Below are positions 1-64,000 of a stretch of 64,000 bases of DNA, piece by piece; within the stretch, counting starts at the first letter, position 1, and each line of letters starts with the position of its first letter. The notes beneath the pieces are model-generated. The model worked only from the letters and a program-made list of their open reading frames with translations. It was not told where the DNA came from and did no database searches. The stretch is from Zhihengliuella halotolerans. Its GTDB lineage: Bacteria; Actinomycetota; Actinomycetes; Actinomycetales; Micrococcaceae. The DNA is taken from assembly GCF_004217565.1 (NCBI RefSeq), contig NZ_SHLA01000001.1:1240001-1304000 (forward strand), written 5' to 3'. The position numbers were made by a program, and so were the translations under genes.

Positions 1-1637
1 CCGATGCTTCGCGTCGCGGTCGTGACGACAAGTTCGGGTTCCATCTCGGCGATCCGGCGAGTCGCCTCACGGTTCCACTCGCCACATGAATCGTCGCGGT
101 ATCCGTTCTCGACGCCTGGCGTGCTCCAAGGGCAACTGCTCTTGGTCATCGAGACGATCCGTATGGGGTGGTCTTCGGCGATCGTTTCGAGGGCAGGCAG
201 CCAGTGGGCGGAATGGCTGCCACCGACGAGGACAACGGTCCGCTCCGAGTCAGCGGCACCGTAGACGCATTCGACGACGGCGGGGTCTTCAATGTCCTGG
301 TGGCACCCGTCGTCGTACATCGCCGGGTTGTCGAGCGGTACCGCGACAAGGTCCGGCACGACTGGTTCTTCCAGGGACGTCCTGCCATTCTCGGACACGA
401 AACTCCGGGCCCCCTGCGACGTGGCCGTGTCCGTTGACGCATTCGGAACTGCGACGGCGAGGTACGACCAGCCCTGGATGCCGAGGACCAGGACGAGGAT
501 CGTCGCTCCGCCAAGGAGCAGCCGGCCGGCCGAACCGACGCGTTTGTCCTTCAAGCGCCGCCAGACGGGCCGTTCCACGAAACGGGCGGTCAGTGCGGAA
601 AGCCCGATGGCGGCGGCGATGATCACGACGCCCCAGATCGGATGTACACGGTCCACACCCATCAAGGCCAAGCTGAAGACCAGCAAGGGCCAGTGCCAGA
701 GATAGATGCCGTAGGAGACCCCGCCGAGCCAGACCATGGCTGGATGGGACAGGAATCGATCCGCACCGTACCGTCCGTAACCCCCCGAGCCGACGATCAC
801 CAGCACCGCGCCCAGAGCGGGAACGAGGGCTACGTAGCCTGGAAAACTCGTGGAGACCGGTAGCAGAAGCCCGCTGGAGACGACGATGGCCAAGCCGGTC
901 CAGACGGCGACGGCCCCGCCCCTGCCGACCAGCGCGCGCCGGACCACCAGGGCCACCAGGCCGCCGAGCGCGAACTCCCAGACTCGAGTTCCGGTGTGGA
1001 AGTAAGCAACCGGCTGATCGACGGCGGTGTAGTAGATCGAGAAGGCCAGGGAGACCACGAAGAGCGTGCCAAGCGACCAGACGAGGAGCCGGTACGTCGA
1101 GATGGCGAGGTGCCGCGACGCGAAAAGGACGAGAGCGAAGACCACGGCCCAGATGGCGTAGAACTGACCCTGGATCGACATCGCCCAGAAGTGCTGAACG
1201 GGGCTCGATCCCTCCCCTTGCGCGAGATAGTCCGTCGCCTTGGCGATCAGCGCCCAGTTCTCCCCGTACAGCGCCGAGGCCGTGATCTCGTCCCACGCGG
1301 CCAAGCGCCGGGCCGGCGGTAGAAGGACCAGCGACGCGGCGAACACGACGGCGAGGACCGTCAGTGCATGAGGCAGCAGGCGCGTGGCCAAGCGGCTGAA
1401 GAATCCTGAATAGGAGATGCGCCCCTCACGGGTGAGCATCGTGTAGAGCGTGGTGGTGATCAGGAACCCGGCGACCACGAAGAAGACGTCGACACCGCCG
1501 GAAACTCGACCCAGGTAGATGTGATAGACCGCCACGAGAATCGACGCCACCGCACGGAGTCCCTCGATCTCAGGGCGAAAACGCTTGTCGATCGATGGCA
1601 GGGCAGAACTGACCGCCTGCCTGGTGTCCAAGGCCAC
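1..1637 (-). CDS. Acyltransferase-3 / SGNH O-acyltransferase (OafA type), 3' end beyond window
   Basis: Integral membrane O-acyltransferase predicted to move acyl (probably acetyl) groups onto a surface glycan. I read the frame directly: GTG start at 1637, with GGAGGGGG about seven bases upstream, then FRPEIEGLRAVA, GGVDVFFVVAGFL and a run of hydrophobic helices typical of acyltransferase-3 up to about residue 350. VQHFWAMSIQGQFY is the family's conserved mid-domain block. A periplasmic SGNH-type domain follows; its nucleophile block reads VLVGGSHSAHW with Ser about residue 474. This is GGSH instead of the usual GDSH. About 545 codons are visible and the frame is open at base 1, so the C-terminus is missing. 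It lies 75 bp downstream of a paralogue on the same strand and probably ends the LCP-glycosyltransferase operon. Family assignment is firm; the acyl donor and the glycan are unknown. Confidence 0.88.
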   Translation of the reverse strand, partial: MALDTRQAVSSALPSIDKRFRPEIEGLRAVASILVAVYHIYLGRVSGGVDVFFVVAGFLITTTLYTMLTREGRISYSGFFSRLATRLLPHALTVLAVVFAASLVLLPPARRLAAWDEITASALYGENWALIAKATDYLAQGEGSSPVQHFWAMSIQGQFYAIWAVVFALVLFASRHLAISTYRLLVWSLGTLFVVSLAFSIYYTAVDQPVAYFHTGTRVWEFALGGLVALVVRRALVGRGGAVAVWTGLAIVVSSGLLLPVSTSFPGYVALVPALGAVLVIVGSGGYGRYGADRFLSHPAMVWLGGVSYGIYLWHWPLLVFSLALMGVDRVHPIWGVVIIAAAIGLSALTARFVERPVWRRLKDKRVGSAGRLLLGGATILVLVLGIQGWSYLAVAVPNASTDTATSQGARSFVSENGRTSLEEPVVPDLVAVPLDNPAMYDDGCHQDIEDPAVVECVYGAADSERTVVLVGGSHSAHWLPALETIAEDHPIRIVSMTKSSCPWSTPGVENGYRDDSCGEWNREATRRIAEMEPELVVTTATRSI

Positions 1638-1712
1638 CTAGTTCCCCCTCCGGTTTCTTCTGCGTCAAGAATATCAGTCGACGCACGCCGGAGAGCTCGC
1701 CCTGTCGGCCTG

Positions 1713-3815
1713 CTAGAGGACCCCTGATTCCTTGAAACGCTTGGCGATTTCGGGGGCGAGGTTCTCCGCGTAGGTGTGCGAGATGTGACTCTTGTCGTAG
1801 TAGGTCACGATGCCGCCGATGAGGGCGTGGCAGGAGTCGTCCCGGCAGAAGAAGTCTTTCGTCTCGATGAAGTGGAACCGCTCATCGTCGATTCCCTCGG
1901 CGGCCGCTCGAAGATTCTGGGTCCGGGGGAATGACTTTTCTTCACTGAGGGAACAGAGCTCCACGTCGTCAGGGTTCTCGGCCACGCAGGTCGGCCCGTC
2001 GACCTCCCCTTGCTCGAGACGCGGGATCTCACCCAGCACGACAACGTCCTTGCCCCGGGCCATCCACGTTGACCAGGGTTCGATGAAGCCTTCCTTGGTC
2101 GGGTCCTCGAAGTCCTGTCCCGCCCCATTGACGTAGTCGCGGTCGGTCTGGTTCGCTCCCACGACCACGACGTCGATGGAGTCGTCGCCTGCGATCTTGT
2201 CGACGATCTGGCGGTTGGACTCGGTGCAGAGCTCGTTGAGCTCTTGGTCTCGCCCGTCCGCCTCAGCCGCGAGGTCGGCGACGTTCGGTGTGCATCCACT
2301 GCGTGTGTAGACCTCGAGTGCGATGTTCTCCTTGTGCGCCATGCTGTTCAAAGCCGGCAGCCACTGCGTCCCGTGGGAATCGCCGAACACGGCCATGACT
2401 TTATCCGCAGACTCCCGATCGACTCCGAGGCGGCAGTCAGGAAGGCCCTCGGCGTCCATTTCGGCCTGACAGTCCGGGAACGCGGGTTCCTTCGCCTGCT
2501 GCGCGACCACCTCGACAGCGGGGTTCGGATCTTTGTCGCCCGCAAGTGGGTCGCACTCTTCCGGGTTCAACATTGCTTGGTAGCCGTAGCAAGCGCTGGC
2601 GGTCGAGACCGCGTCGGACTGACGCACGGCGGATGCGCCGGTGGGCATCAGGAGAGCCAGCACGGTGATGAACGCCATGCCGGAGGCGGCCATGGTGTAG
2701 GTTCGCGGGCTACTGGCCAGCAGCCGGCTTCTTCGCCACGGGTCCTCGACTGTGATCTTGGAGGCCCAGGAGAGGAGGACGACGCCGGCGATCAGCACGA
2801 TCTTGCCCTGCCAGGTTTCAGCGGCTTCCCACGCGTAGGGGGCCAGCAGCACTACCGGCCAGTGCCAGAGATATATCGCGTAGGAGAGATCTCCGCCGAC
2901 CGTGGCCGGGCGGCGCGAGAGCCACCAGTAGATCCCACTGAAGCGCTCTCGACCGCCGCAGGCGAGCAGCGCAACCGTTCCGAGGACGGGGAGCAACGCT
3001 GTATACCCGGGGAACGGCGTCGCCGCCGAATACAGCACACCCGAGATCACGATCGCGGCGAAGCCCGCCCAGCCGATGAGATTCGCGAGCCGCCCGTGGT
3101 ATTGCCGCCCCATGAGGGCAAGAGCCACCACCGCGCCGGCGACGAACTCCCAGATGCGGGTCGGCGTGACGAAGTAGGCCTGAGCCGGATCATAGGCGGT
3201 GAAGGCGATGGAGAAGACGAGCGAGGCCAGGCCGAGCAGCGCGAGCGCGGTGATCATGACGCGGCGCAGGCGATCCGGGCTGGGGCGTCCCCGCCGCGAC
3301 ACCAGCCAGTAGACGATGAAGAGCAACAGCGGCCAGAGCACGTAGAACTGCTCCTCGACCGAGAGGGTCCAGAAGTGCTGGACCGCTGTGGCGGCGTCGT
3401 CTTGGGCGGAGTAGTCGACGGCGTCCGAGGCGAGCAGCCAGTTCTGCACGTAGAACGCCGATCCCATGACCTGCCGGTACGTCGCCTGCCAGAGCGTCGC
3501 CGGGAGAAGGATCACCGCCGCGATGGACGTGAGGATCAGGACCAGGAAGCTCAGTGGCAACAAGCGCCGGATACGACGCGCCCAGAACTTTCCGAGGTTC
3601 ACATGACCCTCGCGGACGATCTCCCGATAGAGGTGGGAGGTGATGAGGTAGCCGGAGATCACGAAGAAGATATCGACGCCAACGAATCCACCGGAGAGGT
3701 GCCACGGCCAGAAGTGGTAGAGGACCACCAAGGCGACTGCCAGAGTACGCAGACCCTGGATCTCAGGTTGAAATCCCGTAGTCAACCGAGTGTCCGCCGC
3801 GGAAAGCGTGCTCAC
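1713..3815 (-). CDS. Acyltransferase-3 / SGNH O-acyltransferase (OafA type)
   Basis: A 700-residue membrane acyltransferase, complete here. Residues 1-360 form the acyltransferase-3 domain: QPEIQGLRTLAVALVVLYHF, GGFVGVDIFFVISGYLI, then VQHFWTLSVEEQFYVLWPLL and about ten hydrophobic segments. After a last helix near 380-400 comes a soluble SGNH hydrolase-like domain with VMAVFGDSHGTQW (Ser about 480) and a late D-x-x-H-like block, YYDKSHISHTYA. In characterised relatives the membrane part passes an acyl group across the membrane and the SGNH part transfers it to sugar. GTG start at 3815 with AAGGAG upstream; the start overlaps the stop of the preceding glycosyltransferase (GTGA), so the two are translationally coupled. 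It is a paralogue of the truncated gene next to it but keeps the canonical GDSH block. Confidence 0.9.
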   Translation of the reverse strand: MSTLSAADTRLTTGFQPEIQGLRTLAVALVVLYHFWPWHLSGGFVGVDIFFVISGYLITSHLYREIVREGHVNLGKFWARRIRRLLPLSFLVLILTSIAAVILLPATLWQATYRQVMGSAFYVQNWLLASDAVDYSAQDDAATAVQHFWTLSVEEQFYVLWPLLLFIVYWLVSRRGRPSPDRLRRVMITALALLGLASLVFSIAFTAYDPAQAYFVTPTRIWEFVAGAVVALALMGRQYHGRLANLIGWAGFAAIVISGVLYSAATPFPGYTALLPVLGTVALLACGGRERFSGIYWWLSRRPATVGGDLSYAIYLWHWPVVLLAPYAWEAAETWQGKIVLIAGVVLLSWASKITVEDPWRRSRLLASSPRTYTMAASGMAFITVLALLMPTGASAVRQSDAVSTASACYGYQAMLNPEECDPLAGDKDPNPAVEVVAQQAKEPAFPDCQAEMDAEGLPDCRLGVDRESADKVMAVFGDSHGTQWLPALNSMAHKENIALEVYTRSGCTPNVADLAAEADGRDQELNELCTESNRQIVDKIAGDDSIDVVVVGANQTDRDYVNGAGQDFEDPTKEGFIEPWSTWMARGKDVVVLGEIPRLEQGEVDGPTCVAENPDDVELCSLSEEKSFPRTQNLRAAAEGIDDERFHFIETKDFFCRDDSCHALIGGIVTYYDKSHISHTYAENLAPEIAKRFKESGVL

Positions 3816-5644
3816 CGACCAGTCTCCTTCTCCTCAGGAATATCCGACTGGGTGATGTTACCGGCCTGACCTGTGGATTCGGTGGATCGAATCTGATGGT
3901 AGAGGCGGCCGTACTTCCGCGCGTTCGCGATCCAGGTCCTGTCCTCGAGGGCCCATGTCCGTCCCGCCTGGCCGAGTTCGCGGGCGAGCTCGGGGTCGTC
4001 GAGCACGTGGGCCAGTTTCGCGGCCAGATCGTTGACGTCCTCGGAGGTGAAGAGCGCGCCGGTGACCCCGTCGTGCACGAGTTCGGCAAGTGCCGGCAGA
4101 TCCGAGGCCACCACGGGCCGGGCGCTGGCCGATGCCTCGACGGGCTTGAGCGGGGTCACCCGCCGGGTGACCTCCAAGTCCTTGCGCGGGACGACGAACA
4201 CGTCGAGCGCCTGGTGGTAGATGTGCGCCTGGCTGCGCGGCACTCGTCCCGGGAAGTCGACACGGTCGGACACGCCGAGGCGTTCAGCCTGACGCTTCAG
4301 CGACGGCAGCGCGACTCCGTCGCCGGCGATCAGGAGGCGGAGGCCGGGCCGGTCGGGCGCGATCAGAGCGAACGCGGCGACGAGGTCGTCGAGGCCCTCA
4401 TAGGCCACGATGCTCGACACCGTGCCGATGTAGTTGCTTTCGGGGTTCAGGCCAAGGCGCATGCGGGCTTCGCGCTGGGAGCTCGGTTCGGTGAGGAAGG
4501 CCTCCCCGACCGCGTTCGGGCAGATTTCGATCCTGGCGGGATCGACGCCCTGGGCCACGAGCTCGTCCCGCATGGCGGCCCCGAGAGTGACGACGGCGTC
4601 CGCGGCCCGAGCGACCTCGGCCTCGCGCTCCTTGAACAGGGCGTAGCGTTCGGAGTCTTTGGCCGCCTCGCCGCGAGTCGAGGCCCAGGTGTCGGCCAGC
4701 TGGCCGCGCACCTCATAAACCCACTCGATGCCGTAGGCCTCGGCCACAGCCCGGACGACGAGCCCGTTCACGAAGTGCGTGGTCGTGTGCAGCACGGCCG
4801 GTCGGAAACGCTCCACCAGACGGGCCAACTCGACGGCCTGCTGCTGCAGCCGCGCGTCGAAGCCGTGAGCGAGCCGCTGCGGCAGGATGCGCTGGTAGGT
4901 GATCCCGTCGATCGTGTCCTGCTTCGCGGCGAGCGGCTTGCCCACCTGGACCGGGTATCCGAGCCGGGTCGCGGCCATCACGTCCCAGCCGGCGTCGCGC
5001 AGGGCGACGAGAATCGAGTGCGTGCGCTGGGCGTAGCCGCTGCCGGTGTGCGGCAGGGAGTTGGTGGCCAGGTGCAGGACGCGCTGCGGGAGCGGCGCGT
5101 ACCCGGGCTGCGCGTCCAACCGCGGAGTCTCACCCGAAAAGGTGCGCAGTTCGGCGCGGTACCGCTCGCACAGGGTGGCCGCGCCGTCGTCGTACGCCTC
5201 CGTGGAGGTGAAAGGTTCGAGCAGGCCGACGGCCGCGGACATTTCACCACGGTGCCACGCCAGCCGGGCGCGAGCGGCGGCGATGGCGGCCGACGGCGGC
5301 AGGTCGGCGAGCAGGCCCTCAGCAAGGTCCGCGTGGCCCACGGCGGTGGCAATGTCGGCGAGGCGGCGGGCCTGCACGTGGCTCAGGCCGTGAGCGCGTG
5401 CCCGTTCGATGCGTTCGACGACGCCGTGGTCGTCGCCGCGGACGGCCGCGGCGACACCGCCAAGCACCGACGCGTCGTCGGTGCAGACGCGCCCGACGGC
5501 GCGGGCGAGCGCGTTGACCGGCCCGGCGGGCAGCCGGCGGGAGATCTGGAGCCCCAACACGACGGGGTCGTCGCCGAGATGCTCGCGGACCGTGCGCAGG
5601 GTCAGGCCGAGGTTCGAGGCCAGGTCCTTGGCGGTGGGGGTCAT
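3812..5644 (-). CDS. GT4-family glycosyltransferase with N-terminal helical extension
   Basis: Probable cytoplasmic retaining glycosyltransferase of 610 residues. The C-terminal ~400 residues have the GT-B, GT4 pattern: VLHLATNSLPHTGSGYAQRT near the start of the first Rossmann domain, WVYEVRGQLADTWAS, PNAVGEAF, GTVSSIVAYEGLDDL, FPGRVP and an acidic donor-site region TPLKPVEASASARPVVASD. Residues 1-190 are helix-rich with alanine repeats and resemble tandem helical hairpins; their role is unknown. ATG start at 5644 overlaps the stop of the upstream glycosyltransferase, and its own stop overlaps the acyltransferase start. It is a clear paralogue of the gene at 27305-29044, sharing VLHTTTHFVNGLVVRAVA and VFVVPRKD. 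Sugar donor and acceptor cannot be told from sequence. Confidence 0.88.
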   Translation of the reverse strand: MTPTAKDLASNLGLTLRTVREHLGDDPVVLGLQISRRLPAGPVNALARAVGRVCTDDASVLGGVAAAVRGDDHGVVERIERARAHGLSHVQARRLADIATAVGHADLAEGLLADLPPSAAIAAARARLAWHRGEMSAAVGLLEPFTSTEAYDDGAATLCERYRAELRTFSGETPRLDAQPGYAPLPQRVLHLATNSLPHTGSGYAQRTHSILVALRDAGWDVMAATRLGYPVQVGKPLAAKQDTIDGITYQRILPQRLAHGFDARLQQQAVELARLVERFRPAVLHTTTHFVNGLVVRAVAEAYGIEWVYEVRGQLADTWASTRGEAAKDSERYALFKEREAEVARAADAVVTLGAAMRDELVAQGVDPARIEICPNAVGEAFLTEPSSQREARMRLGLNPESNYIGTVSSIVAYEGLDDLVAAFALIAPDRPGLRLLIAGDGVALPSLKRQAERLGVSDRVDFPGRVPRSQAHIYHQALDVFVVPRKDLEVTRRVTPLKPVEASASARPVVASDLPALAELVHDGVTGALFTSEDVNDLAAKLAHVLDDPELARELGQAGRTWALEDRTWIANARKYGRLYHQIRSTESTGQAGNITQSDIPEEKETGR

Positions 5645-6882
5645 CCGTTGTTCCTCGTCTTCGCTCTTCTACGTCCGGGTGCCGAACTGTCGCCGGCGAT
5701 CTCCTGCACCAGGTCGGCGAAGTCCTCGCCGAGCGGACCCAGGTTGCGGTGCCGTGCGACCCATTGCCGGCCTGCGTCTCCGACGCGCAGCCGCTCGGGC
5801 CGGGCGTGCAGGTCGCGCCAGAGCGCGGCGATTGCATCGGGGTCGGCGGGCACGACGTCGGCTCCCCCGGCCTCGGCGAGGATCTCGGCCGCCTCGCCGC
5901 GGACAACGGCGGTGATGTGCTTCCCGACGGCGAGCAGCTCATAGGTCTTCGAAGGGATGGTCCAGTCGAAGCTGGGCCAGTCGTCGCGCAACGAGACCAC
6001 CGTGGTGTCGGCCCAGTCGTACTGGGCCAGGGTCTGCGCGTCGTGGGTCGCGTCCAGGAATTCGACGACGGCACCGGTGGCCCCCGCGTGTTCTAGCAGC
6101 GCCCGCTTCCGCGTGCCGGTTCCGACGAGCCGCAGGTGCACGTCAGTGCCGCACGCCCGTGCGGCGTCGATCAGAACCTCGAGGCCCTGGCTCTCGCCGT
6201 GGTTTCCAAGGTAGAGCACCCGCAGCGGGCGCTCGGGTGTCGCGGAGGACGGCTCGACCAGTGGCGGCATGCGGTTCTTCAGCACCCCGTTGGGAACAAC
6301 CTCGACCCGGCGGGCCCCGCGCTCGCGCAGGAGCTCTGCGAATCCGCTGGTCACCGAGACCACGGCCTCGGCGCGGCGCTGAACGAATGCCACGACGGTC
6401 TCCATAACCCCGGGCTTGTCCGACGTGACGACCTCGGCATCGCGTGCCAGGTCCGGCCAGGCATCGCGCATGTCGACGATCAGGGGCCGGCGCCACAAGC
6501 GGGAGACGGCGTAGCCGGCGGCGATGTTCGGCAGGGCCGGGACCGTGACCACGACGACGTCGGCTCGGCCGGCCAGCAGCGCCCGCGGAACAGCCAGCAC
6601 CGAGCTGGCGACGTTGGAGACGAGCTTGCTCAGGCGGGATTCGGTGTGTCGGACCAGCGGGACGCGCAGAATCCGCTCGCCGTGCCGGCCACTTTCGCGG
6701 CGCAGGGCGCGACCGTACTCCGAAGCCGTCACCTGCGCGGGGGTTCGCTCCGGGTGGGCCACGGGCACGACGACGTCCACGTCCCAGCCGCGCGCGCGGA
6801 ACACGGAAACAAAGGCGTTCCATCGCCGCTGCGGGGCGGTGACCTCTGGATCGTAGGAGTGCGTCAGGAGCAGAACTTTCAC
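5641..6882 (-). CDS. GT4-family glycosyltransferase
   Basis: A 413-residue GT-B glycosyltransferase. The start MKVLLLTHSYDPEVTAPQRR is the usual first strand and glycine loop of GT4 enzymes acting on lipid-linked or polymer acceptors. VVPNGV, RVLYLGNHGESQGLEVLIDA and the donor-binding region SFDWTIPSKTYELLAVG follow. GTG start at 6882, five bases after the LCP stop, with GGGAG upstream. The stop overlaps the next gene's ATG by four bases. Order in the operon (LCP, GT, GT, acyltransferases) suggests it adds a sugar to the polymer that the LCP protein later anchors. Family is certain; specificity is not. Confidence 0.88.
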   Translation of the reverse strand: MKVLLLTHSYDPEVTAPQRRWNAFVSVFRARGWDVDVVVPVAHPERTPAQVTASEYGRALRRESGRHGERILRVPLVRHTESRLSKLVSNVASSVLAVPRALLAGRADVVVVTVPALPNIAAGYAVSRLWRRPLIVDMRDAWPDLARDAEVVTSDKPGVMETVVAFVQRRAEAVVSVTSGFAELLRERGARRVEVVPNGVLKNRMPPLVEPSSATPERPLRVLYLGNHGESQGLEVLIDAARACGTDVHLRLVGTGTRKRALLEHAGATGAVVEFLDATHDAQTLAQYDWADTTVVSLRDDWPSFDWTIPSKTYELLAVGKHITAVVRGEAAEILAEAGGADVVPADPDAIAALWRDLHARPERLRVGDAGRQWVARHRNLGPLGEDFADLVQEIAGDSSAPGRRRAKTRNNG

Positions 6883-6887
6883 GGGCT

Positions 6888-8018
6888 CTACTCTCCCACG
6901 CCGGTGCCGTCCTGCGCGGGTGCCTCGCTCGGTGGCGTCTCCGAGGCATCAGCGTCCGATTGCCCGCCGGTGATGGGGTTCCCGTAGGCATTCGTCCAGG
7001 AATCGTTCGCCAGGAAGCCCTCGAGGTCGTCTTCGGTCAGGGCCAGCCGGAGCGCCTCCATGGCCTCCGGGTCCTGGGTGATGATCTCGGCGTTGCCGAT
7101 CTTGGACCCCGGGCCCGTCGGGATGGTGAAGAAATGCACGTCGTTGGCGCGGATGTTCTTGATCGATCCGACCAGACCGGCCATAGCGCTCGAGTCCAAG
7201 GTCTCGTCGACCGTGAGGTACCCGGAGAACTTGTCGACGATGTCGTAGATCCGTACGGGGTTGGAGAGCGTCTCGGCGTTCAGAAATCCGCGCATGACGG
7301 CCTTGATGAAGAGCTGCTGGTTCGCCACGCGCTGGAAGTCGCCCTCGAGGAAGGCCTTGCGCTCGCGCACGAAGCGCAGCGCGTCGTTGCCCTCGAGGTG
7401 GATCTCCCCCTCCTCGAAACACGTCGGGTTGGCATGTCCAGTGCAGAACTCGTTGGGGTTGTCCAGCGTGACTCCCCCGAGTGCCTCGGTCAACGAGCTG
7501 AAGCCCTCGAAGTCGACGGAGACGACGTTGTCGATGCGAACTCCGACCAGCTCCTCCATGGTGTCGACCACCAGCGGGTAGCCGCCCAGGTTCAGGGCTG
7601 CATTGACCTTGCGTTCGCCGTGGCCCGGGATCTCGACCCAGAGGTCGCGGACCATGGACATGACGTAGACGTCTTCGCGGTCCTCCGGGATGTGCACGAT
7701 CATCATGGTGTCCGAGCGCTGACCGTCCTCGCCCTTGACGTCGGCGACGTCGTTGCCCTCGCCGCGGGAGTCGGTGCCGAGCAGCAGGATGTTCCGCGGC
7801 CCGTCGATCTCCTCGATCGGCCGGCTCGCGATACCGGCGTCGACCGTCTGGGTCTTGGTGTTGAACGTGTTCATCAGGCTGTACACGTAGCCCCCGGCAG
7901 CCACAGCGACGATGAGGACGACGGCGAGGCTGACGAAAAGCGCAACGCGACCGCGGTGGCGCCGGGGCACCGCCTGATGGCGCGGCGTGTACTCCACCGG
8001 CAGGTCGGAACGTGACAA
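6888..8018 (-). CDS. LytR-CpsA-Psr (LCP) family glycopolymer-peptidoglycan transferase
   Basis: Membrane-anchored enzyme of the LCP family, which moves undecaprenyl-phosphate-linked glycopolymers onto peptidoglycan outside the cell. After a short basic cytoplasmic stretch comes one transmembrane helix (VALFVSLAVVLIVAVAAGGYVY). The LCP core carries the hallmark pieces: ILLLGTDSR, SDTMMIVHIP, VMSMVRDLWVEIPG, KVNAALNLGG and LRFVRERK, whose Arg/Asp residues bind the lipid pyrophosphate in solved structures. I chose the TTG at 8018 because AGGAG sits eight bases upstream. An upstream in-frame GTG at 8108 would add a 30-residue arginine-rich tail that does not look conserved. A paralogue lies at 29207-30259. 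The C-terminal tail is acidic and Ser/Thr/Pro-rich. Confidence 0.9.
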   Translation of the reverse strand: MSRSDLPVEYTPRHQAVPRRHRGRVALFVSLAVVLIVAVAAGGYVYSLMNTFNTKTQTVDAGIASRPIEEIDGPRNILLLGTDSRGEGNDVADVKGEDGQRSDTMMIVHIPEDREDVYVMSMVRDLWVEIPGHGERKVNAALNLGGYPLVVDTMEELVGVRIDNVVSVDFEGFSSLTEALGGVTLDNPNEFCTGHANPTCFEEGEIHLEGNDALRFVRERKAFLEGDFQRVANQQLFIKAVMRGFLNAETLSNPVRIYDIVDKFSGYLTVDETLDSSAMAGLVGSIKNIRANDVHFFTIPTGPGSKIGNAEIITQDPEAMEALRLALTEDDLEGFLANDSWTNAYGNPITGGQSDADASETPPSEAPAQDGTGVGE

Positions 8019-8132
8019 GCTCGAGACTCCTAGGTGCTCGATGACGCAGGCCCGGGAGGAACGCGCGGCCGGCGAAGGCCTGCGCTGGTTCCCCTTGCCA
8101 GCATTCACCGGGTTAAAGCGAACCGTTCTACT

Positions 8133-9182
8133 CTAGACCTTTTTGCTGTGAGAACGCTGCAGGCGGGGTCGGCGCTGGCAGTTGGTGCAGCGGTAAGAGG
8201 ATCGGCCCATGAAGGCCTCCCGGACCATCGGTCGGGCGCATCTCCGGCACGGCTGGCCCTCGCGGCCGTACGCCTGCAGCGAGCGGGCGAAGTAGCCGCT
8301 CTCGCCGTTGACGTTCACGTAGAGCGAGTCGAACGAGGTTCCGCCCTCGTCCAACGCGCGCTGCATGACCTCGATCAGCGCCTCCAGCAGGGCCTCGCTC
8401 TGCGGCCGGCGGAGGCGCGCGGCCGGCTTGTCGTAGTGTAGCCGCGCCTCCCAGAGGGCCTCGTCGGCGTAGATGTTGCCCACGCCGGAGATGACGCCCT
8501 GATCGAGGATCACCCGCTTGATCCCCGTCGTCCGCTCCCGGCCGCCGGGCAGGCGCGTCAACGCGCGGTGGAAGTCGGCCGGCGACCAGGCCGGGTCGAG
8601 CACGTCGCGGGCGATGTGCGCGGCGGCGGCGGGCAGCACCGGAAGCGCGGACCCGAACCCGCCCGGGCCCGCGTCGGATGTTGGGACGAGGTCCGCGACG
8701 TACATGCCGCCGAAGATGCGCTGGTCGACGAAGCGCAGTTCGTCCGGGGTCTCCTCTGACGGGCCGGGGCCGTCGAGGCGCAGACGGACCTTGAGGTGCT
8801 TGGGCTCGGGCAGGTAGGACGACTGCATGAGCAGCTGCCCGCTCATGCCGAGATGGGCGACGAGCGCGCGGCGCGGTACGGGCTCGGCTACTGAGACGGC
8901 GCAATCAACGGCCGTGGAGTCCGCAGCGGCGACGGGGCCGTCAGCAGTAGTGGCGCCTTCCGTGGATCCGGTTGCGCCGGCGAGCGGGAACCAGAGGAAC
9001 TTGCCGCGGCGCACCGCGGCGAGGACCCGGGACCCGGTGAGCTCGGAGACGAAGGAGGCGACGCCGTCGTCGTGCCGGCGCAGCGAGCGCGCGTCGAGGA
9101 CCGTGACCTCGTCGAGGCGGCGGCCGACGACCCAGCGTGCGAGTCCGCGCCGGACGACTTCGGCTTCGGGCAGTTCAGGCAT
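8133..9182 (-). CDS. mutM: Formamidopyrimidine-DNA glycosylase
   Basis: Base-excision repair enzyme that removes 8-oxoguanine and formamidopyrimidines and nicks the abasic site. The start [10 protein letters not shown] gives the catalytic Pro at position 2 and Glu at 3. [24 protein letters not shown] is the conserved helix-two-turns-helix DNA-binding block. The C-terminus holds the zinc finger CRRC...CTNC. At 349 residues it is longer than the usual 270-290; most of the excess is a low-complexity Ala/Thr/Glu-rich insertion at about residues 69-104, and a second spacer lies near 165-180. Both sit between structural elements and the key residues are intact. It follows rnc after 21 bases on the same strand, a conserved pairing in actinobacteria. 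Confidence 0.95.
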
Positions 9183-9203
9183 GTGCGCGGCGGTTTCGGG
9201 CCG

Positions 9204-9905
9204 TCAGGCTCGCGCGGAATCCGCGGAGTCGGGGTTGAGCAGGCGCCAGCTCGAGGCGGCGGCCTCCTGCTCGGCCTCCTTCTTCGACGGGCCGGAGCCC
9301 GAGCCATACGAGGTGCCGCCGATCGTCAGGGTGGCGACGAAGACACGCGCGTGGTCGGGCCCGGAGCCCTCGACGACGTACTGGATCTGGCCCAGCTTGC
9401 GGGCCGCGGCGACCTCTTGGATCGCGGTCTTCCAGTCGGTGCCGGCGCCAAGCGTCTCGACCTCTTCGATCAGAGGCGCGATGAGGCGCAGCACCATCGC
9501 CTTGGCCGTCTCGATGCCGAGGCTGAGGAACGTGGCGCCGATGAGCGCCTCGGTGGTGTCCGCGAGGATCGAGGACTTGTCCGCCCCGTTGGTGAGCTTC
9601 TCACCCTGACCGAGGTAGACGAACTGGCCCAACTCGAGATCGCGGGCGACGCGGGCCAGGGCCCGGGTGCTCACGACGGCGGCCCGACGCTTGGCGAGGT
9701 CTCCCTCGGGCAGATCGGGGTAGCGCTCGTACAGGTACTCGGTCACGGTGAATCCCAGCACCGAGTCGCCGAGGAACTCAAGGCGCTCGTTGGTGGGGAT
9801 GCCGCCGTGCTCGTACGCGTAGGAGCGGTGCGTGAGGGCAAGACGAAGCGTCTCGGAGTCGATGTCGACTCCGAGACGCTTCAACAGGTCTTCTGATGCT
9901 GGCAT
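9204..9905 (-). CDS. rnc: Ribonuclease III
   Basis: Double-strand-specific endoribonuclease for rRNA maturation and mRNA turnover. The RNase III signature [11 protein letters not shown], with metal-binding Glu and Asp, lies near residues 42-52, and a second catalytic acidic pair in DTTEALIGA near 120. Residues 160-225 form a double-stranded RNA-binding domain ending [18 protein letters not shown]. Length 233 is normal for the family. ATG start at 9905, nine bases after rpmF. The yceD-rpmF-rnc-mutM order is a standard actinobacterial ribosome and repair operon. Confidence 0.96.
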
Positions 9906-9914
9906 CAGACGTAT

Positions 9915-10118
9915 TTAGACGTCTGCTACCTTGCGGCCCTTGTACTCAAGGAACAGCTCGGTGCCGGCAGAATCGGTCACGACCTTGGCCTGGTGCGGCA
10001 GGCTGTAGGTCACGCGGCCGTTCTCGACGGTCTTGACCAGGTTCGGCGCAGTGGCCTTCCACTGGGAACGGCGTGCGCGGGTATTGGCGCGAGACATTTT
10101 CCGCTTCGGAACAGCCAC
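9915..10118 (-). CDS. rpmF: 50S ribosomal protein L32
   Basis: Small basic ribosomal protein of 67 residues. [20 protein letters not shown] is the textbook L32 N-terminus. The zinc-binding cysteine pairs found in many L32 proteins are absent, so this is the C-minus (zinc-independent) form. It starts with ATG at 10118, two bases after the YceD-family stop, so translation is probably coupled. Confidence 0.97.
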
Positions 10119-10120
10119 GG

Positions 10121-10681
10121 CTAACTCTCTTCTCTCTCGACTGAATTCTTACTCTGATCCGCCGTGTCGGCGGTGGTGCCAAGCAGCCCGCCAAGGGCTG
10201 CCCAGCGAGGATCAAGGACCTCGTGTTGGTGGTCCGGATCCTCATCAAGGCGTATCCCACATTCAGGGCAGAGGCCTTCACAGTCTTCCCGGCACACCGG
10301 CTGGAACGGCAGTGCGGTCACCACAGCGTTCCGCAGCAATGGCTCCAAGTCGACGAAATCGTCCTGGACCATGTACTGCTCTGCTTCTTCATCCTCCGAC
10401 GCCTTGGCGGCGTCGTAGTAGAAAAGCTCTTGAAAGTCGGCCGTCAGCTCGTACTCAATGGGCTCCAGGCACCGTCCGCATTCGCCGTTGATCTCGACGA
10501 ACGCCTCTCCGGTGACCAGAACACCTTCGTGTACGGCCTCGAAACGCAGCTCGAGATCGACTTCCGATCCCTCTGCCGCGCCGATCAGTGCCACACCCAG
10601 CTCCGCTGGTGCGGCGATCGTGTCCTCGACCGTCCTCATACTCCCCGGGCTGCGCCCGAGGTCCTTGACCGAGAAGGTCAA
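10121..10681 (-). CDS. YceD-family (DUF177) protein
   Basis: Member of the YceD/DUF177 family, almost always found just upstream of rpmF and implicated in 23S rRNA or ribosome metabolism. The diagnostic cysteines are present: [12 protein letters not shown] mid-protein and [13 protein letters not shown] in the C-terminal third, a likely metal site. The only conventional in-frame start is the TTG at 10681, used for these coordinates (186 residues), but it has no well-placed ribosome binding site. The residues encoded just upstream (RSSPL before TFSVKDLGR) also look like the conserved family N-terminus, so translation probably begins further upstream at an ATC codon at 10738 (see separate entry), giving about 205 residues. 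Confidence 0.9.
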
Positions 10682-10735
10682 CGGCGAGCTGCGATCGACT
10701 CCGTGTGACGACGGGTGATCATTTCGCGTGTCGCT

Positions 10736-10748
10736 GATGAGAACTCCT
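10736..10748 (-). promoter_or_regulatory. Ribosome binding site and probable ATC start codon of the YceD-family gene
   Basis: On the minus strand AGGAG (10744-10748) is followed after five bases by ATC (10736-10738), in frame with the YceD coding region. The frame is open from a stop at about 10783 down to the gene, and no ATG, GTG or TTG occurs in it before the TTG at 10681. The placement of this strong site points to initiation at a non-canonical codon. A sequencing error is the main alternative. Confidence 0.5.
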
Positions 10749-10770
10749 GTAGAACATAGACCGACATTAC

Positions 10771-10799
10771 ATCTTAGCCGCTATCGGCCTGCGGCCCAA
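10771..10799 (-). promoter_or_regulatory. Candidate promoter of the yceD-rpmF-rnc-mutM operon
   Basis: Reading the minus strand, TTGGGC (-35, 10794-10799) and TAAGAT (-10, 10771-10776) are separated by 17 bases, a good housekeeping-sigma arrangement. It predicts a transcript start near 10764, about 25 bases before the proposed ATC start. Confidence 0.45.
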
Positions 10800-10887
10800 A
10801 CCGGGCCGACACGGCGCGTCGGGCTCCAGCCATTCTTTCACGGCCGGCGGCGGGCACGCGCGCTGCAACGGCACGGCACCATGTGAG

Positions 10888-11784
10888 CTACAGCTCCTTT
10901 GCGAACTCCTTGAGCCACGGCTTCAGGCCGGAACCGAGGTCCTCGCGCGCGCAGGCCAGTTCGACGACGGCCTTGAGGTAGCTGAGCTTGTCGCCGGTGT
11001 CGTAGCGCCGCCCGGTGAACTTCACCGCGTAGACCCCTCCGCCGGGGGTCGTGTCCTGCGCCAAGGTCTCGAGAGCGTCGGTGAGCTGAATCTCCCCGCC
11101 GCGGCCGGGACCGGTCTGCTCGAGGACCTCGAAGACCTTCGGCGAGAGCACGTAGCGGCCGATGATCGCGAGGTTCGACGGCGCGTCCTCTGGGGCCGGC
11201 TTCTCGACGAGCCCGTTGACCTTGACGTAGTCCTCACCATCGATCTCCGTGACGTCGGCGCAGCCATACGCGCTGATCGACTCGGGCTCGACCTCCATCA
11301 GGGCGACGACAGAGCCGCCCGTGGCGATCTGGACCTTCATCATCTCCTCGAGCAGCGACTCCTGCTCGCCGATCAGGTCGTCGCCGAGCAGAACCGCGAA
11401 GGCCTCGTCGCCGACGTGGCGCTTGGCGCAGAGCACGGCGTGGCCGAGACCCTGCGGGTCGATCTGGCGCACGAAGTGGATGTCGCCGAGCGCGGTAGCC
11501 TCGTTCACGAGGGCCAGCTTCTCGTCGTCTCCCTTGGCCGCGAGAGACGCCTCAAGACCGGGAACCCGGTCGAAGTGATCCTCGAGTGCTCGCTTGGACC
11601 GGCCCGTGATCATCAGGACGTCCTGCAGCCCCGCCCGCACGGCCTCGGCCACGACGTACTGGATCGCGGGGCGGTCGACGACCGGCAGCATCTCCTTCGG
11701 CATCGCCTTGGTCGCTGGCAGGAAGCGTGTTCCGAGTCCTGCCGCGGGGATGACGGCCTTGGTAATCTGTCGGTTTTCGGTCAT
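10888..11784 (-). CDS. galU: UTP-glucose-1-phosphate uridylyltransferase
   Basis: Makes UDP-glucose from UTP and glucose-1-phosphate, a likely sugar-nucleotide supplier for the surface-glycan genes in this window. The nucleotide-binding N-terminus reads KAVIPAAGLGTRFLPATKAM followed by PKEMLPVVDRPAIQYVV, the GalU signature. FAVLLGDDLI and VNGLVEKP are further family blocks. Length 298 is typical. ATG at 11784 with GGAAGG nine bases upstream. The frame stays open upstream into coaD territory, but that extension is an out-of-frame reading of coaD and is not coding. It is 68 bases downstream of coaD on the same strand. Confidence 0.95.
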   Translation of the reverse strand: MTENRQITKAVIPAAGLGTRFLPATKAMPKEMLPVVDRPAIQYVVAEAVRAGLQDVLMITGRSKRALEDHFDRVPGLEASLAAKGDDEKLALVNEATALGDIHFVRQIDPQGLGHAVLCAKRHVGDEAFAVLLGDDLIGEQESLLEEMMKVQIATGGSVVALMEVEPESISAYGCADVTEIDGEDYVKVNGLVEKPAPEDAPSNLAIIGRYVLSPKVFEVLEQTGPGRGGEIQLTDALETLAQDTTPGGGVYAVKFTGRRYDTGDKLSYLKAVVELACAREDLGSGLKPWLKEFAKEL

Positions 11785-11852
11785 TCTGCGTGTCCTTCCG
11801 TCTACTGCGTGAATCGTTGCGTCGCGGGGGCCGCCTGGCCCCGTCGTGAAGT

Positions 11853-12326
11853 TCAGTGGGTTGAGTTCAAGCGGTTCAGCACGGCCCGCGGAACATAGTC
11901 CGAGATGTCCCCGCCCAGGGAGTGGACTTCCTTGATGAGCGTCGAGGAGACGTGAGTGTACTGGTTGTCGGCCAGCAGGAACACCGTTTCCACGCCCGTC
12001 AGGTGCCGGTTCATGGCGGCCATAGGGGCCTCGTACTGGTAGTCCGTGACGTTCCGCAGGCCCTTGACAATGGCGTTGGCCCCGGCATCGCGGCAGAACT
12101 CGGCCAGCAGCCCGTCGCCCATCGGCTTGACGCTGATCCCGGCGAGCGAGGAGAGCGTCTGCTGCGCGATCTCGATGCGCTCCGACTCCGCGAAACGATA
12201 CGTCTTCGCGTAGTTCGTCGACACGGCCACGATGACCTCGTCGAAGAGCGCCGTGGCGCGCGCGATGATCTCGATGTGGCCTTTGTGGATCGGGTCGAAG
12301 GACCCGGGACAGACTGCGCGTCTCAT
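11853..12326 (-). CDS. coaD: Phosphopantetheine adenylyltransferase
   Basis: Fourth step of coenzyme A synthesis, adenylating 4'-phosphopantetheine. The nucleotidyltransferase motif is PGSFDPIHKGHIEII (HxGH at about residues 17-20), and the second conserved block is THVSSTLIKEV near 128. The 157-residue length matches CoaD. ATG at 12326. The beta-propeller gene ends 11 bases upstream on the same strand, an unusual neighbour, as coaD normally follows rsmD directly in this lineage. Confidence 0.96.
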   Translation of the reverse strand: MRRAVCPGSFDPIHKGHIEIIARATALFDEVIVAVSTNYAKTYRFAESERIEIAQQTLSSLAGISVKPMGDGLLAEFCRDAGANAIVKGLRNVTDYQYEAPMAAMNRHLTGVETVFLLADNQYTHVSSTLIKEVHSLGGDISDYVPRAVLNRLNSTH

Positions 12327-12337
12327 AACTGAAGAAT

Positions 12338-14485
12338 CTACCCGAGATTCGTTGCGGACGTGTTGCCCGACACCCAGCGGTACAGGCGCGCACCGCGGCT
12401 GTAGTACAGGTCGCCGCCCGGACTCCGGTGCAGATTCGTGCCTTCGGCCAGGAGCTCGTGCGCGAGGGTCGCCTTGTCGACGCGGAAGACCTCCCCGCCG
12501 GCGCAGCCCACGAGGTGGTCGCCTCCGTCGTGCAGCTGCCGCCCCGTGACGTACCCGCCCGTGTCGCGGCCGATTCTGTACCGGCGCACGAGCATGATCG
12601 TCATCGTGACCGGGTCGAGCTGGAAGAGCGTGTTGCGCGTCCACCCCCAGACCAGCCCGGAGGCGTCGGTGGCGAGCGCGGAGACGTTGGGCTCCCCCGG
12701 CACCGCGACCGTGCTGGCGACGACCTCGCGCGAGACGAGGTCGAGTTTGAGCACGCGGCCGTCCTCCTCGCTCGGGGCGGCGCCGAGGCCCGCGGCGGAG
12801 CCGGTGCCGACGAGAATCACGCGGTCAGACTCGAACGGCGCCAGGCACAGCGGAGACTGGCCCGGCACGAGCCCGCGGAACGTGCGCTGGCGTTCGAAGT
12901 CCGGGCTGACGACAACCACCGCCCCGTCGATCTGCCCGTAGTCCGGGGTCGTCGCGACGACGAGGCGCGTGCGCAGGTCGAGGATGTCCACCGGGCGGTC
13001 CTGGTCCTGGTCCGGTGCCAGGACGACGACGTCGCCGTCAGCCTCCTCACCGGAGGTCCCAGCGGTCGGACCGTCCGCACCGTCGCGCAGCCGCCGCAGC
13101 CGCGCACCCGGGTAGGAGCCGACGACGACGTCCCCGCCGGACGTGCCGAAGCTCTCGACCTGGCCGCTCGAGGCCAGATGGGTGAATTCGGCGCCGCCAG
13201 GTGCGAAGTCCGCGGCGAGGTCACCGCCGTCGTACCGGGCGACGCGGTCGATGGTCGCCATCGCGGAGGCGAGGACGCCGCCGTCCGGTGTTGCGCCCAC
13301 GGAACGGATCAGGAGGGCGCCGGGTGCGACGTCGCCGTCGACCAGTTCCGTCTCCGCCGATCGCGGGTTCCAGAGGTGCATTCGTCCGGAGGCGTTGGTC
13401 GTGACGAGCACGCGGTCCCCCGCGGCGTTGGGGACCCAACCGTGGCCGCGGAACGCCGAGACCGAGTGGTCGGGACGGGCGGGTTCCTCCATTCGCGTCG
13501 GGTCGAGGTGGCGCAGCTCCTGGTCGAGCCCGGCGTAGTAGAACCCGGCGCTCTCGTCGCGGGCGTAGGAGACGGCGAGCCCGGGGGCGGCGTCGTCGAG
13601 GGTGAGGACCCACTCGTCCTTGTTCAGGTCCCGCACGTAGAGCCGGTTCTCGGGGTCTACCCGGGCGCAGAGGTGACCGCTCCAGTAGGCCAGGTCGTAG
13701 ACGAAGGAGCGCACGTCCCCGCCGGCGGCGGGTGGCAGGTCGATGCGCTGTGGCTCGCCGCCGTCGAGCGAGAACTCGTAGATCGCCGGGTCGTTGGTGC
13801 CGGTCCCGACGAAGACCTTCGCCCCCGCGCGGGCGAGGCCGATCGAGTAGGCGTTGCCGGAACCGAACGGGCCGAAGGAGGCCCACGTGTCGGTGGCGGG
13901 CGTGTAACGGTAGACGAGGCCGTCGCCGTAGGAGGTCATGAGGAACCCGCCGTCGCCGTCGGGGATGGCCCGCTCGAAGAAGGGGCCGTCATCGGGGACG
14001 TTGTCCACCGAGCGGTGGGTCAGCGTCGCGAGGTCGACGACGTAAACGCGCCCGTCGGTGGTGCCGACGACGCCCGTGTGCGTCGCGGCGTCGATCGCGA
14101 GGGCCCACGCGGCGGCCCGCCGCTCGTCGTCGTCGCCTAGGGGCAGATCGGCCAGGCGCTGCCCGTCGGCGACGCGGACGACGCTGAGGCGTCCGGGGCT
14201 GCCGCTGGCCACCATGAGGGCCACCCCGGTGCCGTCGGGCAGGGGACCGAAAGCGCCGACCGGGACCAGGACGCGGTGCAGCGGCTCGCCAAGCAGGACC
14301 TCGCCCGTGAACCGCGGGGGCACAGGCTCCACGGGGACCGGCTGCGGGGCCGCCCCGGGGCCTGAGGCTGGCTCGGGCGCCAGCGTCAGCAGGGCCGACG
14401 TCGCGGCGGTCGCCACGGCGGCGGACAACACCCGTCGGCGGCTGGGAAGGCGGCCCGCGGCGGGCGCTGTGTGCAACTCGTTCAT
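12338..14485 (-). CDS. Tat-exported beta-propeller repeat protein of unknown function
   Basis: A 715-residue protein with a twin-arginine signal (SRRRVLSAAVATAATSALL, residues 14-32) followed by a proline-rich linker. The rest is irregular ~45-residue repeats with beta-propeller character: strand-rich blocks ending in phrases such as GVALMVASGSPGRLSVVRV, GTTDGRVYVVDLAT, GSYPGARLRRL and GCAGGEVFRVDKATLAHEL, probably two seven-bladed propellers. No catalytic motif is recognisable. The gene sits between rsmD and coaD, where a conserved operon is normally uninterrupted. ATG at 14485, diverging from an aminotransferase gene. It shares the SYPGAR motif and repeat style with the truncated gene at 63006-64000. 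It may be a glycan-binding or scaffold protein, but that is a guess. Confidence 0.75.
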   Translation of the reverse strand: MNELHTAPAAGRLPSRRRVLSAAVATAATSALLTLAPEPASGPGAAPQPVPVEPVPPRFTGEVLLGEPLHRVLVPVGAFGPLPDGTGVALMVASGSPGRLSVVRVADGQRLADLPLGDDDERRAAAWALAIDAATHTGVVGTTDGRVYVVDLATLTHRSVDNVPDDGPFFERAIPDGDGGFLMTSYGDGLVYRYTPATDTWASFGPFGSGNAYSIGLARAGAKVFVGTGTNDPAIYEFSLDGGEPQRIDLPPAAGGDVRSFVYDLAYWSGHLCARVDPENRLYVRDLNKDEWVLTLDDAAPGLAVSYARDESAGFYYAGLDQELRHLDPTRMEEPARPDHSVSAFRGHGWVPNAAGDRVLVTTNASGRMHLWNPRSAETELVDGDVAPGALLIRSVGATPDGGVLASAMATIDRVARYDGGDLAADFAPGGAEFTHLASSGQVESFGTSGGDVVVGSYPGARLRRLRDGADGPTAGTSGEEADGDVVVLAPDQDQDRPVDILDLRTRLVVATTPDYGQIDGAVVVVSPDFERQRTFRGLVPGQSPLCLAPFESDRVILVGTGSAAGLGAAPSEEDGRVLKLDLVSREVVASTVAVPGEPNVSALATDASGLVWGWTRNTLFQLDPVTMTIMLVRRYRIGRDTGGYVTGRQLHDGGDHLVGCAGGEVFRVDKATLAHELLAEGTNLHRSPGGDLYYSRGARLYRWVSGNTSATNLG

Positions 14486-14573
14486 ACCGTGCCTAAGCTT
14501 CTCACGTAGCGCATCGCCCGAACCCGTCGGGCGCGCGCCGCTTGCCTGACCGTTGACTGAGAAGGAATGCCCC

Positions 14574-15812
14574 GTGACCCAGCAGAGCCTCCCGCACACC
14601 CCGGCACCGTGGCGGCGGGCGGCCGCCGGTGCAAACCTGCTCGGCGCCGACGGTGTAAGCAAGCCAACGGTCTTCGAGGAGCTCACCGCACTCGCCAACC
14701 AGCACGGCGCGATCAACCTGGGGCAGGGTTTTCCGGACACGGACGGCCCGGAGCACTTGAAGGAGATCGCCGCGGGCTCCATCCGGGCCGGGTTCGACGA
14801 CGGCGGGCTCAACCAGTACGCCCCGGGCCTCGGGCTGCCCGCGCTGCGCGCGGCGATCGCCGAGCACCAGCGGCGGTTCTACGGCCACGATCTCGACCCG
14901 GCCCGGAATGTCCTGGTCACCACGGGCGCCACGGAGGGCATCGCCGCGGCGATCATGGCCCTCGTCTCCCCCGGCGAGCGGGTCGTCACGCTTTCCCCGT
15001 TCTACGACTCGTACGCGGCCATGATCGGCCTCGCCGGGGCCGAGCACGTCACGGTGCCGCTGACCTGGCCGGATTTCGCGCCCGACGACGCCGACCTCGA
15101 CGCCGCAATCGCACCCGGCACGCGACTCGTGGTCCTGAACACCCCGCACAACCCGACGGGCACCGCCCTCTCCCGCGCCACGCTCGAGCGCATCGTGGCC
15201 CGCGCGGGCGAGGTCGGCGCGCTGATCCTCAGCGACGAGGTGTACGAGCACCTCGTGTTCGACGGTCCCCACCTGCCCGTCGCCTCGATTCCCGGCGCCG
15301 CCGAGCGCACGCTCACCCTCGGCTCGGCCGGCAAGACGTTCTCGCTCACGGGCTGGAAGGTCGGCTGGGCGACGGGCCCGGCTGACCTCGTCACGGCCGT
15401 CCGGTCGGTCAAGCAGTTCCTCACCTACTCCTCCGGCGGGCCCTTCCAGGCCGCGGTCGCCGAGGGCCTGCGCTACGACGACTCGTTCTTCCGCGCCCAG
15501 GCGGAGCGCCTGAAGGCCGGCCGCGACGTGCTCGTCACGGCTCTGCGCGCCGCCGGCCTGCAGGTCTCGACCCCCGCGGCCGGATACTTCGCCATCGCGG
15601 ACGTCGCACCGCTCGGTTTCAACGACGCCGCCGCCCTCGCCTACCGCCTGCCCGCCGAACTCGGGGTCGGTGCCATTCCGGTCAGCGCGTTCGTCCGCCC
15701 GCACGAGGCAGACCGCTACAAGTCGCTGCTGCGGTTCGCGTTCTGCAAACGGGAGCCCGTCCTGAACGACGCCGCCGCCCGCCTGCTGCGCCTGCCGGAG
15801 CTGGCCACGTGA
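14574..15812 (+). CDS. PLP-dependent class I/II aminotransferase
   Basis: Fold-type I aminotransferase of 412 residues. VFEELTALANQHGAINLGQGFPD, VLVTTGATEGIAAAI, NTPHNPTGTALS (the PLP-phosphate and substrate region) and TLGSAGKTFSLTGWKVGW (the Schiff-base Lys) are all present. This pattern is shared by methionine/kynurenine-type aminotransferases and actinobacterial DapC-like succinyl-diaminopimelate aminotransferases, and the sequence alone does not separate them. I chose GTG at 14574 because GAAGGAA lies seven bases upstream; an upstream TTG at 14553 has no such site. It overlaps the next gene by four bases (GTGA). Confidence 0.9.
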   Translation: MTQQSLPHTPAPWRRAAAGANLLGADGVSKPTVFEELTALANQHGAINLGQGFPDTDGPEHLKEIAAGSIRAGFDDGGLNQYAPGLGLPALRAAIAEHQRRFYGHDLDPARNVLVTTGATEGIAAAIMALVSPGERVVTLSPFYDSYAAMIGLAGAEHVTVPLTWPDFAPDDADLDAAIAPGTRLVVLNTPHNPTGTALSRATLERIVARAGEVGALILSDEVYEHLVFDGPHLPVASIPGAAERTLTLGSAGKTFSLTGWKVGWATGPADLVTAVRSVKQFLTYSSGGPFQAAVAEGLRYDDSFFRAQAERLKAGRDVLVTALRAAGLQVSTPAAGYFAIADVAPLGFNDAAALAYRLPAELGVGAIPVSAFVRPHEADRYKSLLRFAFCKREPVLNDAAARLLRLPELAT

Positions 15813-16606
15813 AGGCGTCGATCTCCATGGCCTCCGGCACGGTCGCCCGCTTCGTGCCGGACCCGCTGGACGAGCGCTCGGTCATCCTGGAGGTCGACGG
15901 CGCCGAACAGTCGCACGTGCGCCTGGAGAAGCAGGAGGAGATCTTCTACGAGTACCTGCACCGGGCCGCGAACGTGATCGACGCGCACTTCGCGCCGGGG
16001 CGGCCGCTGCGGGCACTGCATCTGGGCGCCGGGGCGCTCACGCTGCCGCGCCGGCTCGCCGTGACCCGGCCGGGCAGTGAGCAGGTGGTCGTCGACATCG
16101 AGCGGGAGCTCATCGGCTTCGTCCTCAAGCACGTACCGCTGCCCGACGGCGCCCACGTTCACCAGGTCGTCGCGGACGCGCGCGAGCACGTGCAGGCCCT
16201 GCTCGAGGCGGGCGGGCCGCGGGAGCTCTTCGACGTCGTCGTCCTGGACATCTTCACCGGGCCGGATTCGCCGGAGCACCTGGCCGACGGCGGGTTCTAT
16301 CGCGAGATGGCGCGGTTGCTCGGCGGCGATGGCCTGCTGATCGTCAATCTGGGCGATGACGAGGGCATGCGTTTCGCGCGCGAGCAGCTGCGCGTGCTCC
16401 AGGGCGTCTTCGCGGACGTGCTCGCCACCGGCACCTCGGAGCTGTTCACGACCCGGTACGCCGGGAACATTGTCGCGGCCGCCGCGCGCACGCCGTTTCC
16501 GGGCTCGCTGTGCGAGGCCGTCACGGCCGCCGGCCCGCACCCGGGAACGACGCTGGCCGGGACGGACCTCGACGGATTCGCCGCTCAGTCCCCCGGCTCG
16601 GCGTAG
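15809..16606 (+). CDS. Spermidine-synthase-like (PABS) methyltransferase-fold protein
   Basis: A 265-residue Rossmann-fold protein like bacterial spermidine-synthase-related proteins. ALHLGAGALTLPRRLA is the nucleotide-binding loop, VVVDIERELIGFV the acidic strand end, and LFDVVVLDIFTGPDSPEHL resembles the catalytic Asp region of polyamine synthases. Actinobacterial members usually lack the full polyamine-binding set, so a polyamine role is only a possibility. GTG start at 15809 is coupled to the aminotransferase stop; an in-frame ATG lies 18 bases later. Its last 22 bases overlap the end of rsmD on the opposite strand. Confidence 0.8.
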   Translation: MKASISMASGTVARFVPDPLDERSVILEVDGAEQSHVRLEKQEEIFYEYLHRAANVIDAHFAPGRPLRALHLGAGALTLPRRLAVTRPGSEQVVVDIERELIGFVLKHVPLPDGAHVHQVVADAREHVQALLEAGGPRELFDVVVLDIFTGPDSPEHLADGGFYREMARLLGGDGLLIVNLGDDEGMRFAREQLRVLQGVFADVLATGTSELFTTRYAGNIVAAAARTPFPGSLCEAVTAAGPHPGTTLAGTDLDGFAAQSPGSA

Positions 16607-17151
16607 TGGATCCGGGTCTCCCCGTACTTCTTGTCCGAGATCGGGGCCAGCCCGGCGGGCCAGCTCGGCTCGGGTGAGCGGCTCGAGCGCTCGATGACGA
16701 CGACGGCGCCCGGGCGCAGCCGCCCGGCAATGACCTCGAGCACATGGGCCAGCTCGTCCTCCCCCATCGGGTAGGGCGGATCGAGGAAGACGAGGTCCCA
16801 CTCGCCGTCCACGCCCGAGAGGACGGCGGGAGCTTTGCCCTTGAGTACCCGGATGGCGTCGGGCCGGCCGATCGCCTTGCCGACCCGTTTGGCGTTGGTC
16901 TGCGAGACCTTGACGGCGGCAGTACCGGCGTCGACCAGCAGCGCCTGGTGCGCCCCACGGCTCATGGCCTCGAGCCCGAGCGCGCCGCTGCCGGCGAAGA
17001 GGTCCAGAACGCTGGCCCCGGCGAACGCGTCCCAGTGCTCGAGCCGGGAGAAGACGGACTCCTTGACCCGGTCGGTCGTGGGGCGGGTGGCGTCGCCGGC
17101 GACGTTGCTCAGCGTGAGGCCGCCGGCGGCGCCGGCGATGATGCGGCTCAT
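16585..17151 (-). CDS. rsmD: 16S rRNA (guanine966-N2)-methyltransferase
   Basis: Modifies G966 in 16S rRNA. MSRIIAGAAGG at the start, TRPTTDRVKESVFSRLEH, VLDLFAGSGALGLEAMSRGA (the SAM-binding motif) and LVFLDPPY (the catalytic N6/N2-methylase motif) identify it. Length 188 is normal. ATG at 17151, 40 bases after recG on the same strand. Its 3' end overlaps the convergent PABS gene. Confidence 0.95.
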   Translation of the reverse strand: MSRIIAGAAGGLTLSNVAGDATRPTTDRVKESVFSRLEHWDAFAGASVLDLFAGSGALGLEAMSRGAHQALLVDAGTAAVKVSQTNAKRVGKAIGRPDAIRVLKGKAPAVLSGVDGEWDLVFLDPPYPMGEDELAHVLEVIAGRLRPGAVVVIERSSRSPEPSWPAGLAPISDKKYGETRIHYAEPGD

Positions 17152-17191
17152 GGGGGTGTGACTCCTCGGTCGAAAGTGTGCGGCGCGGGGT

Positions 17192-19372
17192 TCAGGCGCG
17201 TTCGAGGTATTCCTTGCTCTCCTCGTCCATGGCGGCGATCGTCTGCCGCAGGACGGGTTCGCCGGCCAGTTGCGGATCCCGCAGCACGAGTTCGAACGCG
17301 GCCTGGCGGGCCCGGGCGATGAGGTCGCGGTCGTGCACGACCCGCAGCAGCGACAGGCTGCTGGCCCCGCCGCTCTGGGCGGCCCCGAGGATGTCGCCCT
17401 CCTTGCGCGTCTCGACGTCGTATTCGCTGAGCTCGAGGCCGTCCGTCGTGCTTGCCACCTTGGCCAGGCGCTCGACGGAGGGGTGTCCCTCCGGCAGGGA
17501 CGTGACGAGCAGGCACAGGCTGTCGTGGCCGCCGCGGCCGATGCGGCCGCGCAGCTGGTGCAGTTGCGCGACGCCGAAGCGGTCGGCGTCGAGCACGATC
17601 ATCAGGGTCGCGTTGGGCACGTCGACGCCGACCTCGATGACGGTCGTCGCGACGAGCAGGTCGATCTCGCCGGCGGCGAAGGCGAGCATCGTCGCCTCCT
17701 TGTCCTCGCTGTGCATGCCGCCGTGCAGCTTGGCCGTGCGGGTCGCGGCGAGGTGCGGCTGCGATTGCAGGTACGCGAAGGTGCTCTCGACGGAGGCGCG
17801 CGGCGGAGCGTCCGGGTCCGCCACGGCGGGTTCGTCGATGAGCGGGCACACCACGAAGACCTGGCGGCCGGCGTCGATCTCCTCGCGCGCCCGTTCCCAG
17901 ATCCGCTGCTCCCAGCCCGGGTGGCTGTCGAGGGCGACGACGTGGGAGGCGATGGGGCGGCGCCCGGCGGGCAGCTCGGTCAGCGAGGAGACGGCCAGGT
18001 CCCCGAAGCTCGTCATCGCGACCGTGCGCGGGATCGGCGTCGCGGTCATGATCAGCACGTGCGGGGCCGTTGCCGCTCGCTGGCGCAGCGCGTCGCGCTG
18101 CTCGACGCCGAAGCGGTGCTGCTCGTCGACGACGATCATGCCGAGCTCAGCGAAGCTGACGTTCTCGGAGAGGAGCGCGTGGGTGCCGACGACGAGGTCC
18201 ACCTCGCCGGAGGCCAGCCCCAGCAGGACCTTCTTCTTGGCGGACTGCGGCATCGATCCCGTCAGCAGCTCGACCCGGATGGCCTGCGGGTCCGAGCCCA
18301 GCGTGCCGGCGCCGGCGAGGTCGCCGAGCAGGGCGTTGATGGAGCGGAAGTGCTGCTCGGCGAGGACCTCGGTCGGTGCGAGGAACGCCGTCTGCGCGCC
18401 GGAGTCGACGACCTGCAGCAGCGCGCGGAGAGCCACGACGGTCTTGCCCGAGCCGACCTCGCCCTGAAGCAGGCGGTTCATGGGCTTGGTCGCCGCCAGT
18501 TCGGCTGCGATCACCTCCCCCGTCTCACGCTGGCCGGCGGTCAACTCGAAAGGCAGGCGCGCATCGAAGGCGTCGCGGACGCCGTCGGGCCGGCCGGGGC
18601 GTGCCGTGGCCGGTTCAGCCTGATGCGCCGCGCGCCGGGTGGCGAGCACCGTCTGCAGGAGGAAGGCCTCCTCGTACTTGAAGCGGCGGCGGGCCCGGTA
18701 GGCGTCCTTGACCTCCTCGGGGGCGTGGATCGCCTGAAGCGCCTCCCCGTAGGTCATGAGCGACTCGGCGCGGCGCAGCGGTTCGGGCAGGGGGTCGGGC
18801 AGCACGGGAGGCAGCCCGGCGGAGAGGATCTTGCGGATGCTGTGGCGGACGTGCTCGCTCGTGACCTTCTTCGTGGCCGGGTAGACCGGGACCGGGCGCA
18901 CGTCGACGGTGCCGTCGGGGGCGTCGTCGTCGGAGAGGATCTCGAAGTCCGGGTGGCTCAGGCTGCGCTTCTCGCGGTAGACGGAGACCGTGCCGGAGAC
19001 CAGCAGCCGGGTGCCGCGGGTGACTCGCTCGAGGGAGCGGTTGTTGAAGAAGGAGACGGTGATGACGTCGCCGGCGTCGTCCGGGTCGGCGGAGAGCTCG
19101 AACTCGTAGATCTTGCCGCGCCGGCTGCGCATGTAGCGGCTGTGGGCCCCGACGACGTACCCGACGAGGGTCACGGTCTCCCCCGGGGCCGCCGTCGCGA
19201 TATCCGCGAGCGCTCCGCGTTCGGCGTAGCGGCGGGGGAAGTACGTGAGGAGTTCGCCGACGGTGGTGCAGCCGAGGACGTCGGCCATCGCGGCGGCGGT
19301 CTTCGCTGCGAGGATCTGCTCAAGCGGGCTCTCGAGAACCCGGGCCGCGGCCTCCAGCTGCTCGGTCGCCAT
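17192..19372 (-). CDS. recG: ATP-dependent DNA helicase RecG
   Basis: Branch-migration helicase that rescues stalled forks and processes Holliday junctions. It has 726 residues. An N-terminal wedge/OB domain covers about 1-260 (VTLVGYVVG...RGKIYEFELS). The helicase core follows with motif I GEVGSGKTVVALRALL, motif II VVDEQHRFG, motif III MTATPIPRTVAM and motif VI QLRGRIGRGGHDS. ATG start at 19372, four bases after the DAK2 gene's stop, a standard actinobacterial pairing. Confidence 0.96.
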   Translation of the reverse strand: MATEQLEAAARVLESPLEQILAAKTAAAMADVLGCTTVGELLTYFPRRYAERGALADIATAAPGETVTLVGYVVGAHSRYMRSRRGKIYEFELSADPDDAGDVITVSFFNNRSLERVTRGTRLLVSGTVSVYREKRSLSHPDFEILSDDDAPDGTVDVRPVPVYPATKKVTSEHVRHSIRKILSAGLPPVLPDPLPEPLRRAESLMTYGEALQAIHAPEEVKDAYRARRRFKYEEAFLLQTVLATRRAAHQAEPATARPGRPDGVRDAFDARLPFELTAGQRETGEVIAAELAATKPMNRLLQGEVGSGKTVVALRALLQVVDSGAQTAFLAPTEVLAEQHFRSINALLGDLAGAGTLGSDPQAIRVELLTGSMPQSAKKKVLLGLASGEVDLVVGTHALLSENVSFAELGMIVVDEQHRFGVEQRDALRQRAATAPHVLIMTATPIPRTVAMTSFGDLAVSSLTELPAGRRPIASHVVALDSHPGWEQRIWERAREEIDAGRQVFVVCPLIDEPAVADPDAPPRASVESTFAYLQSQPHLAATRTAKLHGGMHSEDKEATMLAFAAGEIDLLVATTVIEVGVDVPNATLMIVLDADRFGVAQLHQLRGRIGRGGHDSLCLLVTSLPEGHPSVERLAKVASTTDGLELSEYDVETRKEGDILGAAQSGGASSLSLLRVVHDRDLIARARQAAFELVLRDPQLAGEPVLRQTIAAMDEESKEYLERA

Positions 19373-19376
19373 GGAC

Positions 19377-20369
19377 TCAGGCGCAGGATTCGGAGGCGCT
19401 CAGCGTGGTCACACTGACGTTCTCCGGAGATCCGTACGTGCGGAGCAGCGACAGGGTGGTCTCCTGCTCGGGCACGTGAACGTGGATGCGCCAGCGGGCT
19501 TCGTCGTCTTCTCCTCCGGGCAGGGCGCTGATGATCACGGACTCGCCGACGTCGTCGAGCTGGGCGCGCAGCAGGGCCGCGTCGAGGGGACTCAGGCTCA
19601 TGCTGCACATGACCTCGACGCCCTCTTCGGCTGGGACCGTGCGGTGCACGTGCGGGTCCTGGATGCCGTAGCCGGGGAATCCGTCGAGGACTTCCTCCGC
19701 GACGTCGGTCCCGGCGATGGCGGCCTTCATGGCCTCGAGGACGAGGAGGAACCCGACGGCGCCTGCGTCCACCACGTGGGCTGCGGCCAGGGTGTCAAGT
19801 TCGGCCTCCGACTGCGCGACGGCGATTCTGGTGGCCTCGATGCTGTTCTCGAGCCCGCGCAGCAGGGCGGCACGGGACTGCGGTTCGGCGCTGACCTCGG
19901 CCTCCTGCAGGGAGGCGAAGACGGCCTCGCTCGCGGCCGACATGGCGGTGAGCATCGTCCCACGCACCGGGTCCGTCAGGGCGGACCAGCTACGCAGCTG
20001 GCCGCGATCCAGCGATTCGGCCAGCAGGGAGAGGTTCAGCCGGGGTTGGCCGATGAGGGGTTCGGCGAAGCCGACGAGGAAAACGGAGAAGAGGGTGCCG
20101 GAGTTACCGCGGGCGTCTTCTAGGGCGGCCTCAGCGGCGGCGGAGAGGACAAGACCGACATCCGAGTCGTTGTCGATGTCATGCGCGGCCTGGGCGGCGA
20201 CCTTGACGGTCTCATAGAGGTTCGTCCCGGTATCGCCGTCGGCGACGGGAAAGACGTTGATCGCGTCGAGGCGGTCGCTGTGGTTGGCGAGAACCGTTTC
20301 GGCCTGCTTCAACCACGCTTTCGCACCTGGCACGCCAGTGGCGAGTTTCTGCTGCACGTCCATACCCAT
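19377..20369 (-). CDS. DAK2/DhaL-domain protein (fatty-acid-kinase-like)
   Basis: DhaL-fold ATP-binding protein related to FakA/DegV-partner kinases, which phosphorylate acyl groups bound to a partner protein. AINVFPVADGDTGTNLYETV carries the magnesium-ADP-binding aspartates, and ARGNSGTLFSVFLVGF and VVDAGAVGFLLVLEAM are the other DhaL blocks. At about 330 residues it is much shorter than FakA (~550) and keeps only a compact C-terminal domain, as is common next to recG in this lineage. Start is uncertain: ATG at 20369 is used; TTG at 20417 and ATG at 20363 are also in frame and none has a strong ribosome site. No DegV/FakB partner is encoded nearby. Confidence 0.85.
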   Translation of the reverse strand: MGMDVQQKLATGVPGAKAWLKQAETVLANHSDRLDAINVFPVADGDTGTNLYETVKVAAQAAHDIDNDSDVGLVLSAAAEAALEDARGNSGTLFSVFLVGFAEPLIGQPRLNLSLLAESLDRGQLRSWSALTDPVRGTMLTAMSAASEAVFASLQEAEVSAEPQSRAALLRGLENSIEATRIAVAQSEAELDTLAAAHVVDAGAVGFLLVLEAMKAAIAGTDVAEEVLDGFPGYGIQDPHVHRTVPAEEGVEVMCSMSLSPLDAALLRAQLDDVGESVIISALPGGEDDEARWRIHVHVPEQETTLSLLRTYGSPENVSVTTLSASESCA

Positions 20370-20597
20370 TCGATCCAATATCAGCCGACCATGGCCGCCG
20401 TCGTTCGCGATGGACAACGGCGTCGTCGCCTCGGTCGTCGCGGTGGTTCCACCGCTGACTCTGCTTCATCCAGACTATCGCATCGGCGTCTCCGAGACCG
20501 TGCTCCGGACACGCGTGGGCGGGCGCCGATTCCGGCCGGAGTACTACCCACGCGTAAGATCGTCCGGGTAGGAACGAACCGAGCGTAAGGGCAGTTG

Positions 20598-20924
20598 ATG
20601 GGCCGTCAGGCTTCGCAGGACACCCGCGGCGATGCAGAAGGCATCCTCCGCGGAGCACGCCATGCACGGCAGGACAACCGCTTCGCGATCCCCGCTGGCT
20701 ACGCGGACCCGTACCTGCCACCCATCGAACCGGCACCGTTGCTCGGCACCACCCAGCGGCCCACGTCCCCGGCGGAACCGCACGAGGACACGAGCTTCAT
20801 CAACCTCATCTCACTCGTTCCGACGGCGGACAAGCTGGCCCGCAAGCGCTTCATCGCGCGCAGCATCCTGATCTTGGCGATTGCGGCCGTCCCCGCGGTG
20901 ATTCTGGGCTTGATGCTCACGTGA
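20598..20924 (+). CDS. Small single-pass membrane protein, unknown
   Basis: A 108-residue protein I do not recognise. The N-terminal 75 residues are polar and proline-rich (YADPYLPPIEPAPLLG). A short amphipathic stretch, a KLARKR basic anchor and one C-terminal transmembrane helix (ILILAIAAVPAVILGLML) follow, so it is probably tail-anchored. ATG at 20598 is preceded by AAGGG with six-base spacing. It diverges from the DAK2 gene and is closed by a strong hairpin terminator. In relatives this slot often holds rpmB, which is absent here. Confidence 0.6.
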   Translation: MGRQASQDTRGDAEGILRGARHARQDNRFAIPAGYADPYLPPIEPAPLLGTTQRPTSPAEPHEDTSFINLISLVPTADKLARKRFIARSILILAIAAVPAVILGLMLT

Positions 20925-20953
20925 ACCTGGCCTGGCTGAATCGAGGCGAAATT

Positions 20954-20995
20954 GACGAGGCCCGCGAATCCACCAAAGGATTCGCGGGCCTCGTC
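20954..20995. terminator. Bidirectional hairpin terminator
   Basis: A perfect 18-base inverted repeat (20954-20971 and 20978-20995) with a six-base loop lies between two convergent genes: the small membrane protein ending at 20924 and the giant glycosyltransferase ending at 21012. A short T run follows it on the minus strand; none follows on the plus strand. Confidence 0.8.
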
Positions 20996-21011
20996 GCTTG
21001 CCAGCAGCACG

Positions 21012-24000
21012 TCAGTCGCCGGCACCCATCACGAGGGTTTCGAGCTGGTCGAGCACGAGAGACGCGGCGAACCGCCGACAGTACTCGCGGGCATCAGCCG
21101 ACGCCCGTTGGTAGGACTCCTCATCGCCTGCCACAGTGGCGATGGTGGACGCCATCCCGTCCGTGGTGAGGTGCAACCAGGACTCGGGATAGATCTCTTC
21201 CGCGCCCGGCCACGCCAGAGATACCGGCAGCGCACCGGAGGCGCCGCCGTCGGCCAAGGTCAGGTGGAAGGACTCGAAGTCGCTCACGGAGAGCACGACG
21301 CCGATCTTGCGGTACCACTCCCCCATGTCGTCGCCGTGGCCGTCGAAGTGCACGGCCCCGCGGAGGTTCGGATCGTTCTCGATGCGAGCGCGCTGGGCGT
21401 CGTAGTAGGCCATCTCACGTTCGCGCTTGAGCATCCAGGGGTAGTCCTCGGGCGTGCGGCCCTTGACGAAGAGCTGGAACCGGTCGTCACGGCTCCTGAG
21501 CTCCGCCAGGACGTCGAGCGCGCGGTCGAGGTGCTTTTGCTGCGGCACGATTCCGACGAGCCCCAGATTGAATCGAGCGTCCTGGGTCTTGTCGGCGTCG
21601 AAGTAGGCCTCGTCCACCGCATTCGGGACGACACGCGTGCTCGCCTCGGCGTAGTTGTAGCGGGTCGTGGCCATCTGCTCCACGAGCCGCCCAACGAAGA
21701 CCGTCTGATCGATCCGGCCCAACTGGGTGCGCTCCGGGTACGGCGTGAACAGTTCCTGCGAGTGGAAGCGCGCAACCAGGCGCTGCCGCTTCTTGACGTT
21801 CTTCGCGTACCACTCCGCGTTGCCGAGCGACCATTCGCAGAAGACGACGTCGGCCTGCTCGAGCAGGCCGTAGCTGGTTTCCGGGTCGTGCTTGCCGTGG
21901 TCCTGCCACTCGTCGATGAGGATCGTGTGGCCACGTCCGCGCAGGCGATCGATCAGCTGACCCGCGAATTTCAGGTCGTGGCCGGCGATGAGCACGGTGC
22001 GCGGACCGTCCACCTCATCGTGGTCACTCTCTGGGCCCTCGACCTCTTCGAGACGTGGGACGGCCAACGCGCGCCGCAGTAATGCCACGGCCTCCCCCTC
22101 TACGGGCGCGGCGCCGAGCCACGGGCGGTCTGATCGAGCGGAGCCTTCGTTCAGGAGCGCGAGCCCCGGCCTGTCGAGGTCTGAATCACTGACCTGGACC
22201 GTGCCGGCCCCGTCCTGTTGTGCGACCGCGCTCAACCACGCGCCGCGGCTGAGGTCCTCGCCGAGCAGCTCATCGTTCAGGTACGCCCCGAAGCCGGCGG
22301 CCGGCACGCCGTCGGGCACGTCAGTGACCACCTGGATCCCCGCGCCCTCGAGCACCGCCGCTCCGCTCCGGTCTGCGTCTTCCGGCACGACGACGGCAGC
22401 TGGCCGGTGCGTCTGGCGGAGCACGGCCGAGGCGGTGGATGACGAGGCGTCGTCGACGGTGAGCGCGTAGTCGTTCAACACCGGGGCGGAGACGGGGATT
22501 CCTGCCGTGCGCAGCATAAGGGCCAGCCGGTGGCCGGCGAGGTGCGCCCGGTAGACGAGCCGGTGAAGAGTCCAGGCGTCGTGATTGCGACCGGCTTCGT
22601 TCTTGAGCCAGTAATTCGCGAGGAGCCCGGCGGCCTCTGGGCTGGTGGCCAATGGGAGATGCGGCGCGAAAAACGTCGGCACGCCCATGCCGGAACCGGT
22701 GATGACGGGCGTGCCACAGGCCGCCAATTCCATGACACGACGCGAAAACATGGTCGGCGACTTCGCAACCGAGTTGACGTTCACATGTACGGGGTGAGCC
22801 TTGTAGGCCTCGACCATCTCCGGGTAGGAGAGCCCGCCTCGCACGTACTTGGACAGCGATCCGGGGAACTGATAGGGGCTTCCGGGGTGGTTGACCTGAC
22901 GGTCGTAGATCGTCAGGCCGTGCTCGGCGACTTCGCCCAGGATGCGGGCGAGTTCCTTGGAACGGTCCGGATAGCGGTCCCCGTAGTAGGAGCCGCCGTA
23001 AGCAACAGAATGCGCGTACTCCCGTTGGCTCGGAGTCGGGTTGTGCAGGAGCGGCTGGGCGAAGAACGGCAGAGCCGCGATGGACTTCGCTCGCTGACCG
23101 GGTTCAGCGGCGTAACGCGGAATACAGTCGGCGTCCGTCGTGAAGACGTGATCGAAGTGGCCCGCAGTCCGCACGAATCGGCCGATGTGGACCGGGTCCT
23201 CCTTGTTCCAGAAGATGGTGGGAATCCCACGGTCGCCGCATGCGGCGAGGAGCGATGCCAAGGATTCGAATTCCTCGTCGGAGTAGAAACCCACACCCCG
23301 GCGCCACTGCCCGCCGTTGCCCTCCCAGGCGGATTCAACGAGCAGCGCGTCAATCGGCTCAGCGTCCAGCTGCTGTTGCCAACTTTCGCGATCCATCCGG
23401 ATCAGCGTGCACTCAGCGTCGAGACTCGTGGTGGTGAATTCGTCGGCGATGATACCGACGCGCATCGTCGACAACGGTCGGTCTCCGTCGGACTCGCGGC
23501 CGTGCTCGGTGGCCCCCGTCTCGACGGCGGCGAGCAGCGGCTCGTGCGCTGCTGCCACTCTCTCGGCTACGGCCGTCCAGGACCGCTCGTGTACAGCCCA
23601 CCAGCGCGCGGTTCGGCCGATGTCCGCGCGCAGCGACTCATCCTCGAACAACTCCGCCAGTTTCTCTGCCAAGGCCTCGGCGTTTCCAGCCTCGAAAAGA
23701 AGCCCTCGTCTTCCATCCTCGCCCAGGAGATGCTTGAGCGGGGCCACGTCGGATCCGACCACGGCAATTCCCGCGGCCATGGCCTCGAGTGGCTTGAGCG
23801 GGGAGACCATTTCGGTGACCAGGTTGCTGATGCGCGGGCACGGGGCGACATCGAAGAGGCTGAGGTACCTGGGGATTTCGTCCGATTCGACCCGTCCGGT
23901 GAAGAGCACTTTCTCAGACAGTCCCAGATCCCGCACTTGACCCTTGAGCGACTCGAACGAGGCTCCATCGCCGACAAGCAGGAGCCGCGCTTCGTCGTTG

Positions 24001-25496
24001 TCGGCCGCAAATTTCGCGAAGGCGTCCACGAGGACGTCAAGACCCTCGTAAGGCACCATGCTGCCGGCGTAGCCGATAACGAAGTGCTCGGGCTGAATGC
24101 CGAGTTTCGATGCGAGCCAACGATCCCGGGAAACGGGAACGAATTTAGCGGGATCGGCCGCGTTGGGCACCAGCTGGATCCGGTCCGTCGAAACACCTCG
24201 ACGGATGAGTTCGTCCCGGACTTCTTCGGTGATGGCCAACACTTGGTCCGCTTCACGAGCCACGAGGGCCTCGAGATCGCGGGCGATGCCGAACTTTTCT
24301 GTCTCGGTCCAGCCTGTTCCCTTCGACGCCGCTTCCGTGATCTCCCAGAGTCCGCGGACTTCGTAGACGAAGGGTACGCCGAGGCGGCGGGCCGCCAACA
24401 GGGCGGGCAGCGCTGTGAAGTAGTTCGACGCGCTGTGAATCAGGGCCGGGCGGTTGAGCATGGCCTCACGGACGTAGATGTCTGCGGCCTGATGCAGGTA
24501 GACGTCCAACGGCGTGCGGGCGAGATTTGGCCCCGGATTGTAGATGTGCTGGACACCGTTGTGGCCGCGACTCGAACGCTTCGGCTTGAGTGACGGCCCA
24601 GTCGTCTTACTGTCCCAGGGGTACCCAGGCCGTGCAGCTACGAACACATCCTCACCGTTCGCAGCGAGGCCGTTGACCAATCCCGACGTCCGCGTCGAGT
24701 ACCCGTTCGAATTGAACTCACCGGTGCTGTGGGCACAGTACATAAGCCGCTGATGGATGGGCTGATACCCCGGGGTGGCACTGCGAGGCGGAATGAACGG
24801 CAACTGCCCGACGAACCGAGCAAATCCGTAGACCTGACCCATGAAGGACCGGTCGCGATCCGTCAAGGTGAATGCGGGGCCGTCTGGAAGGTCCTCTTCC
24901 TGCATTCTCATCAAGAGGTCACGAGCCTCGATCACCGCACCACGAACAAAGAACGCTTGGCGTGCAGCGGCCAACAACGACTTTCGCGTGACCTCGTCAG
25001 GATGCGCAGCTACGGCCGGCCTAACCGGCGCAGAGTTCGACGAGGAGACCGTCGTGGCGTTCGGCCCCGCCGAGACCGGTGCTGCCATAGACCGCTGGCT
25101 CTCCGATGCGTTCGAAGCGGTCTTTCGGGCCACATCCCGAACTCTCGCGAAAGCGGCCTGCGGACGCGCAAGCACCTTTGACATTCTCACGGCCGGGTCA
25201 TCGCGTAGACGTTCATAGGCCGCCTTGAACTTCTCTACCCGGGCGGTTTGATTGTCATACAACTCCTGCAGTCGCTCATTGCGCTGCTTGACTTTGCTCA
25301 GTTCCCGCTTCAGCCTGGCGCGGTCGGCGTTCGCCTGTTGGATTTCGTGTTCAACTTTCCGAACACGCTGGCTGAGAGATGCTTCAATCGCGCGCAAACG
25401 CAAGAATTCATCGACGGACGATTCGACGTCCTGGGTGAGTCGAAATGCTCGCGCACGATCGAGAGGCGAGCTGGGAGGAGACTGGTCGATGCCCAT
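21012..25496 (-). CDS. Giant multi-domain glycosyltransferase (coiled coil + GT4 + CgeB-like + GT4-like)
   Basis: A 1494-residue cytoplasmic protein. Residues ~20-110 are a heptad-rich coiled coil (SSVDEFLRLRAIEASLSQRV onward). Residues ~250-640 are a GT4 domain: NGYSTRTSGLVNGLAANGED, VPFVYEVRGLWE, VPNAADPAKFVPV, GYAGSMVPYEGLDVLVDAF and SPLKPLEAMAAGIAVVGSD. Residues ~660-1000 are a CgeB-like GT-B domain with IPTIFWNKEDPVH and VHVNVNSVAKSPTMFSRRVMELAACGTPVI. A poorly conserved stretch follows. Residues ~1165-1494 are a third GT-B half-pair (VVPNAVDEAYF, GLVGIVPQQKHLDRALDVL, ESFHLTLADGGASGALPVS). Three catalytic modules on one coiled-coil-tethered chain suggest processive or concerted assembly of a repeat unit. 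ATG at 25496, about 100 bases after the ABC ATPase gene. The CgeB module is paralogous to the protein at 44213-45853. Confidence 0.88.
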   Translation of the reverse strand: MGIDQSPPSSPLDRARAFRLTQDVESSVDEFLRLRAIEASLSQRVRKVEHEIQQANADRARLKRELSKVKQRNERLQELYDNQTARVEKFKAAYERLRDDPAVRMSKVLARPQAAFARVRDVARKTASNASESQRSMAAPVSAGPNATTVSSSNSAPVRPAVAAHPDEVTRKSLLAAARQAFFVRGAVIEARDLLMRMQEEDLPDGPAFTLTDRDRSFMGQVYGFARFVGQLPFIPPRSATPGYQPIHQRLMYCAHSTGEFNSNGYSTRTSGLVNGLAANGEDVFVAARPGYPWDSKTTGPSLKPKRSSRGHNGVQHIYNPGPNLARTPLDVYLHQAADIYVREAMLNRPALIHSASNYFTALPALLAARRLGVPFVYEVRGLWEITEAASKGTGWTETEKFGIARDLEALVAREADQVLAITEEVRDELIRRGVSTDRIQLVPNAADPAKFVPVSRDRWLASKLGIQPEHFVIGYAGSMVPYEGLDVLVDAFAKFAADNDEARLLLVGDGASFESLKGQVRDLGLSEKVLFTGRVESDEIPRYLSLFDVAPCPRISNLVTEMVSPLKPLEAMAAGIAVVGSDVAPLKHLLGEDGRRGLLFEAGNAEALAEKLAELFEDESLRADIGRTARWWAVHERSWTAVAERVAAAHEPLLAAVETGATEHGRESDGDRPLSTMRVGIIADEFTTTSLDAECTLIRMDRESWQQQLDAEPIDALLVESAWEGNGGQWRRGVGFYSDEEFESLASLLAACGDRGIPTIFWNKEDPVHIGRFVRTAGHFDHVFTTDADCIPRYAAEPGQRAKSIAALPFFAQPLLHNPTPSQREYAHSVAYGGSYYGDRYPDRSKELARILGEVAEHGLTIYDRQVNHPGSPYQFPGSLSKYVRGGLSYPEMVEAYKAHPVHVNVNSVAKSPTMFSRRVMELAACGTPVITGSGMGVPTFFAPHLPLATSPEAAGLLANYWLKNEAGRNHDAWTLHRLVYRAHLAGHRLALMLRTAGIPVSAPVLNDYALTVDDASSSTASAVLRQTHRPAAVVVPEDADRSGAAVLEGAGIQVVTDVPDGVPAAGFGAYLNDELLGEDLSRGAWLSAVAQQDGAGTVQVSDSDLDRPGLALLNEGSARSDRPWLGAAPVEGEAVALLRRALAVPRLEEVEGPESDHDEVDGPRTVLIAGHDLKFAGQLIDRLRGRGHTILIDEWQDHGKHDPETSYGLLEQADVVFCEWSLGNAEWYAKNVKKRQRLVARFHSQELFTPYPERTQLGRIDQTVFVGRLVEQMATTRYNYAEASTRVVPNAVDEAYFDADKTQDARFNLGLVGIVPQQKHLDRALDVLAELRSRDDRFQLFVKGRTPEDYPWMLKREREMAYYDAQRARIENDPNLRGAVHFDGHGDDMGEWYRKIGVVLSVSDFESFHLTLADGGASGALPVSLAWPGAEEIYPESWLHLTTDGMASTIATVAGDEESYQRASADAREYCRRFAASLVLDQLETLVMGAGD

Positions 25497-25600
25497 TTTT
25501 CTCTCTGTATTGTCGAAGGTAGAAATCTGTTTGTGAGATCACCGCCACTAACGGCGCGAATGATCGTGGAAGCTAGCAGGAACTGACGGCCGGGTTGACT

Positions 25601-26413
25601 TCACGATACCCGTCGGCGGGCACCCCCACGCACCGACAAGACCGGCGGGATGTAGCCCTTCTGGAAGCGCCGCAGAAGCTGGACGGCCCGCTTCGATTCC
25701 CCTTTGCGTTCGGCCGTTGTCAACTGCGTCCGCCATCGTTTGACAGTCGCCGGCTCGTCATCCATGATGACGCGCCCATCGTGGATCCAGCAGATGCGGT
25801 TCGTCAATTGCAGTAGATGACGAATCTCGTGGCTCACGACGATGAGCGTGCCGCCCCGCCGATGGAACGCCTCCAGCTTCCTTTGCTCACCGTCGTTTGC
25901 CAGCAATTCGACCAGAGTCTCGGCCTCGTCGATCACCAAAATCCGAGTACCGGTGACGAGAGCGAGGTAAAATCGGATGCGATCTACGACTTCCTGATCT
26001 ATGTTCTGGACCAGTTCGTCGAGAGTCTCGTCACCGATTTGCGCTTCAGCCGCGACGGTAGCGACGGCGCTGGTTACCCGTTGCCCACTCATGCGATTCG
26101 CGGTTGCGAAACGCACCATGTTGAATCGCAACGATTCTTCCGCGTCGTACGATCCGGCTGCGTCGAGAACCACCGGCTCTCCGTCAACGTAAATCTTGCC
26201 ATCTGTCGGAACGCTGTTCCCGGTAATCACCTCCGCGATCAGCGCGGCCCCATCCCGGCGACTGCCGAGGAAGCCGACCGCTTCTCCGGCTTCAGCCAGG
26301 AAGGTCAGGTCATTAATGACAGCCGTGAAGGCCTTCTTGCCGCGCCCTTGGCTACGCTCCGCGCTGACACCGTGTAGGAGGAGTGTGGGCCGCACTCGAG
26401 CCGGAGGCGTCAT
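25601..26413 (-). CDS. ABC exporter ATP-binding subunit (TagH/Wzt-like) with degenerate Walker A
   Basis: ATPase-fold subunit paired with the ABC-2 permease just upstream, as in teichoic acid and O-antigen exporters. Walker B is good (TRILVIDEAETL) and the H-loop is present (IVVSHEIRHLL). At the Walker A position the sequence is GFLGSRRDGAALIAEVITG, so the GK[ST] of the P-loop is replaced by GAA; I checked this against the nucleotides (26240-26290). The LSGGQ-type signature is also unclear (NIDQEVVDRIRFYLALV). ATG at 26413 begins one base after the permease stop; an upstream in-frame start at 26434 would overlap the permease gene. It may be a pseudo-ATPase, need a second ATPase encoded elsewhere, or bind nucleotide differently. 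Confidence 0.82.
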   Translation of the reverse strand: MTPPARVRPTLLLHGVSAERSQGRGKKAFTAVINDLTFLAEAGEAVGFLGSRRDGAALIAEVITGNSVPTDGKIYVDGEPVVLDAAGSYDAEESLRFNMVRFATANRMSGQRVTSAVATVAAEAQIGDETLDELVQNIDQEVVDRIRFYLALVTGTRILVIDEAETLVELLANDGEQRKLEAFHRRGGTLIVVSHEIRHLLQLTNRICWIHDGRVIMDDEPATVKRWRTQLTTAERKGESKRAVQLLRRFQKGYIPPVLSVRGGARRRVS

Positions 26414-26414
26414 C

Positions 26415-27308
26415 TCAACGCCCCGTCGTTGCATAGTTGTCTCCGCGCATCCAGATCAGCCAGGATCCAACGATGAGAGGCACGAGTGCCCACAGAGCTA
26501 TCACGTACCACCCGTCGCCTGTGGGCACCTCGTTGTAGATGAGAGCCGATCGCGAGTACTCGAGTACCCAGTGCATGGGATTCCAATGCACAAGGAAATC
26601 GATGATGGGACTGATGCCGAGGAACCGTTCGGCAGAGAACATGACGCCGGAACCGAACATCCACGCTCGCGTGGCCACCTGAAGCACGTTCTGCAGGTCC
26701 GGGATGATGCCCACGAAGTGGGCCGCGAGCACGGAGACGCCGGCTGTCACGAGCACCTGAAGCACAATGATTGGAACCACAAGCAAGGCGATGAGACTGA
26801 TCTCCTTCGGCGGAGAGATCGCGAAAATCATCACGAGCATGACCAAATAGCTTGGGAAACCCGTCAGCCACGTCCGCACGTTCACCGTCAGCGGTTCCGC
26901 GAGCGCGGGCAACGCGGCGCCCGAGGCCTTTCTTCTCCGGTTCATGATCGATGCCGCAGATGCGCTGACCGATCTGGATGTCAGCTTGAAAAAGAAAACA
27001 CCGATCAGAAGGAACGCAAGAAAGTTGTCGATACCCTTGTCAAGATTCAGGATGACGCCGAATACCAGGAAATAAATAGCTCCGTCGAGAATGGGATTGA
27101 TGATCAGCCACAAGTTTCCCAGGTAGAGACGCTTCCCGGCATCATCGACCTTGGACCGGGCTTCGTGGAACATGTAGCTTCGCGCATCCCAGACTCGAAG
27201 CCAGTAGTCAACGAACTCCAGTCGTCCTCCGCGGACCTCCATCCCCGTGACATCGACGAGAATTGGCCCCTGTGCTCCATTTGGCACGTCATTGTTCACT
27301 GAATTCAT
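26415..27308 (-). CDS. ABC-2 type glycopolymer exporter permease (TagG/Wzm-like)
   Basis: Membrane subunit of a polysaccharide/teichoic-acid ABC exporter. A cytoplasmic N-terminal stretch is followed by an amphipathic entrance helix, GNLWLIINPILDGAIYFLVFG (the typical Wzm/TagG first helix region), and about five further hydrophobic segments ending WYVIALWALVPLIVGSWLI. I chose ATG at 27308 because AGGAGG lies five bases upstream; this start overlaps the stop of the GT4 gene (ATGA). Length 297 fits the family. It is paired with the ATPase-like gene one base downstream. Confidence 0.9.
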   Translation of the reverse strand: MNSVNNDVPNGAQGPILVDVTGMEVRGGRLEFVDYWLRVWDARSYMFHEARSKVDDAGKRLYLGNLWLIINPILDGAIYFLVFGVILNLDKGIDNFLAFLLIGVFFFKLTSRSVSASAASIMNRRRKASGAALPALAEPLTVNVRTWLTGFPSYLVMLVMIFAISPPKEISLIALLVVPIIVLQVLVTAGVSVLAAHFVGIIPDLQNVLQVATRAWMFGSGVMFSAERFLGISPIIDFLVHWNPMHWVLEYSRSALIYNEVPTGDGWYVIALWALVPLIVGSWLIWMRGDNYATTGR

Positions 27309-29044
27309 CGTGCCTCCTTCGCGCGGGTCAACCCATCGTAGATTTCCAAACTGATCTCGGCGTTTCGTTTCCATGTTCTCGTTGCTAGGACGAATTCACG
27401 GCCACTGAACCCCATCCTCTCGCGTAGGGCAGAATCCTCAACAAGGCTCTCGATTGCGTCAGCCAATGCTTCGGGATCTTCTGCCGGAACACAGTAGCCC
27501 GTCTTTCCGTGTTCGACCATCTCGCGAAGCGCGGGAAGATCGGAGGCAATTACGGGCCGGCAAGAGGCCATCGCTTCGACGGGTTTCAGTGGTGTCACGG
27601 AGCGCGTGACTGCGAAATCCTTTCGAGGAACTACGAAGATGTCCAAAGCTCGGTGGTAGCGAACCGCTTCCGCGACAGGTACACGACCGACGAAGATCCG
27701 TTCCGGATCAAGCCCTATCTGAGCCGCGTGAACGCGCAGCGACTTCAACGAGCTGCCGCTGCCGACGATGACGAGCTCGACGTCCACGCCTCGATCCTTC
27801 AGGATCGAATACGCCGTCAAAAGATCATCGATACCCTCGTAGCCCACAAGAGACGAGACCGTACCGATGTGGACCTTTCCGGGGTCGAGCCCCAGCCGGG
27901 GTTTGACCTCGCGAGAAGGCTGCGGAGTCTCCAAAAACGCGCTGCCGACAGCGTTGGGTGTAAGTCGGATACGACCCAAGGGAACACCTTGCGCTTCAAT
28001 CCGCTGTCGCATCGATGTCCCGAGCGTGAGGACGAGATCCGCGTCCCTCATGACCTCGCCTTCGCGAAGATTGAAGTGTTGATACCGCTCAGAGTTGGAC
28101 GCTTCAGGGCCCCGCTTAGACGCCCAGGTGTCCGAGAGCTGACCGCGTACCTCATAGACCCAGGGGATCCCCACCGCCTTCGCGACCGCGCGCACTACGA
28201 GCCCGTTGACGAAATGAGTTGTCGTATGCAGAACGGCGGGACGTACCTTCAACACGAGCTCGAGCAGGCGATCCGCCTCGAGCTGGAGACGCTCACGCAG
28301 GTTCGGGATGGTGCCGCGGACCAGCAATCGGTGGTACACGACGTCGTCGATCCGCTGGCGTTTGGGTGCGTGGGAGAAGCCCAGGGACTCGGGGTAGCCC
28401 AGCCGCGTCACGGCATGAACCTGCCACCCCTCATCGGCCTGCGCACGAAGCATTGAGTGGGAACGCTGCGTGTATCCGCTGGTCGTGTACGGCAGTGAAT
28501 TTGTTAGGAGATGCAGAACGACCTGCTCCTGCGGCTCGTACCCTTCAACGGAACCCACGCGGGGAACCCACTCGCCGAAAACGTCGCGCTCCGCTTCATA
28601 TCGGTCACGGAGGCGGCCCTGGCGTGCACTTGATGGATCCAGCCGATGTATCGCGGAACTTGTATGCCCGTTATAGAAGTCGAGCTTCGCCCGGGTGACC
28701 TCCATGCCGTCGGCGTCATCCATTCTGGCAGCGAAGACAGCGGCCACCTGCGGCAGGTCAGCGGCCAAGGCGATATTGGCGAGACTTCGGGCACGGTTCC
28801 CCCGTGGTCCGCGTGCCAACGCTGATCGTAGCCGGAAATTGATCTCGTCGGAATCGCCGATAAGCAGTGCAGCCATCGAGGACGCCGTCAAGGACGGCAC
28901 TGCGCCCAGACCAGCATCCAGGATTCGCAACCCGCGTTCTGCGACTGGCGAGGAACGGCGGCGCCACAGACGCTCAACGAACGCAACTGGATCTTCCCTC
29001 CAGTGACGGCGGAGCGTATGACGCTTGGCCAGGAGTCCCTTCAT
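27305..29044 (-). CDS. GT4-family glycosyltransferase with N-terminal helical extension (paralogue)
   Basis: A 579-residue glycosyltransferase, same architecture as the enzyme at 3812-5644: a helix-rich N-terminal ~180 residues, then a GT-B domain with VLHLLTNSLPYTTSGYTQRS, PWVYEVRGQLSDTWAS, GTVSSLVGYEGIDDLLTAY, FVGRVP and VTPLKPVEAMASCRPVIASD. ATG start at 29044; GAGGCG upstream is a plausible ribosome site. The stop overlaps the permease start by four bases, so this GT and the exporter are one translational unit. Codon use is visibly less GC-biased than in the recG region. Confidence 0.88.
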   Translation of the reverse strand: MKGLLAKRHTLRRHWREDPVAFVERLWRRRSSPVAERGLRILDAGLGAVPSLTASSMAALLIGDSDEINFRLRSALARGPRGNRARSLANIALAADLPQVAAVFAARMDDADGMEVTRAKLDFYNGHTSSAIHRLDPSSARQGRLRDRYEAERDVFGEWVPRVGSVEGYEPQEQVVLHLLTNSLPYTTSGYTQRSHSMLRAQADEGWQVHAVTRLGYPESLGFSHAPKRQRIDDVVYHRLLVRGTIPNLRERLQLEADRLLELVLKVRPAVLHTTTHFVNGLVVRAVAKAVGIPWVYEVRGQLSDTWASKRGPEASNSERYQHFNLREGEVMRDADLVLTLGTSMRQRIEAQGVPLGRIRLTPNAVGSAFLETPQPSREVKPRLGLDPGKVHIGTVSSLVGYEGIDDLLTAYSILKDRGVDVELVIVGSGSSLKSLRVHAAQIGLDPERIFVGRVPVAEAVRYHRALDIFVVPRKDFAVTRSVTPLKPVEAMASCRPVIASDLPALREMVEHGKTGYCVPAEDPEALADAIESLVEDSALRERMGFSGREFVLATRTWKRNAEISLEIYDGLTRAKEAR

Positions 29045-29206
29045 GGACGCGCCTCGCTTCGGCCCGGGGTCCCTCGACCTCGATCGCCTGAAATCACGAG
29101 TGAAGTTCTGCCTTCCGGTGAGAGTAACGCACGCTTGAACTCCAGCGCGCCTCGTTGAGAATATCCTGCAGCGGCCACATAGACCACCTACCTGAAACCG
29201 TTGACG

Positions 29207-30259
29207 CTAGTTCTCAAGCCCGTGGTTCTCGATGTAGGACGTCAATGTGTCCTTCTGCATGGCTTCCGAAATCGCCTGCGTGGTCGCCGGATCATGGATC
29301 ACGATCGACTGGCCGTCGGCCGAGCGACCGGTCCCCTGGTTGGGGAGCGTGAACGTGTGAACATCTGAGGATCTCACGTTGCGCAGGCTCACGCCGAGCT
29401 TGCCGAGGCCGAAGGCGTCCACCTCGTCATCGACCGAGACGAAGGGTGAGAAGTCGTCGACGATATTCGAAATTTTGCCGGGGTCCGTGAGCGTCTCTCG
29501 GGTCAGAAACTGCGCCATCACCGCCTTTAGGAACAGCTGCTGGTTGGCGACGCGGGTGTAGTCCCCGTCGGCGAACTGCTTACGTTCGCGCACGAATCGC
29601 AGTGCTTTGTCCCCTTCGAGAGTGATAGGACCGGACTCGTATGTGTAGGACTGCCCACCACCGTGAACCGTGAATGCCCGAGGGTTATTCACCTCGACGC
29701 CGCCGAGGGACTCGGTCAGGGCCTTGAATCCCTCGAAATCGATAATCGCCACGTGGTCGATGGGCACGTCGACGACGGATTCGATGGTTTCGACCAGCAG
29801 CGGGACCCCGCCGAAGGCGAGGGCCGCGTTGATCTTGTGTTCGCCGCGGCCGGGGATTTCGACCCAGGTGTCGCGCATGATCGACATGACGTTGATACTC
29901 TCGCGGTCCCCGGGAATATTGACGAGCATCATCGTGTCAGCGCGACCGCCGTTGGGCACACGCGGCAGGTCTTCAGTCTCACCGCTGCCGCCGCGACTGT
30001 CGGATCCGATCACGAGGTAGTTGATCGCATCGGCGCTCTCCGCCGACCGATCCGGACGGTCGGACGTCGGAAAGGCGGACTCGATCGACTGAGACTTCTG
30101 GTCGAAACTATTCTTGAGACTGAACAAGTAGCCCACAGCAACACCTGCGGCGATCAACACCACAAGCAGTACGGCAATGAGCGCCACGACCCCGGTCCGC
30201 TTTTTGCGCGGCCTCGGCTCGTCCGTGTACCCATCCCCCATGCCGTCAACACCGGCCAT
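29207..30259 (-). CDS. LytR-CpsA-Psr (LCP) family glycopolymer-peptidoglycan transferase (second copy)
   Basis: A second LCP protein of 350 residues: basic cytoplasmic start (PRPRKKR), one transmembrane helix (VVALIAVLLVVLIAAGVAVGYL), then an LCP core with YLVIGSDSRGG, ADTMMLVNIPGDR, VMSIMRDTWVEIPGRGEHKINAALAFGG, FEGFKALTESLGGVEVNNP and LRFVRERKQFADGDY. I chose ATG at 30259 because AAGGAG lies six bases upstream; an in-frame ATG 15 bases earlier lacks one. It is a close paralogue of the protein at 6888-8018. It lies upstream of the GT4-exporter genes on the same strand, consistent with anchoring the exported polymer. Confidence 0.92.
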   Translation of the reverse strand: MAGVDGMGDGYTDEPRPRKKRTGVVALIAVLLVVLIAAGVAVGYLFSLKNSFDQKSQSIESAFPTSDRPDRSAESADAINYLVIGSDSRGGSGETEDLPRVPNGGRADTMMLVNIPGDRESINVMSIMRDTWVEIPGRGEHKINAALAFGGVPLLVETIESVVDVPIDHVAIIDFEGFKALTESLGGVEVNNPRAFTVHGGGQSYTYESGPITLEGDKALRFVRERKQFADGDYTRVANQQLFLKAVMAQFLTRETLTDPGKISNIVDDFSPFVSVDDEVDAFGLGKLGVSLRNVRSSDVHTFTLPNQGTGRSADGQSIVIHDPATTQAISEAMQKDTLTSYIENHGLEN

Positions 30260-30312
30260 GTTCCACTCCTTCATCTGCAGTTCGCCCGCGCGGCCTGCGT
30301 CGCCTCAAAAGG

Positions 30313-30341
30313 GACACACATTCACGCGAGCCGTATAGAAT
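30313..30341 (+). promoter_or_regulatory. Candidate promoter for a leaderless DUF3515 transcript
   Basis: TAGAAT (30336-30341, within TATAGAAT) ends six bases before the GTG start at 30348, the spacing of a leaderless actinobacterial transcript. A weak -35-like GACACA sits 17 bases upstream. No ribosome binding site precedes the GTG, which supports leaderless initiation. Confidence 0.4.
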
Positions 30342-30347
30342 CCTAGG

Positions 30348-30872
30348 GTGCTTTCCTTCAGCTTTCCTGGCAGGGTCGCTAAAACGTCAGCCCGCCAACG
30401 ATACACCGGTTTGATACTAGCGATCGCATCAACGGCGGGACTTGTCCTGCTGTCTGCCTGCTCGTCTGTAGTTGATGTCGATCCCGCACGTGGTGCCAAT
30501 CATCCCTCATGCGCCCGAACAATGGTCATTCTCCCTGACGAGGTCTCCGGCTTCGAACGACGCGACACCAACAGTCAGGCGACCGCGGTTTGGGGCGATC
30601 CAGCGGCCGTGGTCCTCAGGTGCGGGGTCGAAAGTCCAAGCTCCGTGACAACCGATCCGTGCGTGACGGCGAACGGCGTCGACTGGATTGCCCGCGAGGG
30701 CGAAGACGCATGGACCTTGACGACGTACGGTCGGGAACCGGCCACGGAGGTGCTGTTCGATCCAACCCAGGTTCCGTCCAGTAATGTCCTGCCAGAACTG
30801 GCTTCCGCTGTCCAGGCCGTCGAATCACAGGCTGAATGTCTCTCGACCCAGCAGGAGGCGAACCTCCCCTGA
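30348..30872 (+). CDS. DUF3515 lipoprotein
   Basis: A 174-residue predicted lipoprotein. A hydrophobic signal ends in the lipobox LLSAC (Cys about residue 38). The mature part has the DUF3515 pattern, with paired cysteines in HPSCARTMVILPDEVSGFERR, VVLRCGVESPSS and AECLS. Function is unknown, but it is a regular neighbour of ddl in actinobacteria, usually with thiL next. Here thiL is 16 kb away. GTG start at 30348, likely leaderless. It converges on ddl, the stop codons lying about 30 bases apart. Confidence 0.85.
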   Translation: MLSFSFPGRVAKTSARQRYTGLILAIASTAGLVLLSACSSVVDVDPARGANHPSCARTMVILPDEVSGFERRDTNSQATAVWGDPAAVVLRCGVESPSSVTTDPCVTANGVDWIAREGEDAWTLTTYGREPATEVLFDPTQVPSSNVLPELASAVQAVESQAECLSTQQEANLP

Positions 30873-30900
30873 CTCCGGCGCTGATGGGAGGCGTAAACAG

Positions 30901-32037
30901 CTAGCGCAGCCCCAGCGGGCGCTCCAATGCCAGGGCGATCAGCTCGTCGATCAGTTCAGAGTACTCGATGCCCGTCTTCGCCCACATCTGCGGATACATG
31001 CTGTTGGGCGTGAAGCCGGGCATCGTGTTGATTTCGTTGATAACCCACTGGCCTTCGGATGTGTAGAAGAAGTCAACGCGGGCCAGCCCTTCTGCTCCGA
31101 CGGCGTCGAACGCGGCGACAGCCAGGCGGCGGATGGCCTGCTGAGCCTCTTCAGGCAGGTCGGCCGGGCAGCTCAGTGCAGCGCTGTCGTCGACGTACTT
31201 CGCTTCGAAATCGTAGAAGGTGTGCCCCTCATTGGAGACGGAGATCTCTCCCGGGAAGGAAGCACGGGGCAGCTGTTCTCCACGGCCTTCGAGCACGCCG
31301 CATTCGATCTCGCGCCCAATGATCCCCTGCTCGATGACGACCTTCGGATCGTGTTCCCGGGCGGCCTCGACAGCCTCTCGCAGCTGCTCCCGATCGTCGA
31401 CGCGGGTGATCCCCATCGACGACCCTGCGCGGGCCGGCTTGACGAAGAGCGGCAGCTCGAGGCCGTTGGCCCCTTCCAGTGCCGCTGCGGGATCGCGACG
31501 CCACTGCTTATCCGTGATCACGGCGTAGGGCCCGATCTGGAACCCGGCCGCTTCGAAGACGACCTTCATGTAGTGCTTGTCCATGCCGATCGCACTGGAC
31601 GCCACTCCGGCGCCGACATAGGGCAGATCTGCGAGCTCGAGCATGCCCTGCAGAGTCCCGTCCTCGCCGAAGGGTCCGTGAAGCAGGGGGAAAACGACGT
31701 CGACCCGTCCAAGATCTTTGATTTCTCCGTTGGCACCGGATATCAGCCGCGATTCCTTCGCGACGCTGATCTCGTCGCCCGCTTCGCCGTCTGTCAGGTG
31801 CAGCTGACTGGCACCGGCCTCCACTTCGGGGCGGCGACCGGACGCCAGGGTCCACTCCCCCGGGTCCGAATCGACGAGGGTCCACTGCCCGGTCTTGGTG
31901 ATTCCCACGGGGATGACGTCGTACTTCTGCCGATCGATCGCCTTCATGACGCTGGCAGCGGTCACGCAGGAGACGGAGTGTTCGGACGAGCGGCCGCCGA
32001 AGAGGAGGAGGACGCGCGGGCGGGGGCTGGCTGGCAT
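30901..32037 (-). CDS. ddl: D-alanine--D-alanine ligase
   Basis: ATP-grasp ligase making the D-Ala-D-Ala end of peptidoglycan stems. VLLLFGGRSSEHSVSC at the N-terminus, FPLLHGPFGEDGTLQGMLEL, LFVKPARAGSSMGITRV (ATP-binding) and VINEINTMPGFTPNSMYP (magnesium and substrate loop) are the defining blocks. 378 residues, ATG at 32037, one base after the gpsA stop. Confidence 0.96.
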   Translation of the reverse strand: MPASPRPRVLLLFGGRSSEHSVSCVTAASVMKAIDRQKYDVIPVGITKTGQWTLVDSDPGEWTLASGRRPEVEAGASQLHLTDGEAGDEISVAKESRLISGANGEIKDLGRVDVVFPLLHGPFGEDGTLQGMLELADLPYVGAGVASSAIGMDKHYMKVVFEAAGFQIGPYAVITDKQWRRDPAAALEGANGLELPLFVKPARAGSSMGITRVDDREQLREAVEAAREHDPKVVIEQGIIGREIECGVLEGRGEQLPRASFPGEISVSNEGHTFYDFEAKYVDDSAALSCPADLPEEAQQAIRRLAVAAFDAVGAEGLARVDFFYTSEGQWVINEINTMPGFTPNSMYPQMWAKTGIEYSELIDELIALALERPLGLR

Positions 32038-32038
32038 A

Positions 32039-33085
32039 CTAGTCGCTTTCTCGGCTGATGTTCGTTTCGGACTTCAGATCGCGGCCCAGCAGTTGGCGCG
32101 CCATCCCTTCGATGGTGAGTCGCCCATCCAGCACGCCCACCACGGCCTCGGCAATCGGCATCTCTACGTCGTTGCGTCGGGCCAGATCGAGCACGGCATG
32201 GGCCGACTTCATCCCCTCCGCCGTCTGAGTCATCGCCTCGCCCACCTCGGTCGCACTGAGATTCTCTCCCAGCAGACGGCCCGCGGTTCGGTTGCGGGAC
32301 AACGGCGAGGAACACGTGGCGACCAGGTCTCCGAGACCAGCCAAGCCGGCCATGGTCTCCAGCTGGCCGCCCAGGGCGATCGCGAGACGCGTCGTCTCGG
32401 CCAACCCCCGCGTAATCACGGAGGCCTTGGTGTTGTCGCCCATGCCCAGGCCGTCGCAGATGCCGACAGCGAGGGCGATGACGTTCTTGACGATGCCGCC
32501 GATCTCGACGCCAACAACGTCCGCGTTCGTGTAGGGGCGGAAATAGGGGGCGCTGATCAGAGTCGCAATTCGAGTGGCGACTTCCTCATCGGCACAGGCG
32601 ACCACCGATGCGGTGGGCTCCTCGCGGGCGATCTCCATGGCGAGATTGGGCCCGGACACGACGACGATCTGCGCCGGTTCGATCCCGAGTTCGTCTCCGA
32701 TGACCTCGCTCATCCGAGCGTCACTACCTCGCTCGAGGCCCTTCATCAACGAAATGACGACGGCACCCGGAGCGATATCGTCGCGGATTTCGTGCAGCTG
32801 GGCTCGCAAGGTCTGCGCAGGGACGGCAAGGACGACGACGTTGGCATCCGATAGTGCCTCCCGAAGGTCGCTCGTGGCGCTGATGCGCTGCGACAGTCGG
32901 ATCTTGTCCAGATACTGGCTGTTGGTGTGCGAATCGTTGATCTCGGCAGCGACGGCTTCGCGCCGTGCCCAGAGGCAGATGGTCCCGTCGTCGGCGTTCC
33001 GCTCCGCAGCGTCGGCGGCGACTTTGGCGAATGTCGTGCCCCAGCTGCCTGCGCCGACGACCGCCATTTTCGTAGGAGTTGTCAT
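32039..33085 (-). CDS. gpsA: Glycerol-3-phosphate dehydrogenase [NAD(P)+]
   Basis: Makes sn-glycerol-3-phosphate for phospholipids and possibly teichoic-type polymers. MAVVGAGSWGTTFAKVAAD is the dinucleotide-binding loop; VVVSGPNLAMEIA and GGIVKNVIALAVGICDGLGMGDNTKA (catalytic Lys) are GpsA blocks. ATG at 33085 overlaps the plsC stop by four bases (ATGA). Upstream in-frame starts would only read through plsC out of frame. 348 residues, normal length. Confidence 0.95.
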   Translation of the reverse strand: MTTPTKMAVVGAGSWGTTFAKVAADAAERNADDGTICLWARREAVAAEINDSHTNSQYLDKIRLSQRISATSDLREALSDANVVVLAVPAQTLRAQLHEIRDDIAPGAVVISLMKGLERGSDARMSEVIGDELGIEPAQIVVVSGPNLAMEIAREEPTASVVACADEEVATRIATLISAPYFRPYTNADVVGVEIGGIVKNVIALAVGICDGLGMGDNTKASVITRGLAETTRLAIALGGQLETMAGLAGLGDLVATCSSPLSRNRTAGRLLGENLSATEVGEAMTQTAEGMKSAHAVLDLARRNDVEMPIAEAVVGVLDGRLTIEGMARQLLGRDLKSETNISRESD

Positions 33086-33894
33086 CGCTGTTCTCCCGAT
33101 TGCTCCGATGGATCCGCCCGTCCCTGTTCGGGTGCCTGCCCGTTGTGCCCCGCGTCCTCTTGTTCGTAGTTTCGTCCGGACAAGGTCTGCCCGTGGGCTG
33201 CCGGATCCCACAGCGTCGCCGGTGGGGTCTCGCCGCGAAGCTCTCCGACGAGATCAGCGATGGCTTTCATGATCCGGTCGGTTGCCTCCACGAGAACCGC
33301 CTTTGTCATGGGCGTGCCCTGAAGATCGGACAGGTCGACCGGGTTGCCGGCGACGACGCGCACGCGCTTGCGCGGGAAGACGTGGAGTCGGTTGCCGTAA
33401 CGCGGGAGCAGCTCCTGCGCACCCCAGTGGGCGATAGGGACGACGGGAGCCCCCGTTTGGAGGGCGAGGCGGGCCGCGCCGGTCCGGCCCTTCATGGGCC
33501 ACATGTCAGGATCCCGGGTCAAGGTGCCCTCGGGATAGACGATGGCCACAGAGCCTTCGTTCAGGATCTGCCCGGCCAACTCCAGCGACTCCTTCGCACC
33601 CCTGCTGCTTCGGGCGACGGGGATCTGCCGAGTCTTGGTCAGGAACCATCCCGCGATCGGGATCCGGAACAGCGATTCCTTGGCCATGTACCGCGGCAGT
33701 CGCCCTGCTCCGTACATCGCGTGCCCCACGATCAACGGATCAATCTCCGTCGAATGGTTCGGGCAGGCAATGAATCCGGACTCAGGCAGACGATCGAATC
33801 GCTCCCAGCTCTTGCTGATCAGCAGATTGAGCACGGGGCGGGCCAGTCCTGCCATGAACCCGAATGTGCAGCGGGCACCTAGAGTCTCAGGCAA
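33082..33894 (-). CDS. plsC: 1-acyl-sn-glycerol-3-phosphate acyltransferase
   Basis: Membrane-associated acyltransferase for phosphatidic acid synthesis. The catalytic HX4D motif is CPNHSTEIDPL near residue 47, and the glycerol-phosphate binding block is YPEGTLTRDP. An extra C-terminal tail of ~30 polar residues (GRNYEQEDAGHNGQ...) carries no motif. TTG start at 33894 with GAGG eleven bases upstream, six bases after the murA stop. A downstream in-frame ATG (FMAGLAR) is an alternative start. Translation is coupled to gpsA. Confidence 0.92.
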   Translation of the reverse strand: MPETLGARCTFGFMAGLARPVLNLLISKSWERFDRLPESGFIACPNHSTEIDPLIVGHAMYGAGRLPRYMAKESLFRIPIAGWFLTKTRQIPVARSSRGAKESLELAGQILNEGSVAIVYPEGTLTRDPDMWPMKGRTGAARLALQTGAPVVPIAHWGAQELLPRYGNRLHVFPRKRVRVVAGNPVDLSDLQGTPMTKAVLVEATDRIMKAIADLVGELRGETPPATLWDPAAHGQTLSGRNYEQEDAGHNGQAPEQGRADPSEQSGEQR

Positions 33895-33900
33895 GAGTCG

Positions 33901-35226
33901 TTAACCTCGCTCGCTGATCTCGACGCTGGCGCCGAGCCCCTTGAGCTTGTCGAGGAAGCGTTCGTAGCCGCGGTCGATGAGTTCGATGCCGGTCACGTTG
34001 CTTGTGCCCTCTGCAGCCAGTGCCGCGATGAGGTGGGAGAATCCGCCGCGCAGATCCGGAATGTCGATGTCGCGGCCGACCAGGGTCGACGGACCGGTGA
34101 TGACGGCCGAGTGCTGGAAGTTTCGCTGGCCGAAGCGGCACGGAACGGAGCCGAGGCACTCGCGGTGCAACTGAATCGTCGCACCCATACGGATCAAGGC
34201 CTCGGTGAATCCGAAGCGATTCTCGTAGACGGTCTCGTGGACGATCGACACGCCGGTCGACTGGGTGAGCGCGACGACGAGCGGCTGCTGCCAGTCCGTC
34301 ATGAAGCCCGGGTGCACGTCTGTCTCGAGGACGAGCGGCTTCAGCTCACCGCCCGGGTGGTAGAAGCGGATGCCGTCGTCGTGAACATCGAACGCTCCCC
34401 CGATCTTGCGGTAGGTGTTCAAGAATGCCGTCAGGTCGGACTGCTTGGCCCCGGCGACGAAGATGTCGCCCTTGGTGACCAGAGCGGCCGATGCCCAGGA
34501 GGCGGCCTCGTTGCGGTCCGGTACGGCCTTGTGGTTGTAGCTGGTGAGGGTCGGAACACCCTCGATGCGGATGACGCGGTCGGTCTGCACCTGGATGATG
34601 GCGCCCATCTTCTGCAGAATCGCGATGAGATCCATGATCTCCGGCTCGACGGCGGCGTTCTTAAGTTCCGTGATCCCTTCGGCACGCACCGCGGAGAGGA
34701 GGACCTGTTCCGTGGCGCCGACCGACGGGAACGGCAGCTCCAGCTTCGCGCCCTTGAGTCCATGCGGCGCGCTGATGGCGATCCCGTCAACTCGCTTGTC
34801 CACGACGGCACCGAAGGCCCGCAGGACGTTCAGGTGGAAGTCGATCGGACGGTCGCCGATCCGACACCCGCCCAGGTCCGGGATGAAGGCTTCGCCGATG
34901 CTGTGAATCAGGGGGCCGCAGAAAAGGATCGGAATACGCGAATCGCCCGCGTGGGTGTCGATTTCCTTCGACGGTGCGCGAGTGGCACCGCGAGGGTCGA
35001 GCGTCAGGTCGCCCGTCTCCGGGTCTTTCGCCACCGTCACTCCGTGGATCTGGAGCAGACTCGTGACGATCTCGACGTCGCGAATCTCAGGCACGTTGCG
35101 CAGCAACGACGGGCTATCGCCCAGAAGTGCCGCGACCATGGCTTTCGGCACCAGATTCTTGGCGCCCCTGACGTTGACGGTGCCCTTGAGTGGTACGCCG
35201 CCATGAATAGTCAGGACTTTGCCCAT
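33901..35226 (-). CDS. murA: UDP-N-acetylglucosamine 1-carboxyvinyltransferase
   Basis: First committed step of peptidoglycan synthesis. KGTVNVRGAKNLVPKAM (substrate Lys-Asn), DLGGCRIGDRPIDFHL with the fosfomycin-target Cys at about residue 121, and LRGGFSHLIAALAAEG are diagnostic. 441 residues. ATG at 35226; an upstream in-frame extension has no family similarity. It follows leuD after a strong terminator, so it probably has its own promoter in the 35230-35320 gap. Confidence 0.96.
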   Translation of the reverse strand: MGKVLTIHGGVPLKGTVNVRGAKNLVPKAMVAALLGDSPSLLRNVPEIRDVEIVTSLLQIHGVTVAKDPETGDLTLDPRGATRAPSKEIDTHAGDSRIPILFCGPLIHSIGEAFIPDLGGCRIGDRPIDFHLNVLRAFGAVVDKRVDGIAISAPHGLKGAKLELPFPSVGATEQVLLSAVRAEGITELKNAAVEPEIMDLIAILQKMGAIIQVQTDRVIRIEGVPTLTSYNHKAVPDRNEAASWASAALVTKGDIFVAGAKQSDLTAFLNTYRKIGGAFDVHDDGIRFYHPGGELKPLVLETDVHPGFMTDWQQPLVVALTQSTGVSIVHETVYENRFGFTEALIRMGATIQLHRECLGSVPCRFGQRNFQHSAVITGPSTLVGRDIDIPDLRGGFSHLIAALAAEGTSNVTGIELIDRGYERFLDKLKGLGASVEISERG

Positions 35227-35321
35227 GAATGAAAACCTCGTGTTCGTTGGGTGCCCGGACATCACCGGGAGCTCCCCGCAAGCATACAACTGACAGCCCT
35301 GTTTCCCGGGCACCACACGAA

Positions 35322-35385
35322 CGGCCCCCGCCCCCTCAAGAGGTGCTCAAGCTCCGTTGAACACCACCCTGAAGGGCGGGGGCCG
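35322..35385 (-). terminator. Terminator after leuCD
   Basis: Twelve-base perfect GC-rich inverted repeat (35322-35333 and 35374-35385) enclosing a 40-base loop, which holds a second small CCTC-AA-GAGG hairpin. It lies between leuD and murA, both transcribed leftward. The long loop makes it less standard than a simple hairpin. Confidence 0.55.
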
Positions 35386-35407
35386 CTTGTTGCGCGCTCC
35401 GCGACTC

Positions 35408-36007
35408 TTAGGACTTCGCTGGGAGCGTAGTCGGCTTGAAAGCCGGTCGCGATGCCTCGTACTCGGTGATGGAGCCCTCGGACTGGAGCGTTAGCGCAAT
35501 GTCGTCCAGCCCTTCCATCAGGCGCCATCGCGTGTAGTCATCAATTTCGAAGTCGGCAGTGATGGCGCCACAGGTCACCTGACGCGTCGCGAGGTCGACG
35601 CTCACCTCGGTGCCGGGGTTGTTCTCCAGCTCTTTCCAGAGCAGTTCGATGTCCTCCGGCTGCATCTGGCCTGCCACGAGGCCCTGCTTGCCCGAATTGC
35701 CGCGGAAGATATCCGCGAATCGGGACGAGAGTACAACCCTGAAACCGAAGTCCTTCAGCGCCCACACAGCATGCTCTCGTGACGATCCCGTCCCGAAATC
35801 GGGGCCGGCCACAAGCACGGACCCCCGGTTGAACGGCTCCTTGTTCAGGATGAAATCGTCGTTCCGCCGCCAGGCTGCAAAGAGAGCATCTTCGAAGCCG
35901 GTACGCGTGATCCGTTTGAGATAGACCGCAGGGATAATCTGGTCCGTGTCGATGTTGCTTTGACGCATCGGCACGCCGATGCCGGTGTGGCGAATGATCT
36001 GTTCCAT
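35408..36007 (-). CDS. leuD: 3-isopropylmalate dehydratase small subunit
   Basis: Partner of LeuC in isomerising 2- to 3-isopropylmalate in leucine synthesis. [48 protein letters not shown] and [10 protein letters not shown] are the small-subunit hallmarks. 199 residues, ATG at 36007, nine bases after leuC. Confidence 0.96.
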
Positions 36008-36016
36008 GCTGTCTCC

Positions 36017-37474
36017 TTAGGCCGCTGCGGCGGCAGCGGACTCTTCCTCAAGATCGGACGGCGAACTCAGGGTGCCTCGCACTGCGGTGGCCGCGGCCAC
36101 GAGTGGCGAAACAAGGTGAGTCCGTCCCCCCTTGCCCTGGCGTCCTTCGAAGTTGCGGTTCGACGTGGACGCACAGCGCTCACCGGGCTCGAGCTGGTCC
36201 GGGTTCATACCCAGACACATGGAGCAGCCGGCAAATCGCCATTCGGCCCCGAAGTCCTCGAAGACCTTGTCCAGGCCTTCGGCTTCCGCCTCGAGACGAA
36301 CCCTGGCTGAGCCTGGTACCACGATCATCCGCACGTCCGGGTCCTTCGTGCGTCCCCGGATGATCTCAGCCGCGGCCCGCAGGTCCTCCATGCGCGAATT
36401 GGTGCAGGAGCCGAGGAAGACCGTATCCACCCTGACTTCCTTCATCGGCGTCCCGGCCTTCAGGTCCATGTACTCGAGAGCACGCTGGGCGGAGAGCTTC
36501 TCGTTCTCGTCGCCGAAGTCCTCCGGATTCGGCACGGAATCCGAAAGCGACACGCCCTGGCCCGGGTTGGTCCCCCACGTCACGAAGGGCTCCAGATCGT
36601 CGGCATCGATCGAGACCTCTGCGTCGAACGTCGCGTCGTCATCCGTGCGCAACGTCCTCCAGTACTCGACGGCGGCGTCCCAGTCCTCGCCTGTAGGAGC
36701 GTGCGGGCGGCCCTGCACATAATCGAAGGTGATCTGGTCGGGCGCGATCATGCCGGCACGGGCGCCGGCCTCAATGGACATGTTGCAAATCGTCATCCGG
36801 GCATCCATCGACAACTGCTCGATGGCGGACCCGCGGTACTCGAGCACGTACCCCTGCCCGCCGCCTGTGCCGATCTTGGCGATCACGGCCAAGATGATGT
36901 CCTTGGAGGTCACTCCCGGCTTGAGGCTTCCCTCAACATTGACGGCCATCGTCTTGAACGGCTTTAGAGACAGGGTCTGCGTCGCCATCACGTGTTCGAC
37001 CTCCGAGGTGCCGATGCCCATGGCGAGGGCGCCGAATGCACCATGGGTCGACGTGTGGGAGTCACCGCAGACCACGGTCATGCCGGGCTGCGTGAGGCCC
37101 AGCTGTGGCCCCACGACGTGCACGATTCCCTGTTCCGCGTCGCCCAAGGGGTGCAACCGGACTCCGAATTCTTTGCAGTTCGCACGTAGGGTCTCGATCT
37201 GCTTGCGGCTCGTCGGATCGGCAATCGGCTTGTCGATGTCCAGAGTCGGAGTGTTGTGGTCCTCCGTCGCGATGGTCAGATCCGGACGGCGGAGCGGCCG
37301 ACCGGCCAACCGGAGCCCCTCGAACGCCTGCGGCGAAGTGACCTCATGGACGAGATGAAGATCGATGTAAACGAGGTCCGGCTTGCGACCTGCGCCATCG
37401 CCTTCGCCCTTCTTGACAACGTGCGCGTTCCAAACCTTCTCCGCCAGCGTCAGGCCAGTCTGCTGATCGCCCAT
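36017..37474 (-). CDS. leuC: 3-isopropylmalate dehydratase large subunit
   Basis: Aconitase-family large subunit holding the 4Fe-4S cluster. [16 protein letters not shown] and [13 protein letters not shown] provide the three cluster cysteines, and [22 protein letters not shown] is a conserved active-site block. 485 residues. ATG at 37474 with GGAGG six bases upstream; an in-frame start 42 bases earlier lies within the leader. It is divergent from the IclR-family gene and shares a ~100-base control region carrying an inverted repeat. Confidence 0.96.
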
Positions 37475-37550
37475 GCTTTCCTCCGTCAGGTAGTGCTGAT
37501 AGAACAACTCAAGCACCGCCCCCGCAACCGCGCTAGTTTTTCGACGTGCA

Positions 37551-37574
37551 TCTCAAATGCTGAGACGCTAATAT
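37551..37574 (+). promoter_or_regulatory. Operator/promoter between leuC and the IclR regulator
   Basis: An inverted repeat TCTCA-n5-TGAGA (37551-37565) is followed by TAATAT (37569-37574), a good -10 element placed seven bases before the regulator's ATG at 37581, so that transcript may be leaderless. A regulator bound to the repeat would cover the promoter. The location fits autoregulation and control of leuCD by NdgR/LtbR-type proteins. Confidence 0.5.
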
Positions 37575-37580
37575 CAAAGC

Positions 37581-38315
37581 ATGGACGGATCGAGTGGAGT
37601 CGGCGTGCTGGACAAGGCAGCCATGGTGTTGGACGCATTGGAAGCGGGGCCGACCAGCCTGGCACAGCTGGTGGCAGCAACAGGGTTGTCGCGGCCAACA
37701 GTGCACCGCTTGGCACAGGCGCTGGTCCATCATCGACTTCTGGGCAAGGATATCCACGGACGCTTCGTTTTGGGGAGCCGCCTGGTGGAGCTGGCGTCGG
37801 CGGCAGGTGAAGACCGCCTGATCGCGGCGGCAGGCCCGCTCCTCGTCCAGCTCCGTGACCAGACGGGAGAGAGCTCACAAGTGTTCCGTCGTCAGGGAGA
37901 CAACCGAGTGTGCGTAGCTAGTGCCGAACGCCCTGTTGGGCTCCGCGACACGATCCCCATCGGAACCCAACTGTCCATGAGGGCCGGTTCGGCAGCACAA
38001 GTACTTCTGGCCTGGGAGGACCACCAGCGGCTCCTGGATGGGCTGCAGGGTGCACGATTCACGCCAACCATTCTTGCCGGGGTCCGGCGTCGCGGGTGGG
38101 CGCAGTCGCTAGGTGAACGCGAACCCGGCGTCGCCTCCGTTTCGGCCCCCGTACGCGGCCCCAATAATCGGGTCATCGCGGCCGTATCAATCTCGGGCCC
38201 GATCGAACGTCTGACACGACAGCCGGGCAAGATCCACGCCGAGGCCGTAGTGGCTACGGCTGCCCAACTGAGCGGCGCACTCCGCCAGACTTCGAGCAAC
38301 CAGCTGCTAGGTTGA
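37581..38315 (+). CDS. ndgR: IclR-family transcriptional regulator (NdgR/LtbR type)
   Basis: Helix-turn-helix regulator of 244 residues. The N-terminal winged helix has LAQLVAATGLSRPTVHRLAQALVHHRLL. The C-terminal IclR effector domain includes ESSQVFRRQGDNRVCVASAE and GVASVSAPVRGPNNRVIAAVSISGP. Divergent placement from leuCD is the known arrangement of NdgR (Streptomyces) and LtbR (Corynebacterium), which control leucine and other amino-acid genes; the symbol rests on this context. ATG at 37581 lies just after a TAATAT box. Confidence 0.88.
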   Translation: MDGSSGVGVLDKAAMVLDALEAGPTSLAQLVAATGLSRPTVHRLAQALVHHRLLGKDIHGRFVLGSRLVELASAAGEDRLIAAAGPLLVQLRDQTGESSQVFRRQGDNRVCVASAERPVGLRDTIPIGTQLSMRAGSAAQVLLAWEDHQRLLDGLQGARFTPTILAGVRRRGWAQSLGEREPGVASVSAPVRGPNNRVIAAVSISGPIERLTRQPGKIHAEAVVATAAQLSGALRQTSSNQLLG

Positions 38316-38347
38316 TCAACCCTGGTCCCTCCGCCGATGGGGAGGCT

Positions 38348-40327
38348 TCAACTGTCAGCGGCTGCCAGTCCCTGGCCGCCAGTTTGCCTGCCGACGAAGC
38401 GCCAGAACTCTTCCATTTCGCGGCGGGCCTGATCACCCCTGCCGGCAGCTTTCGCCCGGATCGTGTCCGCTCGTTGCGTGCACGCCCGCGCCTCGAAGAG
38501 GTTGCGCCGAGCATCAACCGAGTCTAGTTCGGCTACTGGGACTACAGAGTCCGGCGACAACTCCGCAAAGACAGAGGAGACCTTCGGATCGTAGGCGACG
38601 CCCGTCGTCGGGACGCCGAGCATCATTGAAATCATGCAGAAGTGCAATCGCATCCCGATTGCCGTCCCGACACCATCCAAAGCGCTGCGAAGACCATCAC
38701 GAGTCGTCACCGGAGCAACAATTTCAAGGCCCTCGACTCCGTGATATCCCACATCAGCCAGCTCCGACTTCAACCGGTTCAGGTAGTCGAAGTCCTCGGT
38801 CGAGACCGGCACGCCTCGCACAAACGTACCGATCGTGCTGGCATGCGAGCACGCCTCGACGAGCAGTTGACGAACATTGACGTCGGCAGCAAAGGGCCAG
38901 GGGCGGAGATTGACTGCTATGCCGCCGTTCTCGGCGAATCCAGCAGATGGAATCCTTGCCACTGCCGCGAAGACCGGGTCTGCGACAACCTCGGCTCCGC
39001 CTCCGCCTGTCGCTGCTGCCCACTCCCGCGCCGAGTGCCTGTCTCGGACCGAAAAGGACGCGGCAGAAGAGATCGCCTCGCGGAAGGCACTCCGGGCACC
39101 TTGTGTGCGCAGAGGACCGACACCCTGGGCATAGAAATAAACGGGCACGCCGAGAGAACGTGCGAGACGTGCATAAGATCCGTAACCGTTAATGGATCCC
39201 CTAGCGCCCATGACCAGTCCGCGCACCCCTCCTTGTTCCGCGAAGTCGTAATCTTGGAACAGTCCCCCGCCGCAGTAGACCAAGCCGGCAGACCGTCCGA
39301 GCGCGGCATGTAGTTCGTCAAAGCGACCCCGCGTCAACGCTGGGACACCGTGGCGGCGCAAGGTTCTGGCCGGGTCGACACTGATTACCAACGGGACGAG
39401 ATCCGGCCGGATCTGGGTGATGACGTCGAGAGTCTGCTCAAGAATCAGCTCGTCGCCAAGGTTGTCAGCTCCAAACCATCCGCACAGCACCACGAAGCGG
39501 CGTTCCGCCTCGGGCGAACCAGTGCCGCGCGCAACATTCGACTCCGAAGGGGCCTGATGACCACCCTGTCCGCCGCTGAAAGCTGAAACGCCCACGTCGA
39601 CCGGCACACCGGCGGCATCCGCGATGCGCACTAGCAGTTGCCAGCCTCGCGGCCGTTCCCGAACAGGCTCCGGCATGGCCAGCCTCGCGCCGCGACTGAT
39701 GAGTTCGACGAACTCAGACGTCGTCGGATTGATCACCCGTTCCAATGGAGACGCTAGACCGAAAGTTTCGTTCCACTGCGATACGAGGGTGTCGTGCCTC
39801 GCCGAAATCCACTCCGCCGTTACGAATGCAATACCGGGCTTCGGACGCCGAGTCGTTCCCTGCAAGACATCGGACAGGTGGTGTGACAACGGCACGTCGG
39901 TGGCATGCACCGTATGCACTTCGGCGCCCGCGGCCTGAAGTCGTCGCTGGCGTTCCAGATCCGGCATCACGGACAAGTCAACGACGTGAAGGGACAGGGC
40001 AGCTGCGGCCGCTTCAAGCATGTTTAGTTTACGAGCGGTCCACCCAGCCACCACCCAGACGACAGCAGAGAACGAGCTGAGCGATGCGAGATCAACGCAA
40101 TCAACGCGTCCGACGGCCGCCCCCTCGGCTTCGTCCAAACAGCTCGTCACTGAAGAATCGGACACGAATGCTACTGCTCCTGAATGGTCCATGAGACCAT
40201 CCAAAAAAATCCTCTCCATTGAGAACTCGTCCGAAAAGTCACCAACCAGAACGCTCCCCCGCAGTGGAATTTCCGAGTAGGCCGTAGACGGTCGCTCCCC
40301 AGTCGAACTTCTGATCGTTTCAATCAT
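38348..40327 (-). CDS. Polysaccharide pyruvyl transferase-domain protein with unknown N-terminal half
   Basis: A 659-residue protein. Its C-terminal ~370 residues match the CsaB/polysaccharide pyruvyl transferase family: VVLCGWFGADNLGDELILEQ, AGLVYCGGGLFQDY, VPVYFYAQGVGPL, SFSVRDRHSAREWA and a late MRLHFCMISMMLGVPTTGVAYDPK. Such enzymes attach ketal pyruvate to cell-wall polymers using phosphoenolpyruvate. Residues 1-280 are unrecognised, alternating alpha/beta, rich in Ala/Val, possibly a second degenerate domain. ATG at 40327 has GAGGAG eight bases upstream and overlaps the upstream gene by eight bases. It may pyruvylate the local glycan and provide the ligand for SLH-type anchoring, but no SLH protein is seen here. 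Confidence 0.82.
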   Translation of the reverse strand: MIETIRSSTGERPSTAYSEIPLRGSVLVGDFSDEFSMERIFLDGLMDHSGAVAFVSDSSVTSCLDEAEGAAVGRVDCVDLASLSSFSAVVWVVAGWTARKLNMLEAAAAALSLHVVDLSVMPDLERQRRLQAAGAEVHTVHATDVPLSHHLSDVLQGTTRRPKPGIAFVTAEWISARHDTLVSQWNETFGLASPLERVINPTTSEFVELISRGARLAMPEPVRERPRGWQLLVRIADAAGVPVDVGVSAFSGGQGGHQAPSESNVARGTGSPEAERRFVVLCGWFGADNLGDELILEQTLDVITQIRPDLVPLVISVDPARTLRRHGVPALTRGRFDELHAALGRSAGLVYCGGGLFQDYDFAEQGGVRGLVMGARGSINGYGSYARLARSLGVPVYFYAQGVGPLRTQGARSAFREAISSAASFSVRDRHSAREWAAATGGGGAEVVADPVFAAVARIPSAGFAENGGIAVNLRPWPFAADVNVRQLLVEACSHASTIGTFVRGVPVSTEDFDYLNRLKSELADVGYHGVEGLEIVAPVTTRDGLRSALDGVGTAIGMRLHFCMISMMLGVPTTGVAYDPKVSSVFAELSPDSVVPVAELDSVDARRNLFEARACTQRADTIRAKAAGRGDQARREMEEFWRFVGRQTGGQGLAAADS

Positions 40328-42038
40328 TGAGCCACTCCTCGAGGATGCTTTCCACCTGGTTCGGTTGGGCTGCCGTCTGGTGTCCGGCGAACAAACCTTC
40401 ACGAACCTCGGCAGCCAACAATGACCCACCTCTGTCCTGATTGATCAGCGCGAAGTGGTGATGCCCTCTGGTTTTCCATTCGGGGGACTCGGGATTGACG
40501 AAGACGCGCACACGTTCCGCGTCCAACGTCTTCCAGATTGGACGGCTGTCGCTCCGCGCCACGTCTTCGATACTGCGGACCGATGGGAAAGCGGTAGCCA
40601 GCGCCCGGCGAACGAATGTGGCTGCAGAGCCTTCCACTGATAGGGCGAAGACCGGGGCAAGGAAAAGACCGAGGTATCGACTCGAGCAGCCGACAAGCCG
40701 GCTCGCGATCAGAGCAGCGGTAGAGGGCGCGACGAGCAGGATCCGCCGAGCCCCGACACGGTCGGCCGCACCGGACAGGGCAGCTTCAAGATCAGGCAGT
40801 GGGTCCCACGACTCGCCTCCGAGATACCAGCCGAGTCGAAGGGTGGTGTCCAACGCAAGTGTGGGATCGGGAACAACCACGCTCCACTCGTTCAGCCGCT
40901 CGCTGCGCAGCGGCGAGTCCACGTACGGGTAGGGATGGGCTACCGGGTCGACGACGGAATGGAAGTAGACGACGAGCGTCTCCGACCGTCCTCCGTCACC
41001 CCTCGGGGGCCGGACATTCAACGCAAGCCTCCCGTCAGCGGCAAGAGACACCCCAGATGCCGCCTCGGTGCCGGATTCGACGACAAGTTCCCGTTTCGAG
41101 GCTTCAGGCGCAGCTTCTTCGGCCTCCGAGGTAAACATCGGCTCTGCCCCCGGGGGGAGCGGGCTGGTTCGTGCAATGTGTCGTCGGAGCCAGGCAACGC
41201 TGTCCTCGAAGAGTTCGTTCCATCGTTTCAATGGGTGTGGGCCGTGGCCTTCAGCGATATGTTCTCGTACGAGCCGGAAGTTCTCTAGATTGCTCTCGCC
41301 AGATGCGTGATCGTATCCGATTGCCTCGAGGAAAGGAGCGAGGTGATCTCGAAGGTGTTCAGCGTCTCCGTCGTTCTGGGCGTAGGTGACGAGATTGCCT
41401 CGGTGCATACGCTCCCCGTAGAGGTCTGTGACAGAGAATCGTCCGGGGTACCGCGCTTTTAGCTCCCGCTCCGAACAACCGAGGAAGAGGTTCCGAACAA
41501 CGCGCTCGACGAACACGCCGCCGAGGTACCGGAACGTGTCGGTCTGCGGGCTGAAGCAGAGCGCGACCGACGCCACGAATCGTGCCGATAAACGTAGCGA
41601 AGTGTACCCACCGCCCGACGACCCTTCAAAGACCACACCGGAGGCACCCGTCGCCGACGCAACGTAGCGCACGACCTTTTCCATCCAATCGTCGACGTCG
41701 ATACCCGGAGTGCCGAGATACCAGGATAGAAGGTTGCCCTCATCCAGTCCGAGCGTCGGATCCGAAAACGCGATGAAAGGGTAGGAGTCCTGAAGGCTCG
41801 AACTGACCCGGAGGAAGTACGGCAGCTTCACTTTGGCTGTACGCGCGCCGTGCAGCGCCACGCGCAGCACGTCGTTTTGTTCTCCTCCGGCCCTCAGCAC
41901 GAAACTTAGAATCATGCCATCGCCGATGGCGAGATGGTAGATCGCCGCGGAGTCATCGATGCGGACATCGGCGACGTCATCGATCATGTACTCGGTCAGC
42001 TTGTAAAACGCATGAGATTCACGAATCAGTCGCCTCAT
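40320..42038 (-). CDS. Tandem alpha/beta-hydrolase-like protein (two related modules)
   Basis: A 572-residue cytoplasmic protein that reads as a duplication. Module 1 (~45-290): LRVALHGARTAK, then IAFSDPTLGLDEGNLLSWYLG, then VVFEGSSGGGYTSLRL, a G-x-S-x-G nucleophile elbow. Module 2 (~345-560): LVVYFHSVVDP, then VVVPDPTLALDTTLRLGWYLG, then ILLVAPSTAALIASRL, where the elbow glycines are lost. Both share D-P-x-L...W-Y-x-G, which also occurs in the gene at 52574-53536. Overall this resembles Asp2/XcbB-type hydrolase-like proteins of glycan loci; the match is by eye. ATG start overlaps the upstream CgeB-type gene by four bases. Likely one active esterase-like and one inactive module; substrate unknown. 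Confidence 0.7.
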   Translation of the reverse strand: MRRLIRESHAFYKLTEYMIDDVADVRIDDSAAIYHLAIGDGMILSFVLRAGGEQNDVLRVALHGARTAKVKLPYFLRVSSSLQDSYPFIAFSDPTLGLDEGNLLSWYLGTPGIDVDDWMEKVVRYVASATGASGVVFEGSSGGGYTSLRLSARFVASVALCFSPQTDTFRYLGGVFVERVVRNLFLGCSERELKARYPGRFSVTDLYGERMHRGNLVTYAQNDGDAEHLRDHLAPFLEAIGYDHASGESNLENFRLVREHIAEGHGPHPLKRWNELFEDSVAWLRRHIARTSPLPPGAEPMFTSEAEEAAPEASKRELVVESGTEAASGVSLAADGRLALNVRPPRGDGGRSETLVVYFHSVVDPVAHPYPYVDSPLRSERLNEWSVVVPDPTLALDTTLRLGWYLGGESWDPLPDLEAALSGAADRVGARRILLVAPSTAALIASRLVGCSSRYLGLFLAPVFALSVEGSAATFVRRALATAFPSVRSIEDVARSDSRPIWKTLDAERVRVFVNPESPEWKTRGHHHFALINQDRGGSLLAAEVREGLFAGHQTAAQPNQVESILEEWLND

Positions 42039-44209
42039 CGGACTTGGGCGCCTTCCTGGGCGAGCATCTCGACTAGATTCTCCTCGACCGCCAGATTCGC
42101 TGCTGCGTACGACACCGAGTTGAGACGCAGGCGATCCAGCGCGTCGCCGTCGGAAAGCAGCCGTCGCAGCTTCAGGCGCAACTCGCCCGGATGCGCGATC
42201 AGGATACTGTCCTCCCCAGGATTACTGATAACCGTCGGTGCGATACCGCGGGTGAGCACGGGCAGGCTCCCCGCAATCATGGCATGCCCGAGCAGCCTGT
42301 TGGGCAGCGGCCCCTTCCGGCTCATGTCGGGCAGAACAATGCTGAGGAGGCTGTTGGCCACTCGGGACACATTAGCCAGACCGCGACGCTCGGTCCCCTC
42401 GACGTCGGCGGCGAACCTCGCACTCTCGATGCCGCGGAATTCGTCAAGGAGCCGTCGATGGAGGCCGAAATGCGCTTCCCGTTGAGCAAAGATTCCTAGT
42501 CGCCGGTGTCGGCTCTTCTGGAGCAGCAGCAGCCGGACATAACTCCTGTCGAAGCCGTCAGGATAGTGGGCTACGTTTTCCAGCCCGTGTGCGGCGAACT
42601 TCTGCGGCGTCAACTGGTTCACGAATCCGGCCTTGTCGACGATCGACACGAGGCGGGAGTCGCGCAGAGTGAAGTCCTGTCCTTCGAGCCCGATCGCGAG
42701 AACCTTGACACCATGGTCCTCACGGAGCATGCGCGTTCCAGTCACCTCAGGCAGGTAGTAGCCGCCGACGAACAGGAAGACGTCGGTCCGGTGCTGAAAA
42801 TGTTCACGGAGCCCGACGACGTCCACGACTCCCGAATACTCGCCGAAAGGATCCTTGGAGATGAAGTCGCGGAAGTTGTACGGATTCACGGGATCGACAT
42901 GATGCCCCATGTTGCGAAGACCACGCAGCGTGGTGTTCAGAGTCGATACATGATCGCCCCACCCTGTGCCGATCAAGGCGATGTTCAATGGCCCCTCCGC
43001 GACGGGGAGGCTGTCGAAGTGCGCTTGCACAGCGTTTCGGACCTGCTCGTCGGCCTCCTCTGCCTTGATGCTTCGCGAAGTCCTCGTGGGGACACTCCCG
43101 ACAGCCGGGGGCTGTTCCGGCGCGTCGGCCGCGACGCCGCTGGTGTTCCGTTCGATCTCCGTGCCATCAAATTCCGTGAACATTCGCGTCCGCTGCACGG
43201 CATCAAGCGATCGCCAGTCGTCATTAGCCAGTACGTGCTCGAGAGCCAGTACTCGCGATCCCGCCGAGAAGTGACTGGCGAAGCGACGCCACATCGCCAG
43301 GCTGAGCTCTGAAAGCCCGCCGCCTTCCAAAAGTTGCCTGGCCGTGGCCTCGGCCTGTGCGGAGTCGTTGACACAGTAGATCTCGGGGAAGGTGTCCAGA
43401 GTGGACCCCTCGGGCACGAAGGATATGAGCGGAATGCCCATGGCTGCATACTGAATGACCCGACTCGGGTATTCGAAGAACCCGAGCTTGTCTAGGCCGT
43501 CGAACCAGGTTTCCAGGCCGTGATGGTCGCGGAAGTACTGCGGGATGTTGATGGCCAGACGTGTCCTGGCACCCGCGTCCGCGACCTCGGCGTCCGCGTC
43601 GAGGTATCCGCCCCAGACGTTGTTGTAGTCCGAACCGACGTTGCCGTGGATCCTCAAATCCAAGTCCATCCCCGACAGACGGAAATACCGATCGCGCCGA
43701 ACTTGATCATGCACATTCCCCAGGAACATGACGTCGCTCTCCGGCTCCTTGCTGCCGTAGACGTAGGGAAAGCTGACCCCGTCCGTCCAGAAGGGGAAGT
43801 TGATCCCCGTCGGGCGCCCGTGCTGCTGTTCGTAAAAGTCCAGAACGGTCGCATTGCCGCAGTGCAGGACAAGATCGTAGTGGTCGATCACGGGTCCGTA
43901 GGAGAGCTTCCAGAGAACCGGATCGTCAGACAGCCAGGCCACGATTCTGGCGCCTGACTTCCTCAACCTCCACAACTGCGCAAATGGAAGACTGGCTGGC
44001 CGGAAAACGAAGACGATGTCCGGACGCTCGGCGATCGCCTGGTCGATGGCGGCCTCGATTGGGGCCAGCTGGAGGGGGTCCGTCAGGAATTTGAACCCGT
44101 GGCCAAGTTTCCCCGTATTGATTACGTCGTGCCCCCTGGCGCGGAGCGCGCGTTCCAGCGATGACGCAAGATGGGTCTCGAGAATTCCATCGAAGAGCAT
44201 GAATTTCAC
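42035..44209 (-). CDS. Two-domain CgeB-like glycosyltransferase
   Basis: A 724-residue protein with two GT-B-like halves. The first (~1-350) starts MKFMLFDGILETHLASSLERA and contains IVAWLSDDPVLWKLSYG, DVMFLGNVHDQ and a donor-site-like FFEYPSRVIQYAAMGIPLISF, all in CgeB-family style. A Ser/Thr/Glu linker (~350-400) leads to a second half beginning LNIALIGTGWGDHVSTLNTTLRGL, with VKVLAIGLEGQDFT and NRLLGHAMIAGSLPVLTRG. Each half probably transfers a sugar, or one is regulatory. The stop overlaps the hydrolase-like gene's start (ATGA). It begins three bases after the next CgeB-like gene's stop, so three genes form one tight operon. Confidence 0.8.
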   Translation of the reverse strand: MKFMLFDGILETHLASSLERALRARGHDVINTGKLGHGFKFLTDPLQLAPIEAAIDQAIAERPDIVFVFRPASLPFAQLWRLRKSGARIVAWLSDDPVLWKLSYGPVIDHYDLVLHCGNATVLDFYEQQHGRPTGINFPFWTDGVSFPYVYGSKEPESDVMFLGNVHDQVRRDRYFRLSGMDLDLRIHGNVGSDYNNVWGGYLDADAEVADAGARTRLAINIPQYFRDHHGLETWFDGLDKLGFFEYPSRVIQYAAMGIPLISFVPEGSTLDTFPEIYCVNDSAQAEATARQLLEGGGLSELSLAMWRRFASHFSAGSRVLALEHVLANDDWRSLDAVQRTRMFTEFDGTEIERNTSGVAADAPEQPPAVGSVPTRTSRSIKAEEADEQVRNAVQAHFDSLPVAEGPLNIALIGTGWGDHVSTLNTTLRGLRNMGHHVDPVNPYNFRDFISKDPFGEYSGVVDVVGLREHFQHRTDVFLFVGGYYLPEVTGTRMLREDHGVKVLAIGLEGQDFTLRDSRLVSIVDKAGFVNQLTPQKFAAHGLENVAHYPDGFDRSYVRLLLLQKSRHRRLGIFAQREAHFGLHRRLLDEFRGIESARFAADVEGTERRGLANVSRVANSLLSIVLPDMSRKGPLPNRLLGHAMIAGSLPVLTRGIAPTVISNPGEDSILIAHPGELRLKLRRLLSDGDALDRLRLNSVSYAAANLAVEENLVEMLAQEGAQVR

Positions 44210-44212
44210 TGG

Positions 44213-45853
44213 TCAGATCTTCCAATCTTCGTCATCGAGAAGCCGGGACCCGCGAGGGATGCAGTTGAATTTGTCGGCAGCGTAACCGTCGACCGGCAGC
44301 TCGATGGCGCCGTCATCGTCAGAGAGCGGCCCGTACAGGGAGAGGAGGTCACCGAGACGGCGCGCGGCGATCGTACCCCGGAGCAGTTCACGAGAAGAGG
44401 ATTCCGTGGGCCGCCCGGGAACGGCCGTCCCGTCGTGGAGTTCGGTCTTCCCCACGAATGCCTCGGGCTGTTGGCGGGCCGCAAGGTACAGATCCTCCGC
44501 GTACGCCGGGGCGTAGGACATAGCAGTCGAAAAGGAAACGGAGAACACCTCGTCCATCCGATCACGATCCGCCAGGGGCCAACCGTGCCCGGCGACCAGC
44601 CGCTCGGCTGCCCGCGTAGCTTCCCATCCGCCCTGCGACGAACAGATGTGGACGCCGGATGGGCGGACAGACTGGGCTTCTATCTCAGCTAACAGGGGTT
44701 CGACATCCTGATCGTTCCCAATATCGAGGCAAGCGACATAGGAGAACTGCAACGGTCCCGACGAATCGTAGTCGGCGTGACCTTCGCTGGTCGAGGCTTG
44801 GTCCTGGTCCCGGGTCACGACCGCCAAGATGTACTTCAGTCGATCGTCATAGGTGTGGCGGCGCATCGTCACCCGCCAAGCTCGATGGGCCGTACGTTCG
44901 AAGAACGTCTGATCGTTGACAGCCGAGCCGATGAGCTCGACGGCTTCCTTCTGATCCGATGCCTGGAGAACCTCTCCATCAGCGTAGAAGCGGGAGATAG
45001 CGTTGGAGGGGCTCGACAATACGAGTGTCTTGCATGCGCTCAACTCGAAGATCCGGCGGGCGCACATCGACTCGCTCTGCGGGACGGAGTTTACGTTCAG
45101 GAAGAGCTTGTATCGACGGTACGCGAGGACCATCTCGTGGTATGGCAGTGACCCTTTGATCTTCTCCTCGTATCGTTCGGGGAAGCGGTAGTTTGGGTCA
45201 CCCCCCTGCTCTCGCGAAAATATATCGAAGTTGAACTCACTGGCCGCGGGGAACAAATAGTCCATTTGAGCGCGGCGTTCAGGGAATTTGTGCACGAAGT
45301 ACTGGCCGGCGAAGGCAACCTGGCCGGACCGGTACCCTTCCACGCGCCGAGGGCTGTGGATGTCCGGCGCCGCCGCAAACGGAAGGACGGAGATGTTGTC
45401 CCGCCCGGTAAGTGCTCTGTATCGTGGTACGACGCTTGCTTCGGTCGTGAAGATAAAATCGAAGAGGGCTGCCGTCTCTTTGAACTCGTCGAAGTGAGGA
45501 GGATCCTCTTTGTTCCAAAAGGCCGAAGGGATGCCCCTCTCCTTTGCCGCACTCACGAGTTCTTCGACCTTGCTGTCAGGCCCCGAAGTACGCGCGAACC
45601 GGTAACGCCAGGTGAAATTGTTACCGCTCCACGCAGACTCGCAGAGAAGAAGATCGGGTTTGAAGTAATCGAGAGCTTTCTCGATATCTTGCAATCCAAT
45701 CGGGACGATATTGGCAACACCACTGAAACACTGTGTCGAGAATTCGTCGAGGACGACTGCGATCGTTGGTTTACTGGTGTCCCACTCCCGACCATAGGTG
45801 GGCTTCTGGGGACTGTCGAAGAGATTGACTAACGCTTCTCGGTAGCTCAGCAT
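44213..45853 (-). CDS. CgeB-like glycosyltransferase
   Basis: A 546-residue protein whose first ~370 residues match the CgeB-like module of the giant enzyme at 21012-25496: TIAVVLDEFSTQCFSG, LLLCESAWSGNN, IPSAFWNKEDPPHF, FIFTTEASVVPRYRAL and LFLNVNSVPQSESMCARRIFELSACKTLVLS. The remaining ~170 residues (LQFSYVACLDIGNDQDVEPLL...) look like a shortened GT2-type or unknown domain ending in DDEDWKI. ATG at 45853 begins the operon running left through 38348. The upstream 335 bases separate it from the divergent SGNH-like gene. Sugar specificity unknown. Confidence 0.8.
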   Translation of the reverse strand: MLSYREALVNLFDSPQKPTYGREWDTSKPTIAVVLDEFSTQCFSGVANIVPIGLQDIEKALDYFKPDLLLCESAWSGNNFTWRYRFARTSGPDSKVEELVSAAKERGIPSAFWNKEDPPHFDEFKETAALFDFIFTTEASVVPRYRALTGRDNISVLPFAAAPDIHSPRRVEGYRSGQVAFAGQYFVHKFPERRAQMDYLFPAASEFNFDIFSREQGGDPNYRFPERYEEKIKGSLPYHEMVLAYRRYKLFLNVNSVPQSESMCARRIFELSACKTLVLSSPSNAISRFYADGEVLQASDQKEAVELIGSAVNDQTFFERTAHRAWRVTMRRHTYDDRLKYILAVVTRDQDQASTSEGHADYDSSGPLQFSYVACLDIGNDQDVEPLLAEIEAQSVRPSGVHICSSQGGWEATRAAERLVAGHGWPLADRDRMDEVFSVSFSTAMSYAPAYAEDLYLAARQQPEAFVGKTELHDGTAVPGRPTESSSRELLRGTIAARRLGDLLSLYGPLSDDDGAIELPVDGYAADKFNCIPRGSRLLDDEDWKI

Positions 45854-46188
45854 GCCGTATGGGATATTCCTTCGTATTCGTGACTGCCCAACAAGTACCC
45901 CAACTCAGGCGCAGGCCATCGGCCTCGCATACTCGTATGAGTCTCTCACATTGAGCTAACCCAGCACCGGCCCTCCGGGGCTTCCCGGCGTGCCGCACTG
46001 TTGGGTCGCGAAAGCGAATGTGTCACACACCTCAAAACTTGCGGCCCGAGAGGCCGGCCCGGGCCGACTGAAACCCGGTTGGCACCCAGTCGGACTTGAT
46101 AGGGTTGGGCGGTCCTAATGCTCCATCCAAGGGCGCAGCCCTCCAACTTTCAAGTAATCCTACGAACTCGTAGGAGATAGGGAAGACA
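45854..46188. other. 335-base divergent intergenic region, no gene seen
   Basis: No convincing coding frame. It should hold both divergent promoters, but I see only weak candidates (for example TTGGCA ... TAGGGT on the plus strand near 46080-46105). Small inverted repeats are present: CATAC-TC-GTATG, and CCTACGA-n2-TCGTAGG at 46159-46174. The latter places a hairpin directly before the GGAG ribosome site of the plus-strand gene, which could limit its translation. Confidence 0.5.
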
Positions 46189-46914
46189 TTGCCGAATCTC
46201 TTCATCTGGGGCGGGTGCGTCGCCCGCGATACGTACTCCAAGCTCAGCTCCGATTGGGCGATCAGCGACTATATAGCCCGTCAGAGTTGGATCAGCGCGA
46301 CTCATGGTCAGGCTGAAGTCGAGGGCGAGATCGACCTGAAGTCAGCGTTTCAGCGCAAATGCCTGGAACGCGACATTGCTGGCAATGCTCTCCAGATCTT
46401 CGCCGAGAAATCGGCGACGACGGACGTCGTGGTTTTGGACCTGCTCGCTGAACGAACGGGTGTCCTTCAATGCCCGAACATGGCATATCTGACTCAGTCG
46501 TGGGAGCTCGAGCAGAGCGGCCTCAGGAGCCAGCAGTCGTCACTGCTAACCCCGGTGGATTTCGGTTCCGACGATTACTTCGACCTTTGGGCGCGGTCTG
46601 CCAAACAGGTCCTTGAGAGGATCGGTGCCAGCGGGGTGCCCTATCTCATTCTCGCCCCGGCCTGGGCCAGGCGCACTGGAGGCGGAGCGACTCATGCCAA
46701 GCTCGACACGTACCGCGGGCGACCCGTCGATTGGTTCAACACCGCATTCGAGCGGTACTACCAGTGGCTGGAGTCCGAAGGGCACCCCGTCGTACGTCTC
46801 AGTACGGAGTCGGCCTTCGCTGACGAAAACCACCAATGGGGCCTCGCGCCTTTCCACTACACGGAGAAGGCCTATAGTCACTTCGGTGATGCCATTCGCG
46901 GCGCTGTCGCTTAA
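46189..46914 (+). CDS. SGNH-hydrolase-like protein (DUF6270-like)
   Basis: A 241-residue soluble protein. The start NLFIWGGCVARDTYS resembles a block-I G-x-C/S nucleophile region, and the C-terminal WGLAPFHYTEKAYSHFGDAI supplies a late His like SGNH block V; VVLDLLAERTGVL is a mid strand. It matches my memory of DUF6270-type proteins found in capsule and teichoic-acid loci, with no demonstrated function. TTG at 46189 preceded by GGAGATAGGGAAG. It is paralogous to the gene at 51659-52390 (GGCVxRD, ARQSxISAT, late APFHxxEEA). Possible glycan deacylase or acyl-transfer enzyme. Confidence 0.65.
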   Translation: MPNLFIWGGCVARDTYSKLSSDWAISDYIARQSWISATHGQAEVEGEIDLKSAFQRKCLERDIAGNALQIFAEKSATTDVVVLDLLAERTGVLQCPNMAYLTQSWELEQSGLRSQQSSLLTPVDFGSDDYFDLWARSAKQVLERIGASGVPYLILAPAWARRTGGGATHAKLDTYRGRPVDWFNTAFERYYQWLESEGHPVVRLSTESAFADENHQWGLAPFHYTEKAYSHFGDAIRGAVA

Positions 46915-46921
46915 CGACAGC
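46903..46921 (+). terminator. Possible weak hairpin at the end of the SGNH-like gene
   Basis: GCTGTCG-n5-CGACAGC spans the TAA stop codon. The stem is seven bases with no T tract, so termination is doubtful. Confidence 0.25.
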
Positions 46922-47047
46922 AGGACACCGTTCACCCTTCATAGACGGGAGTCGCGTCCCCTCGGGAACCAGCCTTGTCGGCGTCAAGCCCGAAGCTAGA
47001 CAGGTCGCTTCCGCACTGGTTTTCCATACGTCAGGTTTCCACCGAAA

Positions 47048-48091
47048 TCAACAAAACGGGTCCCAGCCACCTGAAGCCTGGCCACTCTGCCGAGTCAGCC
47101 AATCTCCCGCGGTCTCCTCGCCGATGTTCAGCGAAGGATCACCTGCAGTGACGCTGCCTACCTGAACCCATCTCATAGGAAGGTCCGCTGACGCGTCGAA
47201 CGCGCCGAGCAATGCGAAGTCCTCTCCCCCGGCGTAGACCCACCGGTGCAGCTCCCCACCGATCAGCCGCGCCGGCTGCTCCAGACCGGCCCCTTGAGAT
47301 CCGACGAGGTCCGGGTCAAGCTGGACACTGACCTCGGAAGCCTTAGCCATGCGTTCAGCATCACGGACGAGCCCATCCGACAAGTCCAACATCGCGTGAA
47401 CTCCGAGCGCGCGTGCCTCCGGACCGGAACCGATGGGTGGCTTCGGGCGCAACTGACCGACGACGGCGGAACGCACGGATTCCGACCAGTCCCGGGGAAG
47501 TTCGCCCAATCGCAGTTCGGAAACTTCACTTTCGGGTAGAGCGTGCTCGAGCACATCGACGCCGGCCGCCGCCAATCCGAGAGTGCCGCAGACCGCCAGC
47601 ACATCACCGGGCCGGGCACCCGACCGCAGAACCGGGTCTCCCCCATCCAGGCTGCCGAATGTCGTCGTCGTCACGGAGATCTCGCTCCCGCGTCCGACAT
47701 CGCCGCCGACGATGGCGCAGTCGTGCGCCCCCAACTGCTCGAGGGCCTCGGTGACGCCTTGAGCGAAGGAGGCAACCCAGTCGAGGTCGATGTCTTCGGG
47801 CAGGCTCAGGCTCGTCACGAGGCCGGTGGGACGCGCGCCCATCGCGTTGATGTCGGAGAGGTTCTGCGCGACGGACTTCCAGCCGACGTCGTATCCCGTG
47901 GTCCGATAACCGCTGGGCCAGACCCGGCGAAAATCCTGGTCCTCCGTGATCGTGTCGATGGAAGTGACCAGACGACCATCCGGGACGGCCAGGATCCCGG
48001 CGTCGTCGCCCGGCCCGAGCAGCGGCGCCGCGGAGCGGTACCCGGCCAGGAGCGTTTCGATCAGCTCGTTCTCAGTGAATCCGCCGCTCAC
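47048..48091 (-). CDS. thiL: Thiamine-monophosphate kinase
   Basis: Last step to thiamine diphosphate. LGPGDDAGIL (nucleotide/metal loop), SIDTITEDQDFRRVW, GDVGRGSEISVTTTTFG and HAMLDLSDGLVRDAERMA are ThiL/PurM-superfamily blocks. GTG at 48091 overlaps the upstream GTPase stop (GTGA), giving 347 residues. In related genomes thiL is usually beside ddl/DUF3515; here it is attached to the dynamin-like pair, between two surface-glycan islands. Confidence 0.94.
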   Translation of the reverse strand: MSGGFTENELIETLLAGYRSAAPLLGPGDDAGILAVPDGRLVTSIDTITEDQDFRRVWPSGYRTTGYDVGWKSVAQNLSDINAMGARPTGLVTSLSLPEDIDLDWVASFAQGVTEALEQLGAHDCAIVGGDVGRGSEISVTTTTFGSLDGGDPVLRSGARPGDVLAVCGTLGLAAAGVDVLEHALPESEVSELRLGELPRDWSESVRSAVVGQLRPKPPIGSGPEARALGVHAMLDLSDGLVRDAERMAKASEVSVQLDPDLVGSQGAGLEQPARLIGGELHRWVYAGGEDFALLGAFDASADLPMRWVQVGSVTAGDPSLNIGEETAGDWLTRQSGQASGGWDPFC

Positions 48092-49785
48092 TTCGAGTCC
48101 CCCCGTCCAGCGATCGCGACTGCCCTTCGAAAGGTGTTGCACCGGTCGATTTCCCTGCTCACCGGCTCAACCACCCTCGTTTCGGACACAAGCGCCACGG
48201 AGGACTGGAGCCGGCGTCGCACACTGCGCCCCCTGAGCGCAGCCCCTGCCCGGGCGATCGCCGCCGAGGCCAGCGCAAGGACAACACCCGCGAGCAAGCC
48301 CGCTACCACCAGCAGCGTCGGTACCGGGAACCCCTCGACGCGTGGCGTCGGCGGCAGCTCGAATTGAAGATAGGACACCGCAGCGAGACCAAGGAGCCAG
48401 AGAGCGCCTGCCAGTGCCACCGCCAGGGCTGCCCACTGCACAATAGCCACGGGATACCACCACCTGGACTTCGCGGACGCATTGAGGTCCGTACCGCCCA
48501 CTGCGCGATCGAGGTGCTGAGTCAGTTCTTCGCGGTCTGCGATACCGGCGTCACGGATGGCGTCGCGCCACGCGTCAGGGGCACCGCGACCAGCATCCTC
48601 CGTGAAGCGGCGCACCGCCCCGTCGGCCATGGCGCGCTGTGCGGCGCCAAGTGCAGGGAGAGAGGTCCGATTGACCTCTGGATTGGCCTCCGCCGACTTG
48701 AGGTTGAGGCGACGCAGCGGATCCGGGCGCAACTTGGCCATCCATTTGGTCAGGGGCCAGCCCGTGAAGGCCGTGGCGTCGAGTCGGTACGAGCGCTTCA
48801 CCGCGCGCACGACGGTCTCGATGCCGATCGCGTTCCCCAGGCTCTCTGCGAGCACGTCGCGTTCGCGCCGGCCTGGCTGCGGTAGTTCGTCGGCGGCCGC
48901 CTGCGCTGCGAGTTCTTCCGCCGACTGCCGCACGTCCGCGAGAAGGCGTTGCTGAGCCGCACTGCGGCGATCCACGATCGCGCGAATATCGGACCGGAGT
49001 TCATCGATGCCCTGACCCGTCACGGCGGAGACCGCCCGAGCCTGCTGGTGTCGAATCCCATCGTTCTCGAGGATCGACGACAGGGAGGACAGCACCGGCT
49101 GGACTTCGCTTTCCGACAGCCGGTCCACCTGATTCAAAACCACCAGCATCACGGCGTCGTGAGTCGCGAGAGCGCTCAGGAAGTCCTGGTGGACGACGGC
49201 GTCCGCGTACTTCTGCGGGTCCAGCACGAACACGAGCACGTCGACCTGACCAGCCATCCGCTGCACCACTTCGCGGTGCTCTCGTGCCGTCGAGTCGAAA
49301 TCCGGCAGATCCAAGAGGATCAGTCCCCCGGCAGGCGGAGCAGCCTCGCCACGCCACCAGCGCCCGAGGCCCCCACGTCGCGGGGTCTCCGTTTCGTGTG
49401 CATCTTCGATGGTGTGTCGGTCCCGTACCTCGAGCCAGTCCAAGAGTTCATCAGCGTCAGCGGCCTGAGCGCCGGGGTGCTCGTAGACAGCTGCGAGCGC
49501 CTGGCTTGTCGTTGGGCGGGTCGCCGCCGTCCTAGCCAGTTCCACTCCGACCATCGCGTTGAACAGGGAACTCTTGCCCGAACCTGTCGCGCCGAAGAAT
49601 CCGACAACCGTGTGGTCCGCCGACAGCTTCCGTCGCAGCGAAGCGCGCTCGAGCACTGCTCGACCGCGCTTCACGGCCGCACCGTCGACCCTGCCCTGTC
49701 CGGCCTCGACCGCCTGCTCGAGGCTCTCCAGTCGGGAGTCCAACTCGCCCGCCGAAGCCTCCGTCGTTTTCCTCCCCTTAGGCAT
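48088..49785 (-). CDS. Dynamin-like membrane GTPase (second of a pair)
   Basis: A 565-residue GTPase with G1 GFFGATGSGKSSLFNAMVG (about 60-76), a switch region ATRPTTSQALAAVYE, G3 LLDLPDFDST and G4 VVLNQVDRLSE. The middle is helical. Two C-terminal hydrophobic segments (WWYPVAIVQWAALAVALAGALW and VPTLLVVAGLLAGVVLALAS) should fix it to the membrane, and a short basic tail follows. ATG at 49785 overlaps the previous GTPase gene by eight bases. Paired dynamin-like GTPases in actinobacteria act at division septa or in membrane protection; that role here is inference. Confidence 0.85.
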   Translation of the reverse strand: MPKGRKTTEASAGELDSRLESLEQAVEAGQGRVDGAAVKRGRAVLERASLRRKLSADHTVVGFFGATGSGKSSLFNAMVGVELARTAATRPTTSQALAAVYEHPGAQAADADELLDWLEVRDRHTIEDAHETETPRRGGLGRWWRGEAAPPAGGLILLDLPDFDSTAREHREVVQRMAGQVDVLVFVLDPQKYADAVVHQDFLSALATHDAVMLVVLNQVDRLSESEVQPVLSSLSSILENDGIRHQQARAVSAVTGQGIDELRSDIRAIVDRRSAAQQRLLADVRQSAEELAAQAAADELPQPGRRERDVLAESLGNAIGIETVVRAVKRSYRLDATAFTGWPLTKWMAKLRPDPLRRLNLKSAEANPEVNRTSLPALGAAQRAMADGAVRRFTEDAGRGAPDAWRDAIRDAGIADREELTQHLDRAVGGTDLNASAKSRWWYPVAIVQWAALAVALAGALWLLGLAAVSYLQFELPPTPRVEGFPVPTLLVVAGLLAGVVLALASAAIARAGAALRGRSVRRRLQSSVALVSETRVVEPVSREIDRCNTFRRAVAIAGRGDSK

Positions 49786-51595
49786 CGTTGCGGCGCTCCT
49801 TTCGCTGGCTTCCTGCACGCCCGGTCGCGACCAGGACCCTGGCCTTTGCGACGGCGGTCCGCAGTTCCTCCACCTCGGAACCCGCGCGTACACCGGCGAG
49901 CAACTCCACGAATCGTGCGCTCTCGCCGGCCAGTAGCTGTTCGACTCGGTCATCCAAGAGAGTGCGTGCCTTTGTCGCGAGCCGGCGAACTGCCTCTTCT
50001 CCGAAGATCGCCTCGAGGAGCTTCTGTCCGACCACCGCGGAACCGCCGGCGATGCCAATTTCCAGGCCCGACAGACCGGCAGTAGAGGCGAAGACGACGA
50101 TCATCAGCGCGACGGCGACACCGTTGACGCCGAACGACACCATTCGCGCCGTGAACCTCTTGCCCTGGCCCTCAGTGCGGATGAGCTCCATGAGATCGCC
50201 CTGCCACGCGCGTACCTCGGCAGCGGTCCGTTCGGAGAAGTCCGACGGGAGCCTGCCGGCGTCTGCCCCTTGAAGAAGTGCGCGCCCGGCCGGCGTGGAT
50301 CGCCAGCTGCGGTGAGCCGATTCGACTGCTTTCGCTGCCGAGTCGACGATCACCGCGTGGAGGCCGGTCTCGATGGCTTCCTCGACTGTCTTCACCGGAA
50401 CGGGCTTGCCCGTGAAGAACGCTCCGATGCGGTCGCGAACGCGCCCCACGGTGGTCTCGAGTGAGCGGAAGAACTCCCCCGTCCCGACAAAATCCTGCCA
50501 TCTGGCCAGAACCTCGCCCCGCAGCAGGGTACCGTCCTGAGAAGCCTCGGCGACCTCCGTAGAAGCCCGTTCGAAAGTGCCCTGGACGATCTCGGTCAGG
50601 TGCCGCGCTTCGTCCAGCTGCTCGGCCTCAGCTGCCAGCACCTGCTCGGAGAGTCCCGCAACCTGTTCGACGGCGCCGGCGAGGGTCCTGCGCGCGACTG
50701 CAGAACGTGCAGCGGCGTCGGAGCCGAGATCGGTCAGCCAGGACCGCACGTCCGCCACCGCGGTCGGCGGCAACATACCGTTGGCGTCGAGACGGGCCTC
50801 CTCGACGATGAAGAGGCGGGCATCGTCCAGGCCCCGAGCGGCCAGCATTGACCGCAGGTGGGCGGAGACCTCGTCGGCAGCCTCTCCCGGCACGCGGTCC
50901 AGCACGACGCCGACGGCGATGTCGCGCGCGGCGGCGTCGTCCAACAGCTCCCATGGGACGGCGTCGGCGTAGCGATTGGCCGTGGTGACGAATAGCCAGA
51001 GGTCGGCAGCCGCCAGAAGTTGCCCCGCGAGCTGCCGATTCTCCTCGGCGATCGAGTCGACATCCGGTGCGTCAAGCAATGCCAGACCCCGTGGAATGGA
51101 GTCGTCCCCCAATAGGACGATTGAAGCCGCGAGCGCCTTCCTCTGCGCTGCGGACGGCGAGTCCTGCTGCCCGCCGTCGGCATGGTCAGCGTCAGAACTC
51201 CGGCGCCCGGTGGTCCGCTCGAGCTCGGGCAGGATCCGGTTTGGTTCGAACCAGGCAGCCTCGTCCGAGTGGTGGAGGAGGATCGGCTGGCGCGTCGTGG
51301 GACGGATGGCCCCGGCGCGGGTCACGGGATGTCCCACCAGCGCGTTGACCAGCGTCGACTTGCCGGCACCTGTGGAGCCGCCGACGACGATCAACAGTGG
51401 CGCGTCCAGGCTCCGGTACCGGGGAAGGACGTGGTCGCGCAGCTGCCCCAGAGCTCGCGCCTTGGCAGTTTCGCCGGAGGTGCGGCTGCCGGTCTCCAAA
51501 GGGAAGCGAGCTTCCACAAGTCGGCGCTCGACCGCGGTCAGTGTCTCCACTGCGACGGTGACATGCGCGGCATCTAAAGCGTTCACGTCTTCCAT
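49778..51595 (-). CDS. Dynamin-like membrane GTPase (first of a pair)
   Basis: A 605-residue GTPase: G1 LIVVGGSTGAGKSTLVNALVG (about 66-86), the Thr-bearing switch GAIRPTTRQPILLHH, G3 LALLDAPDVDSIAEEN, and VGVVLDRVPG at the G4 position, where the usual NKxD is not intact. Long helical segments follow, then a hydrophobic pair (GVNGVAVALMIVVFASTAGLSG, IGIAGGSAVVGQKLLEAIFG). I chose ATG at 51595; an in-frame upstream start at 51646 would add residues with no motif. The two different GTPases encoded back to back suggest a hetero-oligomer. Confidence 0.85.
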   Translation of the reverse strand: MEDVNALDAAHVTVAVETLTAVERRLVEARFPLETGSRTSGETAKARALGQLRDHVLPRYRSLDAPLLIVVGGSTGAGKSTLVNALVGHPVTRAGAIRPTTRQPILLHHSDEAAWFEPNRILPELERTTGRRSSDADHADGGQQDSPSAAQRKALAASIVLLGDDSIPRGLALLDAPDVDSIAEENRQLAGQLLAAADLWLFVTTANRYADAVPWELLDDAAARDIAVGVVLDRVPGEAADEVSAHLRSMLAARGLDDARLFIVEEARLDANGMLPPTAVADVRSWLTDLGSDAAARSAVARRTLAGAVEQVAGLSEQVLAAEAEQLDEARHLTEIVQGTFERASTEVAEASQDGTLLRGEVLARWQDFVGTGEFFRSLETTVGRVRDRIGAFFTGKPVPVKTVEEAIETGLHAVIVDSAAKAVESAHRSWRSTPAGRALLQGADAGRLPSDFSERTAAEVRAWQGDLMELIRTEGQGKRFTARMVSFGVNGVAVALMIVVFASTAGLSGLEIGIAGGSAVVGQKLLEAIFGEEAVRRLATKARTLLDDRVEQLLAGESARFVELLAGVRAGSEVEELRTAVAKARVLVATGRAGSQRKERRNDA

Positions 51596-51658
51596 CCTGC
51601 CGTAGATTCGCTCGGGTGAGGCGCAAGACAGGAACTCGATGTCCACTGACTCCCCGAA

Positions 51659-52390
51659 CTAGGTCCTCGTTTGGAGCTCCCCGAGCATCGCATCCGCAAC
51701 CCAAGTCATTGCTTCTTCCCCGAAGTGGAACGGAGCGCGCTGCCAGCGGTGTCCCGTGGGCGCAGTGGCGATTTCCGCGGGCATGTCCAGTGTCTTGACA
51801 CCCTTCTCTCGGAGAAAGCCCGTCAACGACGAAATATAGTCGCTGACATCTGTAACGGGGCGTCCCCCGTAGAGCCCGAAGGGGACTCCCTCCGAATCGC
51901 TCGCTGCCCAGGGCGCATTCACCACAACCAGTTTGTCTTTAAGACCATACCGTTCCAGCCTGCGCACGAATCGTGTTGCCGCGGTTCTCCAGAGCCCGGC
52001 GTGCATATCCGTTGCCGTCCGGATGTGATGCGGTCGGGCGGCAAGTGCCTGCAGGGCTTTCGACCGTTGTAGCTCCCCTGACGGCGTACAGAAACTCTGG
52101 TCCGGTAGTTTGAGCACTCCCAATCGTTCAACATGGCAGTCCATGACGATGAGGTCCGTCTGCTGCGCCACATCAATGATGGTGGGCAATAAGTTAGACG
52201 CCAAATCACCATTGACCATTCTCGACTGGAAGCGGGAACTCAAGGAAACACTCGTCACTACTTCTGTTGGGCGAGTTGTCGCACTGATGAGTGATTGACG
52301 CGCCACATACCCGCTCAGATCGATATCTTTTTTAATGAATTCGTAGGCGTCGCGAATAACGCATCCGCCGTACAGGAAGACTGAACCCAT
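51659..52390 (-). CDS. SGNH-hydrolase-like protein (DUF6270-like, second copy)
   Basis: A 243-residue paralogue of the gene at 46189-46914. VFLYGGCVIRDAYEFI matches NLFIWGGCVARDTYS in position and shape, followed by YVARQSLISATTRP, LIVMDCHVERLGVL and the C-terminal HRWQRAPFHFGEEAMTWVADAM with its late His. ATG at 52390. It diverges from the hydrolase-like gene at 52574 across 183 bases in which I see no further gene. Function unknown; a soluble glycan-modifying esterase or acyltransferase is the working guess. Confidence 0.65.
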   Translation of the reverse strand: MGSVFLYGGCVIRDAYEFIKKDIDLSGYVARQSLISATTRPTEVVTSVSLSSRFQSRMVNGDLASNLLPTIIDVAQQTDLIVMDCHVERLGVLKLPDQSFCTPSGELQRSKALQALAARPHHIRTATDMHAGLWRTAATRFVRRLERYGLKDKLVVVNAPWAASDSEGVPFGLYGGRPVTDVSDYISSLTGFLREKGVKTLDMPAEIATAPTGHRWQRAPFHFGEEAMTWVADAMLGELQTRT

Positions 52391-52573
52391 TTTGACAGTC
52401 TACTGCAGCACAATCACAGCGCGGGCAGCAGTCCCCTATTCTGATCCGTCAGGCTGGGCCATAACTTCAGCTTCGCTCGTTAGGCGTGGGCGCGACGTGC
52501 ATGAAGCCAACGACGCCCCTTATAGACTGACTCTGCGGCTCGGCCGACCGCACAGATCGAAAGGGCACCCTTC

Positions 52574-53536
52574 ATGGCGACTACTTCCACCTCCCGCAAC
52601 TACGACCAGTGGAAGATGCCGCACTACCGCTGGCCCTCGCCTGCCGCTTTCAGGGAATCACCCCTTCTCGAGGACGGGATCCACACCACCGACCTGCCGA
52701 GCGGATACGCTCTGGACCTCTTGCTGCGCGGCAATCCACTGTCAGCCGACGGTCATTCACATGTGCTCGTGTTTCTCGCCGGCGCCGTGACCGGACGCAC
52801 TGACAAGCAAGGTCCGTTTTTCAGCGGGCTCGGCATCGCCGGAAAACTCGACATGCCCGTGGTTGCTGTCGCTGACCCCGGCCTGGAAACCGATCCGAGC
52901 GTCAATCTGGCGTGGTACACGGGCAGGATCGACGGAGGCTTCCAAGACGATCTTGCGCACGTTCTACGCAGCATCGCCTCCCGTGCTGGCAAACCGCTCC
53001 TCCTCGTTGGAGGGTCCGGTGCAGGTTACGCAGCTCTCCAACTGGCAGAAGTTCTCTCCGAGTCAGCGACTGCCTTGGTCTGGAATCCCCAGACGAGCAT
53101 CCTTGACTACCACCCGGGTCCCGTCCGGACGTACGTTCGCCGCGTGCACGGTTTCGCCGCCGGGTTCGTGAGCACGGAAACATGGAAATCCGATGTCGCC
53201 GTTCGGATCGGCGATCGAGCGCAGATCGCGTTGCGCGGCGCAGACGCCGTCACTTCGGCCCGCGGCGTCCTCTACCTGCAGAACCGGACGGATTGGCACC
53301 GTGAGAACCACCTCGACCCGTGGCTGAAGGCAAGTTCGTGGCAGCGGAGCAGCGCATCGTCCGGAGGTGAAATCTTCTCCCACGGGGACGATCACGCGGT
53401 CGTGGTGGCGGACTTCGCCGACGGCCACGGCGCGCCGGACGGCGATCTCATCGCTTCCCTCATTGCGGAGATCCAGTCAGGCCAGACTACTTTGCTCTCG
53501 ATCGCAGAGGAGATCGGAAGCGAGTACGCCGCGTAG
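52574..53536 (+). CDS. Alpha/beta-hydrolase-like protein (single module)
   Basis: A 320-residue protein sharing its module with the tandem protein at 40320-42038: VLVFLAGAVTGR, then VVAVADPGLETDPSVNLAWYTG (the D-P-x-L...W-Y-x-G motif), then LLLVGGSGAGYAALQLA, a G-x-S-x-G elbow, then ALVWNPQTSILDY matching LCFSPQTDTFRY of module 1. A late ISHGDDHA/FSHGDDHAVVVADF region could supply the His. No signal peptide. ATG at 52574 after GAAAGGG. The acetyltransferase gene converges on it. Confidence 0.7.
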   Translation: MATTSTSRNYDQWKMPHYRWPSPAAFRESPLLEDGIHTTDLPSGYALDLLLRGNPLSADGHSHVLVFLAGAVTGRTDKQGPFFSGLGIAGKLDMPVVAVADPGLETDPSVNLAWYTGRIDGGFQDDLAHVLRSIASRAGKPLLLVGGSGAGYAALQLAEVLSESATALVWNPQTSILDYHPGPVRTYVRRVHGFAAGFVSTETWKSDVAVRIGDRAQIALRGADAVTSARGVLYLQNRTDWHRENHLDPWLKASSWQRSSASSGGEIFSHGDDHAVVVADFADGHGAPDGDLIASLIAEIQSGQTTLLSIAEEIGSEYAA

Positions 53537-53576
53537 GTTCTACGTTCGGCCCCGCGCCGACGACGTAGGCGGACGA

Positions 53577-54527
53577 TCACTCTTTATGCCTGATGACCTT
53601 AGCGGGCACGCCGGCAACGACCACGTTCGGTGGTACGTCGTCCAACACGACAGAGCCTGCGCCAACAGTCACGTTGTCGCCGATTTTGCCACCAAGGCAC
53701 ATCGAGCCGGGCCCGATGAAGACGTTGTCTCCGATGACGGGGAGGTCACCGGGTTTACCTCTCGAGCCGATCGTCACCTGCTGTCCGATCACACAGTTTT
53801 CTCCGATCCGGGCGTCGGGATGGACAACGGCCGAGATTCCTCCGACGCCTAATCGCGTGCCCGCGCCGATGACCGCTTTGTAGGGGATCCTCGAATTGAA
53901 CTTGACCAGGATGTAGTTCTGGAGGAAATTCGCGCCTTCTAAGAGTCCCCGCAGATAGAAGCTTCTGGCCATCCGGTAGATGTCGATGGCGCTATTGCGG
54001 CACAGGGCTCTTGTCAGGATGTTGTCGTCAGCGCTCGACAGGCGGTATGGGAAGTCCAGTTCCACGGCCGCCCGATAGTTCTCATGGCCAATCGTCAGGA
54101 CGCCAGAGCGTGGTGCGTGCGTGATGGGCAGTCCGAAGGCCGTCCCACACAATGTACGTGTCGGGTCAATGACCTCGACGATGTTCTTAGAATCCGCAAG
54201 CACTTCCAGGGCGATTCCCGTGACGGTGTTTACACCGACGACAGCGAACTCTTCGTTCTTGGGTGCGGCCGGAACCGGCGTCGCTGCCGCGAATCTGAGA
54301 CTGCGCGTCTTGGTCCGCTCGACGCTGCCATCAGGTAACCTCGTGAAGATCACGCACGAATAATCGCCATTGTGAGACATCGGGTACCGCCACTCGGATT
54401 CACGGCTGTAGGCCGTCTTGTGGACGATCGTTCCGTTTTTGAGGAAATGAACAGCTCGCAGCCCGGCGAGGTCATCGATCCGCAGCGTGAGAAAGAAATG
54501 ATCAGTCACTGCCAGTGAGTAGTCCAC
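53577..54527 (-). CDS. Hexapeptide-repeat O-acetyltransferase with N-terminal Ig-like domain
   Basis: A 316-residue protein. The C-terminal ~110 residues are a left-handed beta-helix acetyltransferase like CysE/WcaF: VIGAGTRLGVGGISAVVHPD, ARIGENCVIGQQVTIGSRG, VIGDNVFIGPGSMCLGG and the closing VVVAGVPAKVIRHKE. The N-terminal ~80 residues look like a small beta-sandwich ending ESEWRYPMSHNGDYSCVIFT, similar to the C-terminal domain of the heparinase fusion at 57017. The middle (~85-200) is unrecognised. GTG at 54527 with GGGAG upstream. Likely acetylates a glycan precursor or nucleotide sugar. Confidence 0.8.
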   Translation of the reverse strand: MDYSLAVTDHFFLTLRIDDLAGLRAVHFLKNGTIVHKTAYSRESEWRYPMSHNGDYSCVIFTRLPDGSVERTKTRSLRFAAATPVPAAPKNEEFAVVGVNTVTGIALEVLADSKNIVEVIDPTRTLCGTAFGLPITHAPRSGVLTIGHENYRAAVELDFPYRLSSADDNILTRALCRNSAIDIYRMARSFYLRGLLEGANFLQNYILVKFNSRIPYKAVIGAGTRLGVGGISAVVHPDARIGENCVIGQQVTIGSRGKPGDLPVIGDNVFIGPGSMCLGGKIGDNVTVGAGSVVLDDVPPNVVVAGVPAKVIRHKE

Positions 54528-54632
54528 AGGTCTCCCAGACGGTGGGTCAACAGGTCCGCATCATCCTACATGGAGCTTCGTATTCATTCTTCGTCCGCAC
54601 CGCTGCAAAGGATCCGGCACGCAGAAGAAGAA

Positions 54633-54662
54633 AGTCCCGGAAGTCTGACGACTTCCGGGACT
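54633..54662 (-). terminator. Terminator of the tRNA cluster
   Basis: Thirteen-base perfect inverted repeat (54633-54645, 54650-54662) with a TGAC loop; on the minus strand it is followed by TTTCTTCTTCT. It lies just beyond the last tRNA-Glu. Confidence 0.85.
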
Positions 54663-54669
54663 GCAAGGG

Positions 54670-54742
54670 TGACCCCAGCGGGATTCGAACCCGCGTTGCC
54701 GCCGTGAGAGGGCGGAGTACTAGGCCGCTATACGATGGGGCC
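54670..54742 (-). tRNA. tRNA-Glu (CTC)
   Basis: 73 bases folding into a full cloverleaf: acceptor GGCCCCA pairing with TGGGGTC, anticodon stem CCGCC/GGCGG with loop CTCTCAC giving anticodon CTC, and T-arm GGGTTCGAATCCC. CCA is not encoded. Identical to the copy at 54826-54898. Confidence 0.96.
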
Positions 54743-54825
54743 CTTGGCGACACAAGCACAAGATGCTGAACCGTGCGTAAACATCAAGATGTTCCTCGGG
54801 AACAGCTATCAACTGCTTGCGTTCG

Positions 54826-54898
54826 TGACCCCAGCGGGATTCGAACCCGCGTTGCCGCCGTGAGAGGGCGGAGTACTAGGCCGCTATACGATGGGGCC
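54826..54898 (-). tRNA. tRNA-Glu (CTC)
   Basis: Exact second copy of the neighbouring tRNA-Glu (CTC), 73 bases, same acceptor and anticodon arms; the 3' flank differs, so only the gene was duplicated. CCA not encoded. Confidence 0.96.
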
Positions 54899-54967
54899 GA
54901 ACGCTATGGAAGATGACTGCTCACCTTCCACGAGAAAGAAGACGGAGTAGAACTCCCTACTTCTTCG

Positions 54968-55039
54968 CTGGGGTACCAGGACTCGAACCTAGAACGACGG
55001 TACCAGAAACCGCTGTGTTGCCAATTACACCATACCCCA
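54968..55039 (-). tRNA. tRNA-Gln (CTG)
   Basis: 72 bases: acceptor TGGGGTA/TACCCCA with discriminator G, D-arm GGTGTAATTGGCAACAC, anticodon CTG in loop TTCTGGT, and T-arm AGGTTCGAGTCCT. First tRNA of the cluster, about 140 bases downstream of gltX on the same strand. Confidence 0.95.
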
Positions 55040-55179
55040 TGGTTACCTCAACGACTGGTCAGCTGCCCTTTCGAGCGGCCAAACCAGCGCCTCAGCACGA
55101 GTAAATACTCTACACGCACTGTCTGAGAAAACCAAAATCGGAGCCCAGCCGTCGAGGCGTGTTCCTCCTCACAGAGGAA

Positions 55180-56694
55180 CTAGGCGACCGGCACCTGAGC
55201 TGCGAAGGACGCCATGCGCTTCAACGAGGACTCCCGGCCGAGGATGACCATCGACTCGAACAGCGGGGGCGAGATGCGGCGACCGGAGATCGCCGCGCGC
55301 ACGGGTCCGAAGGCCTTACGCGGCTTGAGGCCGAGATCGTCGATCAGCGCGACGCGCAGGGCACTCTCAATCGAGTCCTTGTCCCACTGCTCCAGGGCCT
55401 CGAGCGCCGTGGTCGCTTTCGCGACGACCTCCGCGAGGTTCTCCGGCATGCCCTTGAGCGCGTCATCAGCGACGACGACGTCCTCGTCCGCAGTGAAGAG
55501 GAAGCCGGTCATGTCCGGCGCCTCCCCCAGTAGCGTGATGCGCTCCTGAACCAGCGGGGCCACCTCGGTGAGGATCTCGGCTTCGCGCTCGCTCGGCTCC
55601 TCCCCGATCAGACCGGCGGCCTGGAAGTAGGGCACCAGGCGGTCGCGGAAATCGTCCGCCGCGAGCATGCGCACGTGAGTGCCGTTGATGGCTTCGGCCT
55701 TCTTCAGGTCGAAGCGCGCCGGGTTCGCGAGAACGTCGGTCACGTCGAAGGCTTCGATGAGCTGCTCGCGACTGAAAATGTCTTCATCCGCAGACAGGCT
55801 CCAGCCGAGCAGCGCCAGGTAGTTGAGCAGGCCCTCGGGGATGAACCCGCGATCGCGGTGGAGGAACAGGCTCGACTCGGGATCGCGCTTCGAGAGCTTC
55901 TTGTTGCCCTGCCCCATCACGTACGGCAGGTGTCCGAAGAGCGGCATGTACTGTGCGACGCCGATCTCGATCAGGGCGCGGTACAGCGCAATCTGGCGCG
56001 GCGTCGAGGACAACAGGTCCTCACCGCGCAGCACGTGCGTGATCCCCATGAGGGCGTCGTCGACCGGGTTGACCAGCGTGTACAACGGCTTGCCGTTGCC
56101 GCGAACCACGACGAAGTCCGGCGTCGTGCCGCCCTTGAACGTGATCTCCCCGCGGACGAGGTCGGTGAACGTGATGTCGTCGTCGGGCATGCGCAGGCGC
56201 AGTACCGGCTCGCGGCCCTCTGCGCGGAAGGCCTCGACCTGTTCGGCGGTCAGGGTGCGGTCGAAGTTGTCGTAGCCGAGCTTCGGGTCGCGGCCGGCAG
56301 CCTTGTGGCGCTCCTCGACCTCTTCCGGAGTGGAGAACGACTCGTAGACGTGCCCGCGCTCCTTGAGCTTGGCGATGACGTCCTGGTAGATGTCGGAGCG
56401 CTGCGACTGGCGGTACGGCTCGTGCGGGCCGCCGACGTTGACGCCCTCGTCCCAGGTGATGCCCAGCCAGTCGAGGGCGTCGAGGAGCTGCTGGTAGCTT
56501 TCCTCGGAGTCGCGCTGCGCGTCGGTGTCTTCGATGCGGAAGATCATCTTGCCGCCCGTGTGGCGGGCGTACGCCCAGTTGAATAGGGCGGTGCGAATCA
56601 GACCCACGTGCGGGGTTCCTGTCGGCGACGGGCAGAATCGCACGCGAACGGGGGTTTCGTCGGTCACTGTCGGCAATGTCGTGGCACTAGTCAT
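55180..56694 (-). CDS. gltX: Glutamate--tRNA ligase
   Basis: Class I synthetase charging tRNA-Glu, and in actinobacteria usually also tRNA-Gln for later GatCAB amidation. [21 protein letters not shown] is the HIGH-type motif, [17 protein letters not shown] follows, and [13 protein letters not shown] is the KMSKS-type loop. 504 residues, ATG at 56694. The three downstream tRNAs are its own substrates (Glu, Glu, Gln), a functional cluster. Confidence 0.96.
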
Positions 56695-56748
56695 GATGCC
56701 TCGATTCTAGCCCCACGCGCAGTGGTCGACGTAGGAGCGGCCGTTCAC

Positions 56749-57015
56749 CTACCGACGTCGCATCAGCCCCAGAAGCAAGGTGACGAACGCCGCGATCGCG
56801 AAACCGACCGCGAGGACGATGCACACGCCAGCGAGGACTGGTGGCGCACCGGTGACGTGTGCTACGCGAGCGCAGACGCCAAAGAGGACCGCAAGCACGA
56901 TGCTGACACGACTAATTCCGCCAAAACTTCGCCACGAAACACGCTTGCCGCCTCCACCGCGGACTACACGGGTGGACGCGCCGGATTGATCGGAATTCGT
57001 CTGATGACGCGTCAC
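56749..57015 (-). CDS. Small two-helix membrane protein, unknown
   Basis: An 88-residue frame with a basic N-terminus (RVVRGGGGKRVSWRS) and two hydrophobic segments, IVLAVLFGVCARVAHVTGA and LAGVCIVLAVGFAIAAFVTLLLGL, ending RRR. GTG at 57015 lies two bases after the heparinase-fusion stop with GAGG upstream, so it is probably translated by coupling. I do not recognise it. Longer in-frame starts exist but would overlap the fusion gene. Confidence 0.5.
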   Translation of the reverse strand: MTRHQTNSDQSGASTRVVRGGGGKRVSWRSFGGISRVSIVLAVLFGVCARVAHVTGAPPVLAGVCIVLAVGFAIAAFVTLLLGLMRRR

Positions 57016-57016
57016 G

Positions 57017-59794
57017 TCAGGCGACCTCGCACCAAGAGCTGGTGACCGCTTGTGCCTCACCACCGCGTTCCCGATAGTAGACACGCGCGCGATACCGGCC
57101 GGCCTCGAGGGAATCCCACGAGAAATCCCGCCGATCCCCATATTCGATCGTGTCGACGACTTCGTTGGCACGATACAACTTGAGAGACACTTGGAGTTCC
57201 TCCGCGCCGCTGACGCTGAGCCGCAACGTGGAAGATCCTGCCGCAACCGAGAGGTTGATCCACGGAGCGGCGCCTGACGGCTGCGCCTGCGGTAAGGAGC
57301 TGGTACCAGATGAGAGTCCGGACGCCGCTGCGGATGCAGTCGAGCCATGCGGCGCACCAACACGCGCGGCAAGGGCGGTGATCTTGGACCGAAGGAAATT
57401 CTTGAACACGGGGCCGACATCCGAATGCGGCGTCCCTGGCACGACCTCTAAGCCGATGGTGTGCCCGGCCTCTTCAGCGTGACGTACCCAGGGCAGGACG
57501 TGATTGCGATAGTGGTGATCAGCGTCGCCGACCAACAGATCGACCCGAGGAATGGTCGATTGCCGCTGTACCTGCTCAAATAGGATCGCGTCCAACTCGG
57601 CGACGGCTACCTGGCCGGTCCCGCCCGTCATGAACTTCAAGACATTCGGATGCGGTTTCTCCAGGAATGACCCGATGCGCGTTTGGGGTGCACCCACGAC
57701 GATGCCGCCGCCGGCAAATTCGATACCGTGGTAAAGGGCTGCCGCTCCTCCCTTGGAGCTCCCCGCAAAATAGACGTGCTCGCGCCCAATTTGAAGGTCG
57801 TCGACGACCTTTCCGATCAGGGCCTGCACGGAGTGCGCAATGGCACGTGAACCGTGGTCCGAGAGGTAGTAGCAGCCTTGGTCACCGAAGTCGTCGAGAA
57901 TGTACAGGACATTGACGGGAAGATCCTGCAACGAACTGCGGTAGTTATAGGTGAAGCGACCGAGAGGGCTGATCGCGGAGAAGACGACGACGAGTGGCGC
58001 TGGGGATGGACCCTCCTGGAGATCCAGGAGGTAGTTCAGTTGTGGTTCGCCTCCGGCGCGGCGCCACTGGTTCTTTCCCTCCACCAACGCCAGATCGGCA
58101 TAGTTGAAGTCACCGCGGACCGCGAAACGCGACGCGACACGGGCGCAACGAGCTTTGAAGGAGACTCGGACGACGCTTGCAGGCTCGGCTTCACCGAACT
58201 CCGGGAAAGCCCAACCCAGGACCCGTGGCTTCGTCTCACCTCGATGCACGCTGACCTGGGTGGGCACATCAGCCTCAAAGAACGCGTCCAAGACCTTCAC
58301 ACCGTCACGGAAAGCCTCGAATCCCTGGCCGTGTGGCACCACGAGAAGGTTTGGGGCGAGGTTCCAGAACATCTCCCACGTGTGGTCATCTCGCTCCCCC
58401 TCAACTGTATCCACGACGCGGATGACATCAGCCTGCTCGCCAGTGGCTACGGAGACCTCGCGGCGGTGGGTACCCCCGGTCAGGCGTCCCGTCTCAGCCG
58501 TGACATCGAAACCGTGGGCTGTCTTCTCGGCGTGGATGAATCGGACGGTGTCAGCGTAGTCATCGACGCGGCGGACGCTCTTACGATCCAGCACGATGTT
58601 GTTGTGGGCGAACTGGCTGAACCCGTAGACCGTCATTGGATCCGAGTAGTTGTATCCGTACGGCCCTGCCTCGCTCACCAGCGGCTGCCCGGCCCCGTGA
58701 ACGACGAGCGAGAGATCGTCCGAGTGTTTGTGATAGTTGGAGTTGTAGGCCGCCGTCAGCATGACCCACGTTGCCTCCCTATCGGCCCAGCGGGACCGAT
58801 GAATGGCATACCCGGACTCCGGCAGCAGCAGCGTCACGTCCTTGGGTACCGTGCCCTTCCGCCCCTGCGTCACAGCGAAATCGTAGTTAGAGCTATCGAA
58901 AAGTTTGCCTGCGGTGGCGAGTAGTGACCGGCTGACCGAGTCACTGAGCAGCGGGTGCGTCCCAGCAGGGGTCACGACGTGCGTGGCGTACACGGATGCT
59001 TTCTCGAGGATGTCATCTAGCTGGGAGTCTGTGATGCCGCGCAGGTGCAGGTACGCGACGTGTTCCGTCAGGAAACGACAAATCATCTGGTGGTACGTCG
59101 GCGAATTCTCCACATGAACGCCGTCAACCGTGAAGCACGTTGAGAAATAGCCGTGGAGCCGTTCCAACGCTGTCGACCGGAACTCGACGAGGTGACTCTC
59201 CTCGTTCCACCGTGCCATTTCGGAATAGTGGCGCAGCGCGAGATCTTGAAACATGCCGTGGTTGTTCCAGCCAGCATGAAAGTCATCCCGGAGGAGAACG
59301 GACGCGGTGTTGTCGATGGCGGCCCGAAGAACCGACAAGTCCAGCCCGTTGTCACTTCGACTCAGGTTCCGTTCGACCAGCAGCCAGTGCATCAACCGTT
59401 GAGCCGTGGTCTCGTCGTGGTAGGCCAGGGGGTGCGGGGACGCCGCGGGGTCGAACCCGTTCTGCCCGACCCACCGATCGATCAAGTCGAGAACGGCAAC
59501 ACCAGCACGCTCGTCGCCCTCTTCCAAGGCCTCGGTCCAGTCGGCGAGAAAGAGGAATCCGTGGAGGAAGCGATCATGAGTGCGGTCCCCGACGGCCTGC
59601 CACACCGCCCCGTCGTCGTAGTCGATGTCCCCGAACCGGGGCGCGCGGATCGACCCTCCAGTAAGGAAAGCTTCGACTGCCTCAATGCTGTCGGTACCGC
59701 GCCGTTGTGGCAAGGCACGATAGCTGTACGAAGCCAGGTCCACGTCCGAGTCGTGCGTGCTGGACGTGGTGGTGTCGGGGTTCGTGGAGTTCAT
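57017..59794 (-). CDS. Heparinase II/III-like lyase fused to hydrolase-like and Ig-like domains
   Basis: A 925-residue protein. Residues ~20-260 form an alpha/alpha-toroid with WNNHGMFQDLALRHY and GVHVENSPTYHQM; ~320-560 is the heparinase II/III beta domain with YNSNYHKHSDDLSLVVHG. In known polysaccharide lyases of this fold these His/Asn/Tyr blocks hold the metal and active site. Residues ~600-800 resemble an alpha/beta hydrolase: LVVVFSAISPLG, HVYFAGSSKGGAAALYHG (G-x-S-x-G), VDLLVGDADHHY and a late GTPHSDVGP. A Ser/Ala/Pro linker leads to a C-terminal beta-sandwich (~850-925). No signal peptide or membrane segment is visible, odd for a lyase. ATG at 59794. Perhaps it edits or degrades glycan in the cytoplasm, or is exported another way. 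Confidence 0.82.
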   Translation of the reverse strand: MNSTNPDTTTSSTHDSDVDLASYSYRALPQRRGTDSIEAVEAFLTGGSIRAPRFGDIDYDDGAVWQAVGDRTHDRFLHGFLFLADWTEALEEGDERAGVAVLDLIDRWVGQNGFDPAASPHPLAYHDETTAQRLMHWLLVERNLSRSDNGLDLSVLRAAIDNTASVLLRDDFHAGWNNHGMFQDLALRHYSEMARWNEESHLVEFRSTALERLHGYFSTCFTVDGVHVENSPTYHQMICRFLTEHVAYLHLRGITDSQLDDILEKASVYATHVVTPAGTHPLLSDSVSRSLLATAGKLFDSSNYDFAVTQGRKGTVPKDVTLLLPESGYAIHRSRWADREATWVMLTAAYNSNYHKHSDDLSLVVHGAGQPLVSEAGPYGYNYSDPMTVYGFSQFAHNNIVLDRKSVRRVDDYADTVRFIHAEKTAHGFDVTAETGRLTGGTHRREVSVATGEQADVIRVVDTVEGERDDHTWEMFWNLAPNLLVVPHGQGFEAFRDGVKVLDAFFEADVPTQVSVHRGETKPRVLGWAFPEFGEAEPASVVRVSFKARCARVASRFAVRGDFNYADLALVEGKNQWRRAGGEPQLNYLLDLQEGPSPAPLVVVFSAISPLGRFTYNYRSSLQDLPVNVLYILDDFGDQGCYYLSDHGSRAIAHSVQALIGKVVDDLQIGREHVYFAGSSKGGAAALYHGIEFAGGGIVVGAPQTRIGSFLEKPHPNVLKFMTGGTGQVAVAELDAILFEQVQRQSTIPRVDLLVGDADHHYRNHVLPWVRHAEEAGHTIGLEVVPGTPHSDVGPVFKNFLRSKITALAARVGAPHGSTASAAASGLSSGTSSLPQAQPSGAAPWINLSVAAGSSTLRLSVSGAEELQVSLKLYRANEVVDTIEYGDRRDFSWDSLEAGRYRARVYYRERGGEAQAVTSSWCEVA

Positions 59795-59865
59795 TCCTAG
59801 CTTTCGGAGCGGCGCTCGGCCTGGCGGGAGTACATCAGTGGACGGGGTTCCTCAGGCGGATCAGT

Positions 59866-60627
59866 CTACCGGCGGAAGTGGTTCAGCAGGGTGCCGATGC
59901 CCTCGATCTCAACTTCGAACCGCTGGCCCTCGCGCAGCAGTCCGACGCCGGCGGGAGTGCCCGTGAGGATCACGTCGCCGGGCAGGAGCGTGAACGCTTG
60001 AGACGCGAACGAGACGAGGTCGGCCACGGACCAGACCATGTCGGAGGTGTTCCCGTCCTGGACGGTCTCGCCGTCGAGCCGGCCGACGACGGAGACGCTC
60101 TCCGGGTCGAACTCCGTCTCGATCCACGGACCGATCGGACAAGAACCGTCCCAGCCTTTGGCCCGTCCCCACTGCAGGTCGGTCTTCTGGACGTCGCGGG
60201 CCGTCAAGTCGTTGGCGCAGGTGTAGCCGAAGACGACGTCGGCGACCTTCTCCGCCGGGACGTCCTTGCAGATCCGTCCGATCACGACGGCCAGTTCGGC
60301 CTCAAAGGAGATCTCGTCAGAGAAGCTCGGCAGCGTCACCGGGTCACCCGGGCCGGCGATGGCCGTATTCGGCTTCAGGAACATCAGCGGCGAGGCCGGG
60401 ACCTCGTTACCGAGCTCCGCGGCGTGATCCGCATAGGTGCGGCCGAAGCAGACGATCTTCGATCGCGGAATGATCGGGGCAACGAGCCGGACGTCGTCGA
60501 GCGCGTGCTTGGTGCCGGTGGGCTGCACCCCCTGGTAGAAGGGGTCGCCGGCGATGCCGACGATCTCCTCGCCCTTCACGACGCCGTACTGGGGGTCTCC
60601 GTCAACTACAAAACGTGCAATTCGCAT
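59866..60627 (-). CDS. Fumarylacetoacetate hydrolase (FAH) family protein
   Basis: Metal-dependent FAH-fold enzyme of 253 residues. IVCFGRTYADHAAELGNEVP, FLKPNTAIAGPGDPV, FEAELAVVIG (metal-binding Glu residues), GYTCANDLTARDVQ and ILTGTPAGVGLL are the family blocks. Members hydrolyse or decarboxylate varied 2-oxo or acylpyruvate compounds, so the substrate is open. ATG at 60627; the in-frame upstream extension has no similarity. Its position between gltX and ilvE-leuB is common in Micrococcaceae. Confidence 0.92.
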   Translation of the reverse strand: MRIARFVVDGDPQYGVVKGEEIVGIAGDPFYQGVQPTGTKHALDDVRLVAPIIPRSKIVCFGRTYADHAAELGNEVPASPLMFLKPNTAIAGPGDPVTLPSFSDEISFEAELAVVIGRICKDVPAEKVADVVFGYTCANDLTARDVQKTDLQWGRAKGWDGSCPIGPWIETEFDPESVSVVGRLDGETVQDGNTSDMVWSVADLVSFASQAFTLLPGDVILTGTPAGVGLLREGQRFEVEIEGIGTLLNHFRR

Positions 60628-60660
60628 AGGTTCTACCTTACTTGTCGCGGCCAAAACAGA

Positions 60661-60692
60661 ACTGCGGCCGACGCTGTCGCGCCGGCCGCAGT
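60661..60692 (-). terminator. Terminator after ilvE
   Basis: Ten-base inverted repeat (60661-60670 and 60683-60692) with a 12-base loop, followed on the minus strand by TCTGTTTTGG. It separates ilvE from the FAH-family gene. Confidence 0.65.
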
Positions 60693-60711
60693 CTCAGAAG
60701 TCGGGGATGAC

Positions 60712-61800
60712 TCAAGCGAGTCGGGTGAGCCAGCCGTGCTTGTCGGCGACTGCGCCCGTCTGGATGCCCAGCAGTTCCTCGCGGATGCCCAGGGTCACGG
60801 AATCGGCAGCCAGTGCGGGCGAGGCGATGTCGCCTTCGGCGGTCTTCAGCTGACCGATCGGGGTGATCACGGCCGCGGTGCCGCACGCGAAGACCTCGCG
60901 CAAGGTGCCGTTCGCGGCCGTGCGGCGCCACTCGTCGAGGGTGAACTTGCGCTCCTCGACGGTGAGTCCGCGGTCCTTGAGCAGTTGGATGACCGATTTG
61001 CGCGTCACGCCGTGCAGGATGGTTCCGTTGAGTGTCGGGGTCACAACTCGTCCGTCGTCGAACACGAAAAACACGTTCATGCCGCCGAGCTCCTCGACGG
61101 CGTCGTCGTTGAACGGGTCGAGGAAAAGCACCTGCTGGCACCCATTCTCCTCCGCCTCGAGCTGGGCGGCTAGCGACGCGGCGTAGTTGCCGCCGCACTT
61201 TGCCTCGCCCGTGCCGCCGCGGCCGGCGCGCGCGTACTTGGTCGAGAGCCAGATGTTGACGGGCTTCAGCTCGCCACCGAAGTAGTTTCCCGCCGGCGAG
61301 GCGATGACCCGGTAGGAAACTTCGCGCGCTGGACGCACGCCGAGGAAGGCCTCGGTGGCGATCATGAACGGACGCAGGTAGAGCGCCTCGCCGTCGCCCG
61401 TGGGGACCCAGGAGCGATCAGCCTTGACGATCTCCTTCAGCGATTCGACAAACGCCTCGACGGGCAGCTCCGGCAGCGCCAGGCGCTGTGCCGACTTGTT
61501 GAAGCGATCCGCGTTGGCCTCGGGACGGAAGGACCAGACGGTTCCGTCCGCATGCCGGTAGGCCTTGAGACCTTCGAAGATCTCCTGACCGTAGTGCAGG
61601 ACGGATGCGGCGGGGTCGAGGGCGATCGGGCCGTATGGCTCGATGCGCGCGTTCGACCAGCGGCCGCCGTCGTGGGTCCAATTCCAGTCGATCACCGCGG
61701 TGTGGTCGGTGAAGTGGTCGCCGAATCCCGGGTTGGCGAGTACGGCGGCGCGCTCCTCGTCGCTCTTGGGGGTGGTTGAGAGCTGCTGGGAGAATTCCAT
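60712..61800 (-). CDS. ilvE: Branched-chain amino-acid aminotransferase
   Basis: PLP fold-type IV aminotransferase for Leu/Ile/Val. LHYGQEIFEGLKAYRHADG, LYLRPFMIATEAFLGV, GTGEAKCGGNYAASLAAQ (catalytic Lys) and VEELGGMNVFFVFDDG identify it. 362 residues, ATG at 61800. It lies about 80 bases downstream of leuB on the same strand. Confidence 0.96.
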   Translation of the reverse strand: MEFSQQLSTTPKSDEERAAVLANPGFGDHFTDHTAVIDWNWTHDGGRWSNARIEPYGPIALDPAASVLHYGQEIFEGLKAYRHADGTVWSFRPEANADRFNKSAQRLALPELPVEAFVESLKEIVKADRSWVPTGDGEALYLRPFMIATEAFLGVRPAREVSYRVIASPAGNYFGGELKPVNIWLSTKYARAGRGGTGEAKCGGNYAASLAAQLEAEENGCQQVLFLDPFNDDAVEELGGMNVFFVFDDGRVVTPTLNGTILHGVTRKSVIQLLKDRGLTVEERKFTLDEWRRTAANGTLREVFACGTAAVITPIGQLKTAEGDIASPALAADSVTLGIREELLGIQTGAVADKHGWLTRLA

Positions 61801-61881
61801 GGTGCTGGCGGCGCTTTCTCTTGAATGACTTAGGCAGTCGGGCCCGCGCCGCAGCGGTGCGGCGCTTGCCCTGAGGCCAGC

Positions 61882-62943
61882 TTAGGCCACGAGCGACACA
61901 ATCGCATCGCCGATTTCCACCGTCGTGCGCACGTCCGTGAGCTCGGCGCGGCTGGTGATGTCCTCCTCGACGGCGCGCTCGACGGCGCGGGCGGCGTCGG
62001 GCAGACCCACGTGCTCGAGCAGCAGGGCGACGGACAGGATGGCGGCCGTAGGATCGGCCTTCTGCTGCCCCGCGATATCCGGCGCGGAACCGTGCACGGG
62101 TTCGAACATGCTTGGCTCGGTGCGGTCCATGTTGATGTTGCCGCTCGCGGCGAGGCCGATGCCGCCCGTGATGGCCCCGGCCAGGTCCGTGAGGATGTCG
62201 CCGAAGAGGTTATCGGTGACGATCACATCGAACCGTGCCGGGTCCGTGGTCATGAAGATCGTCGCGGCGTCGACGTGCATGTAGTCGTGACTGACGTCCG
62301 GGAACTCGGCGGCCACGGCCTCGACCGTGCGGCGCCACAGGTGTCCCGCGTGCACGAGTACGTTGTGCTTGTGCACGAGCGTGACCTTCTTGCGCTCGCG
62401 GCGGGAGGCACGGGAGAACGCGTCGCGCACGACGCGCTCGACGCCGTGAGCCGTGTTGACGGAGACCTCGGTCGCGATCTCGTGCGGGGTGCCCACGCGC
62501 AATGCGCCGCCGTTGCCGACGTAGGGGCCCTCTGTCCCCTCGCGGACGACGACGAAGTCGATGTCACCCGGGTTGGCGAGGGGGCTGGGAACGCCAGAGT
62601 ACAGCTTGGACGGACGCAGGTTCACGAAGTGGTCCAAGGTGAAGCGCAATTTGAGCAGCAGTTCGCGCTCGATCAGGCCCGAGGGGATCCGGGTGTCCCC
62701 CGGTGCCGCGCCGACCGCACCGAAGAGGATGACCTCGTGCTGGCGAATCGCGGCCAGCGTGTCCTCATTGAGGACTTCGCCGGTCTCCAGCCAGTGGTTG
62801 GCGCCGAGGTCGTACTCGGTCAGCTGAAGGTCGACTCCGGCGCCTTCGGCGACGCGGCGGAGGACCTTGACGGCCTCGGTGACGACTTCCGGGCCGATGC
62901 CGTCGCCCGGGATGACTGCTAGATCGATGCTGCGGGTGCTCAT
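61882..62943 (-). CDS. leuB: 3-isopropylmalate dehydrogenase
   Basis: Oxidative decarboxylation step of leucine synthesis. [22 protein letters not shown] at the start, [34 protein letters not shown] (metal-binding Asp residues) and [20 protein letters not shown] are the signature blocks. ATG at 62943, 353 residues. Together with leuCD and the IclR regulator, this gives three of the leucine pathway genes in the window. Confidence 0.96.
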
Positions 62944-63005
62944 GCATCCAAGCCTAGGCAAACGGTCCGCATCCTGAGCAGTTCGTCTCAGCATATGAAC
63001 AAGCT

Positions 63006-64000
63006 CTAGAAGCTAGGTCGATGCAGCTTGACGACAGTCGTCCCGTCACGGATAGCAAAGACGTCACCCAGCGGGCTGACGATGGGGTACGAGTAGCCAC
63101 CTTCGGCCAGCCGGGTGGCGTGTCTTGATTGAATATGCACGGCAGTCACCTGACCACCACTGCAGTGGATCATGGATTTCGACGGTCGATGGTAGGCAAT
63201 ACGCGTCGTCCGGTACCCCCTTGAAGTCCTGGAGCCATGAAGGCGGAACGTGCGCACATGTTTGCCAGTCCGTCCCTCGATCTGCACCAATCCATTGGCA
63301 TGGGAGGCATAGATGATGGTGCCGAGGACTATGGGCGAGTTAATCTCGCCTACCTCCGGCACCTCGATTTCCCACTCAATTTCACGAGTTCGGAAATCTA
63401 TGAGGAGGACGCGCGCGGGCCTTGAGGAGAACTCGGCTCCGTACGCGTTTCTCTGGGACGTCGTGACAACCAGCTTCGCCCCATACAAGGCGATGCCTAC
63501 GACCGATTGATCGTGGACAACGTGCTCCCAAGCGGATTCGACACTGCCATCCGAGCGATTCAGCTTAACAACACCACCGCCCTGCAGCCCCTGAGAAGGC
63601 ACCGAGGCGACATACACGGAACCGGCGTCTGCCGTCATGGCGAAGGGACGGGACTGCCCATACTTCGGCTCGAGCACGGTCGTGCTGATCAGTTCGAGCG
63701 TCGTCTTATCCAATCGTGCTATGCGAGCTCCGGGATAGGACGCGACGATGATCTCGTCATCCAGTTCAATAATCGATTCGACTTGGCGGATCGCATCTCC
63801 ATGGGAGACCTCTTCCGATTCGTCCAGATTCGCGTGCATGATAGCCATCGATTCTCCGAGATAACCGGCCGCATAGACACGCCCCAATGAGTCCGCAAAT
63901 ATTGTTTGGATCTTCTGCGCGGTCGTCTCCAGCGTCACCTCCGTCTCGATCCCAAACAACGGATGCCCCACCAAATGGTCAGTACGGAGGATATAGCGGC
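63006..64000 (-). CDS. Beta-propeller repeat protein, 5' end beyond window
   Basis: About 331 C-terminal residues are visible; the frame is open to the last base. The sequence is strand-rich repeats of PQQ/WD-like character: [49 protein letters not shown] and [20 protein letters not shown]. Motif and repeat style match the Tat-exported protein at 12338-14485 (GSYPGARLRRL there). An in-frame TTG at 63974 is unlikely to be the start because the coding pattern continues upstream (RYILRTDHL). Whether it has a signal peptide cannot be seen. Confidence 0.7.

Follow-up and report, generated by a model that had tools for sequence, protein, structure and literature searches.

A conserved Wzm-Wzt-type pair with a degenerate Wzt subunit in Zhihengliuella and two further genera of the Micrococcaceae

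Introduction

The glycopolymer exporters Wzm-Wzt and TagGH, each an ABC-2 permease with a nucleotide-binding domain (NBD) subunit, are understood as ATP-driven machines (PMC6379404 and PMC7078476). For Aquifex Wzm PMC6379404 assigns roles to residues of the channel, and the same paper describes the YSSGM-type signature motif of Wzt. The coupling helix of the permease, where canonical Wzm reads FPR, has a role in docking to the NBD (PMC7078476). Here we describe a pair of this type from Zhihengliuella halotolerans, for which a first-pass annotation, made from the DNA letters, had pointed to an ATPase-like subunit with GAA in place of GK[ST] in its P-loop. We refer to this subunit as Wzt* and to its permease partner as Wzm*.

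Results

Organisation of the cassette

The window, meaning the whole 64,000-nucleotide stretch of DNA that was analysed, comes from a genome of 3.58 Mb in a single contig, C1, where it spans 1240001-1304000. The features of the locus are as follows.

29207..30274, minus strand: LytR-CpsA-Psr (LCP) glycopolymer transferase gene adjoining the cassette
27305..29044, minus strand: GT579, a 579-aa GT4-type glycosyltransferase, the first gene of the cassette
26415..27308, minus strand: Wzm*, the ABC-2 permease partner of Wzt*, 297 aa
25601..26413, minus strand: Wzt*, a degenerate Wzt/TagH-type nucleotide-binding subunit, 270 aa
26243..26266, minus strand: P-loop equivalent of Wzt*, GSRRDGAA, residues 50-57 of 270
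25970..26002, minus strand: ABC signature position of Wzt*, IDQEVVDRIRF, residues 138-148
25919..25939, minus strand: Walker B of Wzt*, LVIDEAE, residues 159-165
25829..25831, minus strand: H-loop His195 of Wzt*
21012..25496, minus strand: GT1494, a 1494-aa three-module glycosyltransferase, the last gene of the cassette

The open reading frame of Wzt* extends over 25601..26434 on the minus strand and codes for 277 aa when read from the first ATG. The start that matches the neighbouring gene and the orthologues is the ATG at 26413, which gives 270 aa. As a single base lies between the end of Wzm* and the start of Wzt*, and GT579 and Wzm* overlap by four bases, the four genes GT579, Wzm*, Wzt* and GT1494 are probably translated jointly. 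By profile match GT579 and GT1494 both belong with soluble GT4-type families and not with membrane synthases. GT1494 combines three modules, of which one is of the GT4 type, the second glycosyltransferase-like and the third C-terminal; two more frames resembling GT579 and GT1494 are present in the window at 3812-5644 and 44213-45853. The LCP gene occupies the same place in all five Zhihengliuella genomes examined. Over positions 20000-30000 the G+C content goes from about 0.72 on one side of the cassette to 0.58-0.62 at Wzm*-Wzt* and 0.61-0.65 beyond.

Distribution of Wzt* and of the cassette

A search of 59 related genomes gave orthologues of Wzt* in all four other Zhihengliuella genomes examined, that of Zhihengliuella salsuginis lying at L059:9986-10798, and in one genome each of two further genera. 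When a profile was run against 395 family genomes (E 1e-40), the orthologues came to eight genomes from three of 32 Micrococcaceae genera, including all five Zhihengliuella examined. The genome of the window is labelled G000 below, and the carriers outside Zhihengliuella are G021, G030 and G079. Beyond the eight, no Wzt* was found in the order sample (396 genomes, E 1e-40) or the class sample (394 genomes, E 1e-38); the family, order and class searches were run at these strict limits with six candidates scored per genome, so that distant relatives could be missed. A record titled Kocuria polaris MS50-16 (MLDA01000012.1; L060, L036) carries a RecG and a DAK-like protein 97% and 98% identical to those of the genome of the window. 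As the corresponding identities for Zhihengliuella salsuginis are lower, at 85% and 84%, the name on the record is doubtful and probably wrong.

All eight genomes with Wzt* have the gene order GT579, Wzm*, Wzt*, GT1494. GT1494 itself occurs in 55 of the 395 family genomes, and the region around it was read in 48 of these, comprising the eight degenerate cassettes and 40 further ones. A canonical, complete Wzt is found in the cassette in 30 of the 40, all from other genera, and 29 of the 30 share the order GT579, Wzm, Wzt, GT~635, UGD, GT1494, with G007 arranged differently. The remaining ten regions are without a complete Wzt: seven have none in the stretch read (in G117 the contig ends), in G187 it lies about 3 kb outside, and the regions of G225 and G379 extend past the ends of their contigs. 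The seven regions with GT1494 and no Wzm-Wzt in the stretch come from two genera, and in four of them (L096, L098, L103 and L110) other genes are found near GT1494 and no intermediate form of Wzm-Wzt was seen there.

For the comparisons below a canonical set of 54 Wzt was assembled from 30 cassette sequences, 12 from second loci and 12 others. An unrelated 252-aa frame of G021 was left out of the counts, as were frames outside 240-420 aa, such as one of 583 aa in L009 and the 187-aa Wzt at a contig end of G379. The long Wzm frame of G309 was trimmed to its last 330 residues.

Loss of the ATP-site motifs from Wzt*

Among solved structures the best match to Wzt* is TagH (7dd0_A, E 1.3e-16, residues 36-236 of the query), the other top relatives being Wzt and TarH, and overall sequence homology to the NBD of Wzt/TagH ABC-type ATPases is present. 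The PF00005 profile scores 23.2 bits, below its cut-off of 25, and 25.1 bits when neighbouring pieces are included. AlphaFold predictions on three-row alignments had a mean pLDDT of 44.8 for Wzt* and 39.3 for Wzm*, too low to use.

Where the P-loop of canonical Wzt reads GRNGSGKS, the copy in the window reads GSRRDGAA, so that the Lys and the Ser/Thr are both missing, in agreement with the first-pass annotation. The whole translation was checked and contains no GK[ST] elsewhere. The signature, which had been called unclear, is absent outright, with IDQEVVDRIRF in place of the canonical YSSGMSARLRF. The aromatic residue of the A-loop is replaced by Arg. Walker B (ILVIDEAE) and the H-loop (VVSHE) are retained in this copy.

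When the eight orthologues are compared with the 54 canonical Wzt, the Walker A GKST, the YS[SA]GM signature, the Walker B DEAL and the A-loop Tyr/Phe are each found in all 54 canonical sequences and in none of the orthologues. The H-loop His, also present in 54 of 54, is kept by one orthologue, that of the window, and Walker B Asp-Glu by two. The earlier statement that Walker B and the H-loop are kept thus holds for the genome of the window, and none of the other seven has both. On the same grounds the Wzt* of the window is, judged by its motifs, the least degraded of the eight.

The loops that replace Walker A read SRRDGAA, SRRDGAQ, SRRDGAG, NRQDGVD, AKRDGIN, TPADGTS, TTADGIG and STTDGST, and the Walker A Lys is absent from all of them, in three genera. 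GK[ST] occurs only in homologues outside the Wzt* clade, and, since the loss is common to eight genomes, a strain mutation or a sequencing error is ruled out as its cause. The residue after the lost Lys is Ser in G021, Thr in G079 and something else in the other six. All eight loops have an Asp before the glycine (Asp54 in the Wzt* of the window), which occurs in none of the 54 canonical Wzt and would put an acidic charge at the place where the phosphates would lie. This Asp is one of five letters fixed in all eight Wzt* that few or none of the 54 canonical sequences have, the others being two Leu, one Gly and one Ile. The gate-helix loop between strands 1 and 2 is 22-25 residues long in the eight orthologues and 30-58 in the canonical set. 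Canonical Wzt has 75 conserved columns; at least seven of the eight Wzt* share 15 of these, many of them glycines, whereas 37 survive in one Wzt* or none.

The Wzm* channel and its coupling helix

Wzm* matches PF01061 (ABC2_membrane) with 29.3 bits, above the cut-off of 26.9, and for both Wzm* and Wzt* the best PDB sequence matches are TarGH/TagGH. The residues of Wzm* were mapped onto Aquifex Wzm through the canonical Wzm of the genome of the window. The Leu, Gly and Trp of the LG-loop region, the Pro of TM1, the Asp of TM5 and the Arg of the constriction are each present in all eight Wzm*, and the positions of the aromatic belt are Tyr/Phe, Met/Leu and Phe/Tyr, like the canonical set. Of 53 columns conserved in canonical Wzm, 31 are kept by at least seven of the eight Wzm* and 11 by one or none.

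The FPR between TM2 and TM3 of canonical Wzm has become LP[APV] in all eight Wzm*. In the coupling-helix stretch four of five conserved columns are lost, compared with seven of 48 elsewhere (Fisher p 0.005, for a stretch that was chosen post hoc).

A canonical exporter in the same genomes

The first-pass annotation had raised the possibility of another ATPase, and one canonical Wzt is indeed found in each of the eight genomes at E <= 1e-35. Each also has two Wzm at E <= 1e-8, namely Wzm* and a canonical one. The distance from Wzt* to the canonical pair is about 34-64 kb in six genomes and 855 kb in G079; in G004 the two sit on different contigs. Beside the canonical pair is a GT~635-like gene in G001, G004 and G030 and a relative of an 893-aa glycosyltransferase in G000, G002 and G003. 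A tree constrained to unite the eight canonical Wzm is rejected (AU p 1e-9). They are of several lineages, so the canonical exporter was exchanged while the degenerate pair stayed a single clade.

The canonical locus near SMC varies even among close relatives, with a GT893-like or a GT~635-like gene (L031, L035, L037, L039, L041 and L043), as if exporter cassettes were swapped at this site. An apparent extra Wzt at G000:C1:3299110, a 404-aa frame, proved to hold no Wzt but an ordinary ATPase of 315 aa, with a membrane protein after it. The one PADLOC match, to Cas3g over the C-terminal part (15.6 bits, E 0.0012), was judged to be due to chance.

Selection, origin and exchange

None of the eight Wzt* frames contains an internal stop, compared with about 83 expected for random codons of the same base composition. 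For the pair G000-G001 Wzt* has a dN of 0.30 and a dS of 2.1; dS is saturated in the other three pairs compared. In all four pairs pN/pS is 0.34-0.36 for Wzt* and 0.23-0.28 for Wzm*, and the substitutions in Wzt* look purifying. The argument made earlier from the intact frame, that simple decay is not the explanation, is borne out by both results. Wzt* has nevertheless evolved fast, with end branches of 0.55-4.2 against a median of 0.30 in the Wzt tree, whereas those of Wzm* (0.22-0.83, median of the Wzm tree 0.24) indicate an ordinary rate.

Wzm*, Wzt* and GT579 of the eight genomes each form a single clade with support of 100/100, and G021, G030 and G079 are separate from Zhihengliuella in all three trees. 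Because long branches meet in the Wzt* clade (the program gave a warning), that clade is by itself weak proof of a single origin, and its placement is unsure. Without a known root, the Wzm and Wzt trees fit a duplicate as well as a retained ancestor.

Within Zhihengliuella the Wzm* tree joins G001 with G002 (98/88), while the GT579 tree joins G000 with G002 (100/99). Between G000 and G002 pS is 0.77-0.78 for Wzt* and Wzm*, 0.66 for GT579, 0.33 for GT1494 and 0.21 for RecG; across RecG, the DAK-like gene and SMC it is 0.17-0.26. Values for GT579, LCP and Ddl lie between the extremes (0.54-0.66). The conflicting groupings and the high pS of the pair argue that its inheritance was not strictly vertical. 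The peak of synonymous divergence at Wzm*-Wzt* suggests recombination with the pair at its centre, and allelic exchange between relatives explains best both the tree conflict and the pS values. Such exchange is consistent with Wzm* and Wzt* travelling and working as a pair, but not with a gene on its way out.

Discussion

We tentatively prefer, at somewhat less than an even chance, the reading that Wzt* is a conserved pseudo-ATPase in a Wzm-like complex that does not pump and is likely to serve as a platform for glycosyltransferases, beside a normal exporter. Among the alternatives in the first-pass annotation we therefore favour a pseudo-ATPase over another source of power or a borrowed ATPase. 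The loss of ATP handling is the well supported part, as far as motifs can tell: lacking the Walker A Lys and the signature, Wzt* has no half of a canonical ATP site to contribute, whether alone or with a partner, which is why we read Wzm*-Wzt* as non-pumping. The platform role we infer from the gene order.

In the proposed scheme Wzt* would have had a single origin before the three genera split, at the site that in other Micrococcaceae genera is occupied by a canonical Wzm-Wzt, flanked by GT579 and GT1494. Wzt* would neither bind nor hydrolyse ATP and would remain docked on Wzm*, whose coupling helix would have changed alongside. Together they may form a membrane platform, or a passive gate, for GT579 and GT1494 with no pumping, the canonical Wzm-Wzt presumably exporting lipid-linked polymer with ATP. 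Counting against a pseudo-ATPase are the Walker B and H-loop of the copy in the window and the Ser or Thr that follows the lost Lys in G021 and G079. The channel of Wzm* is also better kept than a platform needs, which favours explanations where polymer passes through Wzm*; given this channel, ATP-free transport is conceivable.

Wzm* might then be a working channel through which chain growth by GT1494 and GT579 pushes the polymer without ATP, Wzt* being a docking collar. Such a conduit would account for channel residues kept in all eight Wzm* despite the loss of the motor, and for the link to both glycosyltransferases in all eight genomes, but we consider it unlikely: these enzymes match soluble families rather than membrane synthases, Wzm homologues are expected to act on lipid-linked substrates (PMC6379404), and the canonical exporter in all eight genomes leaves no need for an ATP-free route. 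The corresponding general claim, of an ABC-2/Wzm channel without an ATP engine, where the polymer is driven by its own synthesis and the former ATPase is a collar for the glycosyltransferases, we regard as quite unlikely. The presence of one canonical and one degenerate pair in every one of the eight genomes could alternatively reflect an asymmetric exporter made of a Wzm-Wzt half and a Wzm*-Wzt* half, like the ABC exporters with one degenerate site. This too is improbable, since the absence of the Walker A Lys and signature from Wzt* would leave both composite sites incomplete. The two pairs moreover sit at separate loci, and a fixed partner surface is unlikely because the canonical Wzm are of several lineages and Wzm* is one clade. 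The canonical Wzt, being in every genome with Wzt*, might instead power Wzm* itself, which resembles a working permease, with Wzt* as a competing regulator or an assembly factor. The FPR of the coupling helix, a helix with a docking role (PMC7078476), is however altered in all eight Wzm*, and a borrowed motor of this kind seems doubtful, if conceivable.

Two further explanations concern Wzt* alone. Its evolution, much faster than that of canonical Wzt, and the 37 of 75 conserved columns kept by one or none of the orthologues could mean that the exporter is redundant and that Wzt* is functionless and slowly being lost. Decay was already unlikely and we give it very little probability in view of the eight intact frames and the purifying pattern, the five fixed letters that include the Asp of the P-loop, and a gene order maintained across three genera. 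The other is that ATP or another nucleotide is bound through different residues, for example the two Arg of SRRDG. The loop retains most of its glycines and contains Arg-Arg in the copy in the window and in two orthologues, and Walker B and the H-loop are retained in the genome of the window. The Arg pair is, on the other hand, absent from three orthologues (TPADG, TTADG and STTDG), the A-loop aromatic is lost and the Asp is fixed in the P-loop, so such nucleotide handling appears highly improbable.

In one lineage of three genera the channel subunit has been kept and the motor residues of its partner are gone, beside glycosyltransferases that flank a complete motor in other genera. The pair amounts to a natural separation of channel, docking and energy. 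It makes directly testable either a non-energetic role of an NBD, in which polymerases are held at the membrane, or the passage of polymer free of ATP. If the latter were true, ABC-dependent glycopolymer export would have a natural branch that runs without ATP. It also calls for caution, as an ABC-2 cassette alone is no proof of a powered exporter.

Among the matches listed from the open-licence literature (titles and the starts of abstracts), none concerns a Wzt or TagH that lacks Walker A. Like the O-antigen exporter Wzm-Wzt of Aquifex aeolicus (PDB 6m96, 6oih and 7k2t), the pair consists of an ABC-2 permease and an NBD, and Wzm* has the LG-loop, TM1 Pro, TM5 Asp and belt positions described for Aquifex Wzm in PMC6379404. 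Unlike it, Wzt* is without the Walker A Lys, the signature, the A-loop aromatic and a long gate loop, and the coupling-helix motif of Wzm* is altered. The wall teichoic acid exporter TarGH/TagGH (PDB 6jbh, 7dd0, 9cfl and 9cfp) provides the top PDB matches, and an LCP gene lies near the cassette; TarH, however, carries all conserved motifs according to PMC7078476, and Wzt* does not. In the canonical cassettes of the Micrococcaceae (n=30, for example L094 and L105) the pair is likewise located between GT579 and GT1494 in 29 of 30, but these have complete ATPase motifs, and in 29 GT~635 and UGD stand between Wzt and GT1494. The degenerate-site ABC exporter Pdr5 resembles the present case in having one NBD unable to sustain hydrolysis (PMC8421411). 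According to that paper, Pdr5 retains one canonical composite site, to which its other NBD and the degenerate half, through the C-loop, both contribute, whereas Wzt* offers a partner neither Walker A nor signature.
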